Shown here: in pieces, positions 1-64,000 of the stretch
Position numbering within the stretch: the stretch's first letter is position 1
How the letters are laid out: every line of letters begins with the position of its first letter
Assembly (NCBI RefSeq): GCF_015687155.1
Contig: NZ_JADPQF010000004.1
Span: 1-64,000, forward strand
Length of the DNA: 64,000 nt
From: Aliikangiella sp. G2MR2-5
Lineage (GTDB): Bacteria; Pseudomonadota; Gammaproteobacteria; Enterobacterales; Kangiellaceae
Direction of reading: 5' to 3'
Position numbers and translations under genes: made by a program
The notes under the pieces: model-generated
Told to the model about the DNA's origin: nothing
Seen by the model: the letters and a program-made list of their open reading frames with translations, nothing else
Databases searched by the model: none

Positions 1-12
1 GGGGTGTCCGGT

Positions 13-492
13 TTATTTGCTTACAGGAAGTCTAACTCCTGCGCTAGCGAAAACCTCATTCACTTCATTAAGTACAGTGTTTGTATGGTAAAAAAATCGT
101 GTCCATCCGTTAATATTTACATATGTTTTTCTACATTCGAAACATATATCAACTTTAACTAATCCATAGATCGACTTGTACTCTATTGAATGTCTTGATT
201 CAAAACAAGCTGCAATTCCATCTGGCTCACCAAATCCAGTGTTAAGAATTTTGATAATATTACTAGAAGGGCCAACCTTGCCTTTACTTAGAATAAATCC
301 TCGTTCATATTTTTCCAATTCAGATTTTTTTAACTCTAGATAAGGTCCTTTTGGGTGAACTTCCCATTCTCGCGCTATGGAATAAATACTGATTTCTTCT
401 GTTATTGCGTCAGGCAATTGGCTTGGCAGCTCCATATCTTGTGCAAAAAGTTGAGTCGAAAGAAGCGCTATGATTAATATAAATAGTCTCAT
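13..492 (-). CDS. Small exported protein of unknown function
   Basis: The protein has 159 residues and starts with a clear Sec signal peptide (residues 1-17, ending at LFAQ), so it should be periplasmic or secreted. The mature part has a CFESRH motif followed about 20 residues later by CFEC, a paired-cysteine arrangement that could form a disulfide or bind metal. I do not recognise a named family. It lies alone on the minus strand next to a decayed DUF6572 gene in what looks like accessory DNA. The frame is intact from ATG to stop, but the function is unknown. Confidence 0.7.
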   Translation of the reverse strand: MRLFILIIALLSTQLFAQDMELPSQLPDAITEEISIYSIAREWEVHPKGPYLELKKSELEKYERGFILSKGKVGPSSNIIKILNTGFGEPDGIAACFESRHSIEYKSIYGLVKVDICFECRKTYVNINGWTRFFYHTNTVLNEVNEVFASAGVRLPVSK

Positions 493-494
493 GT

Positions 495-566
495 TTCTTC
501 ATTGTCCTAACGCTTCGCTAAGAAACGCTATTGTTATCGGCGTCTTTTTTCAACGCCTTGCTAGTT
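495..566 (-). repeat. Possible attC-like recombination site (weak)
   Basis: On the minus strand this spacer starts with ATAAC just at the stop of the DUF6572 remnant and ends with CTTAGCGAAGCGTTA just before the next gene. Outer TAAC/GTTA ends and partly pairing arms resemble integron attC sites such as the Vibrio VCR, which begins TAACAA and ends GGCGTTA. A GGCGT...ACGCC hairpin lies inside, so a simple terminator for the upstream gene is the main alternative. No integrase is in the window. Low confidence. Confidence 0.22.
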
Positions 567-914
567 ATCATTATGCATTTCCCATGTAAATTTGAATCCT
601 GCCCCTTCTATTATCGGAGAAATCAAGTTTACAAATCTCATACCCTCTTCATTTGTTTTTTGCATGCAGTGAAGATGTATTCTAATTTCTTCGCCTTCGG
701 CCGAAGGATATTCTTCGAACAGCTGTCCCAACTATAAAAATGCTAGATAGGAATTTATCTTATCTTGAAGTATTCGGAGCTTGAAGTTTTTATCATCCCA
801 TTCCAAATGTTCGGACATCATTAGCACCACATATCCTTCTTTTATATTTTGGCTGATTATATCGACTTTGTTTGCTCGATCATCATGAATTCGTTCAACT
901 ACAGCTGATTGTAT
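561..914 (-). pseudogene. DUF6572-family gene broken by an in-frame UAG
   Basis: Reading the minus strand gives a continuous frame of 117 codons interrupted only by a TAG at 732-734. Upstream of the stop the frame contains GYVVLMMSEHLEWDD and ILQDKINSYLAF; downstream it resumes with GQLFEEYPSAEGEEIRI and IEGAGF. Together these match the small DUF6572 family (unknown function), in which an ESGQ-like segment normally bridges the two halves. The 5' end has no convincing start codon before a stop at 915-917, so the start is also decayed. Nonsense mutation in a once-functional gene is the simplest reading; a sequencing error is possible. Confidence 0.6.
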
Positions 915-1285
915 TCAGTAAATCTCATTTTAATTCAAACGGTAGTTTAGATTTCACTGAGTTATTTAAAGACATCCGATGGTTACTGAACTGCCTTTCT
1001 AAGTCAATATCGGATTAATATTACCTTACTGCATTTAATTCCTAACTCACTTTTGACATCCTTCGTTTTCAACAAGTTATAAGACTTAAGCGTCGTAAAT
1101 GCGAAAACATTGCAACATTCTTATTTTTACCGAAAAGAGCTATGTATACTGAATTAAAGTTATTCAAACTCCACTTGGGGAAAATACTATAAACGCAGTT
1201 CGTTATCGTACAACACAAATCTATACGCATGTACTCTATCGAAATCCTTCAGGAACATTGAGTCCACTCAATAAACTTTAGGCGT
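915..1285. other. Intergenic region with no recognised gene
   Basis: This AT-rich stretch separates the DUF6572 remnant from the terminator of the TIGR03545 operon. I see no open frame with protein-like composition, no repeat and no convincing promoter. Confidence 0.5.
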
Positions 1286-1356
1286 AAAAAGAAAAATAAA
1301 TAGCAGAGAAACAGCCTAGTCAAACGATTTTTAAATCATAAACTAATTCTCTGCTA
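1286..1356 (-). terminator. Rho-independent terminator of the TIGR03546-TIGR03545 operon
   Basis: A perfect 10-bp inverted repeat, TAGCAGAGAA at 1301-1310 and TTCTCTGCTA at 1347-1356, encloses a 36-nt loop that itself contains a GATTT/AAATC hairpin. On the minus strand it is followed by a T-rich run (TTTATTTTTCTTTTT), about 20 bp after the TIGR03545 stop codon. Confidence 0.65.
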
Positions 1357-1376
1357 AGCAAGAATAGGCCGAATGG

Positions 1377-3059
1377 CTAAATTTTAATTTTTCCTTTCAA
1401 CTGCTCCAACACATCATCATTGGCCTTTAACTTAGACTGCCACTCCTTAAACTGTGAACCAAAGTTTTGCAGCGATGAGAAATCACCAATTTTTTCTGAC
1501 AATGCCTCATTTACCTTCCCTTTGAGTCCCTCTGCTTTTTTCTTTAGCTGTTCGCCAACGGCTTGCTTGAAAAGGTTTTCAATACTGGATTTCAAACGAA
1601 TTTTGGGCTCGTTAATCGTTCCGGTCGCAGTTAATTCAAAATTGATTTTTGACTGACCGTTAATACTTTGTGCTAAAGACTTCTGCCATCCTCCAAGCGT
1701 TTCCGGAAAGGAAAGCTTCGGTGATGCTATCGCAAACTTGGCGCTCAGGTTAATTGACTCTAGAGTGATATTTCCTGTTAGCTCAGCGGAAAGCTCACCA
1801 GAATCAATAATCCAGTTTCCGTCAGTTGTCTGCATTAACTCCATAGACTCTAGAGGCCATTTAGCAACTTTTGAATCAATCGTTGTTTTCATTTTATTGG
1901 CTGACGGCCAATGGCTTTCAACATTAAAATTGGCACTACCTTTCCCACCAAAAGATAGATTTAATTTAGCTGGCTTGCCTGTCAACCAGGGCAGATATCC
2001 GAGATCAAACCCTTTTCCATCAATATTCCAGCCCTCATTACTGCCCCCCATAGTTACCTTTTTAACCAGAAATTCAGGAAAATTAATTTCATCTTTGAAA
2101 TAAACTTTCTGCCCCATCTGAACAACTGCTTTTTCTTTTTCCTCGGCACCGGCTGAAGAGGGTTCAAATGACTTAATCATATCCAAAGCCTGCATTACAT
2201 AGGGCGTATATTGAGGACCAATGTACTTGTCTACCAAACTTTCTACGCCGCTATCCAGTCCGACATTTTTCAAAATAGCATTCAAGTCATCTTTCGGTCC
2301 CTGCTTTATTGACTGATACTGTTTCGACAGAGAAGACTTATCACTTTTGAGCTTTCCGGATAATGAGCTAATGCGTTCTCGCTCCACATCAATGTCTCGC
2401 TTCAGTGCTTTCCATTCTTTTTTGTCTTTCAATAGATTTAACTTATTGTCTTTGGCTCGATCAGCCAGTCTTTTGTATTCAGCTTTTATTTTTTCAATTC
2501 TCTTGTCGAAGGCTTCCTTATCTAGATCCTTGTCCCACTGAGTTTCTATTTGTTCTTTGCTTTCTTTAAAAGCAGCGATACGTTTAAGAGTGATCAGATC
2601 AGCATCTTCAACCATCTTCTTAACATCAAAATTTGCAACATCAGGAACAACCAGCTCCACTACTTTATCGATAGCCTGAGAAGACTTTCGCCCTCCCGGT
2701 AATGCGCCACTTGTCTCTCTTTGAGTACCCGTTTTTAGTCCTGTTAAAGTTAACTCATCAATTACAACTTTCTTCCATAATAGCGCGCTACTATCAATTG
2801 CAAACTTGACTTCTTCCGACTCAAAGATGTTTGTCATCGGTTCTTCAGGATCGGCAGCTTGTAGCCCTTTAATCGAAACAGACAAAGGAAACAGGGCAAG
2901 GTCCACACTGGCAATTTCTACCCTGGCACCAAGAACTTCACTTCCACTCTGCTCAATACTAGAAGCAATAACTCTTGGCGCGAGAAAGTACCAGACCAGC
3001 GTAATCAGTAGTAGTAACACAGCAAAAGCAAGAACGCCCCACCATCGAATTATTTTCAT
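1377..3059 (-). CDS. TIGR03545 family inner-membrane-anchored protein
   Basis: This 560-residue protein has a single N-terminal membrane helix (about residues 8-30) followed by a large domain expected in the periplasm, with an AsmA-like start (membrane anchor, then short beta-rich segments such as VEIASVDLALFPLSVSIKGL). A highly charged Lys/Glu-rich coiled coil covers roughly residues 160-260, and a Lys-rich tail ends the protein. It matches the uncharacterised TIGR03545 family, which is usually encoded next to TIGR03546, as here (56 bp apart, same strand, TIGR03546 first). Function is unknown; AsmA-like proteins are linked to envelope lipid transport, but applying that here is inference. Confidence 0.8.
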   Translation of the reverse strand: MKIIRWWGVLAFAVLLLLITLVWYFLAPRVIASSIEQSGSEVLGARVEIASVDLALFPLSVSIKGLQAADPEEPMTNIFESEEVKFAIDSSALLWKKVVIDELTLTGLKTGTQRETSGALPGGRKSSQAIDKVVELVVPDVANFDVKKMVEDADLITLKRIAAFKESKEQIETQWDKDLDKEAFDKRIEKIKAEYKRLADRAKDNKLNLLKDKKEWKALKRDIDVERERISSLSGKLKSDKSSLSKQYQSIKQGPKDDLNAILKNVGLDSGVESLVDKYIGPQYTPYVMQALDMIKSFEPSSAGAEEKEKAVVQMGQKVYFKDEINFPEFLVKKVTMGGSNEGWNIDGKGFDLGYLPWLTGKPAKLNLSFGGKGSANFNVESHWPSANKMKTTIDSKVAKWPLESMELMQTTDGNWIIDSGELSAELTGNITLESINLSAKFAIASPKLSFPETLGGWQKSLAQSINGQSKINFELTATGTINEPKIRLKSSIENLFKQAVGEQLKKKAEGLKGKVNEALSEKIGDFSSLQNFGSQFKEWQSKLKANDDVLEQLKGKIKI

Positions 3060-3115
3060 TGTATTTTCCCTTTAGAAACCTTTAATTTTTATTCACAGAT
3101 AATCAACCAGAGGAA

Positions 3116-3616
3116 TCATTGTCCCTGATAAAGCTGCCATATTTTGGTCGCGCTTAGGAGTTTCACAATTCTTAACTTTTCAAGTTTTTTCATCCATGTG
3201 TCACGATACTTTACAACTAGAATTCGGCTTAGCGGATAGCCTAAAATCGCAACCACAATTGCAATCACTAAAGAGCCGATAACACCACTATAATAAAAGT
3301 TACTCCATCGGCCTATCACCGTATTGTAGAATGACTCCCAGGTAGTCAGTAATGCCGGTGCATGTAAAATACTCTCTCCCACACTTTCTGAAAGCGGCGA
3401 GATAGCCATACCTAATATCGTAAACAGCGGCCAGGCTACCAGAAAAATAGTAAGATTGACGCGGAAGAAAAGTACCAGAAACACTATCAGTAAATTATGT
3501 AATGACATTAAGGGGGTAAGTCCAACAATTGCAGACAGAGATATTGCTGCGGCAATTTGTCCCGGAGATTGTTCCGAATTAAGAACTTTTAACAGCTTTG
3601 CCAAAATTGTGAGCAT
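3116..3616 (-). CDS. TIGR03546 family membrane protein (DUF2062-like)
   Basis: The protein has 166 residues and three or four predicted membrane helices (about 30-55, 60-80 and 110-135). The N-terminal part, with a SPGQIAAAISLSAIVGLTPL stretch, resembles DUF2062/TIGR03546 membrane proteins. It is the first gene of a two-gene operon with TIGR03545, the conserved partner. No biochemical role is known for the pair. Confidence 0.8.
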   Translation of the reverse strand: MLTILAKLLKVLNSEQSPGQIAAAISLSAIVGLTPLMSLHNLLIVFLVLFFRVNLTIFLVAWPLFTILGMAISPLSESVGESILHAPALLTTWESFYNTVIGRWSNFYYSGVIGSLVIAIVVAILGYPLSRILVVKYRDTWMKKLEKLRIVKLLSATKIWQLYQGQ

Positions 3617-3766
3617 TTTTCATCCTTTAGAGTAGAGTTCACAAAACCTGTGAGTTCAAAGCGATAAAGTTTATTGTAGAAGGTTTAACGCTTTGATGTA
3701 AATCAGCCTCACAAATTTTTACCTTGTCATTCGACGAGTGAGCCGATAGGCTAGCAATTCAATTCA

Positions 3767-3794
3767 TTGAATAACAACAATTATACCGTATAGA
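3767..3794 (+). promoter_or_regulatory. Probable sigma70 promoter of the 2OG-Fe(II) oxygenase
   Basis: A TTGAAT -35 box (3767-3772) and a TATAGA -10 box (3789-3794) are separated by 16 bp and lie 16 bp upstream of the ATG at 3811, so the leader would be very short. Confidence 0.35.
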
Positions 3795-3810
3795 TTTTTG
3801 GGGTAGAGCA

Positions 3811-4524
3811 ATGCAAAACTTTATCATCGAATTTAAGCAGGCATTTACGCCTGAATACTGTAACTCGCTGATTGAGAAATTCGAGAAAAGCAAACACAAG
3901 CAAGAAGGTCGCACCGGCGCTGGTGTCGATAAATCGAAGAAGGATAGCGTCGATCTCTATATTTCAAAGCTCCCTGAGTGGCAGCAGGACTGCAACAACA
4001 TTGCCCAAACCATACTCAAAGCAACGGTTCAATATGCAAAAGTGTACCCTTTCATTCTGACTGGTGCTATTTCCCCAAGTATTCTCGACCCTAAAACCAA
4101 TAAGCCGCGTACCATTACCCATGAAGATGTGACACAAATGGGAGATGAGCAGGTTGAAAATCTGGTTAAAACCATTTATCGGCTGGATGATGTTAATTTA
4201 CAGCGCTACACCAAAGGCAAAGGCGGCTATCATCACTGGCACTCAGAGCATTATCCACACCCCAGCGATCAACAACAGAAATCACTGCATCGTGTACTAC
4301 TCTGGCTAATCTATCTGAATGATGTCGATAAAGGCGGGGAAACGGAGTTTTTCTACCAGCAAGCTAAAGTAAAACCCACTCAGGGTAGCTTAATCCTGGC
4401 GCCATGTACCTTCACCCACACTCATCGCGGCAGCATTCCTGAATCCAATGATAAATATGTACTTGCCTCCTGGCTGATGTATGCCAATGCAGGAGAGCTC
4501 TACGCGCCACCGCCCAAACACTAG
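3811..4524 (+). CDS. 2OG-Fe(II) oxygenase, prolyl-4-hydroxylase-like
   Basis: The 237-residue protein has the C-terminal double-stranded beta-helix core of iron/2-oxoglutarate oxygenases of the prolyl 4-hydroxylase type. Visible elements are the first iron-ligand region HHWHSEHY, the LNDVDKGGETEFF strand pair, the GSLILAP strand, the second histidine in FTHTHRG, and the KY pair near the 2OG-binding position. The acidic ligand of the usual HxD motif appears to be Glu (HSE). There is no signal peptide, so it should be cytosolic. The substrate is unknown; protein prolyl residues or small molecules are both possible. The gene is monocistronic. Confidence 0.8.
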   Translation: MQNFIIEFKQAFTPEYCNSLIEKFEKSKHKQEGRTGAGVDKSKKDSVDLYISKLPEWQQDCNNIAQTILKATVQYAKVYPFILTGAISPSILDPKTNKPRTITHEDVTQMGDEQVENLVKTIYRLDDVNLQRYTKGKGGYHHWHSEHYPHPSDQQQKSLHRVLLWLIYLNDVDKGGETEFFYQQAKVKPTQGSLILAPCTFTHTHRGSIPESNDKYVLASWLMYANAGELYAPPPKH

Positions 4525-4571
4525 TTTGGGTGAAAAAATGGTTAGATTATTTTTTAAAATCAAATAGTTAG

Positions 4572-4718
4572 TTGCTAGCCGAGTGGCTGACAGCAAACTT
4601 GACACGCAAACTTGAAATACCTGATTTACCCGCCGAGAAAGCCTTGAAAGGAAAAAGTTGCTTCGAAAAAGTTACGTCATTGAATCCTGAAGCGATCATC
4701 CAGTTATCGGATATTTAA
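4572..4718 (+). pseudogene. C-terminal fragment of an unidentified gene
   Basis: A 48-codon frame with no start codon and a TAG just upstream (4569-4571) reads like the tail of a real protein, with segments such as LTRKLEIPDLPAEKALKG and CFEKVTSLNPEAIIQLSDI before a TAA. I cannot name the parent family. It sits between the oxygenase gene and the candidate small RNA. It may equally be chance; the amino-acid composition is the only support. Confidence 0.3.
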
Positions 4719-4755
4719 TACCATTCAGTTTTAAAAAAACATCTATTAACAATTG

Positions 4756-4783
4756 TTTACATTTACCGCGATAAAAATATGAA
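4756..4783 (+). promoter_or_regulatory. Probable promoter of the candidate small RNA
   Basis: TTTACA (4756-4761), a 16-bp spacer and TATGAA (4778-4783) form a plausible sigma70 promoter. Transcription would begin near 4790, just before the structured segment. Confidence 0.35.
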
Positions 4784-4789
4784 ACTATA

Positions 4790-4925
4790 TGCCTGTTCGG
4801 CGCGTCTTATTATCAGACGCATCGCGCGTCTCCCGCGACCCCTCCTAACCAATGCGGGAATTTGGATCTGGTTTCCCCAAGCTAGATTCAATATAGGCCT
4901 CAAACAATGTTTGAGGCTTTTTTTT
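4790..4925 (+). ncRNA. Candidate small RNA with a CCUCCU-containing loop
   Basis: Between a plausible promoter and a strong terminator lies a structured segment of about 136 nt. Stem 1 is GCGTCT (4802-4807) with AGACGC (4815-4820). Stem 2 is TCCCGC (4831-4836) with GCGGGA (4854-4859), enclosing a 17-nt loop, GACCCCTCCTAACCAAT, that exposes CCUCCU, complementary to a Shine-Dalgarno sequence. The third hairpin is the terminator. C-rich anti-SD loops are a known feature of several trans-acting sRNAs, such as rhizobial CCUCCUCCC-motif RNAs. No known family is recognised. An alternative pairing of GGGAA (4856-4860) with TTCCC (4873-4877) is possible. An overlapping short frame from 4779 is Arg-rich and unconvincing. 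Confidence 0.45.
4897..4925 (+). terminator. Strong Rho-independent terminator
   Basis: GCCTCAAACA (4897-4906) and TGTTTGAGGC (4908-4917) form a near-perfect hairpin followed by eight T residues on the plus strand. The tail orientation means it ends a plus-strand transcript, not uvrD. Confidence 0.8.
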
Positions 4926-4950
4926 GTCATCCAGAACAGCCGGCTAGTCG

Positions 4951-7113
4951 CTAACAGGGCTTGAGCTTGGCATAGGACAGCATCAGGCGCTTCGACTCTC
5001 CGCTTTCAAAATTGATATGAGCCACAGTTCTGTCCCCTTCCCCTTCAAAGTTCAAAATAACACCAACGCCAAATTTTGCGTGCTCAACCATTTGACCTAA
5101 CACAAAGCCGGTGTCGTTAGCTGCGGCGTCGTTAATTGCCCTGGTCCTGGTTGAAACAGGCTGGCTGAAGGTAGCATTGAGTCTCACTTCTTCTTTTAGC
5201 TGTGCGGGAATTTCACGGATAAAACGAGAAACTGCAGGGTAGGTATCTTTTCCCCATAAGCGACGCTTTTCCGCATAGAGCAGGTAAAGTTTTTTCATCG
5301 CACGAGTAATACCAACGTAAGCCAGTCGCCGTTCTTCTTCCAACTTATCCGGCTCATCCATCGACATCATATGGGGAAATAGCTTTTCCTCCATTCCAGC
5401 GATAAAAACTAATGGGAATTCCAGCCCTTTGGCTGAATGAAGGGTCATCATCTGCACGCAATCTTCATACTGATCGGCCTGTGTATCGCCTGCTTCCAGT
5501 GAGGCATGCGCCAAAAATGCAGTCATCGGGCTAAGCTCCGGGTAGTCATCTACGTCAAACTCTCTCGCTGCAGATGCCAGCTCCGCAAGGTTCTCTTTTC
5601 GAGCTAGTGCTTTTTCGCCCTTTTCTTTCTCGTACATTGCCATCAAATTGGAGGCTTCGATCGTCATCTGAATCTGCTCACTCAGTGGCAATTCATGAAA
5701 CTCTTCATAACCGAACTTAATGAGATTAAGGAATTCAGCCAGCGCCAGGGTTGCTTTGGGTGATAATGCCTGCTCTTCTACCAGTTCCCAGGCTGCTTCC
5801 CATAAAGTAGACTGATTACCTCTGGCTAATTCTCGAATTTTCTCTACCGATTTAGCCCCAAGCCCTCTCGCAGGCGTATTAACTACCCGCTCAAACGCAG
5901 CATCATCCTGATGGTTATACATCAAGCGCAAATAGGCGAGCGTATCTTTAACTTCAGCTCGTTCGAAAAACTTAAGTCCGCCATAAATACGGTACGGAAT
6001 CTGTCGCTGAATGAGGAACTCTTCAATGACCCGCGATTGTGCGTTCGAACGGTACAATATAGCGCAATCACCATAAGCATTGCCCTGCTGATACCAGTCT
6101 TCGATTCGAGCAGCGATAAAGCGAGCTTCTTCCTGCTCATTAAAGGCAGCGTATAGCGAGATTGGCTCACCGTCATTGCCCTCAGTCCAAAGGTTTTTAC
6201 CCATTCGCTCCTGATTATTTTCAATAACCGCATTGGCGGCTTTTAGAATAGAGCCGGTAGAGCGATAGTTTTGTTCCAGCCGAATTGTTTTTGTCCCTGA
6301 AAATTCTCTTTCAAACCGCTGAATATTCTCTATCTTCGCACCACGCCAGCCATAAATAGACTGGTCGTCATCACCAACAATTGTGATATCACATTCATGC
6401 GCAGAAATTAACCGGATCCAGGCATACTGAATGCCATTGGTATCCTGAAACTCATCAACCAGCAGGTGCCGGAAACGTTCCTGATAATGTTCACGTAAAT
6501 GCTGATTGTCACGCAGCAGTTCGTAGGCTTTGAGCAAAAGCTCAGCGAAATCTACCAGTCCGCCTGTCTGGCAGGCTTGCTGATACTGGTAGTAAACCTT
6601 GCAATGAATATTGGTGAAAAGATCACCATTTGCCCGAATATCCTTAGGTCGTCTTCCTTCATCTTTTTGCTTGTTAATAAACCACTGTGCCTGCTTGGCT
6701 GGCCACTCGGACTCCTCCAGGCTCATGTCCTTCATTACTCGCTTAATGACCCTTAACTGATCATCGGAGTCGAGGATCTGAAAAGTTTCCGGTAAACCGG
6801 CATCACGGCAATGCGCACGCAAAAGTCGATGGGCAAGCCCATGGAAAGTACCAATCCACATGTTTGCCGCTGAGCGCCCCAACAAGCCTTCAACCCTCGA
6901 CTTCATTTCATGTGCCGCTTTGTTGGTAAAAGTTACCGCCATAATAGAGTGCGGGGACAGGTTTTGTGTCGCAATCAACCAGGCTATGCGATGAACTAGC
7001 ACACGGGTTTTTCCAGAGCCGGCGCCAGCCAAAACTAACAGAGCTGGTTCGCTTGCGCTAACAGCCTCTTTTTGTGCCTCGTTCAGGCCTTCCAGAATAG
7101 GTGTGACATCCAT
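4951..7113 (-). CDS. uvrD: DNA helicase II UvrD
   Basis: This 720-residue superfamily 1A 3'-5' DNA helicase has all the UvrD/Rep/PcrA motifs: Walker A AGAGSGKT (about residues 29-36), VTFTNKAA (Ia), DEFQDTN (Walker B, motif II), GDDDQSIYGWRGA (III), LEQNYRS (IV), MTLHSAKGLEFP (V) and EERRLAYVGITRA (VI). The C-terminal Tudor-like segment (GQMVEHAKFGVGVILNFEGE) is characteristic of UvrD, where it contacts RNA polymerase. UvrD acts in nucleotide excision repair (displacing UvrC and the oligonucleotide) and in methyl-directed mismatch repair. The length matches the E. coli protein, and the gene stands alone. Confidence 0.97.
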   Translation of the reverse strand: MDVTPILEGLNEAQKEAVSASEPALLVLAGAGSGKTRVLVHRIAWLIATQNLSPHSIMAVTFTNKAAHEMKSRVEGLLGRSAANMWIGTFHGLAHRLLRAHCRDAGLPETFQILDSDDQLRVIKRVMKDMSLEESEWPAKQAQWFINKQKDEGRRPKDIRANGDLFTNIHCKVYYQYQQACQTGGLVDFAELLLKAYELLRDNQHLREHYQERFRHLLVDEFQDTNGIQYAWIRLISAHECDITIVGDDDQSIYGWRGAKIENIQRFEREFSGTKTIRLEQNYRSTGSILKAANAVIENNQERMGKNLWTEGNDGEPISLYAAFNEQEEARFIAARIEDWYQQGNAYGDCAILYRSNAQSRVIEEFLIQRQIPYRIYGGLKFFERAEVKDTLAYLRLMYNHQDDAAFERVVNTPARGLGAKSVEKIRELARGNQSTLWEAAWELVEEQALSPKATLALAEFLNLIKFGYEEFHELPLSEQIQMTIEASNLMAMYEKEKGEKALARKENLAELASAAREFDVDDYPELSPMTAFLAHASLEAGDTQADQYEDCVQMMTLHSAKGLEFPLVFIAGMEEKLFPHMMSMDEPDKLEEERRLAYVGITRAMKKLYLLYAEKRRLWGKDTYPAVSRFIREIPAQLKEEVRLNATFSQPVSTRTRAINDAAANDTGFVLGQMVEHAKFGVGVILNFEGEGDRTVAHINFESGESKRLMLSYAKLKPC

Positions 7114-7343
7114 AAATTGATTCGGTATATTGAAAAGTCATCTGACCATTACTCAATCGGTAAAAAGCTTTATTCTTTAAAGCCTTTACTTATGACAATC
7201 GCATTGGTGAGATAACACTTTTTGGTAATTGTATGTTTTGACAAGCGGACTGCTTCAAGTTAAAACGATTAAAAAGCCGCTAATATCAATAACCCTGATA
7301 AACCAATTTTTTTAGAATCATAACAAACAAGAGCGAACAAAAA

Positions 7344-8183
7344 ATGAACAACTCTAGTAGACTCTGCCAATTAGTTGCTCTATTTTACCTGCTTTTAACT
7401 CTTTCGCCAGCAACCGCCAGCGAAAAGTTTATTCAAGATTTACAACTGGGATTTACCACTAAATCGGGCATGCCTCATTTGAGTAAGATACAGCCCCAAG
7501 CCAATCTAGATCAGGCCTATAGTATTCAACATGATTTCGTATTATCCCGAGAAGAGTCTGACGATATTGCCGGGTACAAAGCAGGACTAACTTCAAAGCC
7601 CGGACAAGAAAAATTCAAGGTGAAGGCCCCTTTATCGGGAGTGCTTTTTGTAAGTGGGCATAAAAAGGCAAATAAAGTAATCAGACTCTCCGACGCAGGC
7701 AAGCTAATGCTTGAAACGGAGATAGGTTATTTACTTTCTAAAGCAATCGCTCAACCGATAGAAAGTAATGCTCAACTAGAACTCTACATTGAAGCAATCG
7801 TTCCAGTGATCGAACTACCTGATCTTGCCTTTAAATCGCCGAAGGAAATCAAAGGGATCGACTTAGTCGCGGCTAACCTTGCTTCACACCAATTTATATT
7901 GGGCAAGAAATACGCTCTGAAAGAAATTGAAGCAATCAACGAAATTTCTACACAGCTGAAGTTAAATGGAGAAACAGTCATATCAGGAAAAGCAACCGAT
8001 GCTTCAGGAGATCAGTTGAGCGCCCTCCGTTGGTTGATTAACCATTTACTGGCTCAAGGTTATAAACTGGAAGCTGGAAACCTCCTCATTACCGGCGCTC
8101 TGGGTAAAATGATCCCCGCCCGTAGTGGAGATTATGTAGGAGACTTTGGAACTCTTGGCCAAATTAAATTCTCAATTGAATAG
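7344..8183 (+). CDS. Exported 2-keto-4-pentenoate hydratase-fold protein
   Basis: The 279-residue protein has a signal peptide (residues 1-25, cleaved near ATAS). The mature part resembles 2-keto-4-pentenoate hydratase / fumarylacetoacetate hydrolase-fold enzymes: AYSIQHDFV and DDIAGYKAGLTS near the start, a metal-site-like EAIVPVIELPD segment, and the ending LLITGALGKMIPARSGDYV, which parallels MhpD. MhpD-type enzymes are cytosolic and hydrate 2-hydroxypentadienoate in meta-cleavage of aromatics; an exported member is unusual and its substrate is unknown. The gene lies 52 bp upstream of an aldehyde dehydrogenase in the same direction, so the two may form an operon. Confidence 0.7.
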   Translation: MNNSSRLCQLVALFYLLLTLSPATASEKFIQDLQLGFTTKSGMPHLSKIQPQANLDQAYSIQHDFVLSREESDDIAGYKAGLTSKPGQEKFKVKAPLSGVLFVSGHKKANKVIRLSDAGKLMLETEIGYLLSKAIAQPIESNAQLELYIEAIVPVIELPDLAFKSPKEIKGIDLVAANLASHQFILGKKYALKEIEAINEISTQLKLNGETVISGKATDASGDQLSALRWLINHLLAQGYKLEAGNLLITGALGKMIPARSGDYVGDFGTLGQIKFSIE

Positions 8184-8235
8184 TTCCATCAAGAAATTCC
8201 TGATTTAACGATTATAGAAATAGACGAATACAATT

Positions 8236-9675
8236 ATGAAAAATCATAGTAGTAATGCCCAGATAGATCACAGCGCCAGGCAAATTCAAAAAGCCAGAGA
8301 AGTATTTGAACTTCAAAAACGTTGTTTTAAAGAGCAGCCCTATCCGCAAGAGAAACTTCGTAAACAGCAGTTAATCGCGTTGAAAAAGGCTCTTTTAAAA
8401 CACAAGGATAAGTTAGCCAAGGCAATTTCCGCTGACTTTGGTTGTCGTTCAGTAGATGAAACGATGCTCGCAGATATCATGCCTACAGTTATGAATATCA
8501 ATCACTGTATCAAGCACCTGCGCCAATGGATGCAACCGGAAAAGCGCCCTGTATCGATATTATTTCAACCCGCTAACGCGAGAATCATGTATCAACCTCT
8601 GGGCGTAGTTGGCATCATGTCTCCCTGGAATTATCCCGTTTACCTTTGTTTAGGGCCATTGGCAGCCGCTATTGCAGCAGGAAATCGAGCCTTGATAAAA
8701 CCTTCCGAATATTGTCCCTATGCCAATCGAGTGCTGGAAGAAATAATTAATGATGCATTTACTCAAGACGAAGTGTGCCTTGTCGAAGGCGGTCCTGAAG
8801 TCGCCTCATTTTTTACTTCTCTTCCTTGGGATCATTTGATTTTTACTGGCTCGACTTCGGTTGGCAAAAAAGTAATGAGTGCGGCGGCCGACAATCTTAC
8901 TCCTGTAACTCTGGAGCTTGGTGGGAAGTCCCCCGCAATTGTCGGACCTGATGTCTCCGCGGAATTTGCCGTTGAGCGCATGTTGTATGGAAAATGTTTA
9001 AATGCAGGACAAACCTGTGTTGCTCCGGATTATGTTCTTTGTCCTGAAGATAAGGTTGATGCACTTGTGCAAGCTTTCAGAAAACAATTTGCGCAACTCT
9101 ACCCTAACACCAATAACGGTGAATACTCTTCAATCATTAATCAACAGCAGTTTGATCGTCTGTCTGACTGGATAGCAGATGCTAAACAACAAGGTGCCAG
9201 GATAATCCCTTTATCCACTGACGACTCGACGAATCAAAGGGCAATGCCACTGACTCTTTTACTCGACCCCAAAGAGTCGATGACCATCATGCAGCAGGAA
9301 ATTTTCGGCCCCGTTTTGCCGATCATCGGTTATAAACTATTTGATGATGCAATTAGCTATGTACAGTCGAAAGACAGGCCACTGGCGCTTTATCTTTTTT
9401 CACATGAAAAAAATATTCAGCAAAAGCTGCTTGAGACGACTCACGCGGGCGGAGTGTGTATTAATGATACAGTTTCGCATGTAGCTCAAGATGATCTCCC
9501 CTTTGGTGGTATAGGCCCGTCAGGAATGGGGATGTATCATGCCAGAGAAGGATTTCTTACCTTTTCATCGGCCAAATCAATATTTAAACGCGGACGCTTT
9601 AATAGCGCAAAAATGGCATTTCCACCATACAATAAGATGATTCATCGATTAATTTATCGTCTGTTTTTGCGTTAA
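8236..9675 (+). CDS. Coniferyl-aldehyde-type aldehyde dehydrogenase
   Basis: A 479-residue NAD(P)-dependent aldehyde dehydrogenase. The general base glutamate is in VTLELGGKSP, the nucleophilic cysteine in NAGQTCVAPDY, the cofactor loop in FTGSTSVGKKV, and the C-terminal EIFGPVLP motif is present. N-terminal and central segments (ADFGCRSVDETMLADI, MSPWNYPVYL, FQPANARI) fit the coniferyl aldehyde dehydrogenase/CalB subgroup, which oxidises aromatic and medium-chain aldehydes. A hydrophobic C-terminal tail could touch the membrane, as in fatty-aldehyde dehydrogenases. It follows the exported hydratase-like gene; a shared role in aromatic or lipid aldehyde breakdown is inference. Confidence 0.85.
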   Translation: MKNHSSNAQIDHSARQIQKAREVFELQKRCFKEQPYPQEKLRKQQLIALKKALLKHKDKLAKAISADFGCRSVDETMLADIMPTVMNINHCIKHLRQWMQPEKRPVSILFQPANARIMYQPLGVVGIMSPWNYPVYLCLGPLAAAIAAGNRALIKPSEYCPYANRVLEEIINDAFTQDEVCLVEGGPEVASFFTSLPWDHLIFTGSTSVGKKVMSAAADNLTPVTLELGGKSPAIVGPDVSAEFAVERMLYGKCLNAGQTCVAPDYVLCPEDKVDALVQAFRKQFAQLYPNTNNGEYSSIINQQQFDRLSDWIADAKQQGARIIPLSTDDSTNQRAMPLTLLLDPKESMTIMQQEIFGPVLPIIGYKLFDDAISYVQSKDRPLALYLFSHEKNIQQKLLETTHAGGVCINDTVSHVAQDDLPFGGIGPSGMGMYHAREGFLTFSSAKSIFKRGRFNSAKMAFPPYNKMIHRLIYRLFLR

Positions 9676-9916
9676 GGTAGCTTTTTATAGCAATAGCTTA
9701 TTAAACTATCTCGACCTCTATTTTTATATTATGTTCTATAAAACCATCATCTCCCAAATGCGAACAATTGACAGGTTTAACTGTTCGCTATATGCATCAT
9801 TATGTGATTTTTAACCTCAAATCTAGCTAAAAAATTCTAAACAAAATCCGAATTTCGAAAGTATTCCACCTATAATTAAATTGTCTGTATAGAGTTAGCC
9901 GAAGAACTAAAGGAAT

Positions 9917-11614
9917 ATGACGGAATTACTACTCATAGAAAATTGTGATAGACATTACAAGCTTTTTAAAAAGAAACTTTTACTGTTTCCGGATAAGAGA
10001 TTCAATATCAAAAGAGTAAAAAGTTTTTCTTTTCAGCGATGTAAGAAAACGAATACTGAAGCAATAATCTACTCTCTACCAGACGATATTTCTTCAGTTG
10101 AACTCAGTCATATCAGGTCACTCATTCAGGCTGACCTCAATCAGCCAATCATCTTACTTACCCGGGAATTTAATGCCCGTCTGGATCATCAGTTGCTCTG
10201 CTTGGGGATAGATGACTGCCTTCCTTTTAGTGAGCTGACTCCGGTACTATTTGAGAGAACCCTTGGACACGCTTTGCAGCGTAAATCCACAAAAGAAAAA
10301 CTCGCTTTTCTATCAACTCATGATCAATTAACAGGATTGTCTAATCGATTTATGTTTCAAAAACACCTGGAACATACTTTAGGCAGAGCGAAGAGAGACA
10401 ATTTCGAATTTGCCATTATCTTTTTAGATATTGATCGTTTTAAAGTAATCAATGAATCAGCGGGTCATGAGTTCGCGGACAATCTGCTTGTACAAATAGC
10501 TGCTCGACTTAACAGTTGTATAAGAGAGACGGATATTATTGCTCGTTTTGGGAATGACGAGTTTGCGATTTTATTGGAAAATTATGGCGAAAGTTTTAAC
10601 CTGGCTGTAATAGCAGAAAAGATACAGTATATACTCGATTCCCCCTTTATCATTCGTGAGCAAGAGTTTCATATCACCTCTAGCATGGGGATGGCCACTT
10701 TTCCTCAATGTGGAACCAGTTCTGATACACTTCTCAAGTCAGCTGAAACAGCCTTAAGGCTCGCAAAAACATATGGTCGAAATCGATTCCATATATTATC
10801 CGGCCAACCGGATAAACAGGCACGAGAAAAATTGAAACTTGAAAACGATCTGAGACGAGCTTTGATCAATGGAGAGTTTGTAATATATCTTCAGCCTCAA
10901 TTCAACTCTTACACCACCAAAGTATCTGGCGCAGAAGCATTGCTCAGGTGGCGACATTCGAAACTGGGTATGATATCTCCACCTGTTTTTATTCCCATGC
11001 TAGAGGAGCTAGGTTTATTAGCTGGTATCGAGGCCTGGGTTTTAAATCAGGTATGCCATTTTGCCAAAAAAGTAGTTAAGTACTACGGAAAATTGAGTTT
11101 TTCGGTAAATATTTCAGGTACTCATTTTAAAACAGGAAATCTTAAAGAAAATATTTATCTCGCACTTCAAGATAGTTCTCTGGCAGCCGAAAATCTGGAA
11201 GTCGAATTAACAGAAGATATTATGATAGAGCATGTTGAAAAGAACAGTTTACTTTTGAACGAACTGAAAGAACTTGGCATTTCAATTGCGCTTGATGATT
11301 TTGGTAAAGGCTATTCATCGCTCAGCTATCTAAAAAATTTTCCAGCTGATGTACTCAAAATCGATAAGGCATTTATTGATAACATAGTTGAAGACAAACG
11401 TGACCGAGCAATTGTCGACTCGTTAATTGACCTGGCTCATAAACTAGATATCAAAGTTGTCGCTGAAGGAGTTGAAAAAGAACAGCAAGTAGCACACCTT
11501 AAGTCCATCGGATGTGATCTCATTCAAGGCTTCCTGTATTCAAAGCCACTACCATTTGACGATTTTGAAAACCTGTTGAAAAACCAGAAACTGAATTATA
11601 AGAGTGTTGGATAG
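9917..11614 (+). CDS. Pseudoreceiver-GGDEF-EAL protein, probable c-di-GMP phosphodiesterase
   Basis: The 565-residue cytosolic protein has three parts. Residues 1-125 look like a receiver domain that lacks the phosphoacceptor Asp (YSLPD where DLxLPD is expected). A GGDEF domain (about 130-300) keeps an I-site RETD but reads GNDEF at the active site, so cyclase activity is doubtful. The EAL domain (310-560) is intact: EALLRW, SVNISG, the ELTED glutamate, DDFGKGYSS, the LKIDKAF lysine, AEGVE and QGFLYSKPL. It most likely hydrolyses c-di-GMP, with GGDEF as a possible GTP-sensing module. It converges on the diguanylate cyclase gene that begins at the other end of the signalling operon; only 17 bp separate them. 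Confidence 0.85.
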   Translation: MTELLLIENCDRHYKLFKKKLLLFPDKRFNIKRVKSFSFQRCKKTNTEAIIYSLPDDISSVELSHIRSLIQADLNQPIILLTREFNARLDHQLLCLGIDDCLPFSELTPVLFERTLGHALQRKSTKEKLAFLSTHDQLTGLSNRFMFQKHLEHTLGRAKRDNFEFAIIFLDIDRFKVINESAGHEFADNLLVQIAARLNSCIRETDIIARFGNDEFAILLENYGESFNLAVIAEKIQYILDSPFIIREQEFHITSSMGMATFPQCGTSSDTLLKSAETALRLAKTYGRNRFHILSGQPDKQAREKLKLENDLRRALINGEFVIYLQPQFNSYTTKVSGAEALLRWRHSKLGMISPPVFIPMLEELGLLAGIEAWVLNQVCHFAKKVVKYYGKLSFSVNISGTHFKTGNLKENIYLALQDSSLAAENLEVELTEDIMIEHVEKNSLLLNELKELGISIALDDFGKGYSSLSYLKNFPADVLKIDKAFIDNIVEDKRDRAIVDSLIDLAHKLDIKVVAEGVEKEQQVAHLKSIGCDLIQGFLYSKPLPFDDFENLLKNQKLNYKSVG

Positions 11615-11631
11615 GAAAAGAATATTTCTAT

Positions 11632-13005
11632 CTAGATTTCTACTGCGATTACTTTATTTCGTCCAGAAGTTTTTGCTTCATATAGTGCTCTATCTGAAGC
11701 CTCTAACAAATCAGTCGCACTTGTTTCCACAGATGGTATACAGGATGCGACGCCTAAACTAATTGTCACGTGCGGTGCGACATCAGAGTATTTATGCGCA
11801 ATATTTAGATTAGTGACTAATTTACGTAATTTCTCAGCTAATTCCCTGGCACCTTCAATATCCGTTTCTGGAAGAATTCCGATAAACTCTTCTCCTCCAT
11901 ACCGACCAACCAGATCCGAAGCCCTCGCAGCACCATGAGCTAGTGCTTGCGCTATTTCCAATAAACATTTATCACCCGCCTGATGGCCATAGTTATCGTT
12001 AAATTCCTTGAATTTGTCGATATCAATAAACACCAGAGAAAAGTCTCTCTGTTTTCTAAGACAACGAAACCATTCATCTTTTAAAAATTCATCGATTCTT
12101 CGTCGATTAGGTATTTTAGTTAACTTATCAATATTGGTCTGATCCTTCAGATCGTTAACCAACTGCATATGAATAGTAAGATCATGTAACAATACCAGAT
12201 ATCGTTTATTTTCGTATCCAATTGAGCTGACTGACAACTCTACAGGTATCTCACTATTATTCGGCTTTAAAATGCGAATACTAGTCTCTAACGGTTCATT
12301 TCTGGTATCGGACATGGATTCATCAACATGGCTAAATGATTTTTCGACTTTATCCCGACATTGCTCACTAACGATCGAAATAAACTGCTTGCCAGCTAGC
12401 TGATAGTTATTACATTCTAAAGTCTTTTCACACGCTAGATTAACAGTCTCTATCACACCATCTTTATTGACGAGCAACATAGGATCACTCGCCTTGACGA
12501 ATATCTGACGATTCTGACTTTCCATCTGGCTAAGCTTTGCTATCAGTTTATTCTGATTCTCGATAAGCCGACGAATTTTGATATGATGTCCAACTCTGGC
12601 CCAAACTTCTTCCTCTCTCGCAGGTTTAGTAATGTAGTCGACTCCGCCACATTGGAATCCCCTTGCAATATCTTCTGGTTCCTTTTTGGCGGTTACAAAT
12701 ATGATGGGAATTTCTTTTGTATCTGGATCATCTTTTAGTCGACGACAGGTCTCGTAGCCGTCCATATCAGGCATCATAACATCCAGAAGAATAATATCCG
12801 GCTTAAAGTTTTTTGCTATTTTAAGTGCCAGCTTACCGGAAGGTACGCCAGAAACAGAGTAATTTTTGTGTGCGAGAATCTGGTGGAGCAAGTCGATATT
12901 TTGCGTAATATCATCGACAACCAAAACTTTTCCGCTACTTTTTTCCTGGCTCACTAAAAAATAACCTCTGACGATAGAAACCCGGTCTATGGATTGACTT
13001 TCCAT
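11632..13005 (-). CDS. Response regulator diguanylate cyclase (REC-PAS-GGDEF)
   Basis: An N-terminal receiver domain has the DD pair, the phosphoacceptor Asp in ILLDVMMPDMDG, Thr in FVTAK and Lys in ITKPA. A PAS domain follows (KASDPMLLVNKDG onward), then a GGDEF domain with an intact GGEEF signature and an upstream RASD inhibitory site, so it should make c-di-GMP under product feedback. The frame extends to a GTG at 13044; the ATG at 13005 is used here, and a GTG at 12954 with an AGAGG ribosome site is a third option. It is the last gene of a five-gene minus-strand unit headed by three binding-protein-like lipoproteins and a hybrid kinase, the likely phosphodonor. That pairing is inference. 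Confidence 0.88.
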   Translation of the reverse strand: MESQSIDRVSIVRGYFLVSQEKSSGKVLVVDDITQNIDLLHQILAHKNYSVSGVPSGKLALKIAKNFKPDIILLDVMMPDMDGYETCRRLKDDPDTKEIPIIFVTAKKEPEDIARGFQCGGVDYITKPAREEEVWARVGHHIKIRRLIENQNKLIAKLSQMESQNRQIFVKASDPMLLVNKDGVIETVNLACEKTLECNNYQLAGKQFISIVSEQCRDKVEKSFSHVDESMSDTRNEPLETSIRILKPNNSEIPVELSVSSIGYENKRYLVLLHDLTIHMQLVNDLKDQTNIDKLTKIPNRRRIDEFLKDEWFRCLRKQRDFSLVFIDIDKFKEFNDNYGHQAGDKCLLEIAQALAHGAARASDLVGRYGGEEFIGILPETDIEGARELAEKLRKLVTNLNIAHKYSDVAPHVTISLGVASCIPSVETSATDLLEASDRALYEAKTSGRNKVIAVEI

Positions 13006-13099
13006 ATTGACTTTATCGAATATCGGACCTATGCAAATTCTCACTATAACTTTAGGTCAACATCTAAGTCTTCGCAAACTAATGAAACATTATTGACTC

Positions 13100-14191
13100 C
13101 TACCAGCCTATAGTATCGACGACTTTTACACTTCCACCTTCAAATTTGACTATTACCATATCACGAACTGCCTGGTTTTCATCAAATGCGCTAATGGTCC
13201 CGGTGATCCCCTCAAAATTCTTAACTGAGGAAAGTCCATTACTCATATTCGATTGCGAAATTTCCTCTAAATCACAAAAAAGATTTACAAGGAGATTAGT
13301 CGCATCGATCGCCAGCGCTTTTGTCGTTGGCATCCATTTCAGTTTAGTTTTAGAAACATCATGATGCCAATGGTCAAGAACCAAAGATCCTTCCAGATAT
13401 TCTATCGAAGAAAGCTTTTCTACTTCCCAAAAGTCGGTTCCGATAAGTTGAACATCTTCCATCTGCTGTTCAATGTACTTACCTACTTCTAGCACACCCT
13501 CGGATGCAAGCGGTAAAATCACGACGTTAATCTTGTTTGTTATCAAGCTTTCGAGCAGAAAGTCTTTGTCCTTTTCGAAATAAAGATAATCAACAGCTAA
13601 TGGTTTATCAATTCCTTCCTTTAAAAATGAGCTTTGTATTGCGGATACCATATTTTGTCCATAGCTACTATCCCGTCTTGTAACCAATGCTACATTTTTA
13701 CTACCATATTTTTTATTGACTAGCTTAGCAATTAGTTCTGCTTGACGGTCGTTGCTAGACACGAACTGAAAAATATTATTCTTGTTTTTTGTAAGCTCAT
13801 TGTGCGTTGAGGTGATTGAAAGCATAGTCAAATTATACTTCTCAGCGACTTCAGAAACGGGCAAAGCAGCGTCACTTGTATTAGGACCAAGTAATATTGA
13901 TATTTTCTCTTTATTAAGTAATTCGATGGCTGCACTAACAGCGCCTTCCGGTGTTGCATGAGTATTCCCTACAACCAATTCAAAAGACTTTGGATACTTA
14001 CAACTCAGCGCTGAGTTCGGCTGGCTTAAAACCTGATTGACACCTTGGTAGACTAATGCATCCCATGGTGTTTCTGGATCAATCAAAAGACCAATCTTGA
14101 CTTTTTCTTTTGCTTGTTTTTTTTCGTTCTGTCCACAGGCAGTTATTAGAAGTGCTATTTGAAGAAGTCCAATGATTATCAACTGCTTCAT
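13100..14191 (-). CDS. Periplasmic-binding-protein-like lipoprotein (LivJ/type 1 fold), third copy
   Basis: The 363-residue protein has a lipoprotein signal peptide with lipobox ITAC and Cys at about residue 19. The rest resembles the type 1 periplasmic binding fold of branched-chain amino acid receptors: KVGLLIDPE..., AVSAAIELLNKE, ILLGPNTSDAALPVSEVAE, then a second lobe with ALVTRRDSSYGQ and LIGTDFW. No ABC permease or ATPase gene is nearby, so a receptor role for the adjacent kinase is more likely than transport. Its start overlaps the kinase stop by one base (TAATG), showing translational coupling. It is clearly a paralogue of the two lipoproteins encoded at 16713 and 17869. Confidence 0.82.
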   Translation of the reverse strand: MKQLIIIGLLQIALLITACGQNEKKQAKEKVKIGLLIDPETPWDALVYQGVNQVLSQPNSALSCKYPKSFELVVGNTHATPEGAVSAAIELLNKEKISILLGPNTSDAALPVSEVAEKYNLTMLSITSTHNELTKNKNNIFQFVSSNDRQAELIAKLVNKKYGSKNVALVTRRDSSYGQNMVSAIQSSFLKEGIDKPLAVDYLYFEKDKDFLLESLITNKINVVILPLASEGVLEVGKYIEQQMEDVQLIGTDFWEVEKLSSIEYLEGSLVLDHWHHDVSKTKLKWMPTTKALAIDATNLLVNLFCDLEEISQSNMSNGLSSVKNFEGITGTISAFDENQAVRDMVIVKFEGGSVKVVDTIGW

Positions 14192-16710
14192 TATTTGCTC
14201 CGTAACGATTTGAATATTTGACTAATTGATTCCATATTCAGATCTTTTGCGAAGGCTTTCAATTTTGCGGCTATGTTTTTTCCTTCACTTCCTTTGCTGG
14301 CAATATTATCAATACACTCTTGTATTTTTGATAGATGATAGACTTCGCATGCTCGTATCCCCTCCTCCAACAATTTGTCATCGACATCAAGGTTTGAAAA
14401 GGTTTCAGGTACTACACTTTTTTTTTCTTCTGTCGAGTCAATTATTTTCGTGCTGTCTGGCAATAGGGTTTCGACGAGATTTTGTACATCATTAAATGAC
14501 ACTGGCTTGGAAATAAAGTAATCAAAGCCTTTCGACAATGCGAGTGATTTTTCATGCTCCATAGTTGCTGCTGAAACTGCTATCACCAAGGTATCAGCAA
14601 TCATTCCGGCCTCAGTCAATTGTGACATCACATCGAAACCGTCAACATCTGGCATTACAATATCCAGAAATATAATTTGATACGCATCCATACTATTGTA
14701 AGAAAACTTTACTTTTTCTATTGCTTTGATTCCACTCTCTGCTTCGTCTATACAAAAACCCAGCTCTTCCAGAAATGCTGAAAGGATCATCCGGTTATCT
14801 CTATTGTCATCGACAATCAGTGCCCTGCCATGAGTGGTAAAATGTACCGTCGCTGAATCGGCCTTTGATTTCACTTTTGATCTTGGCAAATCGATTTTGA
14901 ACGAAAAACTACTCCCTTTTTCTGGTTCACTTTCAATTTCAATTTCTCCGCCCATTGTACTAACCAGCCTCTGAGCGATGGTAAGTCCGAGGCCGGTACC
15001 AATCGCTTGATCGCTCGCCTCCTGCTGTGAAAAAGGTATAAATATCTTTTTCACGCCGTCTTTACTAATTCCCCTTCCACTATCAACTACCTGAAAAAGA
15101 TAGCAACCATTTTTTAACTGTTTAATATTCAAAGAAACAAAACCACGAACCGTAAACTTGATCGCGTTGTTGATAAGGTTGATTAGCACTTGTTTCAGTT
15201 TAAGAAGGTCGCCCAGCACTTGCTTTTCTGTGATATCCACATTTACCAGCCAATCAATTCCTTGTTCTTTGCACCGAATATCAAACATGCTGGTTAGCTC
15301 AAAAATCATTTCGTCGATATCAAAGGGTTCTAGTACCAGACTAGAGCTACCGGCCTCAATTTTACTCAAGTCTAATATTGTATTGATCAAGTCTAGAAGA
15401 TGTCCTCCAGCAACACGAATTCGTCCCAAGTAATCTTTTGCATTCTGATCCAGACTTGGATTCCGAGAGAGCATTTGGGAATAACCTAGAATAGAGTTCA
15501 TGGGAGTTCGTATCTCATGCGACATATTGGCCAGAAAATTTGACTTAGCAATAGTTGCGGACTCAGCTTTCTCTTTTGCCTGAGAAAGTTCAGTAAGTAC
15601 TTGTTCGAGATTTTCACTCATATTATTGAAGGCTTTGGCAAGGATACCTGTTTCATCATCCTGCTCGATTTCTGACTTTACATTAAAGTCTCCTTCGGAA
15701 ATATTTTCTGCCATTTTTGTCAGAGAACGTATTGGCTTTGTAATTTGTTCCGAAATAAAGAATATAACACCAACTAGTAAGAACAGTATGACAATACAAA
15801 ATAACGATATATTTATAAATAGTTTTACCAAGGGTTTAAAAGCTTGATCTCTCTCGACTTCTACAATTAACGCTGCGCCAATTTCATCGACCCAGGTGTA
15901 ACTACCAAATACAATTAGATTATTGAAACTTTGATATTCTTCCGTTCCACTTCCTCCCGAAATTGCAGCCTCAATTCCTTTAGAACTAACACCACGAAGA
16001 TGGTTTGAGTTTTCTTTCTCATCGCCGCTAGTCAGCGCGCCGTACTGATCAACAAGATAAGTACTAACGAATGAGCTTTCGTCATCGGACTCAAAGATTA
16101 TTTCGTCCAGGCGAGCTAGCTCTATGTGAATTGCAACTACACCCGCCAGCGAGCCGTCTATCGCTTTTACAGGAGCTGAAATAGTCATTGCGGTTTCCAG
16201 AGTAATCGGCGACGGATATATTTTTTGAAAAAACAGTGCTTTTTGGCCTTCGACAAAATAGGTATCCAATGTTCTATAATCCCCTTCTCTTTGAGGATTA
16301 GTAGACAATAAGATTTCTCCCTCCTTGCTGAGGAAGAATATTTCTCCCCAATTTTTCTTAATTGATTTTAATTGATAAATTTTAGTTCTAAATTTCCTGG
16401 TATCTTTATTCGAATCTTCTGTGCTTTCGTCTTGTTCGGAAAGAATATCAATGATGTTGCCAACCTCTTCCATTTGCGCCAGCCACTGAATATCATTTTT
16501 TAGTTCTTCAACCCATATTTTTATTGAACTCGATTTAAGATTTCGGCTTTGTTCTAGTTTTAAGAAGGTCGAATTCTGTATCGTTTCCTTGGTCATTATA
16601 AGGCTAAAAAAGCTAAATAAAATCACGGTAATAGCGAAAACAACCACATTGGAAAATATTAGTTTTCCTCTAATTGTTCTTTTGAGATTTTTTAGTTTTC
16701 TTAGTTGCAT
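14191..16710 (-). CDS. Hybrid sensor histidine kinase with periplasmic sensor domain
   Basis: The 839-residue protein has membrane helices near residues 14-35 and 295-320 flanking a periplasmic sensor of about 260 residues that looks like a Cache domain. A HAMP linker follows ([19 protein letters not shown]), then a coiled coil, HisKA with the phosphoacceptor His in [10 protein letters not shown], HATPase_c ([30 protein letters not shown]), a receiver with Asp in [15 protein letters not shown] and Lys in ISKPV, and a short helical tail. It lies between binding-protein-like lipoprotein genes and should phosphorylate the REC-PAS-GGDEF protein or relay internally. The upstream stop is 2 bp away, so the operon is tight. 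Confidence 0.9.
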
Positions 16711-16712
16711 AG

Positions 16713-17876
16713 CTATTCTTGTGAAGTCCAGAGATAGGATTCTCCCGCTCTGATTTTTAGAAATATGGGCTCTCTAACTCGCTCTTTTCCATTTAAGGAA
16801 ATCTGACCGGTTATTCCGGGAAATCCACTTAAAGTGCTTATTTGCTTTGCGAGTTCGGACTTACTCCCCTTACACTGCTTTAAAGAATAAGTTAGCACAT
16901 CAAAAGCGTCGTAAGTTAATGCAGACATACTTGTGGGAGGCTCTTCAAATCGAGCTATATAATCAGAAAAAAACCTCGCTGAACTGACTTCAACCTGAAT
17001 AAGCTGAGGATGCCAGTGATGGGTCATTATCGAGCCGTCCAAGACAGGCTGTTTGGGTGAATCGATGATTGACCAGTTGTCACTTCCCAAAAATAAACCA
17101 TTAAACCCTGACGCTCTCAGTAATTTGGCTTGTTGCAATGATTCATCATACCGATTAGGTAATAATATCCAGTCCGGCTGATCCTGCGCTATCGATGCCA
17201 ACTGCTTTTCCAGCTTTTCATTAATCAGGCTATAGGTTAATACTTTATGAAGCTGCCCCCCTAACTCTTGGAACTTATTTATAAAGGACTCTCCGACTGC
17301 ACGAGAAGCGGGATCACTCAATCCATAAATAATCACAAGTTTTTCGGGTTTGATAACGCGATGAGCGGCTTTAGCCAAGGCGACACCTTGTTCCTGATCG
17401 TTGAATGCAATCTGAAATACGAATTTCTTATTTTGGGTCACGATAGGATTGGTTGAACCCTGAGAAATCAATGGAATATTGGCGACCTCTGCGACAGCAG
17501 CTGCTTCAGCAGCAAGAAGAGACTGGTTGGGTCCAATAATTGCGTCTACATGTAATTCATAGATCAACTCTCTTGCCGCAAGCATTGCAGAAGAAGGATT
17601 GGATGAAACCTCTGATTCAATGAGACGATATCGAATAGCTTTTTTGTCAACTTTAAGACCACCTTTTGTATTAAGGTTGTCTACATATAACCTGGCAGCT
17701 TGGACAGATGGTAATGCTCCAGGAGTGTCGGTATTATACATGAGTCCAACTCGAAATTCCTGGTACTCTACTTTCTCCGACGAACAACCAGAAAAAATCA
17801 AACAGGTTAACAAAAGTACTATCCGAATAGCTCTTCGAAAATATCGGTTGCTCTTGCTAAGGCTGGTTTTACTCAT
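16713..17876 (-). CDS. Periplasmic-binding-protein-like lipoprotein (LivJ/type 1 fold), second copy
   Basis: An ATG at 17876 gives 387 residues with a basic N-terminus and a lipoprotein signal ending FSGC. The frame is open to 17984, but that extension would bury the signal and overlap the previous gene further. The mature protein has the two-lobe type 1 binding fold: [53 protein letters not shown], and the second-lobe segment [20 protein letters not shown]. It overlaps the end of the first copy by 8 bp and lies 2 bp upstream of the kinase gene, so all are probably co-expressed. The ligand is unknown. Confidence 0.82.
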
Positions 17877-18993
17877 AAACCACTTCACTATGGAGTTCGA
17901 TTTTCTCGTTGGCAATTCTAAAGATATATACTGGTCGAATAGGAGTACCATCACCTCTAAAGCGGATATCCCCAGATACGCCACTAAACCACTCTAAATT
18001 TGCAATTTCTGTTCGTATGGCTTCGGGCTGATTACCAACAGCTTTTATTACCGCCACCACAAGTTTTAAAGCATCGTAGCTCAATGCTGCTACGATCGTA
18101 GGCGGAGCATCATATATTTTGCTGTAGGCTTCAGAAAAAGCACGTGACTTTGCCCGGTCAGCCGCAACCTGCTCGCCCCACTGATGACTATAGTAAGCTT
18201 CTAAAGACGGATTTCTTCGACGAATATTTTCAGGATGCCAACTGTCACTCCCCAGAATTGGTACTGACCAATTTAACTGTTCAATCACTAACATTTGCCT
18301 GCGCACATCTTGATCAAAATTAGGTGAAAATAAAAGGTCAACCTTTTCGTTCTTCATTTTCTCCAAAGCTAACTGAAAATTCTGTTCACTCGAAACATAT
18401 TTGAAGATATTCAGCTTAGTGCCGGCTATCTGTTTGACTCGTTCGATAAAAAGCGAAGCAATTTCGCTACTGTAAGAATTACTGGCCTTATACACGACAC
18501 CAATGTGTTTTGCGTTCAGGTTAATAGATGCAAAATCGGCAAGAGCTCGAGCCTGAATTTCGTCGGTAAATGCTAATCTGAAGACATATTTTTTGCCTTT
18601 GGTTAGATTGCCATGTGAAGAACTGGGAGAAATCATCGGCAAATGCAGGCTATCTGCAAGCTTTGCTATCGGAATTGCCTGGTGGCTAGAAGTGGGTCCA
18701 ATAATCGCATCTATACGTTCAGCTTTAATTAGCTCTCTAAACGCAACTAAAGCAGATTCCTGCGTTGAGCCAATATCCTTTTTAATTAAGTTTAACGAGA
18801 TCCGGCTGGGCCCGAAGAAGTTACTTTGCTCCTCCATTATCTCTCTTTCCACCATCTGGCTTGCTCGCAGCAGAGATTGGCCGGCATTTGATTGATGATT
18901 ATATAAAATCCCGATATTAATGGTCTTGGCCTGTTCTGTACAAGCGACAGTAAGCAGCAATAGAAAGGTAAAAAACAGTGTACGAATTGTCAT
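17869..18993 (-). CDS. Periplasmic-binding-protein-like lipoprotein (LivJ/type 1 fold), first copy
   Basis: The ATG at 18993 yields 374 residues starting MTIRTLFFTFLLLLTVAC, a typical lipoprotein signal with an atypical -3 residue; the frame is open upstream to 19089. The mature protein carries INIGILYNHQSNAG, DAIIGPTSSHQAIPIAKLAD and LPMISPSSSHGNLTKGKKYV in lobe one and HIGVVYKASNSYSSEIASLF in lobe two. It is the promoter-proximal gene of the operon that ends in the diguanylate cyclase. The three lipoproteins are related but well diverged, so they may recognise different ligands or act together. Confidence 0.82.
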   Translation of the reverse strand: MTIRTLFFTFLLLLTVACTEQAKTINIGILYNHQSNAGQSLLRASQMVEREIMEEQSNFFGPSRISLNLIKKDIGSTQESALVAFRELIKAERIDAIIGPTSSHQAIPIAKLADSLHLPMISPSSSHGNLTKGKKYVFRLAFTDEIQARALADFASINLNAKHIGVVYKASNSYSSEIASLFIERVKQIAGTKLNIFKYVSSEQNFQLALEKMKNEKVDLLFSPNFDQDVRRQMLVIEQLNWSVPILGSDSWHPENIRRRNPSLEAYYSHQWGEQVAADRAKSRAFSEAYSKIYDAPPTIVAALSYDALKLVVAVIKAVGNQPEAIRTEIANLEWFSGVSGDIRFRGDGTPIRPVYIFRIANEKIELHSEVVYE

Positions 18994-19083
18994 TCCACCA
19001 ACCCGAAACCATTTACAAGCGTAGTGAATCAGTTTGGATTTGAAATATGAGCGTGAACCAGGCTTGTTATCAAGAATTGTTAG

Positions 19084-19170
19084 CAGCAAAGCACAGAGAA
19101 ACCCTAAATTGTCAGTTATTCTAAGTATAGAAGAATATTGGGATTATGCTGTAGTTAGGTTGCTTTGCTG
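19084..19170. repeat. 10-bp inverted repeat flanking the operon leader
   Basis: CAGCAAAGCA (19084-19093) and TGCTTTGCTG (19161-19170) are perfect inverse copies 67 bp apart. They bracket the region where the promoter of the lipoprotein-kinase operon must lie. They could be paired operators or chance; there is no T tract to make a terminator. Confidence 0.3.
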
Positions 19171-19211
19171 AATAGCCTGATTTCTCAGAATAGTCGAATA
19201 CAATCAATTAT

Positions 19212-19454
19212 TTATAGCTTACTCTCCAGATTGGCGACGGCTTTTTCCAGTGCGTCAACCTTTTCTCTGGTTCTCGCGAGTACTTTGGTTTGTGCTTCAA
19301 ACTCTTCACGAGTAACAAGATCCATTTTAGCCAGCCCAGATTGGAGAATTTGCTTAAATTGGGCATGAATATCCTTCTGCAGCGCTTTAGCACCTTCTGG
19401 CAATGCTTCATTAAGCTTTGCTGCAATCTCATCAATTTTTCGGGCGTCAAACAT
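19212..19454 (-). CDS. ubiK: Ubiquinone biosynthesis accessory factor UbiK
   Basis: The 80-residue protein is almost entirely helical. It begins MFDARKIDEIAAKLNEALPE and contains DIHAQFKQILQSGLAKMDLVTREEF and a C-terminal trimerising coiled coil (VLARTREKVDALEKAVANLE). This is the YqiC/BMFP family, renamed UbiK, which helps assemble the aerobic ubiquinone biosynthesis complex and binds UbiJ and lipids. Length and sequence fit the family. The gene stands alone. Confidence 0.92.
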   Translation of the reverse strand: MFDARKIDEIAAKLNEALPEGAKALQKDIHAQFKQILQSGLAKMDLVTREEFEAQTKVLARTREKVDALEKAVANLESKL

Positions 19455-19612
19455 ATTAGGCCTGCTTTTTTGAACATAGAATTATCTTTCCATACCAGTA
19501 AGAGCATGGACAGTCTGCATTATTTTATCACAATTGGTGGTAACAATACCCTCATATATAAAGAGCCGGTTAAAACACTTCAGCCTATTCTCCCGAAAAA
19601 CAGTTAACTTGT

Positions 19613-19640
19613 TGGGCGTTTGATGAAATATGCGTATAAT
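19613..19640 (+). promoter_or_regulatory. Sigma70 promoter of yihG
   Basis: TTGGGC (19613-19618) and a consensus TATAAT (19635-19640) are 16 bp apart and lie 49 bp upstream of the yihG start codon. Confidence 0.6.
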
Positions 19641-19688
19641 CAGCTCGACTTAGCGAATTTTACCAACCAGAGATAATAAGCTAAATTT

Positions 19689-20597
19689 ATGTTATCTAAA
19701 ATCATTCCGGCCCAACTTCTTGGTGCCTTAACTCTTTTTTTGCACACAATTAATACCTTTTTCTGGTTTGTCCCCATACTTGTATTCGCCCTCCTAAAAA
19801 TGTTACTTCCAGTTCAATCAGCTACCAGGGGAATTAACTACCTGTTAAATAATTGTGCTTCAGGCTGGATCAGCGTAAATCGTTTGATCACAGCCGTTAC
19901 CAAACCCATCGAATGGCAAATTGATATACCAGAGAACCTTTCAGACGATGACTGGTATCTGGTAGTAGCCAACCATCAAAGCTGGGTTGATATATTGGCG
20001 CTTCAACAAGTCTTTAATCGAAAAATTCCATTTCTCAAATTTTTCTTAAAACAGGAGCTTTTCTGGGTACCTGTGTTAGGAATAGCCTGGTGGGCGCTAG
20101 ACTTCCCATTTATGAAACGCTATACAAAGTCATATATAAAAAAGAATCCTCATAAAAAGGGTAAGGACTTTGAAACGACTAAAAAAGCTTGTGAAAAGTT
20201 CAAATCACTGCCGATTTCCATAATGAATTTTGCTGAAGGAACTCGCTTTACCCAGCTAAAGCATGACAAGCAAAAATCGCCTTTTCAATATTTGCTTAAA
20301 CCCAAATCTGGTGGTATTGGCTATGTTCTTGCTTTGATGGATGAAGTAGAACACTTATTAGATGTGACCATCAATTACCCGGATAACCGGGACTTTAGTT
20401 TTTGGGACTTTCTTTGCGGCAAGGTCAGGAAAATTCAACTTCAAGCACGACTAATCGAAATTCCTGAAACAATAAAGGGCAACTATATTGAAGATCCTGA
20501 GTGCCGAAAAAGTGTTCAGCGGTGGATTAATGTGCTATGGAAGGAAAAAGATGAAACACTGGCCCGTCTAAATCAGACCAGTGAAACTAATTCCTGA
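19689..20597 (+). CDS. yihG: Probable lysophospholipid acyltransferase YihG
   Basis: The 302-residue membrane protein belongs to the PlsC/LPLAT acyltransferase family. The catalytic HX4D motif is NHQSWVDI (about residue 97) and the acceptor-binding motif is FAEGTRFT. Segments ELFWVPVLGIAWWALDFPFMKRY and KDFETTKKACEKF match E. coli YihG closely, and the length is the same (about 300). One N-terminal membrane helix is present. YihG-type enzymes acylate lysophosphatidic acid with particular acyl chains. It is preceded by its own promoter. Confidence 0.9.
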   Translation: MLSKIIPAQLLGALTLFLHTINTFFWFVPILVFALLKMLLPVQSATRGINYLLNNCASGWISVNRLITAVTKPIEWQIDIPENLSDDDWYLVVANHQSWVDILALQQVFNRKIPFLKFFLKQELFWVPVLGIAWWALDFPFMKRYTKSYIKKNPHKKGKDFETTKKACEKFKSLPISIMNFAEGTRFTQLKHDKQKSPFQYLLKPKSGGIGYVLALMDEVEHLLDVTINYPDNRDFSFWDFLCGKVRKIQLQARLIEIPETIKGNYIEDPECRKSVQRWINVLWKEKDETLARLNQTSETNS

Positions 20598-20631
20598 CTC
20601 TTGAAATCCAGAATTAAATAATCCGCACTGA

Positions 20632-21006
20632 TTAACTAAAAGCTGGCTTCAAGGAAGCAATAGCAAAAATTGCACTTATCGTAGCAAGCGAAAGGATAAA
20701 TGCAGCAATACGGATCTTCTTACTTTTTCCTCTTTTCAATGCAACCGTTCCCAGCAGAATGTATAGAACCAATAGAACAATCTTCGCTGTTACCCAGTTG
20801 ACTACAAAAGGATATTGTTGAGACAGAGACACAAGAATAACCGCTGACACCAGTAAAATGGTATCAATTATATGAGGTAGGATTTTTGTGGCCTTAATTG
20901 ATAGCAGCTTGCTTTCAATCAACATCCAGTAACCTCTGATCAAAAAACCAAGAAACGAGACGCCCGCAGCCATCATATGAATTTTTTTAATGATTAAGTA
21001 ATCCAC
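20632..21006 (-). CDS. SirB2-family inner membrane protein
   Basis: A 124-residue protein with four predicted membrane helices, beginning MDYLIIKKIHMMAAGVSF and containing GYWMLIESKLL, LPHIIDTILLVSA and WVTAKIVLLVLYI, which is the SirB2 family pattern. SirB2 was named from Salmonella as linked to invasion gene expression, but no mechanism is established. The start overlaps the 3' end of yigZ by 13 bp on the same strand, indicating co-expression. Confidence 0.85.
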   Translation of the reverse strand: MDYLIIKKIHMMAAGVSFLGFLIRGYWMLIESKLLSIKATKILPHIIDTILLVSAVILVSLSQQYPFVVNWVTAKIVLLVLYILLGTVALKRGKSKKIRIAAFILSLATISAIFAIASLKPAFS

Positions 21007-21599
21007 TCAATATTTCCCCTAAATTGATTCTGCAATGCTTGTTTAAATCTATCTTTTTGTTCACTTGCAACCATCAAGCTTATCTGAATCTGGCTTTGAT
21101 ACTCGATAGTGACTTCCTCTATCAGGAAATCCTTCATTACATGTTCGCAATCTTTTAATTGAGAGTAATCTACCTCAAATTTAAGCGGACTGAAATCTAC
21201 TTTTTCCTTGAGTGGAAGTTGCTCCATAGCGAGCTTCACACCGCCGCCATAAGCTCGACTCAATCCACCGGTGCCCAACTTGGTGCCGCCATAATATCGA
21301 GTACAAACGGCGACTATGTCACCTACACCAGAATGCTGTAAAACAGTCAACATCGGCTTACCAGCGGTTCCAGAAGGCTCGCCATCATCGCTACACCCAA
21401 GCAAAGTAGTAGACTGTGGATTACCGACGATATACGCCCAACAATGGTGAGTGGCATCCGGATAAGTCTGGTTCAGTTCCTTAATAAAAGCCTTGGCTGC
21501 TTCCGCTGTGGTGACGTTGCGAATTCGAGTAATAAACTGGCTGTTTTTGATGACTTCCTCCACCTCGAAAGGCTCGGCAGGGACTTGATAGCTCGACAT
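20994..21599 (-). CDS. yigZ: IMPACT family protein YigZ
   Basis: The 201-residue protein has the N-terminal UPF0029/IMPACT domain (about residues 15-120) with HHCWAYIVG, CSDDGEPSGTAGKPML and TRYYGGTKLGTGGL, and a C-terminal DUF1949 ferredoxin-like domain. In E. coli yigZ lies next to pepQ, as it does here (166 bp downstream of pepQ). Related IMPACT proteins regulate translation in eukaryotes; the bacterial role is not defined. Confidence 0.93.
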   Translation of the reverse strand: MSSYQVPAEPFEVEEVIKNSQFITRIRNVTTAEAAKAFIKELNQTYPDATHHCWAYIVGNPQSTTLLGCSDDGEPSGTAGKPMLTVLQHSGVGDIVAVCTRYYGGTKLGTGGLSRAYGGGVKLAMEQLPLKEKVDFSPLKFEVDYSQLKDCEHVMKDFLIEEVTIEYQSQIQISLMVASEQKDRFKQALQNQFRGNIEWIT

Positions 21600-21765
21600 T
21601 TGACTGGTCTGTTGGTTAATTCGCGACAGATCTTATCACGAAACTCAAGTTTTTGCGGAAAGCTAATACAAAGGGAGTCATTTCGAATGTTCATTTTTTG
21701 CAATCAAGCAACCAACATTCAACCGGACTCCCTGAAGGGTGAAGACCTGAAACAGAGTGTTCACT

Positions 21766-23088
21766 TTACAAAGCGGAGAAAGCGTCTCGTGTTAAGTTCT
21801 CGACGCCACTTTCACGAATAACAATATTGTCTTCGATGCGAATTCCGCCATAAGGCCTGAAAGATTCAATTTTATCCCAGTTAAAAGCATTCGCGTATTC
21901 TCCATCTTTTTGCTTCGCCAATAACGGATCGATAAAGTAGAAACCCGGCTCAACGGTATAAACCATGTTTGATTCGATGGTTCGAGTGCTTCTTAGAAAC
22001 GGGTAAGCTGCTGGTGGAGGCTTGGCAGCACCAGTCTCATCTGCAAACTGACCACCAACATCATGTACTTGCAATCCTATTAAGTGGCCCAATCCGTGCG
22101 GAAAGAAAGTTGAGGTAATATCAGTTTCAACCAAAGCGTCCACGGACATATCGACAAAATTGAAATCATGTATCAGTCTGGCAATCTTTCGATGAGCACT
22201 GGCATGCAAATCTCCATACTCTGCCCCCACTCTGGCTTCTCCAATACACTCCAGATTAACAGCATCCATTGCAGATATTAACTCAGCAAACTCTCCTGCT
22301 TCATAGGCATAAGTACGTGTAATATCCGAGTGATATCCCGCAACAGATGCACCAGCATCAATTAGAAACGAGCGAACTTTGTCCGGTACTTTAGACTGGC
22401 AGTCATGATAATGAAGAATCGCGCCATTGGCGTTTAACGCAATAATATTTCCATAGGGTAGTTGATGTTCAAGAATGCCTAGTGACTCGAGATATGCAAG
22501 ATGAATCTGTTGTTCACTCTTTCCTGCGCGGAACATTTTTTCTGCAACATTATGTGCTCGTGCGGCTAGCTGATTAGCTTGCTTAATGCACTCAATCTCA
22601 TAATCACTTTTATAGGCTCTTTGCCAATAGATAGCATTGATCAAAGACTCAGGATTTTTTTGAGCTTTTTCGTAATCCGCAAGAATTTCAGAATCTTCCC
22701 CGAGAATAGCGACCGCTTGATTATCGAGCGGTAAAAGCTCTGCTGCTGCTTTAGTTTCCTTAATAACTTCTATTTCAAAGTGCTCAGTCCAATAGCCTGA
22801 AGGATCAGCGGGTGGTGTATGCCAAAAATCAACCGGTTGAAAATAAACCAGTTTTGGTTTGCCGCTTAAACCAATAACAATAAAGCTGTGCGGCAACTCA
22901 GTCAAAGGTACATAGGTCCGGAAAAAGAAACTCGATTTAAATGGATAGTCCATGTCGTCCTGATAAACACGAATGGGGGTACCTGATGAAATAATTAGAT
23001 TTTCTATATCATTATTTTGCATCAATTGGCGATGTCTCTTTAATAGGTCGCCAATATGATTACTGTAGAGTTGATTCATATCTGTCAC
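21766..23088 (-). CDS. pepQ: Xaa-Pro dipeptidase PepQ
   Basis: The 440-residue M24B metallopeptidase cleaves dipeptides with a C-terminal proline. The dinuclear metal ligands are visible: Asp in FLIDAGA, Asp in GYHSDITRTY, His in FPHGLGHLIG, Glu in YTVEPGFYF and Glu in GGIRIEDNIVI. The N-terminal part has the PepQ-specific FRTYVPLTELPHS and QPVDFWHTPPADP stretches. Start is at MTD or the nearby MNQ. The pepQ-yigZ pair keeps the classical gammaproteobacterial order, with fadBA about 3.9 kb away. Confidence 0.95.
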   Translation of the reverse strand: MTDMNQLYSNHIGDLLKRHRQLMQNNDIENLIISSGTPIRVYQDDMDYPFKSSFFFRTYVPLTELPHSFIVIGLSGKPKLVYFQPVDFWHTPPADPSGYWTEHFEIEVIKETKAAAELLPLDNQAVAILGEDSEILADYEKAQKNPESLINAIYWQRAYKSDYEIECIKQANQLAARAHNVAEKMFRAGKSEQQIHLAYLESLGILEHQLPYGNIIALNANGAILHYHDCQSKVPDKVRSFLIDAGASVAGYHSDITRTYAYEAGEFAELISAMDAVNLECIGEARVGAEYGDLHASAHRKIARLIHDFNFVDMSVDALVETDITSTFFPHGLGHLIGLQVHDVGGQFADETGAAKPPPAAYPFLRSTRTIESNMVYTVEPGFYFIDPLLAKQKDGEYANAFNWDKIESFRPYGGIRIEDNIVIRESGVENLTRDAFSAL

Positions 23089-23344
23089 AATAAATTTCCT
23101 GAAGTTAGATCCGCGCCCGGCAAGCCAAACACCTTTTTATCATCTGGAATTTGCTGCCTTCGGGCATTGCCATTTATAATCACCATTGAAGATAACTGCC
23201 GCTCAGCGAGCGGAATAATGGCTGGAGGCAATAAAAGTATCAGCCTGAAATAGTTCCATCATGTTAATAACTTTATGCTTTAGGTGCAATGAACAGGTAG
23301 TTATTAGGAATTGCCAGAGATTCTAAAATTGTAACAAATGTCCA

Positions 23345-23872
23345 CTAGCGCTTGTTTTCAAGCGCTCGTCTTTTTTCAACAGCCATGGGTGTGATAGCTT
23401 TTTCCAACGACTTTTCCAGGCCCAGCATGAAGTAAACTTCAGCCATTAAAAAAAAGGGGCCTATCAACAGTTGATTTAAGTCGTCAACAAAAGCGGGTTT
23501 CGCTTTTTCAAAATGATGTCCGATGAACTGAATAATCCATGCAACGATAAATACTGCTACAGCAATGAAAAGCGCATGTTCATATTGTGCAACCAGATCA
23601 GCAGTATAAACAACGGGGATAATAAACAGCAGTAAGCCTAGCGCCAATTTCCAATGAAGCATCAGATAGTAAATCAGAGTCAGGCCAAAGAAGAGCTTTG
23701 CCGGTGTCAATGCTATCTCTATCTGGTCAAATGTCACAGGAAAACGATACAAACTTAAAAGCAATGCTAAAGACCAGATAATCGAAGGAACACCGATAAA
23801 ATGGGTCGCAATGTTTCTTTTATTCAAATGAACGCTTTTATAAGTCGCCAATTGCTCTTCCGCAGTTTTCAT
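23345..23872 (-). CDS. Mpo1-like (DUF962/YGL010w) membrane protein
   Basis: The 175-residue protein has four or five membrane helices and the conserved motifs of the Mpo1 family: NKRNIATHFIGVPSIIW near the start and QFIGHHFEKAKPAF in the second half. The conserved histidines (THF, GHHFE) are the proposed iron ligands. Yeast Mpo1 is an Fe(II) dioxygenase that shortens 2-hydroxy fatty acids by alpha-oxidation; bacterial homologues are largely untested. Its place among lipid genes (yihG, fadBA) fits a fatty-acid role, but that is inference. Confidence 0.85.
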   Translation of the reverse strand: MKTAEEQLATYKSVHLNKRNIATHFIGVPSIIWSLALLLSLYRFPVTFDQIEIALTPAKLFFGLTLIYYLMLHWKLALGLLLFIIPVVYTADLVAQYEHALFIAVAVFIVAWIIQFIGHHFEKAKPAFVDDLNQLLIGPFFLMAEVYFMLGLEKSLEKAITPMAVEKRRALENKR

Positions 23873-24063
23873 GGCTCATCCCGATAAGTCAGTATCATTG
23901 ATTTAATGTTGACCAGACTTAGTTTGAATCTTCCAGCTTATTCGCCGGACAAATCTTCACGCAACATTGTAAACACAAGGCTCCCGTCTGAGAGCCAAGC
24001 ACCTCATAGAGCCATATTCGCAACTTGAAGAAGATTTGTAAAGTGGTCGGATGTGATTATTGA

Positions 24064-26634
24064 CTACACGCTACTTGAGCGGCTTTTATTCGGGCGGTAA
24101 GTATTACCTTGCGAGCTTCCCTGTGAATAGGACTCAAATGCTAAAGCAGGAACCGGCTTACCCAACAAATACCCCTGTATTTTGTGGACGCCTAAAAGTT
24201 CCAGTTTATATAGCTCCGATTCAGTCTCAACTCCCTCAGCCACCACCTGAGCATCAGTTGAATCAGCCATCTGGACAATAGCTTCCACAATATTCTGGTT
24301 AACTTTAGAGCGATCAACATCGCGCACAAAAGTCATATCAATCTTGATGAAGTCTGCATTGAGCTGTTGAATGTAGCTCATCGAAGAATACCCGGTACCG
24401 AAATCGTCAATAGCAATATAAAAACCCAACGCCTTAAGTTCTGATATCACACGCAAGAAGGTTTCCTGATCCTGCGATGCAGCAGACTCAGTGACTTCAA
24501 AAATGATTTGCGGAGCAGGTACTTTGGTTCTTTCCAGTTGCCACCGGATATAGGGAACCAGTTCGCTATGCTGAATATCAATACCTGAAAGGTTTATCGA
24601 TAGCAGAAAATCTGCACTTTGCGGATGTTCGCTCAACCAGTCAAAAGATTGAAATAACACCTGCTTGGTAATCTTGAAAATCAGATTGGACTCTTCTGCC
24701 AGGGGAATAAACTTCGCTGGTGATATCATACCCTTTTTCGGATGCTTCCAGCGAACAAGCACTTCTCCGCCACACAAGAGTTTATCGTGGGTGGTGTATT
24801 GCGGCTGTATATAGATTTTGAGAGTCTCGTCTTCAATCGCCTGACGTAAATCAGCCAATAATGCCGAGCGTTCACGAAAGAAGTCTTCATCTTCTTTTTG
24901 GTAAACAGCCCACATTTTTTGCTGACTTTTCGCTTTTAACAATGCCAGCTGGGCGTGGCGATAAGATTCCAGTAAACCCTGACGACCTTCCTGATAACGA
25001 GCCACTCCAATCTGAATCGATAATTGATTATCCAGCTTGCCAACACGTATTCGCCGCTCAGCTAGATGGACCAGAGGTAGTAAAATTGACTCATAGTCAC
25101 TTTTAATCTCGGCGATAACCAGTAGTTGATCGCCAGGCAATGCAATCAACTGGCTTTTTTCACCATCCGGTAGCTGGTACGTCTTAGCCCAGTCACCGTG
25201 GTTGAGAAATCGCGCGATACGCTCAATGTGTGAGCGATAAGCCCTTTCTGCGCCTTTCGGCCCCAACATTCCCAGTAACTGATCAAACCCTTTAAGCTCT
25301 ATCAATAGCATAACCTGCTGGGAGTTAGCTTCGGTATCTTGCTGCAAACGAAAAAAATCGCTACGAAAAAAAGAAAAGTTGGGTAGCAGAGTTTGTGGGT
25401 CGATAAAGGCATTGGAAATCGCTCGCTTTTCCGAGTATCTCAGCCGATCGGCAAGCGCGATAGACAGCAAAATTAATTCAATCAGTGCACCAAAGAAAAA
25501 GCCGTGCAAGCTAACAAAAGTCGCATCGATGAAATTCATAAAGGTCAGAATACCAATTCCCGCTCCTAACATTACGCATACCCACGAAACCAAAAAGAGC
25601 CGGGCGGGATAAAAACCGTTTCTAAAGGCGGCGATCGCCATGACAATAGCGTAAAGCGATCCCAAAGTTTGAAGCACTCCAAAAACGGGGATCATATGAT
25701 ACTCAACAACAAACAAAGATAGAATCAGGCCAGGAAGTAAGCTCCAGTTTACCCAGTAAAAGTGACGTTCAAACCAGGGAGCATTGTCTTTAGCGTTTAG
25801 AAAGCTTCGAGCGAATTGCAGTACCAACCAAAGCAAAGCGAAATTCAGCGACATAATATTCTGCCCTAGCAGACGCTGGAAATCATCTCCCCACAGCAAC
25901 CTGCCGTATCCATGCAGTCCGGCAAAATAGAAGAAAGTCACCAGATAAAAGCCCAGATACCAGAGATAGGAGTTAAGCTTGACCATTGCAAAAATGGTCG
26001 CATTGTAAATGGCAACAACAACTAGTAAGGCGAGCACTCCTCCCCAGAATAAATACTGTCGATATAAATAATTAGAAAAGCCCTCTTCAGAATAGATAGT
26101 CATAGGCATAATCGCTGGACTAACACTCTGTTTACGGATTAACAGGGAGAGCTCTGAATCCGGCTGGTAATTAATCGGAAAATAAAGTCCCTTATAAACA
26201 GCATCATCCGCAAGCAGGCGATCAGCAACCCCAAGCGACTTTTGAGCAACGAGCTTCCCCTGATCAAAAAGATAAAGGTCCAGGTGACTAATAATGGTAT
26301 TGTCAAAAACAAGGTAATAGGAAGAATTCTGATTCAGTTTTATGGCTGCATTCATCGTCAAATTCAGACGATACCAATAGATATCTGCTCCCGGGGCCAA
26401 TGATGGACTATAAAGCTCAGGCTTAAAATCCGGACTTGTAAGCAACTGAAAAGCTAGCTGCTGTGGAGAAATGTTTTTTTGATCCGCTCTTTGTTGATAG
26501 GTTTGCAAAGGCTCGCTGATCACCCGCTTATCTAGATCAGGCTCAAGGTACACTTCCACCGCCCAGCTATTGGTACTATAGAGGCACAGAAACAAAAAGA
26601 AATTAAAACAACTTTTCGAACAAAATTTGAACAA
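24064..26634 (-). CDS. 7TM-DISM receptor with GGDEF and EAL domains, probable phosphodiesterase
   Basis: The 856-residue protein has a signal peptide (1-25), a periplasmic 7TMR-DISMED2 jelly-roll-like domain (about 30-175), seven membrane helices (190-395), then GGDEF (about 410-575) and EAL (590-845) domains. The cyclase active site is destroyed (PGDQL instead of GGDEF). The EAL site is intact: EVLVRW, SINLSG, the EVTES glutamate, DDFGTGYSS, IKIDMTF, AEGVE, and QGYLLGKPV. It should therefore degrade c-di-GMP in response to an unknown periplasmic ligand, possibly a sugar. It is monocistronic and divergent from fadBA. Confidence 0.88.
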   Translation of the reverse strand: MFKFCSKSCFNFFLFLCLYSTNSWAVEVYLEPDLDKRVISEPLQTYQQRADQKNISPQQLAFQLLTSPDFKPELYSPSLAPGADIYWYRLNLTMNAAIKLNQNSSYYLVFDNTIISHLDLYLFDQGKLVAQKSLGVADRLLADDAVYKGLYFPINYQPDSELSLLIRKQSVSPAIMPMTIYSEEGFSNYLYRQYLFWGGVLALLVVVAIYNATIFAMVKLNSYLWYLGFYLVTFFYFAGLHGYGRLLWGDDFQRLLGQNIMSLNFALLWLVLQFARSFLNAKDNAPWFERHFYWVNWSLLPGLILSLFVVEYHMIPVFGVLQTLGSLYAIVMAIAAFRNGFYPARLFLVSWVCVMLGAGIGILTFMNFIDATFVSLHGFFFGALIELILLSIALADRLRYSEKRAISNAFIDPQTLLPNFSFFRSDFFRLQQDTEANSQQVMLLIELKGFDQLLGMLGPKGAERAYRSHIERIARFLNHGDWAKTYQLPDGEKSQLIALPGDQLLVIAEIKSDYESILLPLVHLAERRIRVGKLDNQLSIQIGVARYQEGRQGLLESYRHAQLALLKAKSQQKMWAVYQKEDEDFFRERSALLADLRQAIEDETLKIYIQPQYTTHDKLLCGGEVLVRWKHPKKGMISPAKFIPLAEESNLIFKITKQVLFQSFDWLSEHPQSADFLLSINLSGIDIQHSELVPYIRWQLERTKVPAPQIIFEVTESAASQDQETFLRVISELKALGFYIAIDDFGTGYSSMSYIQQLNADFIKIDMTFVRDVDRSKVNQNIVEAIVQMADSTDAQVVAEGVETESELYKLELLGVHKIQGYLLGKPVPALAFESYSQGSSQGNTYRPNKSRSSSV

Positions 26635-26768
26635 AGAATAAATTCCTTTTAGTAAGAATGAGCCATATCTCTTTGATTAGAAGGCTTTTCCCATTATAGC
26701 GACTATCATCTGCCGAAGCCGACAAAAATAATACCAATTTATCAAACTTGACTCCGTCATCTACAGAA

Positions 26769-26808
26769 TTCAAACACCTGTTTAAATTCTGGTCGAACCT
26801 GTTATAAT
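26769..26808 (+). promoter_or_regulatory. fadBA promoter with PsrA/FadR-like palindrome
   Basis: A consensus TATAAT (26803-26808) has its -35 region (TTTAAA, 26781-26786) inside the near-perfect palindrome TTCAAACACCTGTTTAAA (26769-26786). This resembles operators of PsrA, the fatty-acid regulator of many gammaproteobacteria. CTGGTCGAACCTGTT just downstream (26789-26803) also resembles a FadR site. A repressor bound at either site would block the promoter. Confidence 0.5.
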
Positions 26809-26959
26809 CGATCCAGTTTAATCAGGACCCAGATCAATAATTTAGCCGCCTAAAGCTTCTTAAATAGCAACAATTTAGACTAAACTAGGCGACACTAATT
26901 GAAGCTCAAATAATCTAGGTATAAGACAAGCGTCAACGCTTTAACCAATGGAGAACCCC

Positions 26960-29104
26960 ATGATTTATGACGGTCAATCCCTTCAGTGCAAGATGCTCGA
27001 CAACGGCATTGCTGAAGTCATCTTTGATAATAAAAACGAATCAGTCAATAAATTCGATAACGCTACCTTGAAAGAATGGAATGAAGTTATCGGCTTACTC
27101 AACGAAACTGACGGTGTACGTGGCGCTATTGCCACCAGCCCCAAGTCAGTCTTCATCGTGGGCGCCGACATTACCGAATTCCTGGCAATGTTTGCCGAGC
27201 CAAGAGATAAAATGGTCAGCTGGTGTGTCGAAGCTGGAGCTATCTTCTCAGGATTTGAAGACCTTCCTTTCCCGACCGTCTGCGCAATTAACGGTTTCGC
27301 TCTCGGAGGTGGTTTTGAAATGGCACTCACTTGCGACTACCGTGTTGCAGCCGCCACAGCAAGAGTCGGTTTGCCAGAGACTCAACTGGGATTAATTCCT
27401 GGTTTTGGCGGTACTATCCGTTTACCCCGGTTGATCGGCAGTGATAATGCTATTGAATGGATTGCCATGGCCAAGCCACACAAACCTGAAGACGCATTAA
27501 AAGTTGGCGCAATCGATGCGGTGACAGCACCAGAAGCTTTACGCGATGTTGCACTGCAAATGGTTAATGACGCTGCCGAGGGCAAACTCGACTGGAAAGC
27601 TCGCCGAGCAGAAAAACAGGGTCCGATGTTATTAAATAAACTGGAGGCAACCATGGCTTTCAACACCGCCAAGGGTGTTGTTGGTGCCAAAGCTCTCCCC
27701 CACTATCCTGCACCAATGGAAGCAATCCGTGTTATTGAAGCAACCGCAACCCTTCCACAAAGAGAAGCGCTCAAAGAAGAGCATGAAGGCTTTACCAATG
27801 TCTGCCAGACCTCACAGGCCAGCGCCATGGTTCAGATCTTCCTCAATGATCAATTACTGAAAAAGAAAGCCAAAATTGCCGCGAAGACCGCCACCAAGAA
27901 AGTTGAACGCGCAGCAGTACTGGGCGCAGGAATCATGGGTGGTGGTATCGCCTACCAGTCAGCGAGCAAAGGAATTCCGGTGGTAATGAAAGACATTAAC
28001 AACGCCGCGCTCGATCTGGGTATGAGTGAAGCCATCAAAATATTGAACAAAGGTGTTCAACTAGGAAAGGTTACTCCGGAAAAAATGGCCAAAGTCGTTG
28101 CCAGCATCACACCAACACTGGAATATTCAACGGTAAAAGACGCCGATCTGGTAGTTGAAGCAGTAGTTGAAAACCCTAAAGTAAAAGATATTGTTCTACA
28201 GGAAGTTGAAGGAGTGATCGCTGAAGATGCAATCTTAACTTCAAACACCTCCACCATTTCGATCGACCTGCTCGCCAAAAACCTTAAACGTCCGGAACTC
28301 TTCTGCGGTATGCACTTCTTTAATCCGGTCCATAAGATGCCATTAGTAGAAGTTATTCGCGGTGAAAAAACTTCGGATGAAACCGTGGCTGCAACCGTTG
28401 CTTATGCCACAGCCATGGGTAAATCAGCGGTCGTTGTTAAAGATTGCCCCGGCTTCTACGTCAACCGAGTTCTTTTCCCTTACTTCCGCGGATTCAGCCA
28501 ACTACTTGCTGATGGTGCTGATTTCCGCCAGATAGACAAAGTAATGGCCGGTTTCGGGTGGCCGATGGGTCCAGCCTATTTGCTGGATGTAGTTGGAATT
28601 GATACTGCTTTCCATTGTACCGATGTTCTGGCCGAGGGCTTTCCGACTCGTATGGGCAAGATGGACGAAGACGCCGTAGAAAAACTCTTTAAAGCAGACA
28701 AGTATGGACAGAAATCCGGTAGCGGTTTCTACGTGTACGAAAAAGACAAGAAAGGTCGTCCGAAAAAAGTCGTCGACGAATCAATTTTTGAGTTGATCGG
28801 TGCGCCGAGCAAGGAGCTCGAAAACGATGAAATCGTTGAGCGCATGATGCTGCCACTTATTTTTGAAGTGGTTCGTTGCCTGGAAGAAGGCATTGTCGAT
28901 ACTGCTGCCGAATGCGATATGGCACTACTTTATGGCCTTGGCTTCCCTCCATTCCGTGGCGGTGCGCTCAAGTATGCTGACGAACTAGGCATTAAAAATG
29001 TGGTTGCTGCCGCTGAAAAATATGCACACCTCGGTGAAGGTTATGCGGTTCCAGAGCTGCTCAAAACCATGGCCGCTGAAAATAAAACTTTTTACACCGC
29101 ATAA
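26960..29104 (+). CDS. fadB: Fatty acid oxidation complex alpha subunit FadB
   Basis: The start at 26960 (MIYDGQ) follows a GGAG ribosome site; the frame is open 12 bp further up. The 714-residue protein has the enoyl-CoA hydratase/isomerase domain (1-190) with catalytic glutamates in GGGFEMAL and [14 protein letters not shown]. It also has the NAD-binding 3-hydroxyacyl-CoA dehydrogenase domain (from about 315) with [10 protein letters not shown], the catalytic His in [13 protein letters not shown], and a C-terminal dehydrogenase domain ending GFPPFRGG. It performs the hydration and oxidation steps of beta-oxidation and forms an alpha2-beta2 complex with FadA, encoded 21 bp downstream. Confidence 0.97.
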
Positions 29105-30286
<1,182 letters not shown>

Positions 30287-30307
30287 ACCTGCTCTTTTCA
30301 TATGCAA

Positions 30308-30338
30308 TAAAAAAAGCGGCTAATTAGCCGCTTTTTTT
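30308..30338. terminator. Bidirectional terminator between fadA and the cold shock gene
   Basis: GCGGCTAATTAGCCGC (30316-30331) is a perfect palindrome flanked by A8 on the left and T7 on the right, so it can end transcripts from fadBA on the plus strand and from the csp gene on the minus strand. Confidence 0.85.
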
Positions 30339-30355
30339 CAAACTAAAATCGTTAA

Positions 30356-30565
30356 TTAAAGTACAACGATGTTTTCAGCTTGTGGGCCTTTTTGACCTTT
30401 ACCTACGGTAAACTCAACACGTTGACCTTCGGCAAGAGTCTTGAAGCCAGAACCTGTGATGTTGCTGAAATGAGCAAATACATCAGGGCCACCTTCCTGC
30501 TCGATAAAACCAAAACCTTTAGATTCGTTAAACCACTTAACAGTGCCAGTTGTCGTATTAGACAT
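30356..30565 (-). CDS. CspA-family cold shock protein
   Basis: The ATG at 30565 gives the usual 69-residue cold shock domain (the frame is open to 30616). RNP1 is KGFGFIEQ and RNP2 is VFAHFSNI, with [16 protein letters not shown] at the start. These proteins bind single-stranded RNA and DNA and melt RNA structures. A promoter about 160 bp upstream leaves a long leader, as in cold-induced cspA genes of enterobacteria. Confidence 0.93.
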
Positions 30566-30730
30566 AGAAATTGTACCTAAAAAAATAAATATTAAATAAT
30601 GCCATTCAATAATCAATTGTCATTGAAAGACGGTAGAGCTAGAAAGGGGTAGAAATAGAAAAAAGCAGAACAAAGAAAAATCTTTGTATTGAAATAATAT
30701 CTGAATCAGCCGATCGTTCAAGCTGACTAA

Positions 30731-30758
30731 ATTATAGCCGTCTTAGCGCAATAAGCAA
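30731..30758 (-). promoter_or_regulatory. Promoter of the cold shock gene with long 5' leader
   Basis: On the minus strand, TTGCTT (30758-30753) and TATAAT (30736-30731) are 16 bp apart. The start site near 30724 would leave a leader of about 159 nt before the csp ATG, the size expected for thermosensing cspA leaders. Confidence 0.5.
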
Positions 30759-30778
30759 AGCTTATTTTTAATGAATTG

Positions 30779-30979
30779 CTATTTTTTTGGCTTTTGTGGC
30801 GGTACTTTAGGATTTTCTTTCGGTTTAGAGGGAACCTCTTTACCACGAAACAGACGATATGTTTTGTCTGGATAGTCGTTGTTTACTTTCTCCATTGCAG
30901 CTTCAAAGTTTTCAGCTTTGAAAGTAACAACCTCATCACCTCTGGATTTAGAAGGTATTAGTAACGTGAAATATTCCAT
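30779..30979 (-). CDS. Small hypothetical protein
   Basis: The 66-residue frame has no signal peptide. It begins MEYFTLLIPSKSRGDEVVTF and has a helical middle (NFEAAMEKVNNDYPDKTYRLF) and a Lys/Pro-rich tail ending in PPQKPKK. The composition is protein-like, and it sits 23 bp downstream of the RRM gene on the same strand, so the two could be one operon. I do not recognise a family. Confidence 0.6.
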   Translation of the reverse strand: MEYFTLLIPSKSRGDEVVTFKAENFEAAMEKVNNDYPDKTYRLFRGKEVPSKPKENPKVPPQKPKK

Positions 30980-31002
30980 AGCTCAACATAGGGTCGCCAG
31001 TA

Positions 31003-31263
31003 CTAGCGACCTCCCCTTTTGTTTTTGGCTTTTTCAAAGTTTACTTTAAGCAGTTTACCATCTAGTTCGTAACCGTTTAACCCACTAATGGCAGCTCTGG
31101 CTTCATGACCTTCCATTTCGATGAACCCAAATCCTCGACAATAGCCACTGAAAATATCAGTTGCCAGTTTAATGCTGCGTACGGTTCCATAACGGGAGAA
31201 TAATTCGGTTAGACTGCTTTCATTTGCACTTGACGGCAAATTTCCGATAAAAAGTTTTTTCAA
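31003..31263 (-). CDS. RNA recognition motif (RRM) protein
   Basis: The 86-residue protein is a single RRM: RNP2 is LFIGNLP at the start, RNP1 is RGFGFIEM around residue 45, and a basic tail (KAKNKRGGR) ends it. Such single-RRM proteins occur in cyanobacteria and some proteobacteria and are often cold-related, which fits the neighbouring csp gene. The start codon is TTG with a GGAAA ribosome site; no ATG is available in the frame. Confidence 0.88.
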   Translation of the reverse strand: MKKLFIGNLPSSANESSLTELFSRYGTVRSIKLATDIFSGYCRGFGFIEMEGHEARAAISGLNGYELDGKLLKVNFEKAKNKRGGR

Positions 31264-31707
31264 AGTGGTTTCCGGAAGTTTAAGTGAGCGAAGTCGCTAA
31301 AAGGAGCCCAAAAAGCAGGAAATGCCCGATAAAAGGTCGTGCAGGAAGGAATTCTGTCAGCAATTAGCCATATACTCTACGCACATTCTTTCGATGGTAC
31401 AAGGAAAAGTCGAGCTTGCGCACACAAGATAGATGTTTCTTCCAGCCTCCAGGGGCTACTACTCCTTGTTTTAAAAGAAAAAACCGAATTAAGGACCAAT
31501 CTCATGATAATTAGTACAGGAGCACGACGCTAGTCAGTGCCAGTGGAAATGCATCTTTTTGATTAAGTAGTTTGGACAATATTAGTGTCAGAAGCTATCA
31601 CTTTCATAAGAGCTACTACTTGTTAATCAGTAGCTAAAAACCTCGCTTTTTCTCAATATATTTGCAATGGTAATCTTTCTACATTGAAAAAAGTGCAAGG
31701 AGCAACA
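31264..31707. other. Intergenic region between the RRM gene and the broken GST gene
   Basis: No convincing gene is present. A 7-bp stem-loop (AGCTACT at 31611-31617 with AGTAGCT at 31629-31635) is followed by five A residues. The region presumably holds the promoters of the two flanking divergent genes, but I could not fix one with confidence. Confidence 0.4.
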
Positions 31708-32340
31708 ATGCCAGTAACATCTTCAGAGCATACACAATTGATTTTTTATACCAACCCTTAATCTCGCGGACAGATTGCCCGCTGGATGCTGGAAGAAGTT
31801 GGTGCTGAATATCAACAGGAACTGATTGAGTATGTCGAACCTATGAAATCGCCGGAATATTTAAATATAAACCCGATGGGCAAAGTTCCCGCAATTAGCC
31901 ATCGAGGAAAAATTGTCACCGAATGCGCGGCTATTTGCGCTTATCTGGCGGATGTATTTCCCGATAAGCAACTGGCTCCGGAAATTGATGTCCGCGCGGA
32001 TTATTATCGCTGGCTATTTTTCGGTGCTGGCCCACTGGAATCAGCGATCACTAACAATTCAATGAAGCTAGAGTTTAAACCTGAGCAGGAGCGGATGCTT
32101 GGGTATGGTACCTATGCGAAAACAATCGAAGTCCTGGCCACTAAACTGGGCGCTTCAACCTATATCACAGGCGAGACTTTTAGTGCCGCTGATGTCTATA
32201 TCGGTTCTCATGTTATCTGGGGTTTGCAATTCGGAACGATTGACAGTCGCACTGAGTTTAATGACTACGCAGAACGCCTGACATCCAGGCCCGCATATAT
32301 CACAGCAAGAAAAATAGATGCTGATTTGATTGGCAAGTAA
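31708..32340 (+). pseudogene. Glutathione S-transferase with premature UAA at codon 18
   Basis: The frame begins at an ATG at 31708 with a good ribosome site (AAGGAG), reads LIFYTNP, hits TAA at 31759-31761, then continues SRGQIARWMLEEVGAEYQ to a normal stop at 32340 (211 codons). The N-terminal GST segment (VPAISHRGKIVTECAAI) and C-terminal domain (YITGETFSAADVYIGSHVIWG) are intact. The stop lies directly before the SRG segment near the active site, where many relatives read NPxSRG, so a CAA-to-TAA change is likely. An internal ATG at 31786 would give a 184-residue protein without the glutathione-binding start. Confidence 0.75.
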
Positions 32341-32357
32341 AGATTGAGTCCAAAACC

Positions 32358-32388
32358 CCCTTCCCGCTTCAGGGAAGGGCTATTTTTG
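32358..32388 (+). terminator. Terminator after the GST pseudogene
   Basis: CCCTTCCC (32358-32365) and GGGAAGGG (32372-32379) form an 8-bp hairpin with a 6-nt loop, followed by CTATTTTTG. Confidence 0.65.
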
Positions 32389-32435
32389 TCTCAACATCAG
32401 AAAGTTTTGCACATATCTAACTAATAAAATGGTTC

Positions 32436-32666
32436 TCAATAACGCCGATACTCACGATAACGACAATGACGAGGCTCTCTAAGCGGAGCCAGCAGCAAAT
32501 AGAATATCCATGCAAACCAGCTTATGAATATCACTGCCAAAATCCAGGCAAACTTTTCTCTGCCATCGGTACGATCAGAAACAGCAATCATCACTATCGG
32601 AATAAGCCAAATAACAGAACAAACTCCAATTGCGATGAATACGAAAATGCCTTCAAGAAAATCCAT
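32436..32666 (-). CDS. Small membrane protein with PLDc_N-like domain
   Basis: The 76-residue protein has two membrane helices (about 5-28 and 38-62) separated by SDRTDGREKFAW, followed by a short Arg/Tyr-rich cytoplasmic tail. The pattern of two helices joined by a charged turn, with LLAPLREPR at the end, resembles the phospholipase D N-terminal (PLDc_N) domain found alone in many small proteins. Function unknown. Confidence 0.65.
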   Translation of the reverse strand: MDFLEGIFVFIAIGVCSVIWLIPIVMIAVSDRTDGREKFAWILAVIFISWFAWIFYLLLAPLREPRHCRYREYRRY

Positions 32667-32890
32667 AACTACCTCCTTTCAATAACATCTAGCAAGTTGT
32701 AGGCCAAATAAAAAATACTTATTTTTCAATGAACTATATTTATATACCTTTACCTTCGGGTAATTTATTGCTAATTATTTGGTTAAATAAACTAATTAAC
32801 TACGATAAGCAAAATGCAATGGTCGGACCCTTGAAGTAGGGGAATTTGTATACCATGCGCAAAGAGTAAAAATAATAAAAGAAAGTTTTC

Positions 32891-33205
32891 ATGGTTGAGT
32901 CACAGATTTCATATAGCATCCGCCCAGAAGTGAGTGAAGAAGAATACTGGGAAACGGTTCAAAAGCTTATTTCGACCCTGGTAAAAGATAAGAAAATTCG
33001 AGAGTTTAGAGCATTCGAAAATTTAATGGGTGATCCACAAATTAAGGCCAGCGTTTACTGGAACGAAGCCACACACTTTGCCAATTTTGCTAAATCTGAC
33101 GAATGGCGAGAAATTTTAAGGGAAATGCGAAAAGTAGTTTACGGCATTAAAATTGAGCTCTGGGGTCCTTCTCGTTATCTACCTGATCCTGTAATCGTTG
33201 ATTAA
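32891..33205 (+). CDS. Hypothetical protein, possible dimeric alpha-beta barrel
   Basis: The 104-residue cytosolic protein has a beta-alpha-beta pattern (ISYSIRPEVSEEEYWETVQKL, then KIREFRAFENLMGDP, KASVYWNEATHFANF and VVYGIKIELWGPS) similar in layout to dimeric alpha-beta barrel proteins such as antibiotic biosynthesis monooxygenase-like proteins. No catalytic motif is evident. The frame is intact and ends at a plausible terminator. Confidence 0.6.
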   Translation: MVESQISYSIRPEVSEEEYWETVQKLISTLVKDKKIREFRAFENLMGDPQIKASVYWNEATHFANFAKSDEWREILREMRKVVYGIKIELWGPSRYLPDPVIVD

Positions 33206-33218
33206 GCTAGCTCTAAGG

Positions 33219-33255
33219 GGCGACAATACACGACTCATTATCGCCGTTTTGTTTT
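33219..33255 (+). terminator. Probable terminator
   Basis: GGCGA (33219-33223) pairs with TCGCC (33241-33245), with further partial pairing inside, and is followed by GTTTTGTTTT. Confidence 0.4.
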
Positions 33256-33257
33256 AA

Positions 33258-33380
33258 CTAACAGGAGATAAACTGTATTCAAGCCTGGCGCTAGCTCAAC
33301 TATATGACAAGCAGGGTTGCGAGGTTATTGCCACTAGTCGTAATGAACAACGGCGAATACAACTCTCTGCTAGTAGCTGA
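33258..33380 (+). pseudogene. N-terminal remnant of a short-chain dehydrogenase
   Basis: A 40-codon frame without a start codon reads LTGDKLYSSLALAQLYDKQG then CEVIATSRNEQ. It resembles the first beta-alpha-beta unit of short-chain dehydrogenases, which typically read TGAxxGIGLALAxxY...G.xVIAxxR. The glycine-rich loop is degraded and the frame stops after about 40 residues. No rest of the gene follows, so this is probably a decayed fragment. Confidence 0.4.
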
Positions 33381-33389
33381 CACTCTTAT

Positions 33390-34049
33390 TCACACTTTTT
33401 CTTCGAACACACCGAACTGCCTAAAAACTACCCCCAGAACCGAATGCCTGACATCCAATCTAAATTCAAACTCTTTGTCGTTAATTGCCCGCTGAGAAAC
33501 AATTGTCTTGCCCGGCGTCAACCAATCCGGAATTCGAATTTTATTACCGCCCAACTGCCAAAAGAAATACTCACTTTCAAACACTATCGCTCCTTCTTCT
33601 TCGCGAACATTAAGTTTCATTCCAAAACCACAGCCCACCATTTCCACCAAGCCAGCTTCTCCAAGCAGTTCTTTAGGCAAAATGCATTTGGTAGAGTTTA
33701 CTCGATTGACCGGCTTATCCTCATATTGATAAAAACGCTCCCATGTCATTCCTTTCAGCTTTTCATTGGGATAAACCTTTACTTCCATCGGCACATCTTT
33801 TCCCTGATAAAGCGCTAAGGGAGTTCCAATTAACCGGCACAAATGAGCAAATATTTTTCCAACAAAAGATAAATGCACTTCATTCATTACACCTGTATAA
33901 GTTACGGCTCTGTGAGCGTTCGTAGAAAAACGTTTGCGAACCGCCGGATGAATTCTTATCCAGTTATTCCACCCGACTAAATCAACGTAATTAAGTCCTT
34001 GCTTCCAATCCTTTTTGATTGTTTGTTCAGGAGGCATTCCAGTCATCAT
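33390..34049 (-). CDS. DUF4166 domain-containing protein
   Basis: A 219-residue cytosolic protein. RIHPAVRKRF near the start, YTGVMNEV, LIGTPLALYQGKDVPMEVKVY and WERFY in the middle, and a C-terminal FRLDVRHSVLG segment fit DUF4166, a family often encoded beside saccharopine-dehydrogenase-like reductases or fused to them. Here the start overlaps the reductase stop by four bases (ATGA), so the two are translationally coupled. Function unknown. Confidence 0.85.
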   Translation of the reverse strand: MMTGMPPEQTIKKDWKQGLNYVDLVGWNNWIRIHPAVRKRFSTNAHRAVTYTGVMNEVHLSFVGKIFAHLCRLIGTPLALYQGKDVPMEVKVYPNEKLKGMTWERFYQYEDKPVNRVNSTKCILPKELLGEAGLVEMVGCGFGMKLNVREEEGAIVFESEYFFWQLGGNKIRIPDWLTPGKTIVSQRAINDKEFEFRLDVRHSVLGVVFRQFGVFEEKV

Positions 34050-35170
34050 TTGATCTCCCGCTGATAAATTCCCCAGCGACCGGCCAGGATTAAAAACTCT
34101 TCCAGAGTAAACAAACCGGTACAGGGATAGGCGCCTGCTCCGAGTTCTCCATTAGCGATCTTATTAACGACCAGTTCAGCCGCAATCGTCGGTACATTCG
34201 GCCCCACCCCGTCTTCAGCGACTAACTGCCAGACTGCTTTTTTTGTCTCTCCGTTATCGCCGACTCCGCCAAGCTCGATAAACATGCCCCCACAATCGCT
34301 GCCCCAACTTTTAAACCATTCGCTCATGGCGACCAAAACATTGGTAAAAGTTCGCCATGTTTTGATAAGTTTTAAACGGGGAAACCAGGAAAGTAGCCAT
34401 AGGCCCAGATGCAACAATGAAACTTCCAACCCGGCCTGAAAGCGAACACTTTTAATTTCGGGGTATAACGCCGGAATTAAATCCAGATCAGGTATTTCGC
34501 AGTTGCTCATCCAGCGCTTGCCAATTGAGCCGCCAAAGTCGTAGCGAGTTAAATCCTGCCAGCCGTAAACCTGTCTGAAGTCCCCGTTAATCAAAGTGTC
34601 GAAAGGTTTGCCGGTATAAGAAAGAATTGACCCGACAGTACCTTTGCCCCGCTCAGTCCGATTTCCGGGAGAAATGCCGTAATAAATTGAATTGATGGAT
34701 TTGAACTGTGGCTCATAGTGAGTAATCACTGCATCGGTTAATGCAGGAACCGTACTGGCTCCGGTCACCATTACCAGTTCATTTTGTTTTGCCTCATCAT
34801 TTAATTGCCGGGCAAAATTACCGACAAATTTTCTGTCGTCAGCCAAATCAACGTAGTGACAGCCCGTATTAAGGCAAGCTTTAGCCACCCTATAGGTTTC
34901 CTGCATCGTTTGCAGCTGATAAGGACCGGAAACATTGACTACCAAGTCGGGTTCGATATGTGCAAATGTCTTGACTAAATCACTATTAAGCACATCAAGC
35001 TCGACGGTATCGATCACGCTGTTCATCGATACGCGAATCATATGCCTGGCTTTCGCCAACTTCTCTTTCGAACGTCCACCTATTACGATTTGGTGGTCAC
35101 GGTAATAAAGCAGGCTGTTGACCAGTCTTTTCCCAAATGTGCCATAACCGCCAATAATCAGGATTTTCAT
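34046..35170 (-). CDS. Saccharopine dehydrogenase-like NAD(P)-binding protein
   Basis: The ATG at 35170 follows GGGAG; a TTG 12 bp upstream is less likely. The 374-residue protein has an N-terminal Rossmann fold (ILIIGGYGTFGKRLVNSL), IVIGGRSKEKL after the second strand, and LVVNVSGPYQ and CHYVDLADD further on, typical of the Sacchrp_dh_NADP family. The substrate is unknown. It forms a two-gene operon with the DUF4166 gene, a recurrent pairing. Confidence 0.82.
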   Translation of the reverse strand: MKILIIGGYGTFGKRLVNSLLYYRDHQIVIGGRSKEKLAKARHMIRVSMNSVIDTVELDVLNSDLVKTFAHIEPDLVVNVSGPYQLQTMQETYRVAKACLNTGCHYVDLADDRKFVGNFARQLNDEAKQNELVMVTGASTVPALTDAVITHYEPQFKSINSIYYGISPGNRTERGKGTVGSILSYTGKPFDTLINGDFRQVYGWQDLTRYDFGGSIGKRWMSNCEIPDLDLIPALYPEIKSVRFQAGLEVSLLHLGLWLLSWFPRLKLIKTWRTFTNVLVAMSEWFKSWGSDCGGMFIELGGVGDNGETKKAVWQLVAEDGVGPNVPTIAAELVVNKIANGELGAGAYPCTGLFTLEEFLILAGRWGIYQREIK

Positions 35171-35378
35171 ATTAACTCCCAAGATTTAGTAAAGTGTGTC
35201 CTTGGAAGCATCCTAACGAGAGCTGAGTTTAGAAAACTCCTGTTTGATAAAGGTTGAATAAATAAAAATATTATCTATTATTTTCAATAACTTATAAAAT
35301 TCCTGAATGATAAAACTGGAGTTTAATAGGGAAAGCGAGTATTCCCTGCGCATGAAGAGAAGAGAATCTTGGAAGGTC

Positions 35379-36386
35379 TTATTCTATCGACTTTCGATAA
35401 CTCCCAGGCGATTGCCCGGTCAGCTCTTTGAAGGCTGCATAAAAGTTCGACTGGGATTTAAATCCGGTTTCCATGCTGATTGAGAGAATAGAGGATTTCG
35501 GCTCACTCTTAAGCAGGTACTTGGCTCGCTCTACTCTGACTTCTCGCAGATACTGGGAAAAACTCGCACCAAACTGGGTATTGATCAACTCGGATAGCTG
35601 ATGTCCGCTAAGCTCCATGGCTTCAGCCAGAGAAGAAAGATTAAGGTTTTCATTTTGATAGATATTGGATTTTTGCATCAATTTTTCCAGCTTTTCCTTG
35701 GCATTTTCAATATCCACATTATTCAGAGTCGAGTTCGAGTAACTCAACTTAACCACTTCGGTTAGCTCATTGAGTAAATCCGGGTAAATAATCAGCGCCG
35801 CAGTTACCAGCATATAGGCAAACGCTATACCGTTAGCATAAAAGTGGTAGAAATAGGCATCATCGATATAAGATGCAGAAAAACCAACGGCCAATACACC
35901 GAGGGCGAAAATCGAGAAAAAGGCGACAAAGAAAAACTCAAGCTCGAACCGGTTTCGATGAGCCCTTAATCGATAAAGCAATTGTGTCAGCCAGAGACAA
36001 TAACCGGCGCCAATAACAAAAGCCAAAGGCACAGCCAAATTTCTCTCCAAAATAGGAACCAACACAATGGGGATTAAATGAAGCAGGCTGACCAGCCGAA
36101 TTTTATAGTCAGGAAACAAAACCAGCCGACTGAAAAAATAAAACATCGAAGGGACAGAAAAGAGAAGAAATCGATAGTAAGTCGTATTCAAGGGTTGTGT
36201 ATTTAGCTCGAAATACCTTAAATGCTCTAATTGAAGCGCACTGATACCAACTAAAAAAATAAATGTTCCAGCTCTCGCACCAAAAGTCTTATTATTACTT
36301 TTCATAAAAAACTGGTAGCTGACAAGCAATACCAAAGCGATTACGAGAGAAAAACCAATGTTTAGACTAGTGATGGATTCGAGCAT
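35379..36386 (-). CDS. AraC-family regulator with membrane-embedded N-terminus
   Basis: The 335-residue protein begins with about seven predicted membrane helices (residues 8-215), followed by a cytosolic AraC/XylS DNA-binding domain (235-335). The second helix-turn-helix ends with the family signature FKSQSNFYAAFKELTGQSP. The first is SLAEAMELSGHQLSELINTQ. Such membrane-bound AraC proteins probably sense lipids or membrane state. It lies about 200 bp from the reductase-DUF4166 operon on the same strand and could control it. Confidence 0.85.
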   Translation of the reverse strand: MLESITSLNIGFSLVIALVLLVSYQFFMKSNNKTFGARAGTFIFLVGISALQLEHLRYFELNTQPLNTTYYRFLLFSVPSMFYFFSRLVLFPDYKIRLVSLLHLIPIVLVPILERNLAVPLAFVIGAGYCLWLTQLLYRLRAHRNRFELEFFFVAFFSIFALGVLAVGFSASYIDDAYFYHFYANGIAFAYMLVTAALIIYPDLLNELTEVVKLSYSNSTLNNVDIENAKEKLEKLMQKSNIYQNENLNLSSLAEAMELSGHQLSELINTQFGASFSQYLREVRVERAKYLLKSEPKSSILSISMETGFKSQSNFYAAFKELTGQSPGSYRKSIE

Positions 36387-36574
36387 TTATAATACGGTTG
36401 TTAGTTAGCATCTAGTTGCAGTAAGCAAGTTTACCTTATATCTGTGCCAAACAGACAGGCTACCATGGCAGTAAAAATCCTAGCTCAATAAGCGATATCA
36501 GAATAATTCAATTTGCCCAATGATGAAACGATCCTGAATAATAAAACCAATATATCAATACCTGAGGAGCAGGC

Positions 36575-37045
36575 ATGCAGCGACTAAAACTAACTGGGGC
36601 ACTAATTTCACTTTATGCTCTGACAACTGCGGTGATGGCAGAATCAACCACTCACTGTGATTTCGAGTGTACTTTGTCACAGCACCTTCAAGCTATCCAG
36701 ACGAAAGACTTTGAAGCTTTCGAAAAAACGATAACGCCTGAAGCTAAATTGACATTTATCCTGCCCAATGGCAAATACTTTGATGACTCTGCAGAGTACC
36801 GACAGATGTTAAAAGAGTGGTTCAAACAGGATGGCTGGACCTTTAACTTTAAAGTTATAAGCAAGTACAGCTCAAATACCTTCGGTCATGCTTTATTGTT
36901 GATCGACTATAACGAAGCTGACAGAGGCGGAAAGCCATATCACCTCGATCACTATCTCAGCCTGATTTTTGAAAAACAGGGAAGTCACTGGTATCTCATC
37001 CACGACCAAAATACCAAAACGGATTTGAGTCCAAAAGGCTCCTAG
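36575..37045 (+). CDS. Exported NTF2/SnoaL-like protein
   Basis: The 156-residue protein has a signal peptide (1-22, cleaved at VMA). The mature part has a CDFEC cysteine pair and then a cone-like alpha-beta layout (LQAIQTKDFEAFEKTI, LTFILPNGKYFDD, then a curved sheet ending GSHWYLIHDQNT) typical of the NTF2-like/SnoaL superfamily. The ligand or substrate is unknown. Gene start is preceded by GAGGAGC. Confidence 0.7.
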   Translation: MQRLKLTGALISLYALTTAVMAESTTHCDFECTLSQHLQAIQTKDFEAFEKTITPEAKLTFILPNGKYFDDSAEYRQMLKEWFKQDGWTFNFKVISKYSSNTFGHALLLIDYNEADRGGKPYHLDHYLSLIFEKQGSHWYLIHDQNTKTDLSPKGS

Positions 37046-37216
37046 ATTTAAATTGTTAAAGCCTCCAGATATATCAGATAGTGTCTTTAAATTAATCTGT
37101 TACTTGATGAGTGAATCACTGGTTTTCACATTTGTGCTCAATTAGATTAGAAAGAGAGCTATTCCAGTTAAAAAGACTGGTGTTTAATTACCATGTTTCA
37201 CAGGGAGGATGGAAAG

Positions 37217-37756
37217 ATGAAACGACTCTACTACTTAACAGATGATATTCAGAGTACTCAGGAAATATCGGACGATCTACATGAAACGGGAGTTTCTGAC
37301 TGGAATTTTCACGTCATCAGCAAAGACGAAAAAGGGCTGTATAAGCGTCATATTCATTCGGCAAATGCTCTCCAGAAAACCGATTTGATTCATAGTACAG
37401 AACGCGGCTTTATCAAAGGTCTGGCAGTCGGTACTATAGTGTTTTTCCTGATTTCGCCCATCCCTATTCACGGACGACTACCTGAGAGTGGGTTCTTATT
37501 AGCAATATTCTTCGTTTTGCTTCTGGGTGGACTGTTCCACGGCGCTTTACTCGGACTACAAAATGAGAATATCAGGCTAAAACCTTTCCAGCAAGAAATC
37601 GAAAATGGACGTTTTCTAATCATGATCGATGTGCCGAATAGCCAGGTAGATAAAATTGAGAACTTAATGTTTCAAAATCACCCCGAAGCAATCCTTCGGC
37701 AAGAAAGCCCTGTTTGGATCTGGCCATTTTCTCACCCTGGTACTAGAGGAGTCTGA
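37217..37756 (+). CDS. Two-helix membrane protein of unknown function
   Basis: The ATG at 37217 follows GGAGG; an upstream in-frame start at 37193 is less likely. The 179-residue protein has a cytosolic N-terminal half (MKRLYYLTDDIQSTQEISDD), two membrane helices (about 70-90 and 100-122) joined by a short loop, and a C-terminal alpha-beta part (RFLIMIDVPNSQVDKIENLM). The fold resembles DUF1269/heat-shock-like membrane proteins with a central glycine-rich hairpin. No function assigned. Confidence 0.7.
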   Translation: MKRLYYLTDDIQSTQEISDDLHETGVSDWNFHVISKDEKGLYKRHIHSANALQKTDLIHSTERGFIKGLAVGTIVFFLISPIPIHGRLPESGFLLAIFFVLLLGGLFHGALLGLQNENIRLKPFQQEIENGRFLIMIDVPNSQVDKIENLMFQNHPEAILRQESPVWIWPFSHPGTRGV

Positions 37757-37954
37757 TCCCGTTAGCCGACGCCTGTTTTTTCTGGCAATCAATTTCCATC
37801 TCTTTCGTTATCAGGAAATTGCAGGTAACGAAAAGCGCCTGGTATATACCAGGGCAAATTAATACGAACGAATAGCGGTAAAAAAGCAAAACGATTAAAC
37901 TATCATTCTCTGCAACAAAAACGATACTTCTATTTACTGCTGGATTCATGCATA

Positions 37955-38542
37955 GTGACAGTTATTAAACACACAGTTATTCGGATAATGAGTGGCCATA
38001 CGCCACTGCCGGAGTTAGCCCTTGATAGACTCTTACATAATGCGAAAGAAATTGATATTCCAACAGGGTACAGACTGTTTTCTATGGGAGAAAAGCCAGA
38101 TTGTATTTATCTGGTGATAAAGGGGCTTCTTCGAGCGATTTATGAAACCGAACAGGGCAATATCTGCAGTAAAGAATTCTATTGGGAAGGGGATACTATT
38201 TTTTCGCTACGCAGTATTCTTAGAGATGAGCCGCTTCCTTATTCGATTGAATCGGTTGAAAATTGTCGACTAGTAAAAATTCCCCTCAGCAACTACTTGA
38301 GTTTAGTTAAAGAACATTCTCAATGGAAAGACTATCATATTGCTCAGCTGGGGCTTCACCTCTACCAAAAAGAAATTAAAGAAGAGTTACTGCTAGTTAA
38401 CAATAATCAGGAGAAAGTCGTCAAAACTTATGAACTTTTCCCTGACTTTGTAAATCGTGTTCCAGCCAGATTACTCGCTTCCTATCTAAATCTGACACCA
38501 GTGAGCCTCAGTAGAATAAAGAAACGGCTAAACTTAAAATAA
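37955..38542 (+). CDS. Crp/Fnr-family transcriptional regulator
   Basis: The 195-residue protein has an N-terminal cyclic-nucleotide-binding beta-barrel (RLFSMGEKPDCIYLVIKGL...) and a short C-terminal helix-turn-helix (RLLASYLNLTPVSLSRIKKR). It lacks iron-sulfur cysteines, so it is not Fnr itself; the layout resembles the Crp-like regulators common near small-molecule genes. The start is GTG at 37955 or ATG at 37988. The neighbouring ElaA and EamA genes may be targets; that is inference. Confidence 0.82.
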   Translation: MTVIKHTVIRIMSGHTPLPELALDRLLHNAKEIDIPTGYRLFSMGEKPDCIYLVIKGLLRAIYETEQGNICSKEFYWEGDTIFSLRSILRDEPLPYSIESVENCRLVKIPLSNYLSLVKEHSQWKDYHIAQLGLHLYQKEIKEELLLVNNNQEKVVKTYELFPDFVNRVPARLLASYLNLTPVSLSRIKKRLNLK

Positions 38543-38634
38543 TCTTCTACTATATTAACAAATGTTAACGCCTAAATTAGGCCAACTATATTAAATTGAC
38601 CTTATCTAATTTGAAGTCAACCGGATCGATTCTA

Positions 38635-39111
38635 ATGGCAATTGAATGGTACCTAAAACCTTTTGATGAGTTAACCAATAACGAGCTCTATCAAATTATA
38701 AGATTACGCATTGATATTTTCGTAGTAGAGCAGGATTGCCCCTATAGTGATCTCGATGGTAAAGACTATCAGCCCGGAGCAATGCACTTTTTTGGCGTGG
38801 ATACGATCCGTAATGACAATGAAAATATTGTCGCTTATATGAGAATATTATCTCCTGGTATAAGCTATCCTGATATGCCTTCACTCGGGCGGGTTGTTAC
38901 TTCTGCGTCAGCTCGAGGGACAGGCCTGGGACATCAAATGCTTGAGAAAGCAGTTGCAATTCTCGATAGTCACTGGCCAGATAAAACTTGCCACATTTCA
39001 GCCCAGTCTCACTTGCAAGGTTATTATCGTCAACAAAACTTTATTGCCGTGGGCAGTGAATATCTGGAGGATAATATTCCACACATCGGTATGGAAAGAA
39101 AGCCGCAATAG
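38635..39111 (+). CDS. ElaA-family GNAT N-acetyltransferase
   Basis: The ATG at 38635 gives 158 residues, the usual ElaA size (the frame is open to 38596). Family motifs are FDELTNNELYQIIRLRIDIF and VVEQDCPYSDLDGKD near the start, the acetyl-CoA loop in SARGTGLGHQML, and AQSHLQGYYRQQNF towards the end. ElaA-type enzymes are GNAT acetyltransferases of unknown substrate. The gene is 17 bp upstream of a DMT exporter gene and probably co-transcribed with it. Confidence 0.88.
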   Translation: MAIEWYLKPFDELTNNELYQIIRLRIDIFVVEQDCPYSDLDGKDYQPGAMHFFGVDTIRNDNENIVAYMRILSPGISYPDMPSLGRVVTSASARGTGLGHQMLEKAVAILDSHWPDKTCHISAQSHLQGYYRQQNFIAVGSEYLEDNIPHIGMERKPQ

Positions 39112-39128
39112 CCAGTCAAACAATTGCA

Positions 39129-39998
39129 ATGAGAAATATCAGTATAGTGATGCTTGCAATAATTAGTTTGATTGCAGGTAACCTCTTCGCCACTTTTGTT
39201 GACGTTATTGTTAAACTAACGGCCGCAGAAGTCAGTGTATATCAGTATATTTTTCTAAGACAGCTTGCTGTATTTACTATTTTGCTACCATTCTGGTTGC
39301 GTTTGAGTAAGGTACAGCGTAACCCGATTAACTTAAAAGTTCACTGTGCTCGAGCGGTGCTCACCAATATCGGCGGTCCATCAGCGGTAATCGCGATTTT
39401 GTACTTACCGCTCGCTACTGCCAATGTGATTTTTTATTCTGCCCCGCTAATCACAGTTTTAATGGCCAAATTGTTCTTTAGGGAATCTATAACCCGAGAA
39501 AGACTAATTGTTACTTTATGTGGATTTGCAGGTGTTATTGTCGCTTTTCGCCCCGAGTACATCGATCTGGCAGGTTTTCTCGCTTTAGTCACCGCCTTCG
39601 CTGTCGCAGGATATAACATTTCGGTTAAGTGGCTTCCTACCAGTCACCCGCTCAATACCTTATTCTGGAGTAACTTGTTAACCCTGCCAATCACCGGTGC
39701 AATCGCAGTTTTCTATTGGCAGCCGATAACTCAGGAGCTATTAATTCTCGCCTCTGGTGCCTGCGTCTGCTTGCTAATCTATCAAGCGTGTTGCGTGTAT
39801 GCATTTCAGCGCGCAGATGCCAGTGCAATTTCAGTAGCGGAGTACTCTGGACTTATTTTTGCGGCATTACTTGGATGGTTGATCTTTGATGAAGCTGTGG
39901 ATATTTGGACTATAAGTGGAATTACATTAATTGTTTTACCTATTATGTGGCAAAGTTGGCGCGAGAATCGTAGCCAGAAACTTTCTGGCTATCAATAA
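39129..39998 (+). CDS. EamA/DMT-superfamily transporter
   Basis: The 289-residue protein has ten predicted membrane helices formed by two EamA repeats, with an F-R-P-E-Y segment after helix five (GVIVAFRPEYI) at the repeat boundary and SAISVAEYSGLIFAALLGWL in the second repeat. Family members export metabolites such as amino acids or nucleosides. The substrate is unknown; pairing with the ElaA acetyltransferase suggests detoxification, which is inference. Confidence 0.85.
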   Translation: MRNISIVMLAIISLIAGNLFATFVDVIVKLTAAEVSVYQYIFLRQLAVFTILLPFWLRLSKVQRNPINLKVHCARAVLTNIGGPSAVIAILYLPLATANVIFYSAPLITVLMAKLFFRESITRERLIVTLCGFAGVIVAFRPEYIDLAGFLALVTAFAVAGYNISVKWLPTSHPLNTLFWSNLLTLPITGAIAVFYWQPITQELLILASGACVCLLIYQACCVYAFQRADASAISVAEYSGLIFAALLGWLIFDEAVDIWTISGITLIVLPIMWQSWRENRSQKLSGYQ

Positions 39999-40013
39999 TC
40001 TTACTTTCAAAAG

Positions 40014-40430
40014 TTACCAATATTCTTTAATCCTGGAGATTTTATCTTTCTCAAATTCGAACAAAGTAGTACCTCCAGGCTCCCGTTTGATAACCAGCAT
40101 ATTCAATCCAGAAAATGTACTAAGTATCTTCACCGGTTCAGAGTCTTTATAATTTCCATTTTTCCAGTTTCTGAGAAATCCATTGTAGAGATCTTGCCTA
40201 GAGTACTCCCCACCATATCCTTCATGAATATAGACGAAGTCATTAGTTAAATAAGTAAATTTGCTATCAATATCAGCCTGACTGTCAACCTTTTCGAAGA
40301 ATATTTTTACCAGTTGCAACTTCTCATTTTCGCCCGTCATACTAGTTTCATCGGCAACTGCTTCTGGAATGCCAAATAAATAGGCAAGTATTGCAATAGC
40401 GAGCGACCATAACGCTATACTTTTATGCAT
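40014..40430 (-). CDS. Exported SnoaL/DUF4440-like protein
   Basis: The 138-residue protein has a signal peptide (1-26, cleaved at AVA). The mature region (FFEKVDSQADIDSKFTYLTNDFVYIHEGYGG through FEKDKISRIKEYW) has the NTF2-like alpha-beta layout, ending in the KISRIKEYW motif seen in SnoaL-like nuclear-transport-factor-2 proteins. It is 19 bp downstream of the metallo-beta-lactamase-fold gene on the same strand, probably an operon. Confidence 0.7.
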   Translation of the reverse strand: MHKSIALWSLAIAILAYLFGIPEAVADETSMTGENEKLQLVKIFFEKVDSQADIDSKFTYLTNDFVYIHEGYGGEYSRQDLYNGFLRNWKNGNYKDSEPVKILSTFSGLNMLVIKREPGGTTLFEFEKDKISRIKEYW

Positions 40431-40449
40431 TGATGTGTCTCCTCAATTA

Positions 40450-41634
40450 CTATCTAGCAGTCAAGCTAGTTCTAGTGGCGATCACCGGTTTTTCTTCTTC
40501 ATAAATCCTCAGTTGATATTTCTCACTGCTTGCATCAAATTCAAATGTTAAATACTCACCGTTGTTCCAGTTTCGAAATTCAAATTTTCCGCCTTTTCGA
40601 GGTAATAATTCCGTGACATGTTCTCCTTTAAATCTTAGAAAAAGCCTCCCTTCCTCCGCATAAATTTCGGCGACTTTCCCACCTGGTAGGTGATAAAAGC
40701 CCACAAACTTTTCTATTTCAAACGCTGGTAGCGATATTTCTGATTCAGAAAAACTGCTGCTTCGAATATGCCAGTCAATGCGTCGACTCATCATATCTGC
40801 AGTCATAAATTGCTCTTTATTGTTGCCGTTAAATCGCTCAAATAACGCGTGTACTTTTTTATCTTTTACTAATGATTCAGTAGTAATACCTTGCTTTTGC
40901 TGATTTATAACGTAATCAGACCATTCCAAAGTGTCTTGCAAGTATTTGATTACATGTTGTTTGTTGACCACCTCACCATGTCCAGGTACAACTTTGGTTT
41001 TCTCATCACTTAGATCAATTGCAAAATTAAGCACAGACTTTATTCCCTGTATTCCTCCATTACTCACCGAAGGACCCCAAGTCGTTGCATGAGTATCGCC
41101 GGTAAAAACGACATTGGCCTTCTTTAAATAGATGATGGCATCATCCATGGTATGTGCATTAACGTGAAAGGCCTCAATGGTCTCGGCACCAAATCTGAGT
41201 GTAAGACGATTCTTAAACGTTAGATGAACAAAGTCTGCTTGGCGGACAATAAGCGCATTTTCCTGGGCAATGACAGTGGCCCCCTGCTTGGCAAAAAACT
41301 CATTACCACCACTATGATCCCGGTGATGATGGGTATTAATTACATATTTAACTGGTTTATCTGAAATTGCCCTTATCGCTTTCATCAGCTGCTGATGGCT
41401 TTCTTCGTGAATGTTGGCCGAATCAATCAAAGTGATTCCTTCATCTTCTACCAGAACACCTGTGTTAGCCCCCAAACCATTTCCACCGATAATCACGTAA
41501 AAATTGTTAGTGATTTTCTGAGTTTTCATCTGGGCTCCCTTAACAATTGCCACAGCGTCTGGACTAAGGCTCCATCCCGAGACAATTAAAAATACTAACA
41601 ATATTACTCCACTAGCTATCTTTTGATTTGGCAT
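40450..41634 (-). CDS. Exported metallo-beta-lactamase-fold hydrolase
   Basis: The 394-residue protein has a signal peptide or anchor (1-28) and an MBL domain (about 45-250) with the zinc motif HHHRDH, GDTHATTWGPS and the distal histidine in VVPGHGE. The C-terminal 120 residues form a beta-rich extra domain (VGFYHLPGGKVAEIYAEEGR). This arrangement occurs in exported MBL proteins related to quinoprotein-type metallohydrolases and is not diagnostic of a beta-lactamase. The substrate is unknown. It precedes the SnoaL-like gene and diverges from the CadC-like regulator gene at 41806. Confidence 0.8.
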   Translation of the reverse strand: MPNQKIASGVILLVFLIVSGWSLSPDAVAIVKGAQMKTQKITNNFYVIIGGNGLGANTGVLVEDEGITLIDSANIHEESHQQLMKAIRAISDKPVKYVINTHHHRDHSGGNEFFAKQGATVIAQENALIVRQADFVHLTFKNRLTLRFGAETIEAFHVNAHTMDDAIIYLKKANVVFTGDTHATTWGPSVSNGGIQGIKSVLNFAIDLSDEKTKVVPGHGEVVNKQHVIKYLQDTLEWSDYVINQQKQGITTESLVKDKKVHALFERFNGNNKEQFMTADMMSRRIDWHIRSSSFSESEISLPAFEIEKFVGFYHLPGGKVAEIYAEEGRLFLRFKGEHVTELLPRKGGKFEFRNWNNGEYLTFEFDASSEKYQLRIYEEEKPVIATRTSLTAR

Positions 41635-41805
41635 GCATTTCTCCTGATGATTAATTGTACACCTGCGACTTGAATGACTCGTAAGCTACCCTTTTCAAAA
41701 TAAAAAGCTCGATTTTTACCTGATTAAAAGCTGATTTTTGTTGTTTTATAAAGCTTGCAGGGCTGATACTCTTGCAGACTGAATTTAGCTAGCAAAGTCA
41801 CTCTT

Positions 41806-43884
41806 ATGAAAAGACACTTCAGAGTTGGGCAATTTGAAGTTGACCTGAACCGCAATCAAATTAGAAATGGTTCGACTTTAGAATCGCTCCAACCGAGAAT
41901 ATTAGCGGTATTAGCTCTCTTGGCGGACATGCAGGGAGAAGTTGTTTCTCATGATGAGATTATGGAGCGTATTTGGGGTGAGAGTACCGTTAGCCCGAAT
42001 ACGTTACAACGTTGTATCGCTCAACTAAGAAAAGTATTAGGAGATGACAGTCGTAGACAGGAAGTTATCAAAACACACTCAAAGAAAGGATACAGCCTTG
42101 AACTTCCGGTAGAGTGGCGTCCAGATAACGCTAGTCATTCTGGTAACAATAAGAAAATTTTGAATCACTGGTCCTCATCGTTCGCAGTTGTTTTACTCGC
42201 ACTAGCAGGCTCGGTATTTTGGTTTTACTATTCTTCACCATCACTATCCTTGCGTTATAACCACATCACACCGATTACCGCGAGCGATGAAAAAGAATTC
42301 AATCCCAACTATTCTCCTGATGGTCGTTACCTGGTTTATCATCGTTATCTTGATGTGTGTGAAAACCATATCTGGGCAAAAGATCTAAAAACTCAAAAAG
42401 AATATCGCTTAACTAAAGACGCTGGTGTTTATGGTGCACATAGCTGGTCTTATGATGGGACTCAGATAGCATTTATCAAACAGGAAAACTGTCAGAGCAA
42501 TACGCAAATCGAACATAGTCAATGTTGGCGCCTGCAAACTCTGGATTTTGCCGCGGCACTGCAATCACCAGTTACCGCCACACAAAGACTCGATTGCGAC
42601 GAGTCTCCAACTACTAATCCTGTTTGGCTTAATAACGGTGATATTTTGATGCTGAAACAAGATAGAAACAGGCAAAAACTGATGCGATTTGACGCTCGTA
42701 GCAATCAGCTAACAGAATTTTACCGCTCACCAAACATGGTGCTTTACGACTTTGATTATTCCAGAATAAGTGAAAAAATAGCCGTTATTGGTAGCGATAG
42801 TTCAAATACGCATTACATAGAGTTACTCAACACCAGTGGCAAGCTTGAGTCTATCCGTCGGATAAAACCAATTGACAACCTCTCAAAAAATCAACGCTAC
42901 TACAGTAGTTTTGATTCCCGAGGCAGGTCTCTGGTTACCAACCTTCAAACAGGTCTATTTCACCTTTCACTCGATGGGAATTTGTTTCCGATTGAAATTT
43001 CTTCCAGCGAGAAAGTCTATTCTCCCAGCTACCATCCATCAGAAAATAAAATCGTTGCTTCAATGGGTACCGTTGATATTGATCTGGCATTAGTGGGGAT
43101 GAAAGATTTACATAGAAAAAAAGAGTTCGAAGTAGGATTTAATCAAGTCTTTCAGCCCTATCCTAGTTTTGAACGATCTACTCGCCTCGAAAGTCAGGCT
43201 AGATTTAATCCTAAAACAGACCAGATTGCTTTTGTATCATCGCGTTCAGGTAGTCAACAGGTTTGGCTTGCAGAAGATGGTTCGATTCGCCAACTAAGTC
43301 ACTTGAAAAATAAGGAAAACGTGAATGGAATCGAATGGTCTCCGAATGGTGAAATGCTCGCTTATGTCGCTAATGATCGATTAATCATCAATAACTTAAA
43401 GGGAGCTTCAACCATATTTCCTTCAGCCATAACTTTCAAATCTTTGTTAGACTGGCCACATGATAAGCGCTTGTATGTATTAGCTACTTCAGGCTCGCAA
43501 AGTCAAATGCTAGAAATAGATTATATCGGAGAAGAATCAACTATCCAGATAGAATATCCACTACTTTGGGCAAAAAAATATAAAGACGGATTTATCTTCC
43601 TGAAAGAGGATCTCGGTCTCTGGATACAGGAAAAAAATAGCATCCGGCAACTAGCAATTAGCCCGGCTCAAATAACAGGAAAGCCCATTGTACTCGTTCA
43701 AGATGAAGTCTTTGGTGTTGGGAGAAATGACGAGCTGTGGCGTTTTAATTTGCAAGATAACAAATTCGAAATAATTGAAAAAGTCCATCCTAAAGTGTGG
43801 TGGATTGAGGATATAAAAGACGACTTAATCTTATTGGCCCAGGCCATATCTGCGAAAAAAGAGATTATCGAATTGTCTCCCTGA
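41806..43884 (+). CDS. CadC-like membrane regulator with PD40/TolB-type beta-propeller
   Basis: The 692-residue protein starts with an OmpR-type winged helix (residues 1-105, with RRQEVIKTHSKKGYSLELP at its end), has one membrane helix (about 123-145), and continues with a large periplasmic part of repeated PD40-like blades (FNPNYSPDGRYLVYHRY, GAHSWSYDGTQIAFIKQ, EWSPNGEMLAYVAN). Winged helix plus TolB-like propeller in one chain is a known ToxR/CadC relative type in Shewanella and allies. It presumably senses a periplasmic ligand. It is divergent from the MBL/SnoaL operon (171 bp apart), a likely target. Confidence 0.88.
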   Translation: MKRHFRVGQFEVDLNRNQIRNGSTLESLQPRILAVLALLADMQGEVVSHDEIMERIWGESTVSPNTLQRCIAQLRKVLGDDSRRQEVIKTHSKKGYSLELPVEWRPDNASHSGNNKKILNHWSSSFAVVLLALAGSVFWFYYSSPSLSLRYNHITPITASDEKEFNPNYSPDGRYLVYHRYLDVCENHIWAKDLKTQKEYRLTKDAGVYGAHSWSYDGTQIAFIKQENCQSNTQIEHSQCWRLQTLDFAAALQSPVTATQRLDCDESPTTNPVWLNNGDILMLKQDRNRQKLMRFDARSNQLTEFYRSPNMVLYDFDYSRISEKIAVIGSDSSNTHYIELLNTSGKLESIRRIKPIDNLSKNQRYYSSFDSRGRSLVTNLQTGLFHLSLDGNLFPIEISSSEKVYSPSYHPSENKIVASMGTVDIDLALVGMKDLHRKKEFEVGFNQVFQPYPSFERSTRLESQARFNPKTDQIAFVSSRSGSQQVWLAEDGSIRQLSHLKNKENVNGIEWSPNGEMLAYVANDRLIINNLKGASTIFPSAITFKSLLDWPHDKRLYVLATSGSQSQMLEIDYIGEESTIQIEYPLLWAKKYKDGFIFLKEDLGLWIQEKNSIRQLAISPAQITGKPIVLVQDEVFGVGRNDELWRFNLQDNKFEIIEKVHPKVWWIEDIKDDLILLAQAISAKKEIIELSP

Positions 43885-44018
43885 TTACTTCTCCTCAAGG
43901 TCAACTATTCGGCTCATGTAGTGAATAAAGTCAGTCACTGATGTGACATTAGCTAGAGATTTTTGCACTTTGCTTGTCACTTACTATTAAAATCTTACAG
44001 CTATATAAGGGAAAATCA

Positions 44019-45185
44019 ATGCTTTTCAGGATAGTAACTTTAGTATTTTTATTCACTGTCAGCTTTTCTGCTATTTCTAAAGCTTCATTGAAAACTACTC
44101 CAATATATTCATCTGAGCTTACTCGTTTGCTCGAAGATTTATGTGACAAGGACATTGTTATACTCGGTGAAGACGCCAATCATGGCAGCGCAAAAACACT
44201 GAAAGTCAAAGCTCAAATAACGCGTCAACTCATTGAAACATGTAATTTCAATCAACTGGGGCTGGAAAGCCAGGTTTATGATCTGATCGATTTTAGTAAT
44301 AAACTTCATACGGGTAATGCCAGCGCAAAACGACTACAACAGTCCGTTAGCTACTTTTTGTCTTCGGCAAAAGTACTCGAAGAGTTTTTTGTCTATCTCT
44401 TTGAAGAGGCCCAAAATAGCAAGCTGGAGATATTTGGCTTTGACCATCAGATAGGTGGAAGAGGACAGTTTTTTGCACAAAAAGAACTACCAGATCAATT
44501 GACCCGCTACCTTGATCAGGAAAAAATCGAATGTAAAAAGAAAATTACCCAATTAACGCAATGGCAATATACTCAGGAAACACCTTTCGGCAAAGAAGTA
44601 ATCGCTGAATTACAGAGCTGTCTCGATAAAATTAAAACAGCCACGCAAAAATTTAAACATAATGAAGACAGTAAGCAGATAGCACTAATGAACAATAACC
44701 TGAAAAGCTTCCTCGATGCTTTTTCTGGAAATACTTTTAACGCTAGAGACAAGGCGATGTTTTCGAATATTGTCGAGTATTTTTCTCGCCCATCGCTAAA
44801 ATCAAAGAAGAAGTTAGTCATCTGGACTGCAACAATTCACGCACTCAAGAGCAATCAAGGAATATCCGGACAGCTTATACCCATGGGCCAACATCTGAAT
44901 GAACTCTATGAAAAATCAGTCGCCCGCATTGGGTTTACTGCACTGAAAGGAAGTTTCGGTCGTGGTACCAAAATTCATGCTGTACCGAAAGCAAATCGAG
45001 GCGCTCTGGAACAGGTTATCAGCAAAAATCATTCGGGAGAATGGATATATTTGGATAATAACGCACTGACGCAGCTTGGAAAAGTGGAAGCAAAGCTTAT
45101 CAATTACATAAAACCAAGCGAAGCAGATTGGTCCCGATTAATTGATGGCGTTATAGTACTGGATACAGAGGAAGCAATTAAATAG
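44019..45185 (+). CDS. Erythromycin-esterase-like exported protein
   Basis: The ATG at 44019 follows AAGGGA and gives 388 residues with a signal peptide (1-21). The frame contains VILGEDANHGSAKT near residue 48, LGLESQVYDLIDF, FGFDHQIGG and VIWTATIHALK, which match the erythromycin esterase family layout (catalytic Glu and His). Resistance members (EreA/B) hydrolyse the macrolide lactone, but most chromosomal homologues are untested, so the substrate here is unknown. It ends 126 bp before the blaI-like gene, outside its operator. Confidence 0.75.
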   Translation: MLFRIVTLVFLFTVSFSAISKASLKTTPIYSSELTRLLEDLCDKDIVILGEDANHGSAKTLKVKAQITRQLIETCNFNQLGLESQVYDLIDFSNKLHTGNASAKRLQQSVSYFLSSAKVLEEFFVYLFEEAQNSKLEIFGFDHQIGGRGQFFAQKELPDQLTRYLDQEKIECKKKITQLTQWQYTQETPFGKEVIAELQSCLDKIKTATQKFKHNEDSKQIALMNNNLKSFLDAFSGNTFNARDKAMFSNIVEYFSRPSLKSKKKLVIWTATIHALKSNQGISGQLIPMGQHLNELYEKSVARIGFTALKGSFGRGTKIHAVPKANRGALEQVISKNHSGEWIYLDNNALTQLGKVEAKLINYIKPSEADWSRLIDGVIVLDTEEAIK

Positions 45186-45241
45186 GGCCACAAAAAGCGG
45201 CTCTCTGATTCGAACACAGAAATTCCTCTCTTAGAAAACAC

Positions 45242-45294
45242 TTTACAAATTATGATTACAAATGTAATACTAACTAATAAATTACATGCGTAAT
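45242..45294 (+). promoter_or_regulatory. blaI promoter with twin BlaI-type operators
   Basis: A promoter with TTTACA (45242-45247) and TAATAC (45265-45270), spacer 17 bp, carries the palindrome ATTACAAATGTAAT (45255-45268) between its boxes. A second copy, ATTACATGCGTAAT (45281-45294), follows with centres 26 bp apart. Both fit the TACA-N2-TGTA core bound by BlaI/MecI dimers. The same arrangement occurs at 52149-52199. Confidence 0.75.
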
Positions 45295-45311
45295 CAAAAT
45301 AACACTTAGCT

Positions 45312-45692
45312 ATGAAAATCAGCGACTCTGAAAAATATATCATGGACCTCTTGTGGCAATCGTCGCCACTATCTGCAAAAACAATTATTGGCCAACTCGA
45401 TCCTTGTCTGGAATGGCAAGATAAAACAGTGAAAACATTAATCAATCGCCTATTAAAAAAAGGTGCGATTGACTTTGAAAAACAAGGTAGGGAATATCTC
45501 TATTTTCCAGTATTGAAAGAGGAAGACTATATCATTGATGCCAGTGAAAATTTTGTAGAGCGCGTTTTCAAAGGTAATGTCAGTTCATTGATTGCAGCAT
45601 TCGCCAAAACTGACAAGCTTTCATCCAAAGATATCGAAGAGCTTAAAGGTCTGGTTAATCAGCTGGACTCAGCAGAAGGAAAGAAAAAGTGA
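45312..45692 (+). CDS. BlaI/MecI/CopY-family repressor
   Basis: The 126-residue protein has the winged-helix domain of the BlaI family (SDSEKYIMDLLWQSSPLSAKTI, LEWQDKTVKTLINRLLKKGAI, EYLYFPVL) and a C-terminal dimerisation helix region where BlaI proteins are cleaved. It is predicted to bind the twin palindromes upstream and thereby repress its own operon. Its stop overlaps the start of the M56 peptidase gene by four bases, the standard blaI-blaR coupling. Confidence 0.93.
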   Translation: MKISDSEKYIMDLLWQSSPLSAKTIIGQLDPCLEWQDKTVKTLINRLLKKGAIDFEKQGREYLYFPVLKEEDYIIDASENFVERVFKGNVSSLIAAFAKTDKLSSKDIEELKGLVNQLDSAEGKKK

Positions 45693-46924
45693 TCGAAACC
45701 ATCGCCGAGTACTTTTACTATAAGCTGGCAGGTATCTCATTTCTAATTCTGCTCATACTCTTCATACGTCCCTTTATTGTTAAGTACCTAAGTGTCAGAA
45801 CTTCCTATCAACTATGGCTTTTGATACCTTTGTTTTTACTTTTCCCCAACTTCGACTTTGTCGCAGCTTCTTCAAATGGCAACAGCATGTTTTTTGCCAG
45901 TCAAGTGAGTCTGATTCCATCGATAGAGAAGCTCGGAAACCAGATTGATGGCAAGTTCATTTATCTTGCTCTTGGTATCTGGCTTGGAGGCTTCGCTTTT
46001 TCTTTAGGTCGTTATTTCATTGGTTATTATCAATTAAACAAATCTCTAACTGACTACTCATATCAGCCACAAAGTCCTCTACTACAAAAAATCATCAGCA
46101 ACGCTCCTGCTGGTTTTAGGCTAACCCAAAGCAGGTTAGTTAATTGCCCAGGGATATTTGGGATCACAGAAGCCAAGATCATACTTCCGAGACGCTTTGA
46201 AGAAATGAATGTTCTACAACAGGAGATTATTCTGTGTCATGAACTTTTTCATTTTCAAAGACGTGATCACTTAATCAATCAATTTCGTAATATTTTCAAA
46301 TGTATCTTTTGGTTTAACCCGGTAATCTATGTTGCTGATAAATATTTTGAGGCTGATCAGGAGCTTTCTTGTGATCAGGGGGTATTGGAAGCTCAATCCG
46401 AGATCGATCCAAAAGACTACGCAATGACACTACTAGACGAAGCGGTGGCATTTAATTATCAATTACCATTTAGCCAATGGAATTACTCCAAGCTTGTTAA
46501 AAATAGAATAATGATGATTGGCAAAAGTAAATATCGAGCCTGGCATAAATGGCTGCTGTTACCTTTTGCCTTGATATCGCTAGGTTTCACCAGTTTGATT
46601 GTCGCTCAAAACAATGGAGCAATTCAGTCGGAAGGTCCTGTTCCGGTCAAGGTAATTCAACCAGACTATCCACGTGAAGCCGTGAATAACGATATTGAAG
46701 GAGAGGTTAAATTTAGTTTTGATCTGGATAATGATGGAACTCCCAGAAACCTGAAAATAGTCCACTCCATACCGCATGGGATATTTGATAAAGATGCTAC
46801 TAAAGCAATCAAACAATGGCGCTTTGATACAAAGAGCAATGCAAAGACAAACTTAAAGTACACTCTACAGTTTAGACTTCCGGATGACTGGAAAGAAATT
46901 AAAAAAGATATTTTGAAAAGGTAG
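45689..46924 (+). CDS. M56 BlaR1-like membrane peptidase with C-terminal TonB domain
   Basis: The 411-residue protein (GTG start, overlapping blaI by GTGA) has four membrane helices (about 13-31, 38-52, 91-112, 288-306). A cytosolic M56 zinc site HELFH is at 184-188, with the third ligand in EADQELSCD near 221. In BlaR1 the extracytoplasmic C-terminus is a penicillin-binding sensor; here it is a TonB-like domain (317-411: PVKVIQPDYPREA, IEGEVKFSFDL, KAIKQWRF, YTLQFRL). The M56 domain probably cleaves the repressor upon a signal. TonB-domain M56 proteins are known, but the signal is not. The domain is closely similar to the free protein at 52236. Confidence 0.9.
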   Translation: MIETIAEYFYYKLAGISFLILLILFIRPFIVKYLSVRTSYQLWLLIPLFLLFPNFDFVAASSNGNSMFFASQVSLIPSIEKLGNQIDGKFIYLALGIWLGGFAFSLGRYFIGYYQLNKSLTDYSYQPQSPLLQKIISNAPAGFRLTQSRLVNCPGIFGITEAKIILPRRFEEMNVLQQEIILCHELFHFQRRDHLINQFRNIFKCIFWFNPVIYVADKYFEADQELSCDQGVLEAQSEIDPKDYAMTLLDEAVAFNYQLPFSQWNYSKLVKNRIMMIGKSKYRAWHKWLLLPFALISLGFTSLIVAQNNGAIQSEGPVPVKVIQPDYPREAVNNDIEGEVKFSFDLDNDGTPRNLKIVHSIPHGIFDKDATKAIKQWRFDTKSNAKTNLKYTLQFRLPDDWKEIKKDILKR

Positions 46925-46935
46925 TTGTACTTCTT

Positions 46936-47455
46936 ATGCTATCTTCTCTTAGCTATAAAAAAATTCCTGTTGATACTTTCGCTAAGTTATTACACTAGTA
47001 AAAGTATCAACTCGGATTATCTTGACGACAGTTATTCGGATCGTCTGGAGCTTGCCAAAAATCTATTGGGTGCACAACGCCTTTATTTTGACGCATCAAG
47101 TTGTGACGAAGCAAAATTAGAAAAAATTTCACATGGGATTCAGTTTGTGCCGCCCGATCCAGGCTAAGAACTATCTCGAAGTTTTCTTGGTGCAATTAAC
47201 GAATTTAATACAAGAAGAACTAATAATATTGGTCATGCTTCATCGATACACCTTAACGTCGCTTGTTCCGGAAGTCGTTCAAGATTAGCTGCAGCGGTAC
47301 TCCAGAAAGAATTACAATTACTTGGTGACAATTTTCTAAAGAATGTAACGATACTCTTTATTGGCAATATGAAAGATCAAGCTATGATTAAAGATGATAC
47401 TGAAGCTAAGGGGGGAATTTTTTTGTTTGCGAAAACACCGGAAAAAACCGAGTAA
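46936..47455 (+). pseudogene. Unidentified gene with in-frame UAA and probable frameshift
   Basis: Twelve bases after the M56 gene, an ATG at 46936 starts a frame (MLSSLSYKKIPVDTFAKLLH) that soon stops. A different frame continues LLGAQRLYFDASSCDEAKLE and GIQFVPPDPG, hits TAA at 47165-47167, and resumes for 95 codons (SRSFLGAINEFNTRRTNN, VACSGSRSRLAAAVLQKEL, VTILFIGNMKDQ) to a TAA at 47453. The two halves keep protein-like composition on both sides of the stop. A seven-A run near the start could explain the frameshift. I do not recognise the family. Confidence 0.5.
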
Positions 47456-47499
47456 TATCATCTGATTTAGTACTATCTGACAAGATTAATCGGGATATT

Positions 47500-47521
47500 C
47501 CCCTTCCTTTTCAGGAAGGGG
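47500..47521. terminator. Hairpin between convergent genes
   Basis: CCCCTTCC (47500-47507) and GGAAGGGG (47514-47521) form an 8-bp stem with a 6-nt loop. There is no T tract on either side, so it is a weak terminator at best. The arms resemble those of the terminator at 32358. Confidence 0.35.
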
Positions 47522-47531
47522 ACCATTCGAA

Positions 47532-49334
47532 TTAAACTTCACCATCACGGGCGATATAATCATCCACCATCCGTTCGAGAATGGTCATAGGTACAGCACC
47601 GCTTTTTAATACGACATTATGGAATTTACGAATATCGTATTTGTCGCCTAACGCTTTTTCAGCCTTTTCTCTTAACTCAAGAATTTTAAGCATCCCGACT
47701 TTATAGGCAAGTGCCTGACCGGGCCAAACAATGTAACGTTCGATTTCCGATTCAACGTCTGTCATAGCCAGTCCAGTGGTCGAAGCCATATAATCAATCG
47801 CCTGCTCTCGAGTCCAACGCTTGTGGTGAATGCCGGTATCAACAACCAATCTAACTGCGCGCATTAACTCAGCCTGTAGTCGACCAAGATCACTGAAGGG
47901 CTCCTGTTGATAACCTTGTTCCCACGCCAGTCTTTCTGCATAAAGTGCCCAGCCTTCAGAGTAGCTGGTAAAGCCGATGAAATTTCTGAACATCGGCAAG
48001 CCTTCCAGCTCAGTTTTGATCGCAATTTGAAAGTGATGACCAGGGATCGCTTCATGATAAGCCAGAGTCCGCATACTGAATTTCGGAGTAGCTTTAATAT
48101 CATAAAGATTGGCGAAGAAAATTCCCGGACGTGAACCATCGATAGAAGGCCCCTGATATGATCCACCTGCAGCAGTTTTTTCGCGATACTCAGGAACGCG
48201 TTTCACTTCAACACCTGATTTGGGCATAATGTCGAAGACCTTATCCATGCCCGCTTCAACCTCAGTAATCATTGCTCGATAGTCAGCTAAAATCTGCTCA
48301 CGACCTTCGTCAGTATCAGGATACAAAAACTTGGGGTCTTCACCGAGTTCATTCATTATTTGGCCTACAGATTTACCACTGTATCCCTGAGATTCCAAAA
48401 TGGCTTCCATTTCAGCAACAATACGATCGACTTCAACCAAGCCAAGCTGATGAAGTTCTTCGGCGGTATAATCAGTGGTCGTTACCGAACGAATGCGATG
48501 TTGATAATATTCTGCTCCATTTGGAAATTTCCACACCCCAGCATTGCTATTAGCATCATCTTTCAGATTTTCGAAAAATTGAATATAGCGATCATACGCG
48601 GGCTGAACAACAGCTTCCATCTGAGCAAGCATTTGCGCTTTCAGCTGGCTTTTTTCCTCTTCGCTAAGATCAGATAGCGCATCGACTTTCTTATTGAAGT
48701 CTTTCACCAAAACATTTTCATTCAGCTCAGGATCTCGAATATTGTGAAGATTTTCTAAAACTTTGCTGATGATAAAGTCAGGCGGAACTACACCATGCTC
48801 TTGCTCCTGCTTAACCGACTCAAGAGTATTATCAAAATAACTACCTATTTGTGAAATTCTGGAAACATAATCCTCTGCATCACTACTGTCTTCAACCCGA
48901 TGCATATTAACCATAAAGTTGATAATTCCCTGATAACTCCCTCCTCGCTGAGTGACACTGTAGCCATTGTAACGGTACTTGTGAGCATCCATTTGATCTT
49001 TTAGGAACCAGTCGAGAATATCGTAGGAAAGTAACTCCTGGCCCTCCAGGCCTTCCCGCTCATACTCCTTCAACTGCTGGTAATCTTTCTTCAGCAACTC
49101 AAAAGATGCTTCATTCGCCGCAATAGAGTTGTCGTTTAGCTCTCCATATCGATACTTCACCCCTATATTTGTCAGCATCTGTGGGTTTTCCAGCGCAAAC
49201 TCAAAAAAGATCTTGTCGTAAAAGTGACCAATAAAGAAAGGTCTGAACCAGATGAGGTTAATTAAGAAAATAGAGAGCCCGATAAAGCCAACAAGCAATA
49301 TTCGCTTGCTGTATTTCCATATTGTTGATTTCAT
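47532..49334 (-). CDS. DUF885 zinc peptidase-like lipoprotein or membrane-anchored protein
   Basis: The ATG at 49334 follows GGGAAA and gives 600 residues (the frame is open to 49361). An N-terminal hydrophobic helix (about 8-30) anchors or exports the protein. The DUF885 catalytic region reads YHEAIPGHHFQIAI, a HExxxGHH zinc site, with the downstream glutamate in YSEGWALYAERLA. Family members behave as M1-like carboxypeptidase/aminopeptidase enzymes in the envelope, but few are tested. It is transcribed towards the pseudogene after the M56 gene. Confidence 0.88.
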   Translation of the reverse strand: MKSTIWKYSKRILLVGFIGLSIFLINLIWFRPFFIGHFYDKIFFEFALENPQMLTNIGVKYRYGELNDNSIAANEASFELLKKDYQQLKEYEREGLEGQELLSYDILDWFLKDQMDAHKYRYNGYSVTQRGGSYQGIINFMVNMHRVEDSSDAEDYVSRISQIGSYFDNTLESVKQEQEHGVVPPDFIISKVLENLHNIRDPELNENVLVKDFNKKVDALSDLSEEEKSQLKAQMLAQMEAVVQPAYDRYIQFFENLKDDANSNAGVWKFPNGAEYYQHRIRSVTTTDYTAEELHQLGLVEVDRIVAEMEAILESQGYSGKSVGQIMNELGEDPKFLYPDTDEGREQILADYRAMITEVEAGMDKVFDIMPKSGVEVKRVPEYREKTAAGGSYQGPSIDGSRPGIFFANLYDIKATPKFSMRTLAYHEAIPGHHFQIAIKTELEGLPMFRNFIGFTSYSEGWALYAERLAWEQGYQQEPFSDLGRLQAELMRAVRLVVDTGIHHKRWTREQAIDYMASTTGLAMTDVESEIERYIVWPGQALAYKVGMLKILELREKAEKALGDKYDIRKFHNVVLKSGAVPMTILERMVDDYIARDGEV

Positions 49335-49631
49335 ATATTTCCCAACCGTTATTGTTATCAATTAAAACTGCATATATAAGCAATACCATTGCCAACTTGT
49401 TAATTTCATAAAAATCAAATACTTAATAAACAGCTTGCTATTGAGGGCTTTCAAATTAACATAAACTTGGTCAATTAGACCAACCTGATAGCAAAATTAG
49501 CCTGAAAATCTGTATTTACCTTTATGATCTGAGAAGTGTTTCTTGAGCCAAACTGAAAGAGACTGTATTGTAGACCGATAGTTTTGACTCAATATTCTGT
49601 CCTATTTTGGGAACACTTATCAGGAAACCTC

Positions 49632-51386
49632 ATGGCGGGGAATAACGAAAATACTAATGGCCAGATAACAGACAGTGTCACATCCGATACTGATTCCGCA
49701 GAGGCGCTTGTTGAACTGACACGAATTGGCCAATCCCTGTATGCCAAAGAAAACAGGCAAGGGTTTATTAAAGCCAAGGCAGACGTAGATAAGGCACTAG
49801 CCGAAAACAAAATTGTCTTAAAAAATCGTTTTGTACTCCAGTCTGCATTGGGAGCTGGAGGAATGGGAACTGTGTATAAAGCACAGGACTTGCGCAAGGT
49901 AGAAGCCAGAGATACCAATCCCTTCGTCGCAGCCAAAGTACTTAACGCGGATTTCAAGGAACACCCCGACGCTTTTATCGCCCTGCAACGGGAAGCGAGT
50001 CGCTCTTCCCGTCTGTCTCACCCCAATATCGTAACAGTGCATGATTTTGATCGAGATGGCGATACGATTTATATGACAATGGAGTTGTTAGAAGGCGAAG
50101 ATTTGGATCAGATTCTTAAACGTCACGCCAAAAAAGGACTAGGCAAAGAAAAAGCGTTTAAAATTCTACAAGATATTTTCAGTGCATTAAGCTTTGCTCA
50201 CCAGAAAGGCATCATCCACTGCGACCTGAAACCAGCGAATATTTTTGTCACCAAAGAGGGTGCCAAAATTCTCGATTTTGGAATCGCTCGACTAGCACTA
50301 AAAAATCAGGATCACTTTGACGCAGGAACTATCGGCGCTCTGACACCCAGTTATGCGAGTCTTGAAATGTTTTCCAATGAGGATCCCAGTCCGAGCGATG
50401 ACGTTTACGCAGCCGCAATAATTGCCTATCAATTATTATCAGGAAAGCATCCCTATCAACAAAAATCAGCTCCAGCTGCGTTATCGATGGAACTAGAGCC
50501 CCCAATGATCGAAGGACTGTCTAAACGACAGTGGCGAGCATTAAGTAATGCTTTAAAATTAAAGAAAACAGAACGAACGCAGACTATTGAAGAGTTTTCC
50601 GAGGCTCTTCTTGGCAAACGTCAGCTTTCACAAGCAATTCTTTTGTCGAGTCTGATAGCAGTCTCAGTAGGCGCAATTGCTTACACTCAATTTTTCAATC
50701 ATGACCAAATTGACTCAGTAATACAAAAGACTCTCGCAACAGCCGAGGAATGTCACCTTCAGAAAGATTACGAATGTGTACAAAGTAGTGTAAATGCCAT
50801 TTTAAAAATCAAACCCGAACACCAGCTCGCAAATGAATTGCTCAGCAGAGTCCAGGTAGAACAGGAAAGCCAAAGAGTCTTGTTACTGTTGCAGGAAGGT
50901 CAAAAGTGCTTAGCGGCAAAGAGTTATCAGTGCGCAGTTGAGAAGTCAGATGAAATTCTGGCTGTTAGTGCTGATAATATTGAAGCAACTAAACTGAAAG
51001 CCGTCGCATTGGAAGCGATGCAACTAATTAGCACACAATTAAAGCAGGCGTTAACAGAAGCGGAGACGTGTTTACAGAAAAAGAACTACCAATGTACTAT
51101 CGATAATTCCACTCTCGCGATAAAAATTGACCCGACTAATGCGCAAGCAGTTTCTTTAAGACAAAGCGCAATCATAGCCGGGGATCAGCAAAAAGAAGCA
51201 TTATTAAAAGCTAAAGATATTTTAAACGATGGAAAAAAATGTTTTGCAAAATATGACTATAGCTGTGCAATAGCCAAGTCAGAATCAGCACTAGCATTTG
51301 TACCAGACTATCAACCCGCGCTAGAATTGAAAAAATCGGCGGAAAAAGCGATAGCCGATGCGAAAAAAGCCATCCGCATCGAATAG
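49632..51386 (+). CDS. Ser/Thr protein kinase with four cysteine-paired TPR-like repeats
   Basis: The ATG at 49632 follows AGGAAA and gives 584 residues (frame open to 49584). The Hanks kinase domain (about 65-320) has GAGGMGTVYKAQD, Lys in AAKVL, HCDLKPANIF and DFGIARL; HCD marks a non-RD kinase. One membrane helix (about 335-355) leads to a C-terminal part of four repeats of about 45 residues. Each repeat carries C-x7-C with a Tyr two residues before the second Cys (CHLQKDYEC, CLAAKSYQC, CLQKKNYQC, CFAKYDYSC), as in disulfide-clamped TPR repeats in the periplasm. A lipoprotein gene follows 16 bp downstream. Confidence 0.9.
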   Translation: MAGNNENTNGQITDSVTSDTDSAEALVELTRIGQSLYAKENRQGFIKAKADVDKALAENKIVLKNRFVLQSALGAGGMGTVYKAQDLRKVEARDTNPFVAAKVLNADFKEHPDAFIALQREASRSSRLSHPNIVTVHDFDRDGDTIYMTMELLEGEDLDQILKRHAKKGLGKEKAFKILQDIFSALSFAHQKGIIHCDLKPANIFVTKEGAKILDFGIARLALKNQDHFDAGTIGALTPSYASLEMFSNEDPSPSDDVYAAAIIAYQLLSGKHPYQQKSAPAALSMELEPPMIEGLSKRQWRALSNALKLKKTERTQTIEEFSEALLGKRQLSQAILLSSLIAVSVGAIAYTQFFNHDQIDSVIQKTLATAEECHLQKDYECVQSSVNAILKIKPEHQLANELLSRVQVEQESQRVLLLLQEGQKCLAAKSYQCAVEKSDEILAVSADNIEATKLKAVALEAMQLISTQLKQALTEAETCLQKKNYQCTIDNSTLAIKIDPTNAQAVSLRQSAIIAGDQQKEALLKAKDILNDGKKCFAKYDYSCAIAKSESALAFVPDYQPALELKKSAEKAIADAKKAIRIE

Positions 51387-51402
51387 CCATGGAGATCTTG
51401 AA

Positions 51403-52038
51403 ATGAAGTTTACCAAAACAACGATAATCGCGATAAGCATTCTTTTTATAATGTCGGTCGCAGGCATGGGCTGTAAGAGTGACAATATAAAGCGAATTGC
51501 AACGGTAGCTGCTGTTGCGATTGCTGCCAAATTACTCTATGACATGTATATCGACTACAAAACTGAACAAACCCGTGAAGACAAGCAAGTCGTTGATAAG
51601 TATAAATCCCAATATAATTCACTACCTGATGAGCCGGTTCTAGTGTCCTATGAATCTAGTATCAAGCCAGGCGAGGTGGTCAGTGCCGGAAATAAAATCT
51701 CAATACAATCGTCGCTGGAGGTAGTCCGAGGCAAAGCCAAAGAAACCCTGGAAATAAAAGAGCAAATAATCATCTATGACAATGAGGATCCCACCAAAGA
51801 ACTCAAAAGTCTGGTAAAAGTAGTTAACAAAGAAAGTCAGCGCTGTGGAGCTTTTAATAATGAGTTTACTTTTACACTACCTAAAGGGATGCCACAGGGG
51901 GTTTACCCAATCAAAACAAAAGTGATAGTCGACGGAAAAGCCTTTGCGCCGGTAGATAGCCGCATGCAGCTGGTAATCAATACCAATCAAGAGCAACCTT
52001 TAGAACATGCTCAATATCGACTAGCTAAAGCTCATTAA
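51403..52038 (+). CDS. Probable lipoprotein partner of the kinase
   Basis: The ATG at 51403 gives 211 residues with a basic start, a hydrophobic core and Cys after GMG (lipoprotein signal). A second hydrophobic stretch (VAAVAIAAKLLYDM) follows soon after, and then a beta-rich domain (VLVSYESSIKPGEVVSAGNK to GKAFAPVDSRMQLVIN) that looks Ig-like. It is 16 bp after the kinase, so the two form an operon. Family unknown. Confidence 0.72.
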   Translation: MKFTKTTIIAISILFIMSVAGMGCKSDNIKRIATVAAVAIAAKLLYDMYIDYKTEQTREDKQVVDKYKSQYNSLPDEPVLVSYESSIKPGEVVSAGNKISIQSSLEVVRGKAKETLEIKEQIIIYDNEDPTKELKSLVKVVNKESQRCGAFNNEFTFTLPKGMPQGVYPIKTKVIVDGKAFAPVDSRMQLVINTNQEQPLEHAQYRLAKAH

Positions 52039-52148
52039 ATCATACCAGAGAGGATTGAGGCGCAGTAATGCGTCTCATCTATCTCATTTAAACTCACGGT
52101 CCTCTTCCCACAAAACAAATCCAGCAACCATCTTCCTGTAAAACAAAC

Positions 52149-52199
52149 TTGCCAAATAGAATTACAAGTGTAATACTTAACACGGATTACAAACGTAAT
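52149..52199 (+). promoter_or_regulatory. Second BlaI-type operator pair, before the TonB-domain gene
   Basis: TTGCCA (52149-52154), a 16-bp spacer and TAATAC (52171-52176) form a promoter. ATTACAAGTGTAAT (52161-52174) lies between its boxes and ATTACAAACGTAAT (52186-52199) follows, centres 25 bp apart. Sequence and geometry copy the blaI promoter at 45242-45294, including the shared TAATACT and CGTAATCAAAA segments. The BlaI homologue should therefore repress both promoters. Confidence 0.75.
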
Positions 52200-52235
52200 C
52201 AAAAAATAACATTAAGTAAATTAGGGAACGAATCT

Positions 52236-52589
52236 ATGAAAATGATCACCACAAAACTGTCTTTAATGCCGCTTTTATTTGGACTGGCTTTTTTCTTTCT
52301 AACTTCACTAGCCGGTTATGTCACTGCTGGCGCTCATGTTGAAGCCATACCGGTGAAAATCGTAAATCCCGAATATCCCAGACGGGCAGCAGTTGAAGGG
52401 ATTGAAGGTAGTGTTACCTTTGAGTTTTCTCTAAACAAAAATGGAAGCCCGACAAATATCAAAGTACTCAATGCTATTCCGGATCAGACCTTTGTTGTTC
52501 AGGCTAGTAAAGCTATCAAACAATGGGTATTTGAGGTCAACAACTCACAAGACAATAAATATCGTTATACCCTGGAATTTAAGCTCTAA
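52236..52589 (+). CDS. Free TonB-domain protein, paralogue of the M56 sensor domain
   Basis: The ATG at 52236 follows AGGGA and gives 117 residues: a signal peptide or anchor (residues 1-32) and a TonB C-terminal domain (PVKIVNPEYPRRAAVEGIEG, LNKNGSPTNIKVLNAIP, KAIKQWVF, YTLEFKL). It matches the C-terminal domain of the M56 peptidase at 45689 along its whole length. It lacks the Pro-rich arm with which true TonB spans the periplasm, so it cannot energise receptors in the usual way. It lies 99 bp upstream of a TonB-dependent receptor gene and under a BlaI-type operator. Confidence 0.85.
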   Translation: MKMITTKLSLMPLLFGLAFFFLTSLAGYVTAGAHVEAIPVKIVNPEYPRRAAVEGIEGSVTFEFSLNKNGSPTNIKVLNAIPDQTFVVQASKAIKQWVFEVNNSQDNKYRYTLEFKL

Positions 52590-52688
52590 TAGAGAACTCT
52601 CGGGAATGTCAATTTTGTGCCGGCTCATAGTTCTGGATAACTCTCTTGGGCTCTACTAAGCTTTACTAAGACTTAGTGGCGCCTATCT

Positions 52689-54740
52689 ATGATGCTTAAA
52701 CAAAAAACTCTTTCTATTAGCTACAGGTTCCTCTTCCTTGCTTTTTGTGTGGTTTATCTATGTCTACCTGCAAAAGCGGAAGAGGAAGAACCATTTCAGC
52801 TTACTCAATTGACTTTGGAGGAACTTCTCAAAGTAACCGTCACAACTGCAAGAAAAACCGAGAAACCGGTTTCTAAAACAGCAGCATTTGTCACGGTAAT
52901 CACCAAGCATCAAATTCGCTCAAGTGGCTGGCGAGATCTGTCTGAGTTACTTAATGCCCAGGTGGGCTTTTATACTTTCAGTGATCGAATTTATAACTTT
53001 ATCATTCCACGAGGTCACTATCAGTCGAATGATCCAAACTCTAGAGTATTACTACTTTTAAACGGTCATAGCGTTATCGAGAGCTTTGGCTATTTCAACG
53101 GACATTTGCCATCAGTAGACATCAATCATATTGAACGCGTTGAAATTGTACGTGGTCCCGGCTCAGCCACCTATGGAACCAATGCAATGTTTGCGGTAAT
53201 TAATGTCATAACACATGCGCCATTAAACAAAGATTCACAAAATTTTTATTTTGAAGCCGGAAGTGGTGAATGGGGAAAGACCGCTTTTAGAGGAGATTGG
53301 CATTTAAAAGACGGTTACGTATCGATTATGGGTGGTCTTTCTAGAGGAGAAAAGACAAGTCTTTCCCTTGAAGAATATCAAGATTCGATACATCCATTAC
53401 AGGGCCAAACTATCAAAGAAGCTAACGCAGTGAAAAATAGAAATTTTTATTTCGACGCCAAGATTGAAGACTGGAGAGTTTCTGCCTATCTGAATCATCG
53501 AATTAAAAATGTACCCACCGGAATATTTGGCGGAAGCATGGACAATCGTTTTACCTTTTTTGAAGATACCAATACTTTTTTTGAGTTCCAGAAAGAATCC
53601 AGAATCGCTAAGGATAACAGAGCAATTATTAGGGTTTTTTATGATTATTATGAATTCAAAGGAAGATTTTATTATATTTCAGATCCTTCCAGTGTGTTAG
53701 GGCCTCCTTACGAAAGTGAGTTTAATCGAGTGACCAATACAAGCCTGGGTGTCGAAGTATTATTTGATAAAAAGATATCTGATGACATTCAATTATTATA
53801 TGGTGCTGAGTTTAAAAAATATGGCGACGTTGATTTCGTTTATGTCTCTGAAAATGATCCGCTGCAATTGCTAAATGAAAGATTCAGTTTTGATCCTGAA
53901 GAGTCAGTTTTTTCGGCACATGCTTCCATTGACTATCAATGGAATGCCTTTTGGAGTTCAGTTGCAGGACTACACTATGATCACTACCAGACTGTCGGAG
54001 GACAATTTAGTTTTAGAGCCTCAGCAGTATATTCTCCAACTCAGAGATATCAGTTGAAACTTTTGTATGGAGAATCTTTTCGGGCGCCAAATAGTTGGGA
54101 ATTAAATGGCGGCTTTTATCTGGTAGGTAATCAGCAACTACTGCCTGAGAGTGTCGGTACTTATGAAGTTTTGTTTGACTATAGTATTAAAGATAATTGG
54201 CATTGGATATCAAGTTTTTATGCTTTTGAAACAGAAAAAACCATTTCACAATCAACTGATGGCGTCCGCTTTACTAATGGTGCCGGAGTTTCGGGAAAGG
54301 GCTTTGAGTCGGAACTTAAATACTCGAAGGGGATGCAGTCTGGCTATTTAAATTATTCCTACACTAAAGTAGAAAATGATCTGACCGGAGCTCGAACTTC
54401 ATTCTATCCCGAGCAACAGTTGAAACTCGGATATACCTACCAGTTTTCCAATCAAATCCGGTTTCATATGGAGTCACAGTGGACAGACTCTCGTCAATAT
54501 GCAAATCCTGAAGTAGGCGAGCTACCGCCTCACCAGATATCAAATCTGAGCTTAACAAATATTCAGGTTTTACCCAGACTAACCCTGGACATCAGCATAT
54601 TTAACCTATTTGATGAATATTATGAACACCCATCCTTCACTTCTGATTTAGCAAGCTTTTATATTAATCAGGATTTTCCCGTTCATGATATACCTGCAAA
54701 TGGGAGAGAAACTCTTTTAAAGTTAATTTATCAATTTTAA
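52689..54740 (+). CDS. TonB-dependent outer membrane receptor
   Basis: The 683-residue protein has a signal peptide (1-30), a TonB-box-like start (LEELLKVTVTTARKTEKPVS), a plug domain (SSGWRDLSELLNAQVGFYT to VEIVRGPGSATYGTNAMFAVINVI) and a 22-strand-type barrel with aromatic-ended strands, finishing with the C-terminal Phe required for BAM insertion (LLKLIYQF). The ligand is unknown. The plug motif resembles colicin-I/vitamin-B12-type receptors of the small subfamily. No Fur box was seen; its likely control is read-through from the BlaI-regulated promoter at 52149. Confidence 0.9.
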   Translation: MMLKQKTLSISYRFLFLAFCVVYLCLPAKAEEEEPFQLTQLTLEELLKVTVTTARKTEKPVSKTAAFVTVITKHQIRSSGWRDLSELLNAQVGFYTFSDRIYNFIIPRGHYQSNDPNSRVLLLLNGHSVIESFGYFNGHLPSVDINHIERVEIVRGPGSATYGTNAMFAVINVITHAPLNKDSQNFYFEAGSGEWGKTAFRGDWHLKDGYVSIMGGLSRGEKTSLSLEEYQDSIHPLQGQTIKEANAVKNRNFYFDAKIEDWRVSAYLNHRIKNVPTGIFGGSMDNRFTFFEDTNTFFEFQKESRIAKDNRAIIRVFYDYYEFKGRFYYISDPSSVLGPPYESEFNRVTNTSLGVEVLFDKKISDDIQLLYGAEFKKYGDVDFVYVSENDPLQLLNERFSFDPEESVFSAHASIDYQWNAFWSSVAGLHYDHYQTVGGQFSFRASAVYSPTQRYQLKLLYGESFRAPNSWELNGGFYLVGNQQLLPESVGTYEVLFDYSIKDNWHWISSFYAFETEKTISQSTDGVRFTNGAGVSGKGFESELKYSKGMQSGYLNYSYTKVENDLTGARTSFYPEQQLKLGYTYQFSNQIRFHMESQWTDSRQYANPEVGELPPHQISNLSLTNIQVLPRLTLDISIFNLFDEYYEHPSFTSDLASFYINQDFPVHDIPANGRETLLKLIYQF

Positions 54741-54763
54741 AAAAAAGGCCCCATTAAGGGGCC
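54739..54763 (-). terminator. Terminator of the large S8 protease gene
   Basis: GGCCCC (54747-54752) and GGGGCC (54758-54763) form a 6-bp stem with a 5-nt loop; on the minus strand it is followed by eight T residues. It overlaps the stop of the receptor gene. Confidence 0.75.
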
Positions 54764-54789
54764 TACGACTCAATTAAAATAATTGACTC

Positions 54790-57450
54790 TTACTCAAAGG
54801 ATAATTTCCAGCTGTCAATGTAACCAGTGTCTTGACCTGCCATATCCTTAACTCTCAAATTCCATGTTCCAGCAGAATCTTTAGAACCAACATTTACTGA
54901 ATAGCTTTGTACGATATTGTCGGTAGAGCTACCTGTACGATTGTGTAAGTTGAAAACAGTTCCATCCGGATGAATCAGGTCAACAACCAGGTCACCTTTG
55001 TAAGTATGGATAATATTGACATCAACAGTCACAGTATTCGAAGCACCACTTCTAGTCGAAGAAATCGGGCTGGAAATACCGGTTGAGTTATTATCCGGGA
55101 TCGAATAGTTGTCGCTATTTTCAAAGCTGGCTGCACCGCCACCGTTTCCACCTTCGCTATAAGAGCCGGTCAACGAAACACCGCTAAACGCACTGTATCC
55201 GCGAAGTGTGACATAGTAAGTTCCTGCTTGAACATTGCTGATATTACAGGTTTCTTCATTGCCGCTCTTATAAGGACGACAATCGTAACTTGAAGTTGTT
55301 GGTGCACTTCCAAATTTGACGTACATATCAGCATCGCCACTACCACCAGTAGTAACAAAGCTAAGGTCGCTCGCCCCTGCAGGAACTTCCATAGTGAAAG
55401 TTACTTCTGCATCTTTTGCAGCAGATAAACTGGTTTTAGCAACGCCATTTTCCAGTACGTCATCACTTCCGCCACCACCATTATTCTCGGTGAAATTAGC
55501 AATCAAAGAAACACCGCTGAATGAGCTATAGCCGTTCAACATCACATGATAAGTTCCAGACTGAACATTACTGATAGTGCAGGTTTCAGCATTACCGCCC
55601 TTATAAGGTCGGCAGTCATAGCTCGAAGTGGTTGCTTCAGATCCAAACTTTACGTAAAGGTCAGCATCACCAGTACCGCCACTCATGGCAAAGCTTAAAT
55701 CACTAGCGCCAGCAGGAACTTCAAGAGTGAACTTCACCTGCTCTCCTTTGGCTCCGGATAAATTATTAACCGCAACACCATTTTCAAGCTGGTTGTTAGA
55801 GCCTCCGCCCCCGCCACCATTTCCATTGCCATCACAGCCGTTAGCTGTAATGTAGTCTATAGCCGTTTTAGTTTGTACCAGGCCATAACCGAACTTAACG
55901 TCTCGTCCAGCCGCACCTAAATCTTCTGCTGTCGCATTTAACGCGGCACGAATTTGTGTTGCCGTACAGCTTGGATGATGACTCCACACCAAAGTTGCAA
56001 CACCGGCAACGTGTGGTGACGCCATTGAAGTACCACTCATCTTGCCATAATTACCCGGACCAATATTTAGCGAAGTATTTTGACCCAGCTGATTCAACAT
56101 AGCTTGACCATTTGCTTGTGAAGCAGCGACAGCAGGAATGCTGGTAGTATTAGTATCACCCAAGGTTGCGCCTAATTCACCGGCAACATTGTTATAAATA
56201 ATTGCGCCTACACCGCCACTGTTTTCACAGTTTTTCACCTTATCGTGGAACGAAATGTTACCACGTTCAATCAAGCAAACCTTGCCAGATGCACCTGAAT
56301 TAGTCGACTCACCGGTTCCAAAGTTATAAAGTGCACCAGAAGCGCTGCCCTGATTTTCCATGCCATTTACTGAGTAGCCAGTAGAACCCACTGTCAACTC
56401 AACAACACTTCCTGTCCCTTCAGGGTATGTAGAATAAACATTAACGCCTGGACCTGAAATTTCTACCTGACTATTTTTCTGTGAGAAATCCGCCAATGCT
56501 TTTTCACTATCTATCGCAGCAACAGACATTACAGCATCATAGGACGCAGGATAACTCATCGCATCTGTAGTGCTACTGGCATTTCCGTCATTACCAGCTG
56601 CAGCAATAAGCAAAACGCCTGCATCTAAAGCAGACTGCATCGCATTAGCTTCAGTTGTACTTGAACCACTTCCACCAAGGCTCATATTAATCACATCAGC
56701 GCCATTGTTTACACAAGTATTTACTGCGCTTGCCAGACTTGAAGAGTAACCCCAACCTGATTCGTTAAATACCTTAACGATATGCATGCTTACATCGCTA
56801 CCAATAACTCCGCGAACACCGATGCCGTTGTTTAGTGCACCGATAGTACCGGCAACATGAGTACCATGAGGTCCACCATGATCGTGCCAGTTACCTGTAC
56901 CACTATCATTTGTCCCGTTAATCGTTCCGCCCTGACTACCCATATCTTCATGAGGCAAATCCAAACCAGAATCAATTATACAAACTTTCTTACCACCCGC
57001 TGATGCAGCAGCAACAGTGTCATCTACCTGATCAGCTTGAACTAAACCTATTCCATAAGGAACAGTTTGAGCCATTAATCGACGAGGGAAATCTTCTTCT
57101 ACTCGGACAACATTGCTATCCATTTTTAGTGCTTTAATCGCTTTTGCATCGAGTTCAGCAGAGATAACATTAATGTTAGCGAATTCCTGTTTAATTTTGG
57201 CACCAAGACCTACTGCTTTTGCCTTGACTGACGCACGACGAGAAAGTCCGTTCGCCTGAAGTGAATTATCATTCTTATACTGAATGATATATCGCTTTGG
57301 TAATGAACTAACAAATTGATTAAATTCTTGAGTTGCTTTTCCTGTAGCTGCATTTTGATTTAATGAGCTTGCACTGGTGCCTGTTGCGATTGCAGCGCCA
57401 AAAATTGTTGCTGCAACAGCCGAGGTTACTTTACTAACCGAATACTTCAT
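54790..57450 (-). CDS. Exported subtilisin-family protease with PA, PPC and P domains
   Basis: The 886-residue preproprotein has a signal peptide (1-27), an I9-type propeptide (about 50-125, RYIIQYKNDN), and an S8 catalytic domain with Asp in CIIDSGLDLPHED, His in HGTHVAGTIG and Ser in GTSMASPHVAG. A PA domain is inserted between His and Ser (about 345-465). Two PPC domains (about 558-655 and 668-765), which share SSYDCRPYK, and a P/Homo B-like C-terminal domain (about 785-886) follow. The C-terminal domains are probably removed after secretion. It is monocistronic and probably feeds on extracellular protein. Confidence 0.93.
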   Translation of the reverse strand: MKYSVSKVTSAVAATIFGAAIATGTSASSLNQNAATGKATQEFNQFVSSLPKRYIIQYKNDNSLQANGLSRRASVKAKAVGLGAKIKQEFANINVISAELDAKAIKALKMDSNVVRVEEDFPRRLMAQTVPYGIGLVQADQVDDTVAAASAGGKKVCIIDSGLDLPHEDMGSQGGTINGTNDSGTGNWHDHGGPHGTHVAGTIGALNNGIGVRGVIGSDVSMHIVKVFNESGWGYSSSLASAVNTCVNNGADVINMSLGGSGSSTTEANAMQSALDAGVLLIAAAGNDGNASSTTDAMSYPASYDAVMSVAAIDSEKALADFSQKNSQVEISGPGVNVYSTYPEGTGSVVELTVGSTGYSVNGMENQGSASGALYNFGTGESTNSGASGKVCLIERGNISFHDKVKNCENSGGVGAIIYNNVAGELGATLGDTNTTSIPAVAASQANGQAMLNQLGQNTSLNIGPGNYGKMSGTSMASPHVAGVATLVWSHHPSCTATQIRAALNATAEDLGAAGRDVKFGYGLVQTKTAIDYITANGCDGNGNGGGGGGSNNQLENGVAVNNLSGAKGEQVKFTLEVPAGASDLSFAMSGGTGDADLYVKFGSEATTSSYDCRPYKGGNAETCTISNVQSGTYHVMLNGYSSFSGVSLIANFTENNGGGGSDDVLENGVAKTSLSAAKDAEVTFTMEVPAGASDLSFVTTGGSGDADMYVKFGSAPTTSSYDCRPYKSGNEETCNISNVQAGTYYVTLRGYSAFSGVSLTGSYSEGGNGGGAASFENSDNYSIPDNNSTGISSPISSTRSGASNTVTVDVNIIHTYKGDLVVDLIHPDGTVFNLHNRTGSSTDNIVQSYSVNVGSKDSAGTWNLRVKDMAGQDTGYIDSWKLSFE

Positions 57451-57770
57451 GAGTTGTATCTCCCAACATTATTATAAGTAGGCGAGTAACGAACTTTTGT
57501 CTTATTTTTTTAATCGTTTTATTTTTATTTTTATTAGATTCAACTTTTTGATAGGACAGGCCACTAAGTAAGATTATTAGATTTATTAAATAGTGGTACT
57601 TCGTACTTCAATCTCAATATAAAGATAAAAATTGATCAAAAACAGGTAAAAATTACACATTTTTTTCGAACAATCTGAACTTTTATTTAAAAAATATCGT
57701 TCGAAATAATCCTTGAATTAATCGAACACCGATAGAGTTTTCTAACGAAACAAAGAAAATTCACATTACC
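57451..57770. other. AT-rich intergenic region upstream of the large S8 protease
   Basis: No gene is seen. A TATAAT in the minus direction (57471-57476) lies 20 bp upstream of the protease start codon next to a GGGAGA ribosome site; a matching -35 is unclear. Otherwise no repeat or element is evident. Confidence 0.4.
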
Positions 57771-57808
57771 TAAAACAGACATTCCGGACTAGTTTCCCGG
57801 AATGTCTG
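57771..57808 (-). terminator. Terminator of the second S8 protease gene
   Basis: CAGACATTCCGG (57776-57787) and CCGGAATGTCTG (57797-57808) are a perfect 12-bp inverted repeat with a 9-nt loop, 19 bp after the stop codon; a short TTTT run follows on the minus strand. Confidence 0.6.
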
Positions 57809-57827
57809 GATTTAAGCTCAAATAAAA

Positions 57828-59114
57828 CTACAGGTTTGACGCGTCAAGGAAGTCCTCTGTATGCGGGTCACCAGAAGTGTTACTGAAAGAGTTAGTGCTT
57901 TCTGCACTTTGTAACAGAGCCGCTCGCGTGTTGAGGAAGGCATTTCCGTCAGCAGGTTGTGGGTGGCTAGCAAGATAAAGAGCCGCAGCACCAGCAACAT
58001 GCGGAGATGCCATTGAAGTACCACTCATTGTCGTTGTACCGCCACCAACACGTAGTGACAAGATGCTACCACCTGGTGCAGCAATTGCGACAGGCGCAGA
58101 GTTATTACTAGTCCAGCTTGCAGATTGGTTACCCCAGTTAGAGAAACTATTCCAGTCATCTCCTTCCTTAGCCGAGCTAACAGTAATTACAGTGTCAGCA
58201 TATCCCGCAGGAGTGTAGTTTGCGGCATTGTCACTATCATTTCCGGCAGCAACAACAACAACGGCTCCAGCGTTACGCGCATTACAAATAGCTTCATGAT
58301 AAGCGTCATTGCCCGTAAACCCGTTATTTGTACAACTACCGGTTACTGAACCGCCGCCGCCAATTGACATATTAACTACCGCAGCCTCACCACGAGCACT
58401 AATTTCAGAAGTCACCCAGTCAAGCGCAGCGATAGTGCTTGAATTAGGGCACGAACCACGACTAGAACAGATTTTACCTGCGTGCAAAGTGACTTCTGCC
58501 GCAACGCCAATTACATCACGGTCGTTGTCAATCGCACCAATAGTTCCACCTACGTGAGTACCGTGACCATGGTCGTCGTCCCATGCTTGAGTACATGAAC
58601 GTCCTTTACAGGCTTCAAATGCCATACCGTTACCGATGTTTGCAGCCAGGTCAGCATGGTCAGAATCCAGGCCGGTATCCAGAACATAAACATGCACGCC
58701 AGCACCTTCATTTGTATTGCTATCAGCACCCACACGCGCAATTCCCCAAGGGACAGTTTGTGGAGATGGTGTACCACCGCCTGAACCAGGCTTACCTTTG
58801 TTGACATGTTTGACACCGTCAAACTCGATTGCAGCAATATTAGGGTTCTTCCTGAGAGCCTCGAGGCGACCTTCGGTAACTGAAGCAGCAAAACCGAAAT
58901 ATGCTGAACCGTAAGCGTGTTTAACAGCGCCTACGCCCATTCCGGCGGCAATATTCTTAGCATTGTTCTGGTTTGCCTTATGCCCTGCGACAGCTAGTTC
59001 TGGCTTCAATTTCACAATGATATCGAGTTTAGAGCTCGGGTTACCTGCGTAAGCAGATGAAGCGCCAAGCGCTAACAAAGTTGCAGCGGCAACTGTTTTG
59101 AGGTTTTGTTTCAT
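57828..59114 (-). CDS. Exported subtilisin-family serine protease
   Basis: The 428-residue preproprotein has a signal peptide (1-23, cleaved at AYA), an I9-type propeptide (about 28-105) and a compact S8 domain with Asp in YVLDTGLDSDHADL, His in HGTHVGGTIG, Asn in AAGNDSD and Ser in GTSMASPHVAG. A glycine/proline linker (GKPGSGGGTPSPQ) joins propeptide and enzyme. It lacks the accessory domains of its neighbour, so it is the minimal proteinase K-like type. It is monocistronic. Confidence 0.93.
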   Translation of the reverse strand: MKQNLKTVAAATLLALGASSAYAGNPSSKLDIIVKLKPELAVAGHKANQNNAKNIAAGMGVGAVKHAYGSAYFGFAASVTEGRLEALRKNPNIAAIEFDGVKHVNKGKPGSGGGTPSPQTVPWGIARVGADSNTNEGAGVHVYVLDTGLDSDHADLAANIGNGMAFEACKGRSCTQAWDDDHGHGTHVGGTIGAIDNDRDVIGVAAEVTLHAGKICSSRGSCPNSSTIAALDWVTSEISARGEAAVVNMSIGGGGSVTGSCTNNGFTGNDAYHEAICNARNAGAVVVVAAGNDSDNAANYTPAGYADTVITVSSAKEGDDWNSFSNWGNQSASWTSNNSAPVAIAAPGGSILSLRVGGGTTTMSGTSMASPHVAGAAALYLASHPQPADGNAFLNTRAALLQSAESTNSFSNTSGDPHTEDFLDASNL

Positions 59115-59308
59115 ACGACTGTACCCTATGAGTTTTAGTTTTATACTTTTTAATTCAGGTGATACATCTGAGTTGTTAGATGTTGCGCCTAGACTAGGAC
59201 AGTAGCGGCTTTTCGCGCTAGTTCATTACCGACCTTTTTTGTCACAAAAGCGACAAATTGAGACTATTATTGATTAATGAGCCTGTCACTGAGTCAATAA
59301 AGCTGTTG

Positions 59309-60325
59309 ATGCACTCACCTCCGATAAAAAGAAGCCTCGAAGAAAAAGTTCTAATCGGACTAAGTGTTATAGGTTTCATCTTTATTTTTCCTTTCGCAGT
59401 CTATCGAATAATCCAACACTCCTGGGCAATCGCAGTAGTCGATCTGATCATCAGTGGAACCATGCTATTTTGCTGTGTATATGTCTGGCGAACTCGTAGG
59501 GTCGAAAAGCCCAGTATCATCCTGGCTGTTCTCGCTTTAGCCGGTTCTCTTACAAGTACCGGCCTACTAGGAGCGAGTCAAATATTTTGGGTTTACCCTG
59601 CCATACTGATGACTTACTACTTGAGTAGTTACAAGGTCGCTTTTGTGCTCTGCTCAAGCACCACCGTCATTCTGTTTTTTCTGATATCCGAAGAATTGGA
59701 CAGGCTGACCTGCATCACCTACTTTGTCACTCTCCTGGCAGCCAGCTTTTTTGCTTTTACATTTGCTATGTCGGTTGACAATAAGCAACAACTCATGAAA
59801 AAAATGATTACGCAGGATCCCTTAACCGGAATTAACAACCGCCGCGCACTCGACGAAAAGCTCCACGAGACTATCCTCAATGAAAATCGCAAACCTCTCG
59901 GTACCTGTCTTCTTCTATTCGATCTAGACCATTTCAAGCAGGTCAATGATAAGTTTGGGCATGAAGTTGGAGATGAGGTGTTATCGGGCCTTACCCACAT
60001 CGTTAGTCAAAGGTTACGAGCCACTGATCAATTTTTTCGATTTGGTGGAGAAGAATTCGCGGTCATTCCTTCAAATACTAACTTGCCGTCAGTGTTGAAA
60101 CTGGCAGAAAATATACGTGAAATTGTAGAGCAATCTCAATTTCCCCATAATATAAAAATGACAATTTCGATAGGTGTCGCGAATTGTAAGTCAGGTGATG
60201 ATGAGAGGAGCCTATTTAACCGTGCCGATCGAGCTTTATATTTTGCTAAGCAAAACGGAAGAAACAAAACAGCTGTAGCAGATAGTAAAGAAAAATTAAC
60301 TTTAGTCAATCAAGGGATTAACTAA
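59309..60325 (+). CDS. Membrane-bound diguanylate cyclase
   Basis: The ATG at 59309 gives 338 residues; the frame is open to a TTG at 59258 and the start is uncertain. About six membrane helices (residues 15-160) precede a GGDEF domain (175-335) with DPLTGINNRRAL, an intact GGEEF signature and an upstream RATD inhibitory site, so it should synthesise c-di-GMP under feedback. The membrane part is not a recognised sensor family. The gene is divergent from the second protease, and a PilZ gene follows on the opposite strand. Confidence 0.88.
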   Translation: MHSPPIKRSLEEKVLIGLSVIGFIFIFPFAVYRIIQHSWAIAVVDLIISGTMLFCCVYVWRTRRVEKPSIILAVLALAGSLTSTGLLGASQIFWVYPAILMTYYLSSYKVAFVLCSSTTVILFFLISEELDRLTCITYFVTLLAASFFAFTFAMSVDNKQQLMKKMITQDPLTGINNRRALDEKLHETILNENRKPLGTCLLLFDLDHFKQVNDKFGHEVGDEVLSGLTHIVSQRLRATDQFFRFGGEEFAVIPSNTNLPSVLKLAENIREIVEQSQFPHNIKMTISIGVANCKSGDDERSLFNRADRALYFAKQNGRNKTAVADSKEKLTLVNQGIN

Positions 60326-60443
60326 TTGTCCTATTGGACAGCTTTGCTGCAAGCTGTTTGTCAATTAACACCCGTAATATCGCTTAATTGTATAGCTTTC
60401 AGGATGGTTCCGTTTTAACTACTTTTCAACTGACTGCTGACAA

Positions 60444-60842
60444 CTAATTGTGATTTTTTCTAACTATCTCTGAAAGAAAGTCTTCTAATTGACTGGCCCC
60501 TTTATCAATAAACGCTTCAAAGCGACAACCAACACTACAACGATCGGCTGAATTGCGATTGAGATAAACCACGCCGCAATTTACACTAACGTGCTTTTCC
60601 GGGGAAAGATTAATTGTTAATTTAACCTGAATCGGATTAAGCGTATTTTGCGATGATTGTAAATCAAATAAAATCGGCACTTCTGCCTGCCACATAGTGA
60701 ACTGTAATCCTGAAGAGGAAATATTGTTAACCTCAATCTCAAAACTATAACCAAGTTGCGTTCTCGCTAATCCAGAAAGAGAGACTTTGAATCTCGGCGC
60801 TTTCCGCCTTTCCACTAGATCCTGTTTGACTTCTTTGATCAA
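60444..60842 (-). CDS. PilZ domain protein, c-di-GMP receptor
   Basis: The 132-residue protein is a single PilZ domain. The RxxxR motif appears as RRKAPRF at residues 12-18 and the second motif, usually D/NxSxxG, as NNISSSG around residue 39-45. These residues bind c-di-GMP in PilZ proteins. The output partner is unknown. It is next to a diguanylate cyclase, convergent with it, and may read the pools made by the GGDEF enzymes of this region. Confidence 0.88.
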   Translation of the reverse strand: MIKEVKQDLVERRKAPRFKVSLSGLARTQLGYSFEIEVNNISSSGLQFTMWQAEVPILFDLQSSQNTLNPIQVKLTINLSPEKHVSVNCGVVYLNRNSADRCSVGCRFEAFIDKGASQLEDFLSEIVRKNHN

Positions 60843-60922
60843 GTTATAACTCGTCGTTGGCTGCTATTTACAGAGTCTAGCTCAAGTATCTGTCGTTCGC
60901 GAACCACATAAAATTTTTCCAT

Positions 60923-60953
60923 AAAAAAAGGAGCGACTAAGATGCCGCTCCTT
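60923..60953 (-). terminator. Terminator of the M35 protease gene
   Basis: AAGGAGCG (60928-60935) and CGCTCCTT (60946-60953) form an 8-bp stem; on the minus strand it is followed by a T run (A run at 60923-60929). It lies 24 bp after the stop codon. Confidence 0.75.
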
Positions 60954-60976
60954 CGTTACAGAAAACCAGAAATAGT

Positions 60977-62071
60977 CTAGTTTAACTTGGGAGAATTCTC
61001 CGCAAAGTACTCATGACTATCAGCGTTGGTAACAGCCTTATTTGGATCACTAATAGCAAGGTTTTTCGCTCCAGACTGACCGTAAACAATATCATCAGTG
61101 CCGGCAACAGCATTGAAGTGACTCATTTCATGGATAATAGTCCCACCTTTTGAATCGGTACCAGTCAAGCTAGCACTCCAAAAAGCTCTACAAAGATAAA
61201 TCTTGTAAGGCTGATTAGGGTAAACATACGCAAAGTAACTCTGATTACAACCACAATCAAAAGTCTTCGGTTTGTTATCCAACGCATCTTTAATAGCATC
61301 GAAGTTTCCTGCAACTGTATTCCAGCGAGTGCTACTATAGGTACCAAACCAGGTTGTATAACGTGAACCGGCAGAATTGCCATTTAAATAGGTAACAGAA
61401 TCATTTGCCATATCTTTTGCCGCAGCTAGTGCAGAAAGAATAGTGCTTTGCTCAGAGTTGGTGCAAGAACCTGTAAAAGAAACGTCTTCGCCGTTTCCTC
61501 CACCATCACCACCGCAATCTTGTTTACGAGGATTACATGGCTTACCTTTAGACGCTCTCACTTTGGTCACAAATATTTCAGCGGATGAATCGCTGGTATA
61601 TTTAGTCACTGACTTCGCATTCGCTTTTCCCGGCTTGCTGAGGCCGAACATCTCAAAGTTTTCAGCCTCAACGCTGATCTGATAGTAGCCTTGTTCAGAT
61701 AAGTCGTAAATATGTGATAGCTCAACATCGAAACTGATTTTCTGGTTTGCTTTTAGTACCAGGTAATCACCCTCAGTTGGTGCAGGTCTTTTATAATGAG
61801 GTCCTAGATAATCGATTGTCTCACCGTCTAGTGTGATTTTGAAAATCCCCTCTTCCAGGTTGCCATTATTGTCTGGTAGATACCATTTCAACAGCTTTAT
61901 AGCTTGTCCGGTGCGATTTTTATAAGAAACTTTGACCGTAACATCCTGGTCATTAGTTATTTGCTTCTTGGCTGCCTGTACTTTTACTTCAATTCCTGAA
62001 TGAACCTTCGCCATTCCGATAGAAGAAAACAAAAGCAAGGCAAATGCAGAAATGAGTCTTTTAATATTCAT
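60977..62071 (-). CDS. Exported M35-family (aspzincin) metalloendopeptidase
   Basis: The 364-residue protein has a signal peptide (1-21) and an N-terminal beta-rich domain of about 160 residues (VKVSYKNRTGQAIKLLKWYL to YYQISVEAENF). A Lys/Gly/Cys-containing linker with CNPRKQDCGGDGG follows, then the M35 catalytic domain with HEMSHF and the downstream GTDD, the aspzincin zinc site. Relatives such as Aeromonas AsaP1 are toxins or peptidyl-Lys endopeptidases. It is monocistronic with its own terminator. Confidence 0.9.
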   Translation of the reverse strand: MNIKRLISAFALLLFSSIGMAKVHSGIEVKVQAAKKQITNDQDVTVKVSYKNRTGQAIKLLKWYLPDNNGNLEEGIFKITLDGETIDYLGPHYKRPAPTEGDYLVLKANQKISFDVELSHIYDLSEQGYYQISVEAENFEMFGLSKPGKANAKSVTKYTSDSSAEIFVTKVRASKGKPCNPRKQDCGGDGGGNGEDVSFTGSCTNSEQSTILSALAAAKDMANDSVTYLNGNSAGSRYTTWFGTYSSTRWNTVAGNFDAIKDALDNKPKTFDCGCNQSYFAYVYPNQPYKIYLCRAFWSASLTGTDSKGGTIIHEMSHFNAVAGTDDIVYGQSGAKNLAISDPNKAVTNADSHEYFAENSPKLN

Positions 62072-62331
62072 AGCATAATCCTTGTGAATTATTGTAGATA
62101 ATTATTTTAGATACGTATCTATTAGCGAGCCTGAAACCGTAATCAGCTATAGGCACTCCTACCCTTTAGTTGATACGCAGAACAAACATATAAGAAAAGA
62201 ATGATTAGCGTTAATAAGAAAACGACAAAATTTATTGCGGACACGACAGATATTTAAAATAACCGTGTTATTTATTTTTTCGCTGATAAGTTTGCCAAGT
62301 TAAGTGCAGGGAAATGGCATTTCTACGGGCT

Positions 62332-64000
62332 TTAATCGTTAAAGGCGACCAAGTTGAGCTTGCCAATAGCATCAACCAGTGATTGAGTGGTCACGGGCTT
62401 GGCGAGGTGATAGTCCATTCCGGCATTATATACTTCTTTGCGATGCTCTCGCATCGTATGGGCCGTTAGCGCAACAATTGATGCAGGCTCTCTATTATTT
62501 TCCTTTTCAAAAGCCCTTATCTGCCTTGTCGCTTCAAACCCATCCATATTAGGCATCTCGCAATCCATCAGTATCAGATCAAATGGAGTACTGCTCTGAA
62601 CTAAATCCAGCGCTTTCTTTCCATCTGTTGCAACTACGGGTGTAGCATTCAGCCTGTTAAGTAATTTTTTAATCACAATAATATTAATATCATTATCTTC
62701 GGCTACAAGGATCTTGAGCGGGCTTAAATCCAGACTGGGTAGTGAAGGTACCGCTGTCGCCTTTTCAGCTCCCTTTCGATTTACATTTTCATCGATCATC
62801 CAATCGATTAGTTCTCCGAATCCGGTTGGATTATCCAATTGATATAGAGCCTCGAATTCGCTGATGAAAGAATTAAATCCCTCATCAACAAACTCGCCAT
62901 AAAGTGCTATTGGTATCGATATATTAGAGAAGAAATTTTTTATCTGTTCCTTGTTCTCAAAGTTTTCAGCAATAAATTTCTTGCTTATCAACAAACGACC
63001 AGATGAGCTGCTTTCATTTACAATTCTAAAACTCGTTTCTGCGTCAGCCAAATCAATATATTGAAGCTGAATTGAGAGGGAGGCACATAATTTTTCTAAA
63101 AGGCCAGAAAAAAGAACAGTCGAACAATCGACAAACAGGCTCAAGCCTGACGGTACTTTCTCAAATAACCTACGTCTTTTCATTATATTAAGAGCCAAAC
63201 TTGATTCGAGTTTCTTCTTACTCAAATCAACAATTTCGAAACAGGCAGTAAACCAGAACTCTGCTCCTTCACCCTGTTCGCTTATTACTCCAATATCTCC
63301 CCCCATGAGCTCTGCAAGACGCTTACTTATTGCAAGTCCCAGCCCAGTTCCGCCATATTTTCGAGTTGTCGAGCTATCGCTCTGATGGAAAGAATCAAAC
63401 AACTGCTCCTGAGCATCTTTAGGAATACCAATACCGGTATCAGCAATCGAAAACTTGAGCAGCACTTGCTCATCAACACCTCTACTCTGAATTTCTACTT
63501 TTAGGCATACCTCACCTTTATCCGTAAACTTAAACGCATTGCCTAGAAGATTAATCAAGAGTTGGGTAATCCTGGTAGGATCTCCTTTTAGTAACATCGG
63601 AGTCTCTGGAGTAACCAGAGCAGAAAAGTTAATATGTTTTTCCTTTGCTGGTACTTCAAATAAATTAGCACAATCACTTACAACATCTAGCAAAGAAAAT
63701 TCACAACTTTCCAGCTCCATCTTGCCCGCTTCGATCTTCGAGTAATCGAGAATGTCATTGATAATATTAAGCAGGGTTTTACCTGAACGCGAAATAATAT
63801 CAAGGTAGTGGCGTTGGCTTTCTTTAAGTTCGGTATCTTTGAGTAAATCAACCATACCAATAACACCATTCATCGGTGTTCTGATCTCGTGACTCATAGT
63901 CGCCAAAAACTGACTTTTGGCTTTGTTTGCAGCTTCTGCAATTTGCTTTTGTTGTAAAAACCTTTCTTTGTCTCGCTTTTCATTGCTCAACATTTTCTGA
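62332..64000 (-). CDS. Hybrid sensor histidine kinase (partial, cut by window edge)
   Basis: The frame stays open to the window edge, so the sensor part is missing; the ATG at 63993 is probably internal. Visible are HisKA with the phospho-His in [11 protein letters not shown], HATPase_c ([28 protein letters not shown]), a variable segment, and a receiver with Asp in [15 protein letters not shown], Thr in VALTAHT and Lys in LAKPV. The order resembles BarA/LuxQ-type hybrid kinases. No partner gene is in the window. Confidence 0.9.

Follow-up and report, generated by a model that had tools for sequence, protein, structure and literature searches.

A candidate BlaI/M56 induction circuit with a TonB C-terminal domain as putative sensor and a second operator-bearing promoter in Aliikangiella sp. 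G2MR2-5

Staphylococcal BlaI-BlaR1 and MecI-MecR1 pair a Penicillinase_R winged-helix repressor with an M56 membrane protease and have operators of the TACA/TGTA type (PMC7253601). The same source gives a 16-base consensus, RNYKACANNYGTMRNY, for the copper repressors CopY/CopR and places two such operators before the pneumococcal cop operon. In the literature consulted, the M56 sensor proteases whose signal is known are BlaR1 and MecR1, which respond to beta-lactams (PMC7593790); the same source describes FecA-FecR-FecI, in which an outer-membrane TonB-dependent receptor is tied to transcription by proteolysis. A search of the open literature found no paper on an M56-TonB type of sensor.

The window, by which we mean the whole stretch of 64,000 nucleotides analysed here, contains a repressor-protease pair of the BlaI-BlaR1 kind (Table 1), with a TACAnnTGTA-type operator at blaI's own promoter. 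The initial annotation had described blaI and an M56 peptidase with an extracytoplasmic TonB C-terminal domain, and matches to PF03965, PF05569 and PF03544 bear this out. The winged-helix Penicillinase_R domain of BlaI scored 114 bits against a cut-off of 22.6, the M56 protein carries HELFH, an HExxH motif, in its PF05569 domain, and its TonB_C domain (residues 324-396) lies close behind the last hydrophobic helix. The AlphaFold model of the M56 protein was poor (pLDDT 51.8), so its topology is taken from homology. A Pfam scan found no penicillin-binding sensor domain behind the M56 domain, TonB_C being the only domain there, and the blaR1_generic profile gave 87 bits, below its cut-off of 400. 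Thus, whereas BlaR1 and MecR1 have a penicillin-binding domain as sensor and their repressors target beta-lactamase or PBP2a genes, the sensor here would be a TonB C-terminal domain and the target a free TonB domain, perhaps with a receptor. CopY/CopR belong to the same repressor family as the window's BlaI; however, CopY binds metal via CXC motifs, whereas this BlaI has a single cysteine, no CXC, and a protease partner.

Table 1. Positions of the features in the window, with the matches or patterns on which each assignment rests.
Feature	Position	Strand	Basis
blaI-M56 promoter	45242..45271	+	TTTACA; operator 1a in spacer and overlapping -10
Operator 1a, ATTACAAATGTAAT	45255..45268	.	perfect palindrome match, weight matrix
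Operator 1b, ATTACATGCGTAAT	45281..45294	.	26 bp downstream of 1a; palindrome match, weight matrix
blaI, Penicillinase_R repressor, 126 aa	45312..45692	+	PF03965, E=5.5e-33
M56 membrane metallopeptidase, 411 aa	45689..46924	+	PF05569, 1.4e-40; PF03544, 2e-17
Free TonB-domain gene promoter	52149..52177	+	TTGCCA, 17 bp, AATACT
Operator 2a, ATTACAAGTGTAAT	52161..52174	.	palindrome match, pair search, weight matrix
Operator 2b, ATTACAAACGTAAT	52186..52199	.	25 bp downstream of 2a; pair search, weight matrix
Free TonB C-terminal domain, 117 aa	52236..52589	+	PF03544, 3.9e-16
TonB-dependent receptor, 683 aa	52689..54740	+	PF00593, 9.1e-24; PF07715, 3.9e-13

Both promoters, 7 kb apart, have a tandem pair of ATTACAnnTGTAAT-type palindromes. 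That they share one operator pair had been proposed from the letters, and this proved correct: the pair pattern occurs twice in the 5.02-Mb genome, at these two promoters, and the reversed control gave 0. The second palindrome stands 26 bp (45242) and 25 bp (52149) downstream of the first, in agreement with the 25-26 bp noted initially. The first palindrome had been placed between the -10 and -35 boxes; it does lie in the spacer, but its 3′ end overlaps the -10, so its position is the spacer plus the -10 and not strictly between the boxes. The -35-like hexamers start 13 nt (TTTACA) and 12 nt (TTGCCA) before the first palindrome of their pairs. With up to 2 mismatches, ATTACAnnTGTAAT-type palindromes had 43 matches in the window, compared to a mean of 27 in shuffles, and the only perfect matches in the window were the four operator sites. 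These scored 19.8-22.7 bits with a weight matrix built from blaI promoters, the window's own blaI sites included, and the next-best place in the window scored 8.5 bits. Genome-wide, the single pattern is perfect at five places, the fifth (C1:641889) being unpaired with 11.9 bits, and single sites with up to 1 mismatch numbered 63 and 65 against 83 and 74 in the reversed control, showing no excess. Beyond the two promoters, the strict-pair search found no further members of the regulon in this genome. With their flanks, the sites at 45281 and 52186 fit RNYKACANNYGTMRNY fully and the other two at 15 of 16 positions, judged by eye against the consensus as given in PMC7253601; CGTA on one side, seen in 2 of the 4 sites, is permitted by that consensus.

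The order-wide comparison covered 295 genomes, in which 43 strict pairs were found in 39 genomes, with a reversed control of 0 throughout. Pair counts against reversed controls, genome-wide and order-wide, led us to reject a chance origin of the palindromes. Of the 43 pairs, 37 stand before blaI-M56, including one in which a 231-aa gene lies between operator and blaI (G234, L102), and this sequence comparison marks the tandem pair as an operator conserved at blaI-M56 genes. We compared 97 distinct sequences upstream of BlaI genes, one of them from a paralogue (L201), that contain such a palindrome once or more; 95 have TTG 11-14 nt before it. The two exceptions are L025 and the blaI promoter of the window, each with TTTACA at that position. 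The promoter at 52149 conforms, with TTGCCA starting 12 nt before the palindrome. Looser patterns were noisier, one matching the reversed control in 6 of 152 genomes and another in 1 of 369; over the 152 genomes, the former gave 55 pair places in 52 genomes, of which 47 were read and 8 left out. The 43 strict pairs are a fairer count than the 96 distinct pairs of our collection, which was partly gathered via an M56 search and is no sample. In that collection, no TonB domain was seen for 18 of the 90 pairs at blaI-M56; in 16 of these the M56 frame is cut by a locus or contig end, and in two (L170, L171) it is whole. The conserved, readily recognised operator links the BlaR1-like protease family to a TonB domain.

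The second promoter precedes a protein with a hydrophobic N-terminus, signal-peptide-like by eye, followed by TonB_C. Its model is confident over residues 41-100 (pLDDT 82-92), with the BtuB:TonB complex 2gsk_B as best PDB match, and the best fold matches of the modelled domain are TonB domains, those of BtuB and FhuA complexes among them. TonB energy transducers have an N-terminal anchor and a long proline-rich spacer across the periplasm. The window's M56 and free proteins share TonB_C (PF03544) with these, but an anchor with such a spacer was found in neither, 43 residues preceding the free domain and a linker of about 18 aa, by hydrophobicity estimate, preceding that of the M56 protein. 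Most M56-TonB proteins likewise lack a long spacer: the linker estimate was 11-42 aa in 76 of 80, the four with long linkers (237-326 aa, 12-20 prolines) coming from one genus of the window's family. Calling the free protein almost a stand-alone copy of the sensor domain was an overstatement. Identity to the window's M56 TonB domain is about 43-44% (44% over 80 residues), and other proteins are closer, namely a short TonB-domain protein (G173, 52%), the M56 domain of G296 (51%) and L180, a TonB_C protein of 207 aa encoded in the same genome (46%); we thus rejected the idea that the free protein was recently copied from the sensor domain. A genome search for the operator pair upstream of free TonB-domain genes found the same pair and layout in two of the nine genomes from a different family, f16, and no second strict pair before a TonB-domain gene in any other of the 40 genomes of family f1. 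Ten other short TonB-domain proteins had no such operator upstream, which indicates that proteins of this class are widespread and that few of them belong to the regulon; the set of 13 short TonB proteins leaves out L310, a TonB-like frame of 72 aa located at the end of a contig.

Many M56-TonB proteins end in a receptor-like TonB box. Such a C-terminus was found in 50 of 65 proteins of families f6, f7, f15 and f16 and in 0 of 14 of the window's family, the window's M56 included; it is also absent from the window's free domain and present on both free domains that stand under the operator in family f16. A tail was counted when its score for the receptor TonB-box consensus VERIEVTGS exceeded the 99th percentile of 437 control tails. 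That consensus was chosen after viewing M56 tails and receptor boxes, so that the percentile is a description and not a blind test. The count used 80 of 94 M56-TonB sequences, after removal of duplicates, of sequences truncated at a locus end and of those outside the family table. Among the 29 readable receptor N-termini from 30 loci (L255 was unreadable), VERIEVTGS was exact in 3 and 16 passed the same threshold, including 1 of 5 from the window's genome. The M56-TonB sensor may read contacts between TonB and TonB boxes.

We consider it fairly probable that the locus is a BlaI/M56 induction circuit with a TonB C-terminal domain as sensor and a second operator-controlled promoter 7 kb away. 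BlaI would bind at both promoters, its own and that at 52149, via the tandem ATTACAnnTGTAAT operators. Engagement or release of the M56 TonB domain, held in the periplasm near the inner membrane, would lead the peptidase to inactivate BlaI, presumably by proteolysis, and both promoters would open. The second would then yield a TonB domain, either soluble or weakly anchored, that lacks the long transducer spacer, and probably the receptor too. The free domain would most likely target the contact made by the sensor domain: it could occupy the TonB box as negative feedback, or carry the box to the membrane-proximal sensor as a relay. The free domain may compete for the signal, and the data fit a relay equally well.

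Autoregulation by BlaI together with control of the free TonB-domain gene is supported by comparison of the operators. Since the genome has five BlaI-family genes, the window's included, the second promoter might be controlled by another paralogue or by no BlaI, and a single partial site, scoring 6.5 bits, does lie upstream of C35. This is most improbable, as the window's blaI is the only one of the five whose promoter has the complete operator pair. The upstream palindromes are of other kinds at C36 (TCTACAnnTGTAGA) and C32 (GACAnnTGTC type), and none was recognised upstream of the C1 gene; with different, partial or no recognised palindromes at the other four, the window's BlaI is likely the regulator of both promoters. 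The receptor stands 99 bp behind the free TonB gene on the same strand, as initially annotated, and its PF00593 and PF07715 matches agree with its naming. Judged by this gap alone it is probably co-transcribed, and a crude scan recognised neither a sigma-70-like promoter nor a terminator in the gap (promoter count 24, shuffles 23.5). It is nevertheless quite conceivable that BlaI controls the free TonB gene only and that the receptor, placed there by chance, has its own unrecognised promoter. A fairly stable hairpin in the 99-bp gap precedes the receptor gene (z = -2.0; 8 of 200 shuffles as stable), the receptor's two closest family homologues (G309 and G273, 44 and 43% identity) have no operator or TonB gene beside them, and the operator-driven free TonB genes of L092 and L094 are followed by an opposite-strand gene and no receptor. 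A conserved receptor-TonB unit was therefore rejected and the case for the receptor as a member of one is weak; what is conserved in relatives is the operator with the free domain, which recurs in a second family.

That the signal is a TonB contact is inferred. We tentatively suggest that a BlaR1-like protease class senses outer-membrane transport via the TonB side of the TonB-TonB-box joint. Several families carry both sides on one chain, where the box could mask the domain in cis or trans; a receptor box or the cell's TonB would swap partners and switch the protease, and the co-repressed free TonB domain would tune the exchange. If TonB boxes are read, this would be a further route, besides FecIRA-type signalling, coupling outer-membrane import to transcription. 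In contrast to FecIRA, the regulator here is BlaI/M56 with no sigma or anti-sigma factor, none being found among ten proteins scanned around the locus, and Pfam detected no signalling domain in the window's receptor, which had Plug and barrel matches only. The tails of the 50 proteins and of the two f16 free domains would also suit a sensor of TonB availability, in which energised TonB pulls the M56 protein via its TonB domain, or elsewhere via the box-like tail, reporting TonB workload instead of one ligand while the free domain damps the response. We regard this as unlikely, because the tail is absent throughout the window's family, so that pulling of this kind could not apply generally here without a loss of the tail. 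TonB domains can also bind peptidoglycan, and a sensor of peptidoglycan or envelope damage would be nearer to classical BlaR1, the receptor link being incidental. In the same genomes, M56 paralogues with M23 peptidase domains occur, and the G016 pair is close to a beta-lactamase-family gene, though its hexamer faces the opposite way. This reading too seems doubtful, since the free domain resembles TonB domains most closely in fold and, as a target, indicates TonB contacts. For the receptor itself, the PDB gave generic matches, the colicin I receptor and BtuB, which suggest no ligand.

Two further pairs concern other genes. G293, of family f1, has a second strict pair, which faces a DUF6624 gene. 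The operator pair in G016 (L089) lies 61 bp from the beta-lactamase-family gene, and the promoter-like hexamer there is directed at a 55-aa frame, away from that gene.

The initial annotation had described two promoters in the window, at 45242 and 52149, as sharing an operator pair, meaning two tandem palindromes at one promoter. This was borne out by four perfect palindromes of that type in the window, two at each promoter. The single palindrome pattern had five perfect places across the whole genome, and the pair pattern had 2, both inside the window, with no match to a control in which the reversed pattern was searched in the same way. In either pair, palindrome 1 takes up the spacer of the promoter and extends onto the -10 box, and palindrome 2 lies 26 or 25 bp downstream of it. 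In 75 sites from BlaI-gene promoters, counted on both strands, selection makes the outer TTAC and GTAA invariant, A followed TTAC in 87%, the outer A was present in 98%, and the base before it was G in 68%. Because of these frequencies, the operator family is described better by ATTACAnnTGTAAT than by ATTACAnnnGTAAT.

Genes of the window's proposed regulon, and proteins at other loci with TonB-box-like tails
Feature	Location	Description	Basis
blaI	45312-45692	126-aa Penicillinase_R repressor	translation and Pfam
M56 peptidase with TonB C-terminal domain (M56-TonB)	45689-46924	411 aa, overlaps blaI	translation and Pfam
Free TonB_C protein	52236-52589	117 aa, 5.3 kb beyond M56 gene	translation and Pfam
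TonB-dependent receptor	52689-54740	683 aa, 99 bp after free TonB_C gene	translation and Pfam
Tailed M56-TonB examples	L213:4565-5863; L093:9890-11104; L103:8347-9594	C-termini, behind TonB domain	
Tailed free TonB proteins	L092:4086-4529; L094:8639-9082	TonB-box-like tail behind TonB domain	

The two named database matches of the window's M56 protein came from a genome of Pleionea and from a MAG of Kangiellaceae, which makes a host within or close to that family probable. According to Pfam, a DUF885 gene on the opposite strand, a Ser/Thr kinase gene and a gene for a 226-aa protein, the last without a Pfam match, separate the M56 and free TonB_C genes (Table). The stretch 3′ of the M56 gene (46925-47530) is an apparently decayed coding sequence, and a weak operator-like site of 8.5 bits lies inside it at 46989.

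The strict pair pattern was found in 39 of 295 genomes of the order (control 0), and in 29 of 40 in the window's family (control 0); a looser pattern found it in 52 of 152 genomes of family f6, where the control matched in 6. Across 369 genomes sampled evenly over the class, the pair was present only in the genome of the window and in two others from a single different genus, with a control match in one genome. Reading of the loci from the 295 genomes of the order gave 43 distinct strict pairs, 37 of them before blaI and then M56; in one of these (G234), a gene for a 231-aa protein with no Pfam match stands between the pair and blaI-M56 (L102:9463-10638). Three pairs precede a free TonB-domain gene (the window, G165 and G061), and one, a second operator pair in G213, precedes a broken blaI relic (L091:15684-15971). 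The other two were in G293 and G016. By promoter direction, the G293 pair faces a DUF6624 gene (L086:9236-9811) whose product has a signal-peptide-like N-terminus, a possible further target of this regulon type. A PF00144 beta-lactamase-family gene (L089:8544-9893) starts 61 bp from the G016 pair, whose promoter-like hexamer points away from it. Among 97 distinct sequences upstream of BlaI genes, 95 carry a TTG 11-14 nt before the first palindrome; in the two exceptions, the blaI promoters of the window and of L025, TTTACA stands in its place. Judged by the pair counts and this layout, the pair is best read as the operator of a blaI-M56 lineage, and its layout is copied at the 52149 promoter.

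The window's genome has five BlaI-family genes. Each of the four besides the window's blaI adjoins an M56 gene whose product has a different C-terminal part: TonB_C at C1, where the protein has 709 aa, an M23 peptidase at C32, and parts without Pfam recognition at C36 and C35. Upstream of these BlaI genes, we found TCTACAnnTGTAGA twice at C36, a GACAnnTGTC-type palindrome at C32, one partial TTACnnnnGTAA site at C35, and no recognizable palindrome at C1. Since these differ from the window's palindromes, its BlaI is the best candidate repressor for both promoters. O'Brien et al. (PMC7253601) give BlaI and MecI operators as TACA/TGTA, and showed for the related CopY that the ten-base core TACAnnTGTA is required without being sufficient, with the flanks deciding. 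M56 proteins with an M23 peptidase or ankyrin repeats at the C-terminal part were also seen at other loci (L202:5857-7305, L204:5292-6665, L276:1467-3110, L277:1986-3524), and that of L202 adjoins a BlaI gene with a GACAnnTGTC-type palindrome upstream.

As for the regulon proposed initially, the membership of blaI-M56 and the free TonB domain stood, with a conserved pair and two families, and is well supported as real. The link to the receptor fared less well: its closest relatives in the family, 44% (G309) and 43% (G273) identical, had no operator or TonB gene nearby. A scan that detects promoters at chance level called neither a promoter nor a terminator in the 99-bp gap. A hairpin without a U tract, at 52647-52685, lies just before the receptor start codon, and the stretch folded around it has a z of -2.0. 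Co-regulation of the receptor with the free TonB gene is plausible, and is the weakest part of the regulon.

Short TonB-domain proteins are common, and 3 of 13 examined had the operator, leaving 10 with none. The other two operator-bearing proteins, of 147 aa and 94% identical, belong to one genus of family f16; their genes are on contigs other than those with blaI-M56 and have no receptor gene after them, and no further close copy was found in nine f16 genomes. As the window and f16 free domains are only 28% identical, the combination of operator and free TonB domain, seen in two families, was apparently recruited independently.

Databases hold many proteins in which M56 and TonB_C are fused, most of them from Bacteroidota, so this fusion is no novelty. 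No published account of this system was found in literature passages, titles and abstract starts, including those of PMC7593790, PMC10470040, PMC7253601, PMC5294843 and PMC10710014. Its mechanism we infer from BlaR1, in which the M56 protease, once switched on by a signal that reaches the extracytoplasmic domain, removes BlaI (PMC7593790); transferred to the window, this scheme would induce blaI-M56 and the free TonB gene. The estimated linker before the TonB domain was short (11-42 residues) in 76 of 80 M56-TonB proteins, which are thus predicted to hold this domain near the inner membrane. The four others (L105, L196, L197 and L198), from genus g2 of the window's family, had estimated linkers of 237-326 residues with 12-20 prolines, resembling the proline-rich spacer of true TonB, and their domains might reach the outer membrane.

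Within its domain, the window's free protein was modeled with confidence, at block means of 82-92 for residues 41 to 100. The model matched TonB domains, and the closest was the one in the BtuB:TonB complex (2gsk_B), with a TM of 0.86 normalized to the target. The protein's N-terminus reads as hydrophobic, ending in an A-x-A-like site. It lacks a long spacer, and is therefore unlikely to be an energy transducer. Nor is it almost a stand-alone copy of the M56 sensor domain, as first described, since sequence comparison showed no special copy. Made on induction, it could serve as a decoy or as a carrier between the receptor and the sensor; we favor action on the same contact as the sensor domain, a reading that does not separate decoy from carrier.

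Many M56-TonB proteins of four other families (f6, f7, f15, f16) end in VERIKVT, IEKIDVT, VEQIKVT or alike, 7-14 residues before the stop, and VEIIKVRGE is another such TonB-box-like tail behind the TonB domain. In genomes of the same families, VERIEVTGS, VERIQVTGS and IERIEVKGN occur among the N-termini of receptors, ahead of the Plug domain. Scored against VERIEVTGS, a consensus picked with knowledge of both M56 tails and receptor N-termini, 50 of 65 tails (f6 40/46, f16 6/7, f7 4/9, f15 0/3) exceeded the threshold. As controls, 437 tails were taken from the same loci, and their 99th percentile set the threshold. The mean tail score was 20.9, compared with 7.8 for shuffled tails (sd 0.45, 200 shuffles). 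No tail passed in the window's own family (0/14), its M56 protein included, or in f13 (0/1). Two f16 free domains carry the tail (scores 20 and 26); it is absent from the window's free domain (score 5) and from five other short TonB-domain proteins scored. Of the 29 receptor N-termini, 16 exceeded the same threshold; the window's genome contributed five of the 29, and one of these passed. The tail comes after the strand against which TonB boxes are paired when TonB is in complex, so it could mask that edge. Another M56-TonB paralogue group (L200:4920-7049, L279:873-2903, L275:1358-3079), of which the one tail scored, that of L200, was not above controls, ends in VTGSRLNYR, KTGSRIKRL or RTGSRICR, which recalls receptor N-termini.
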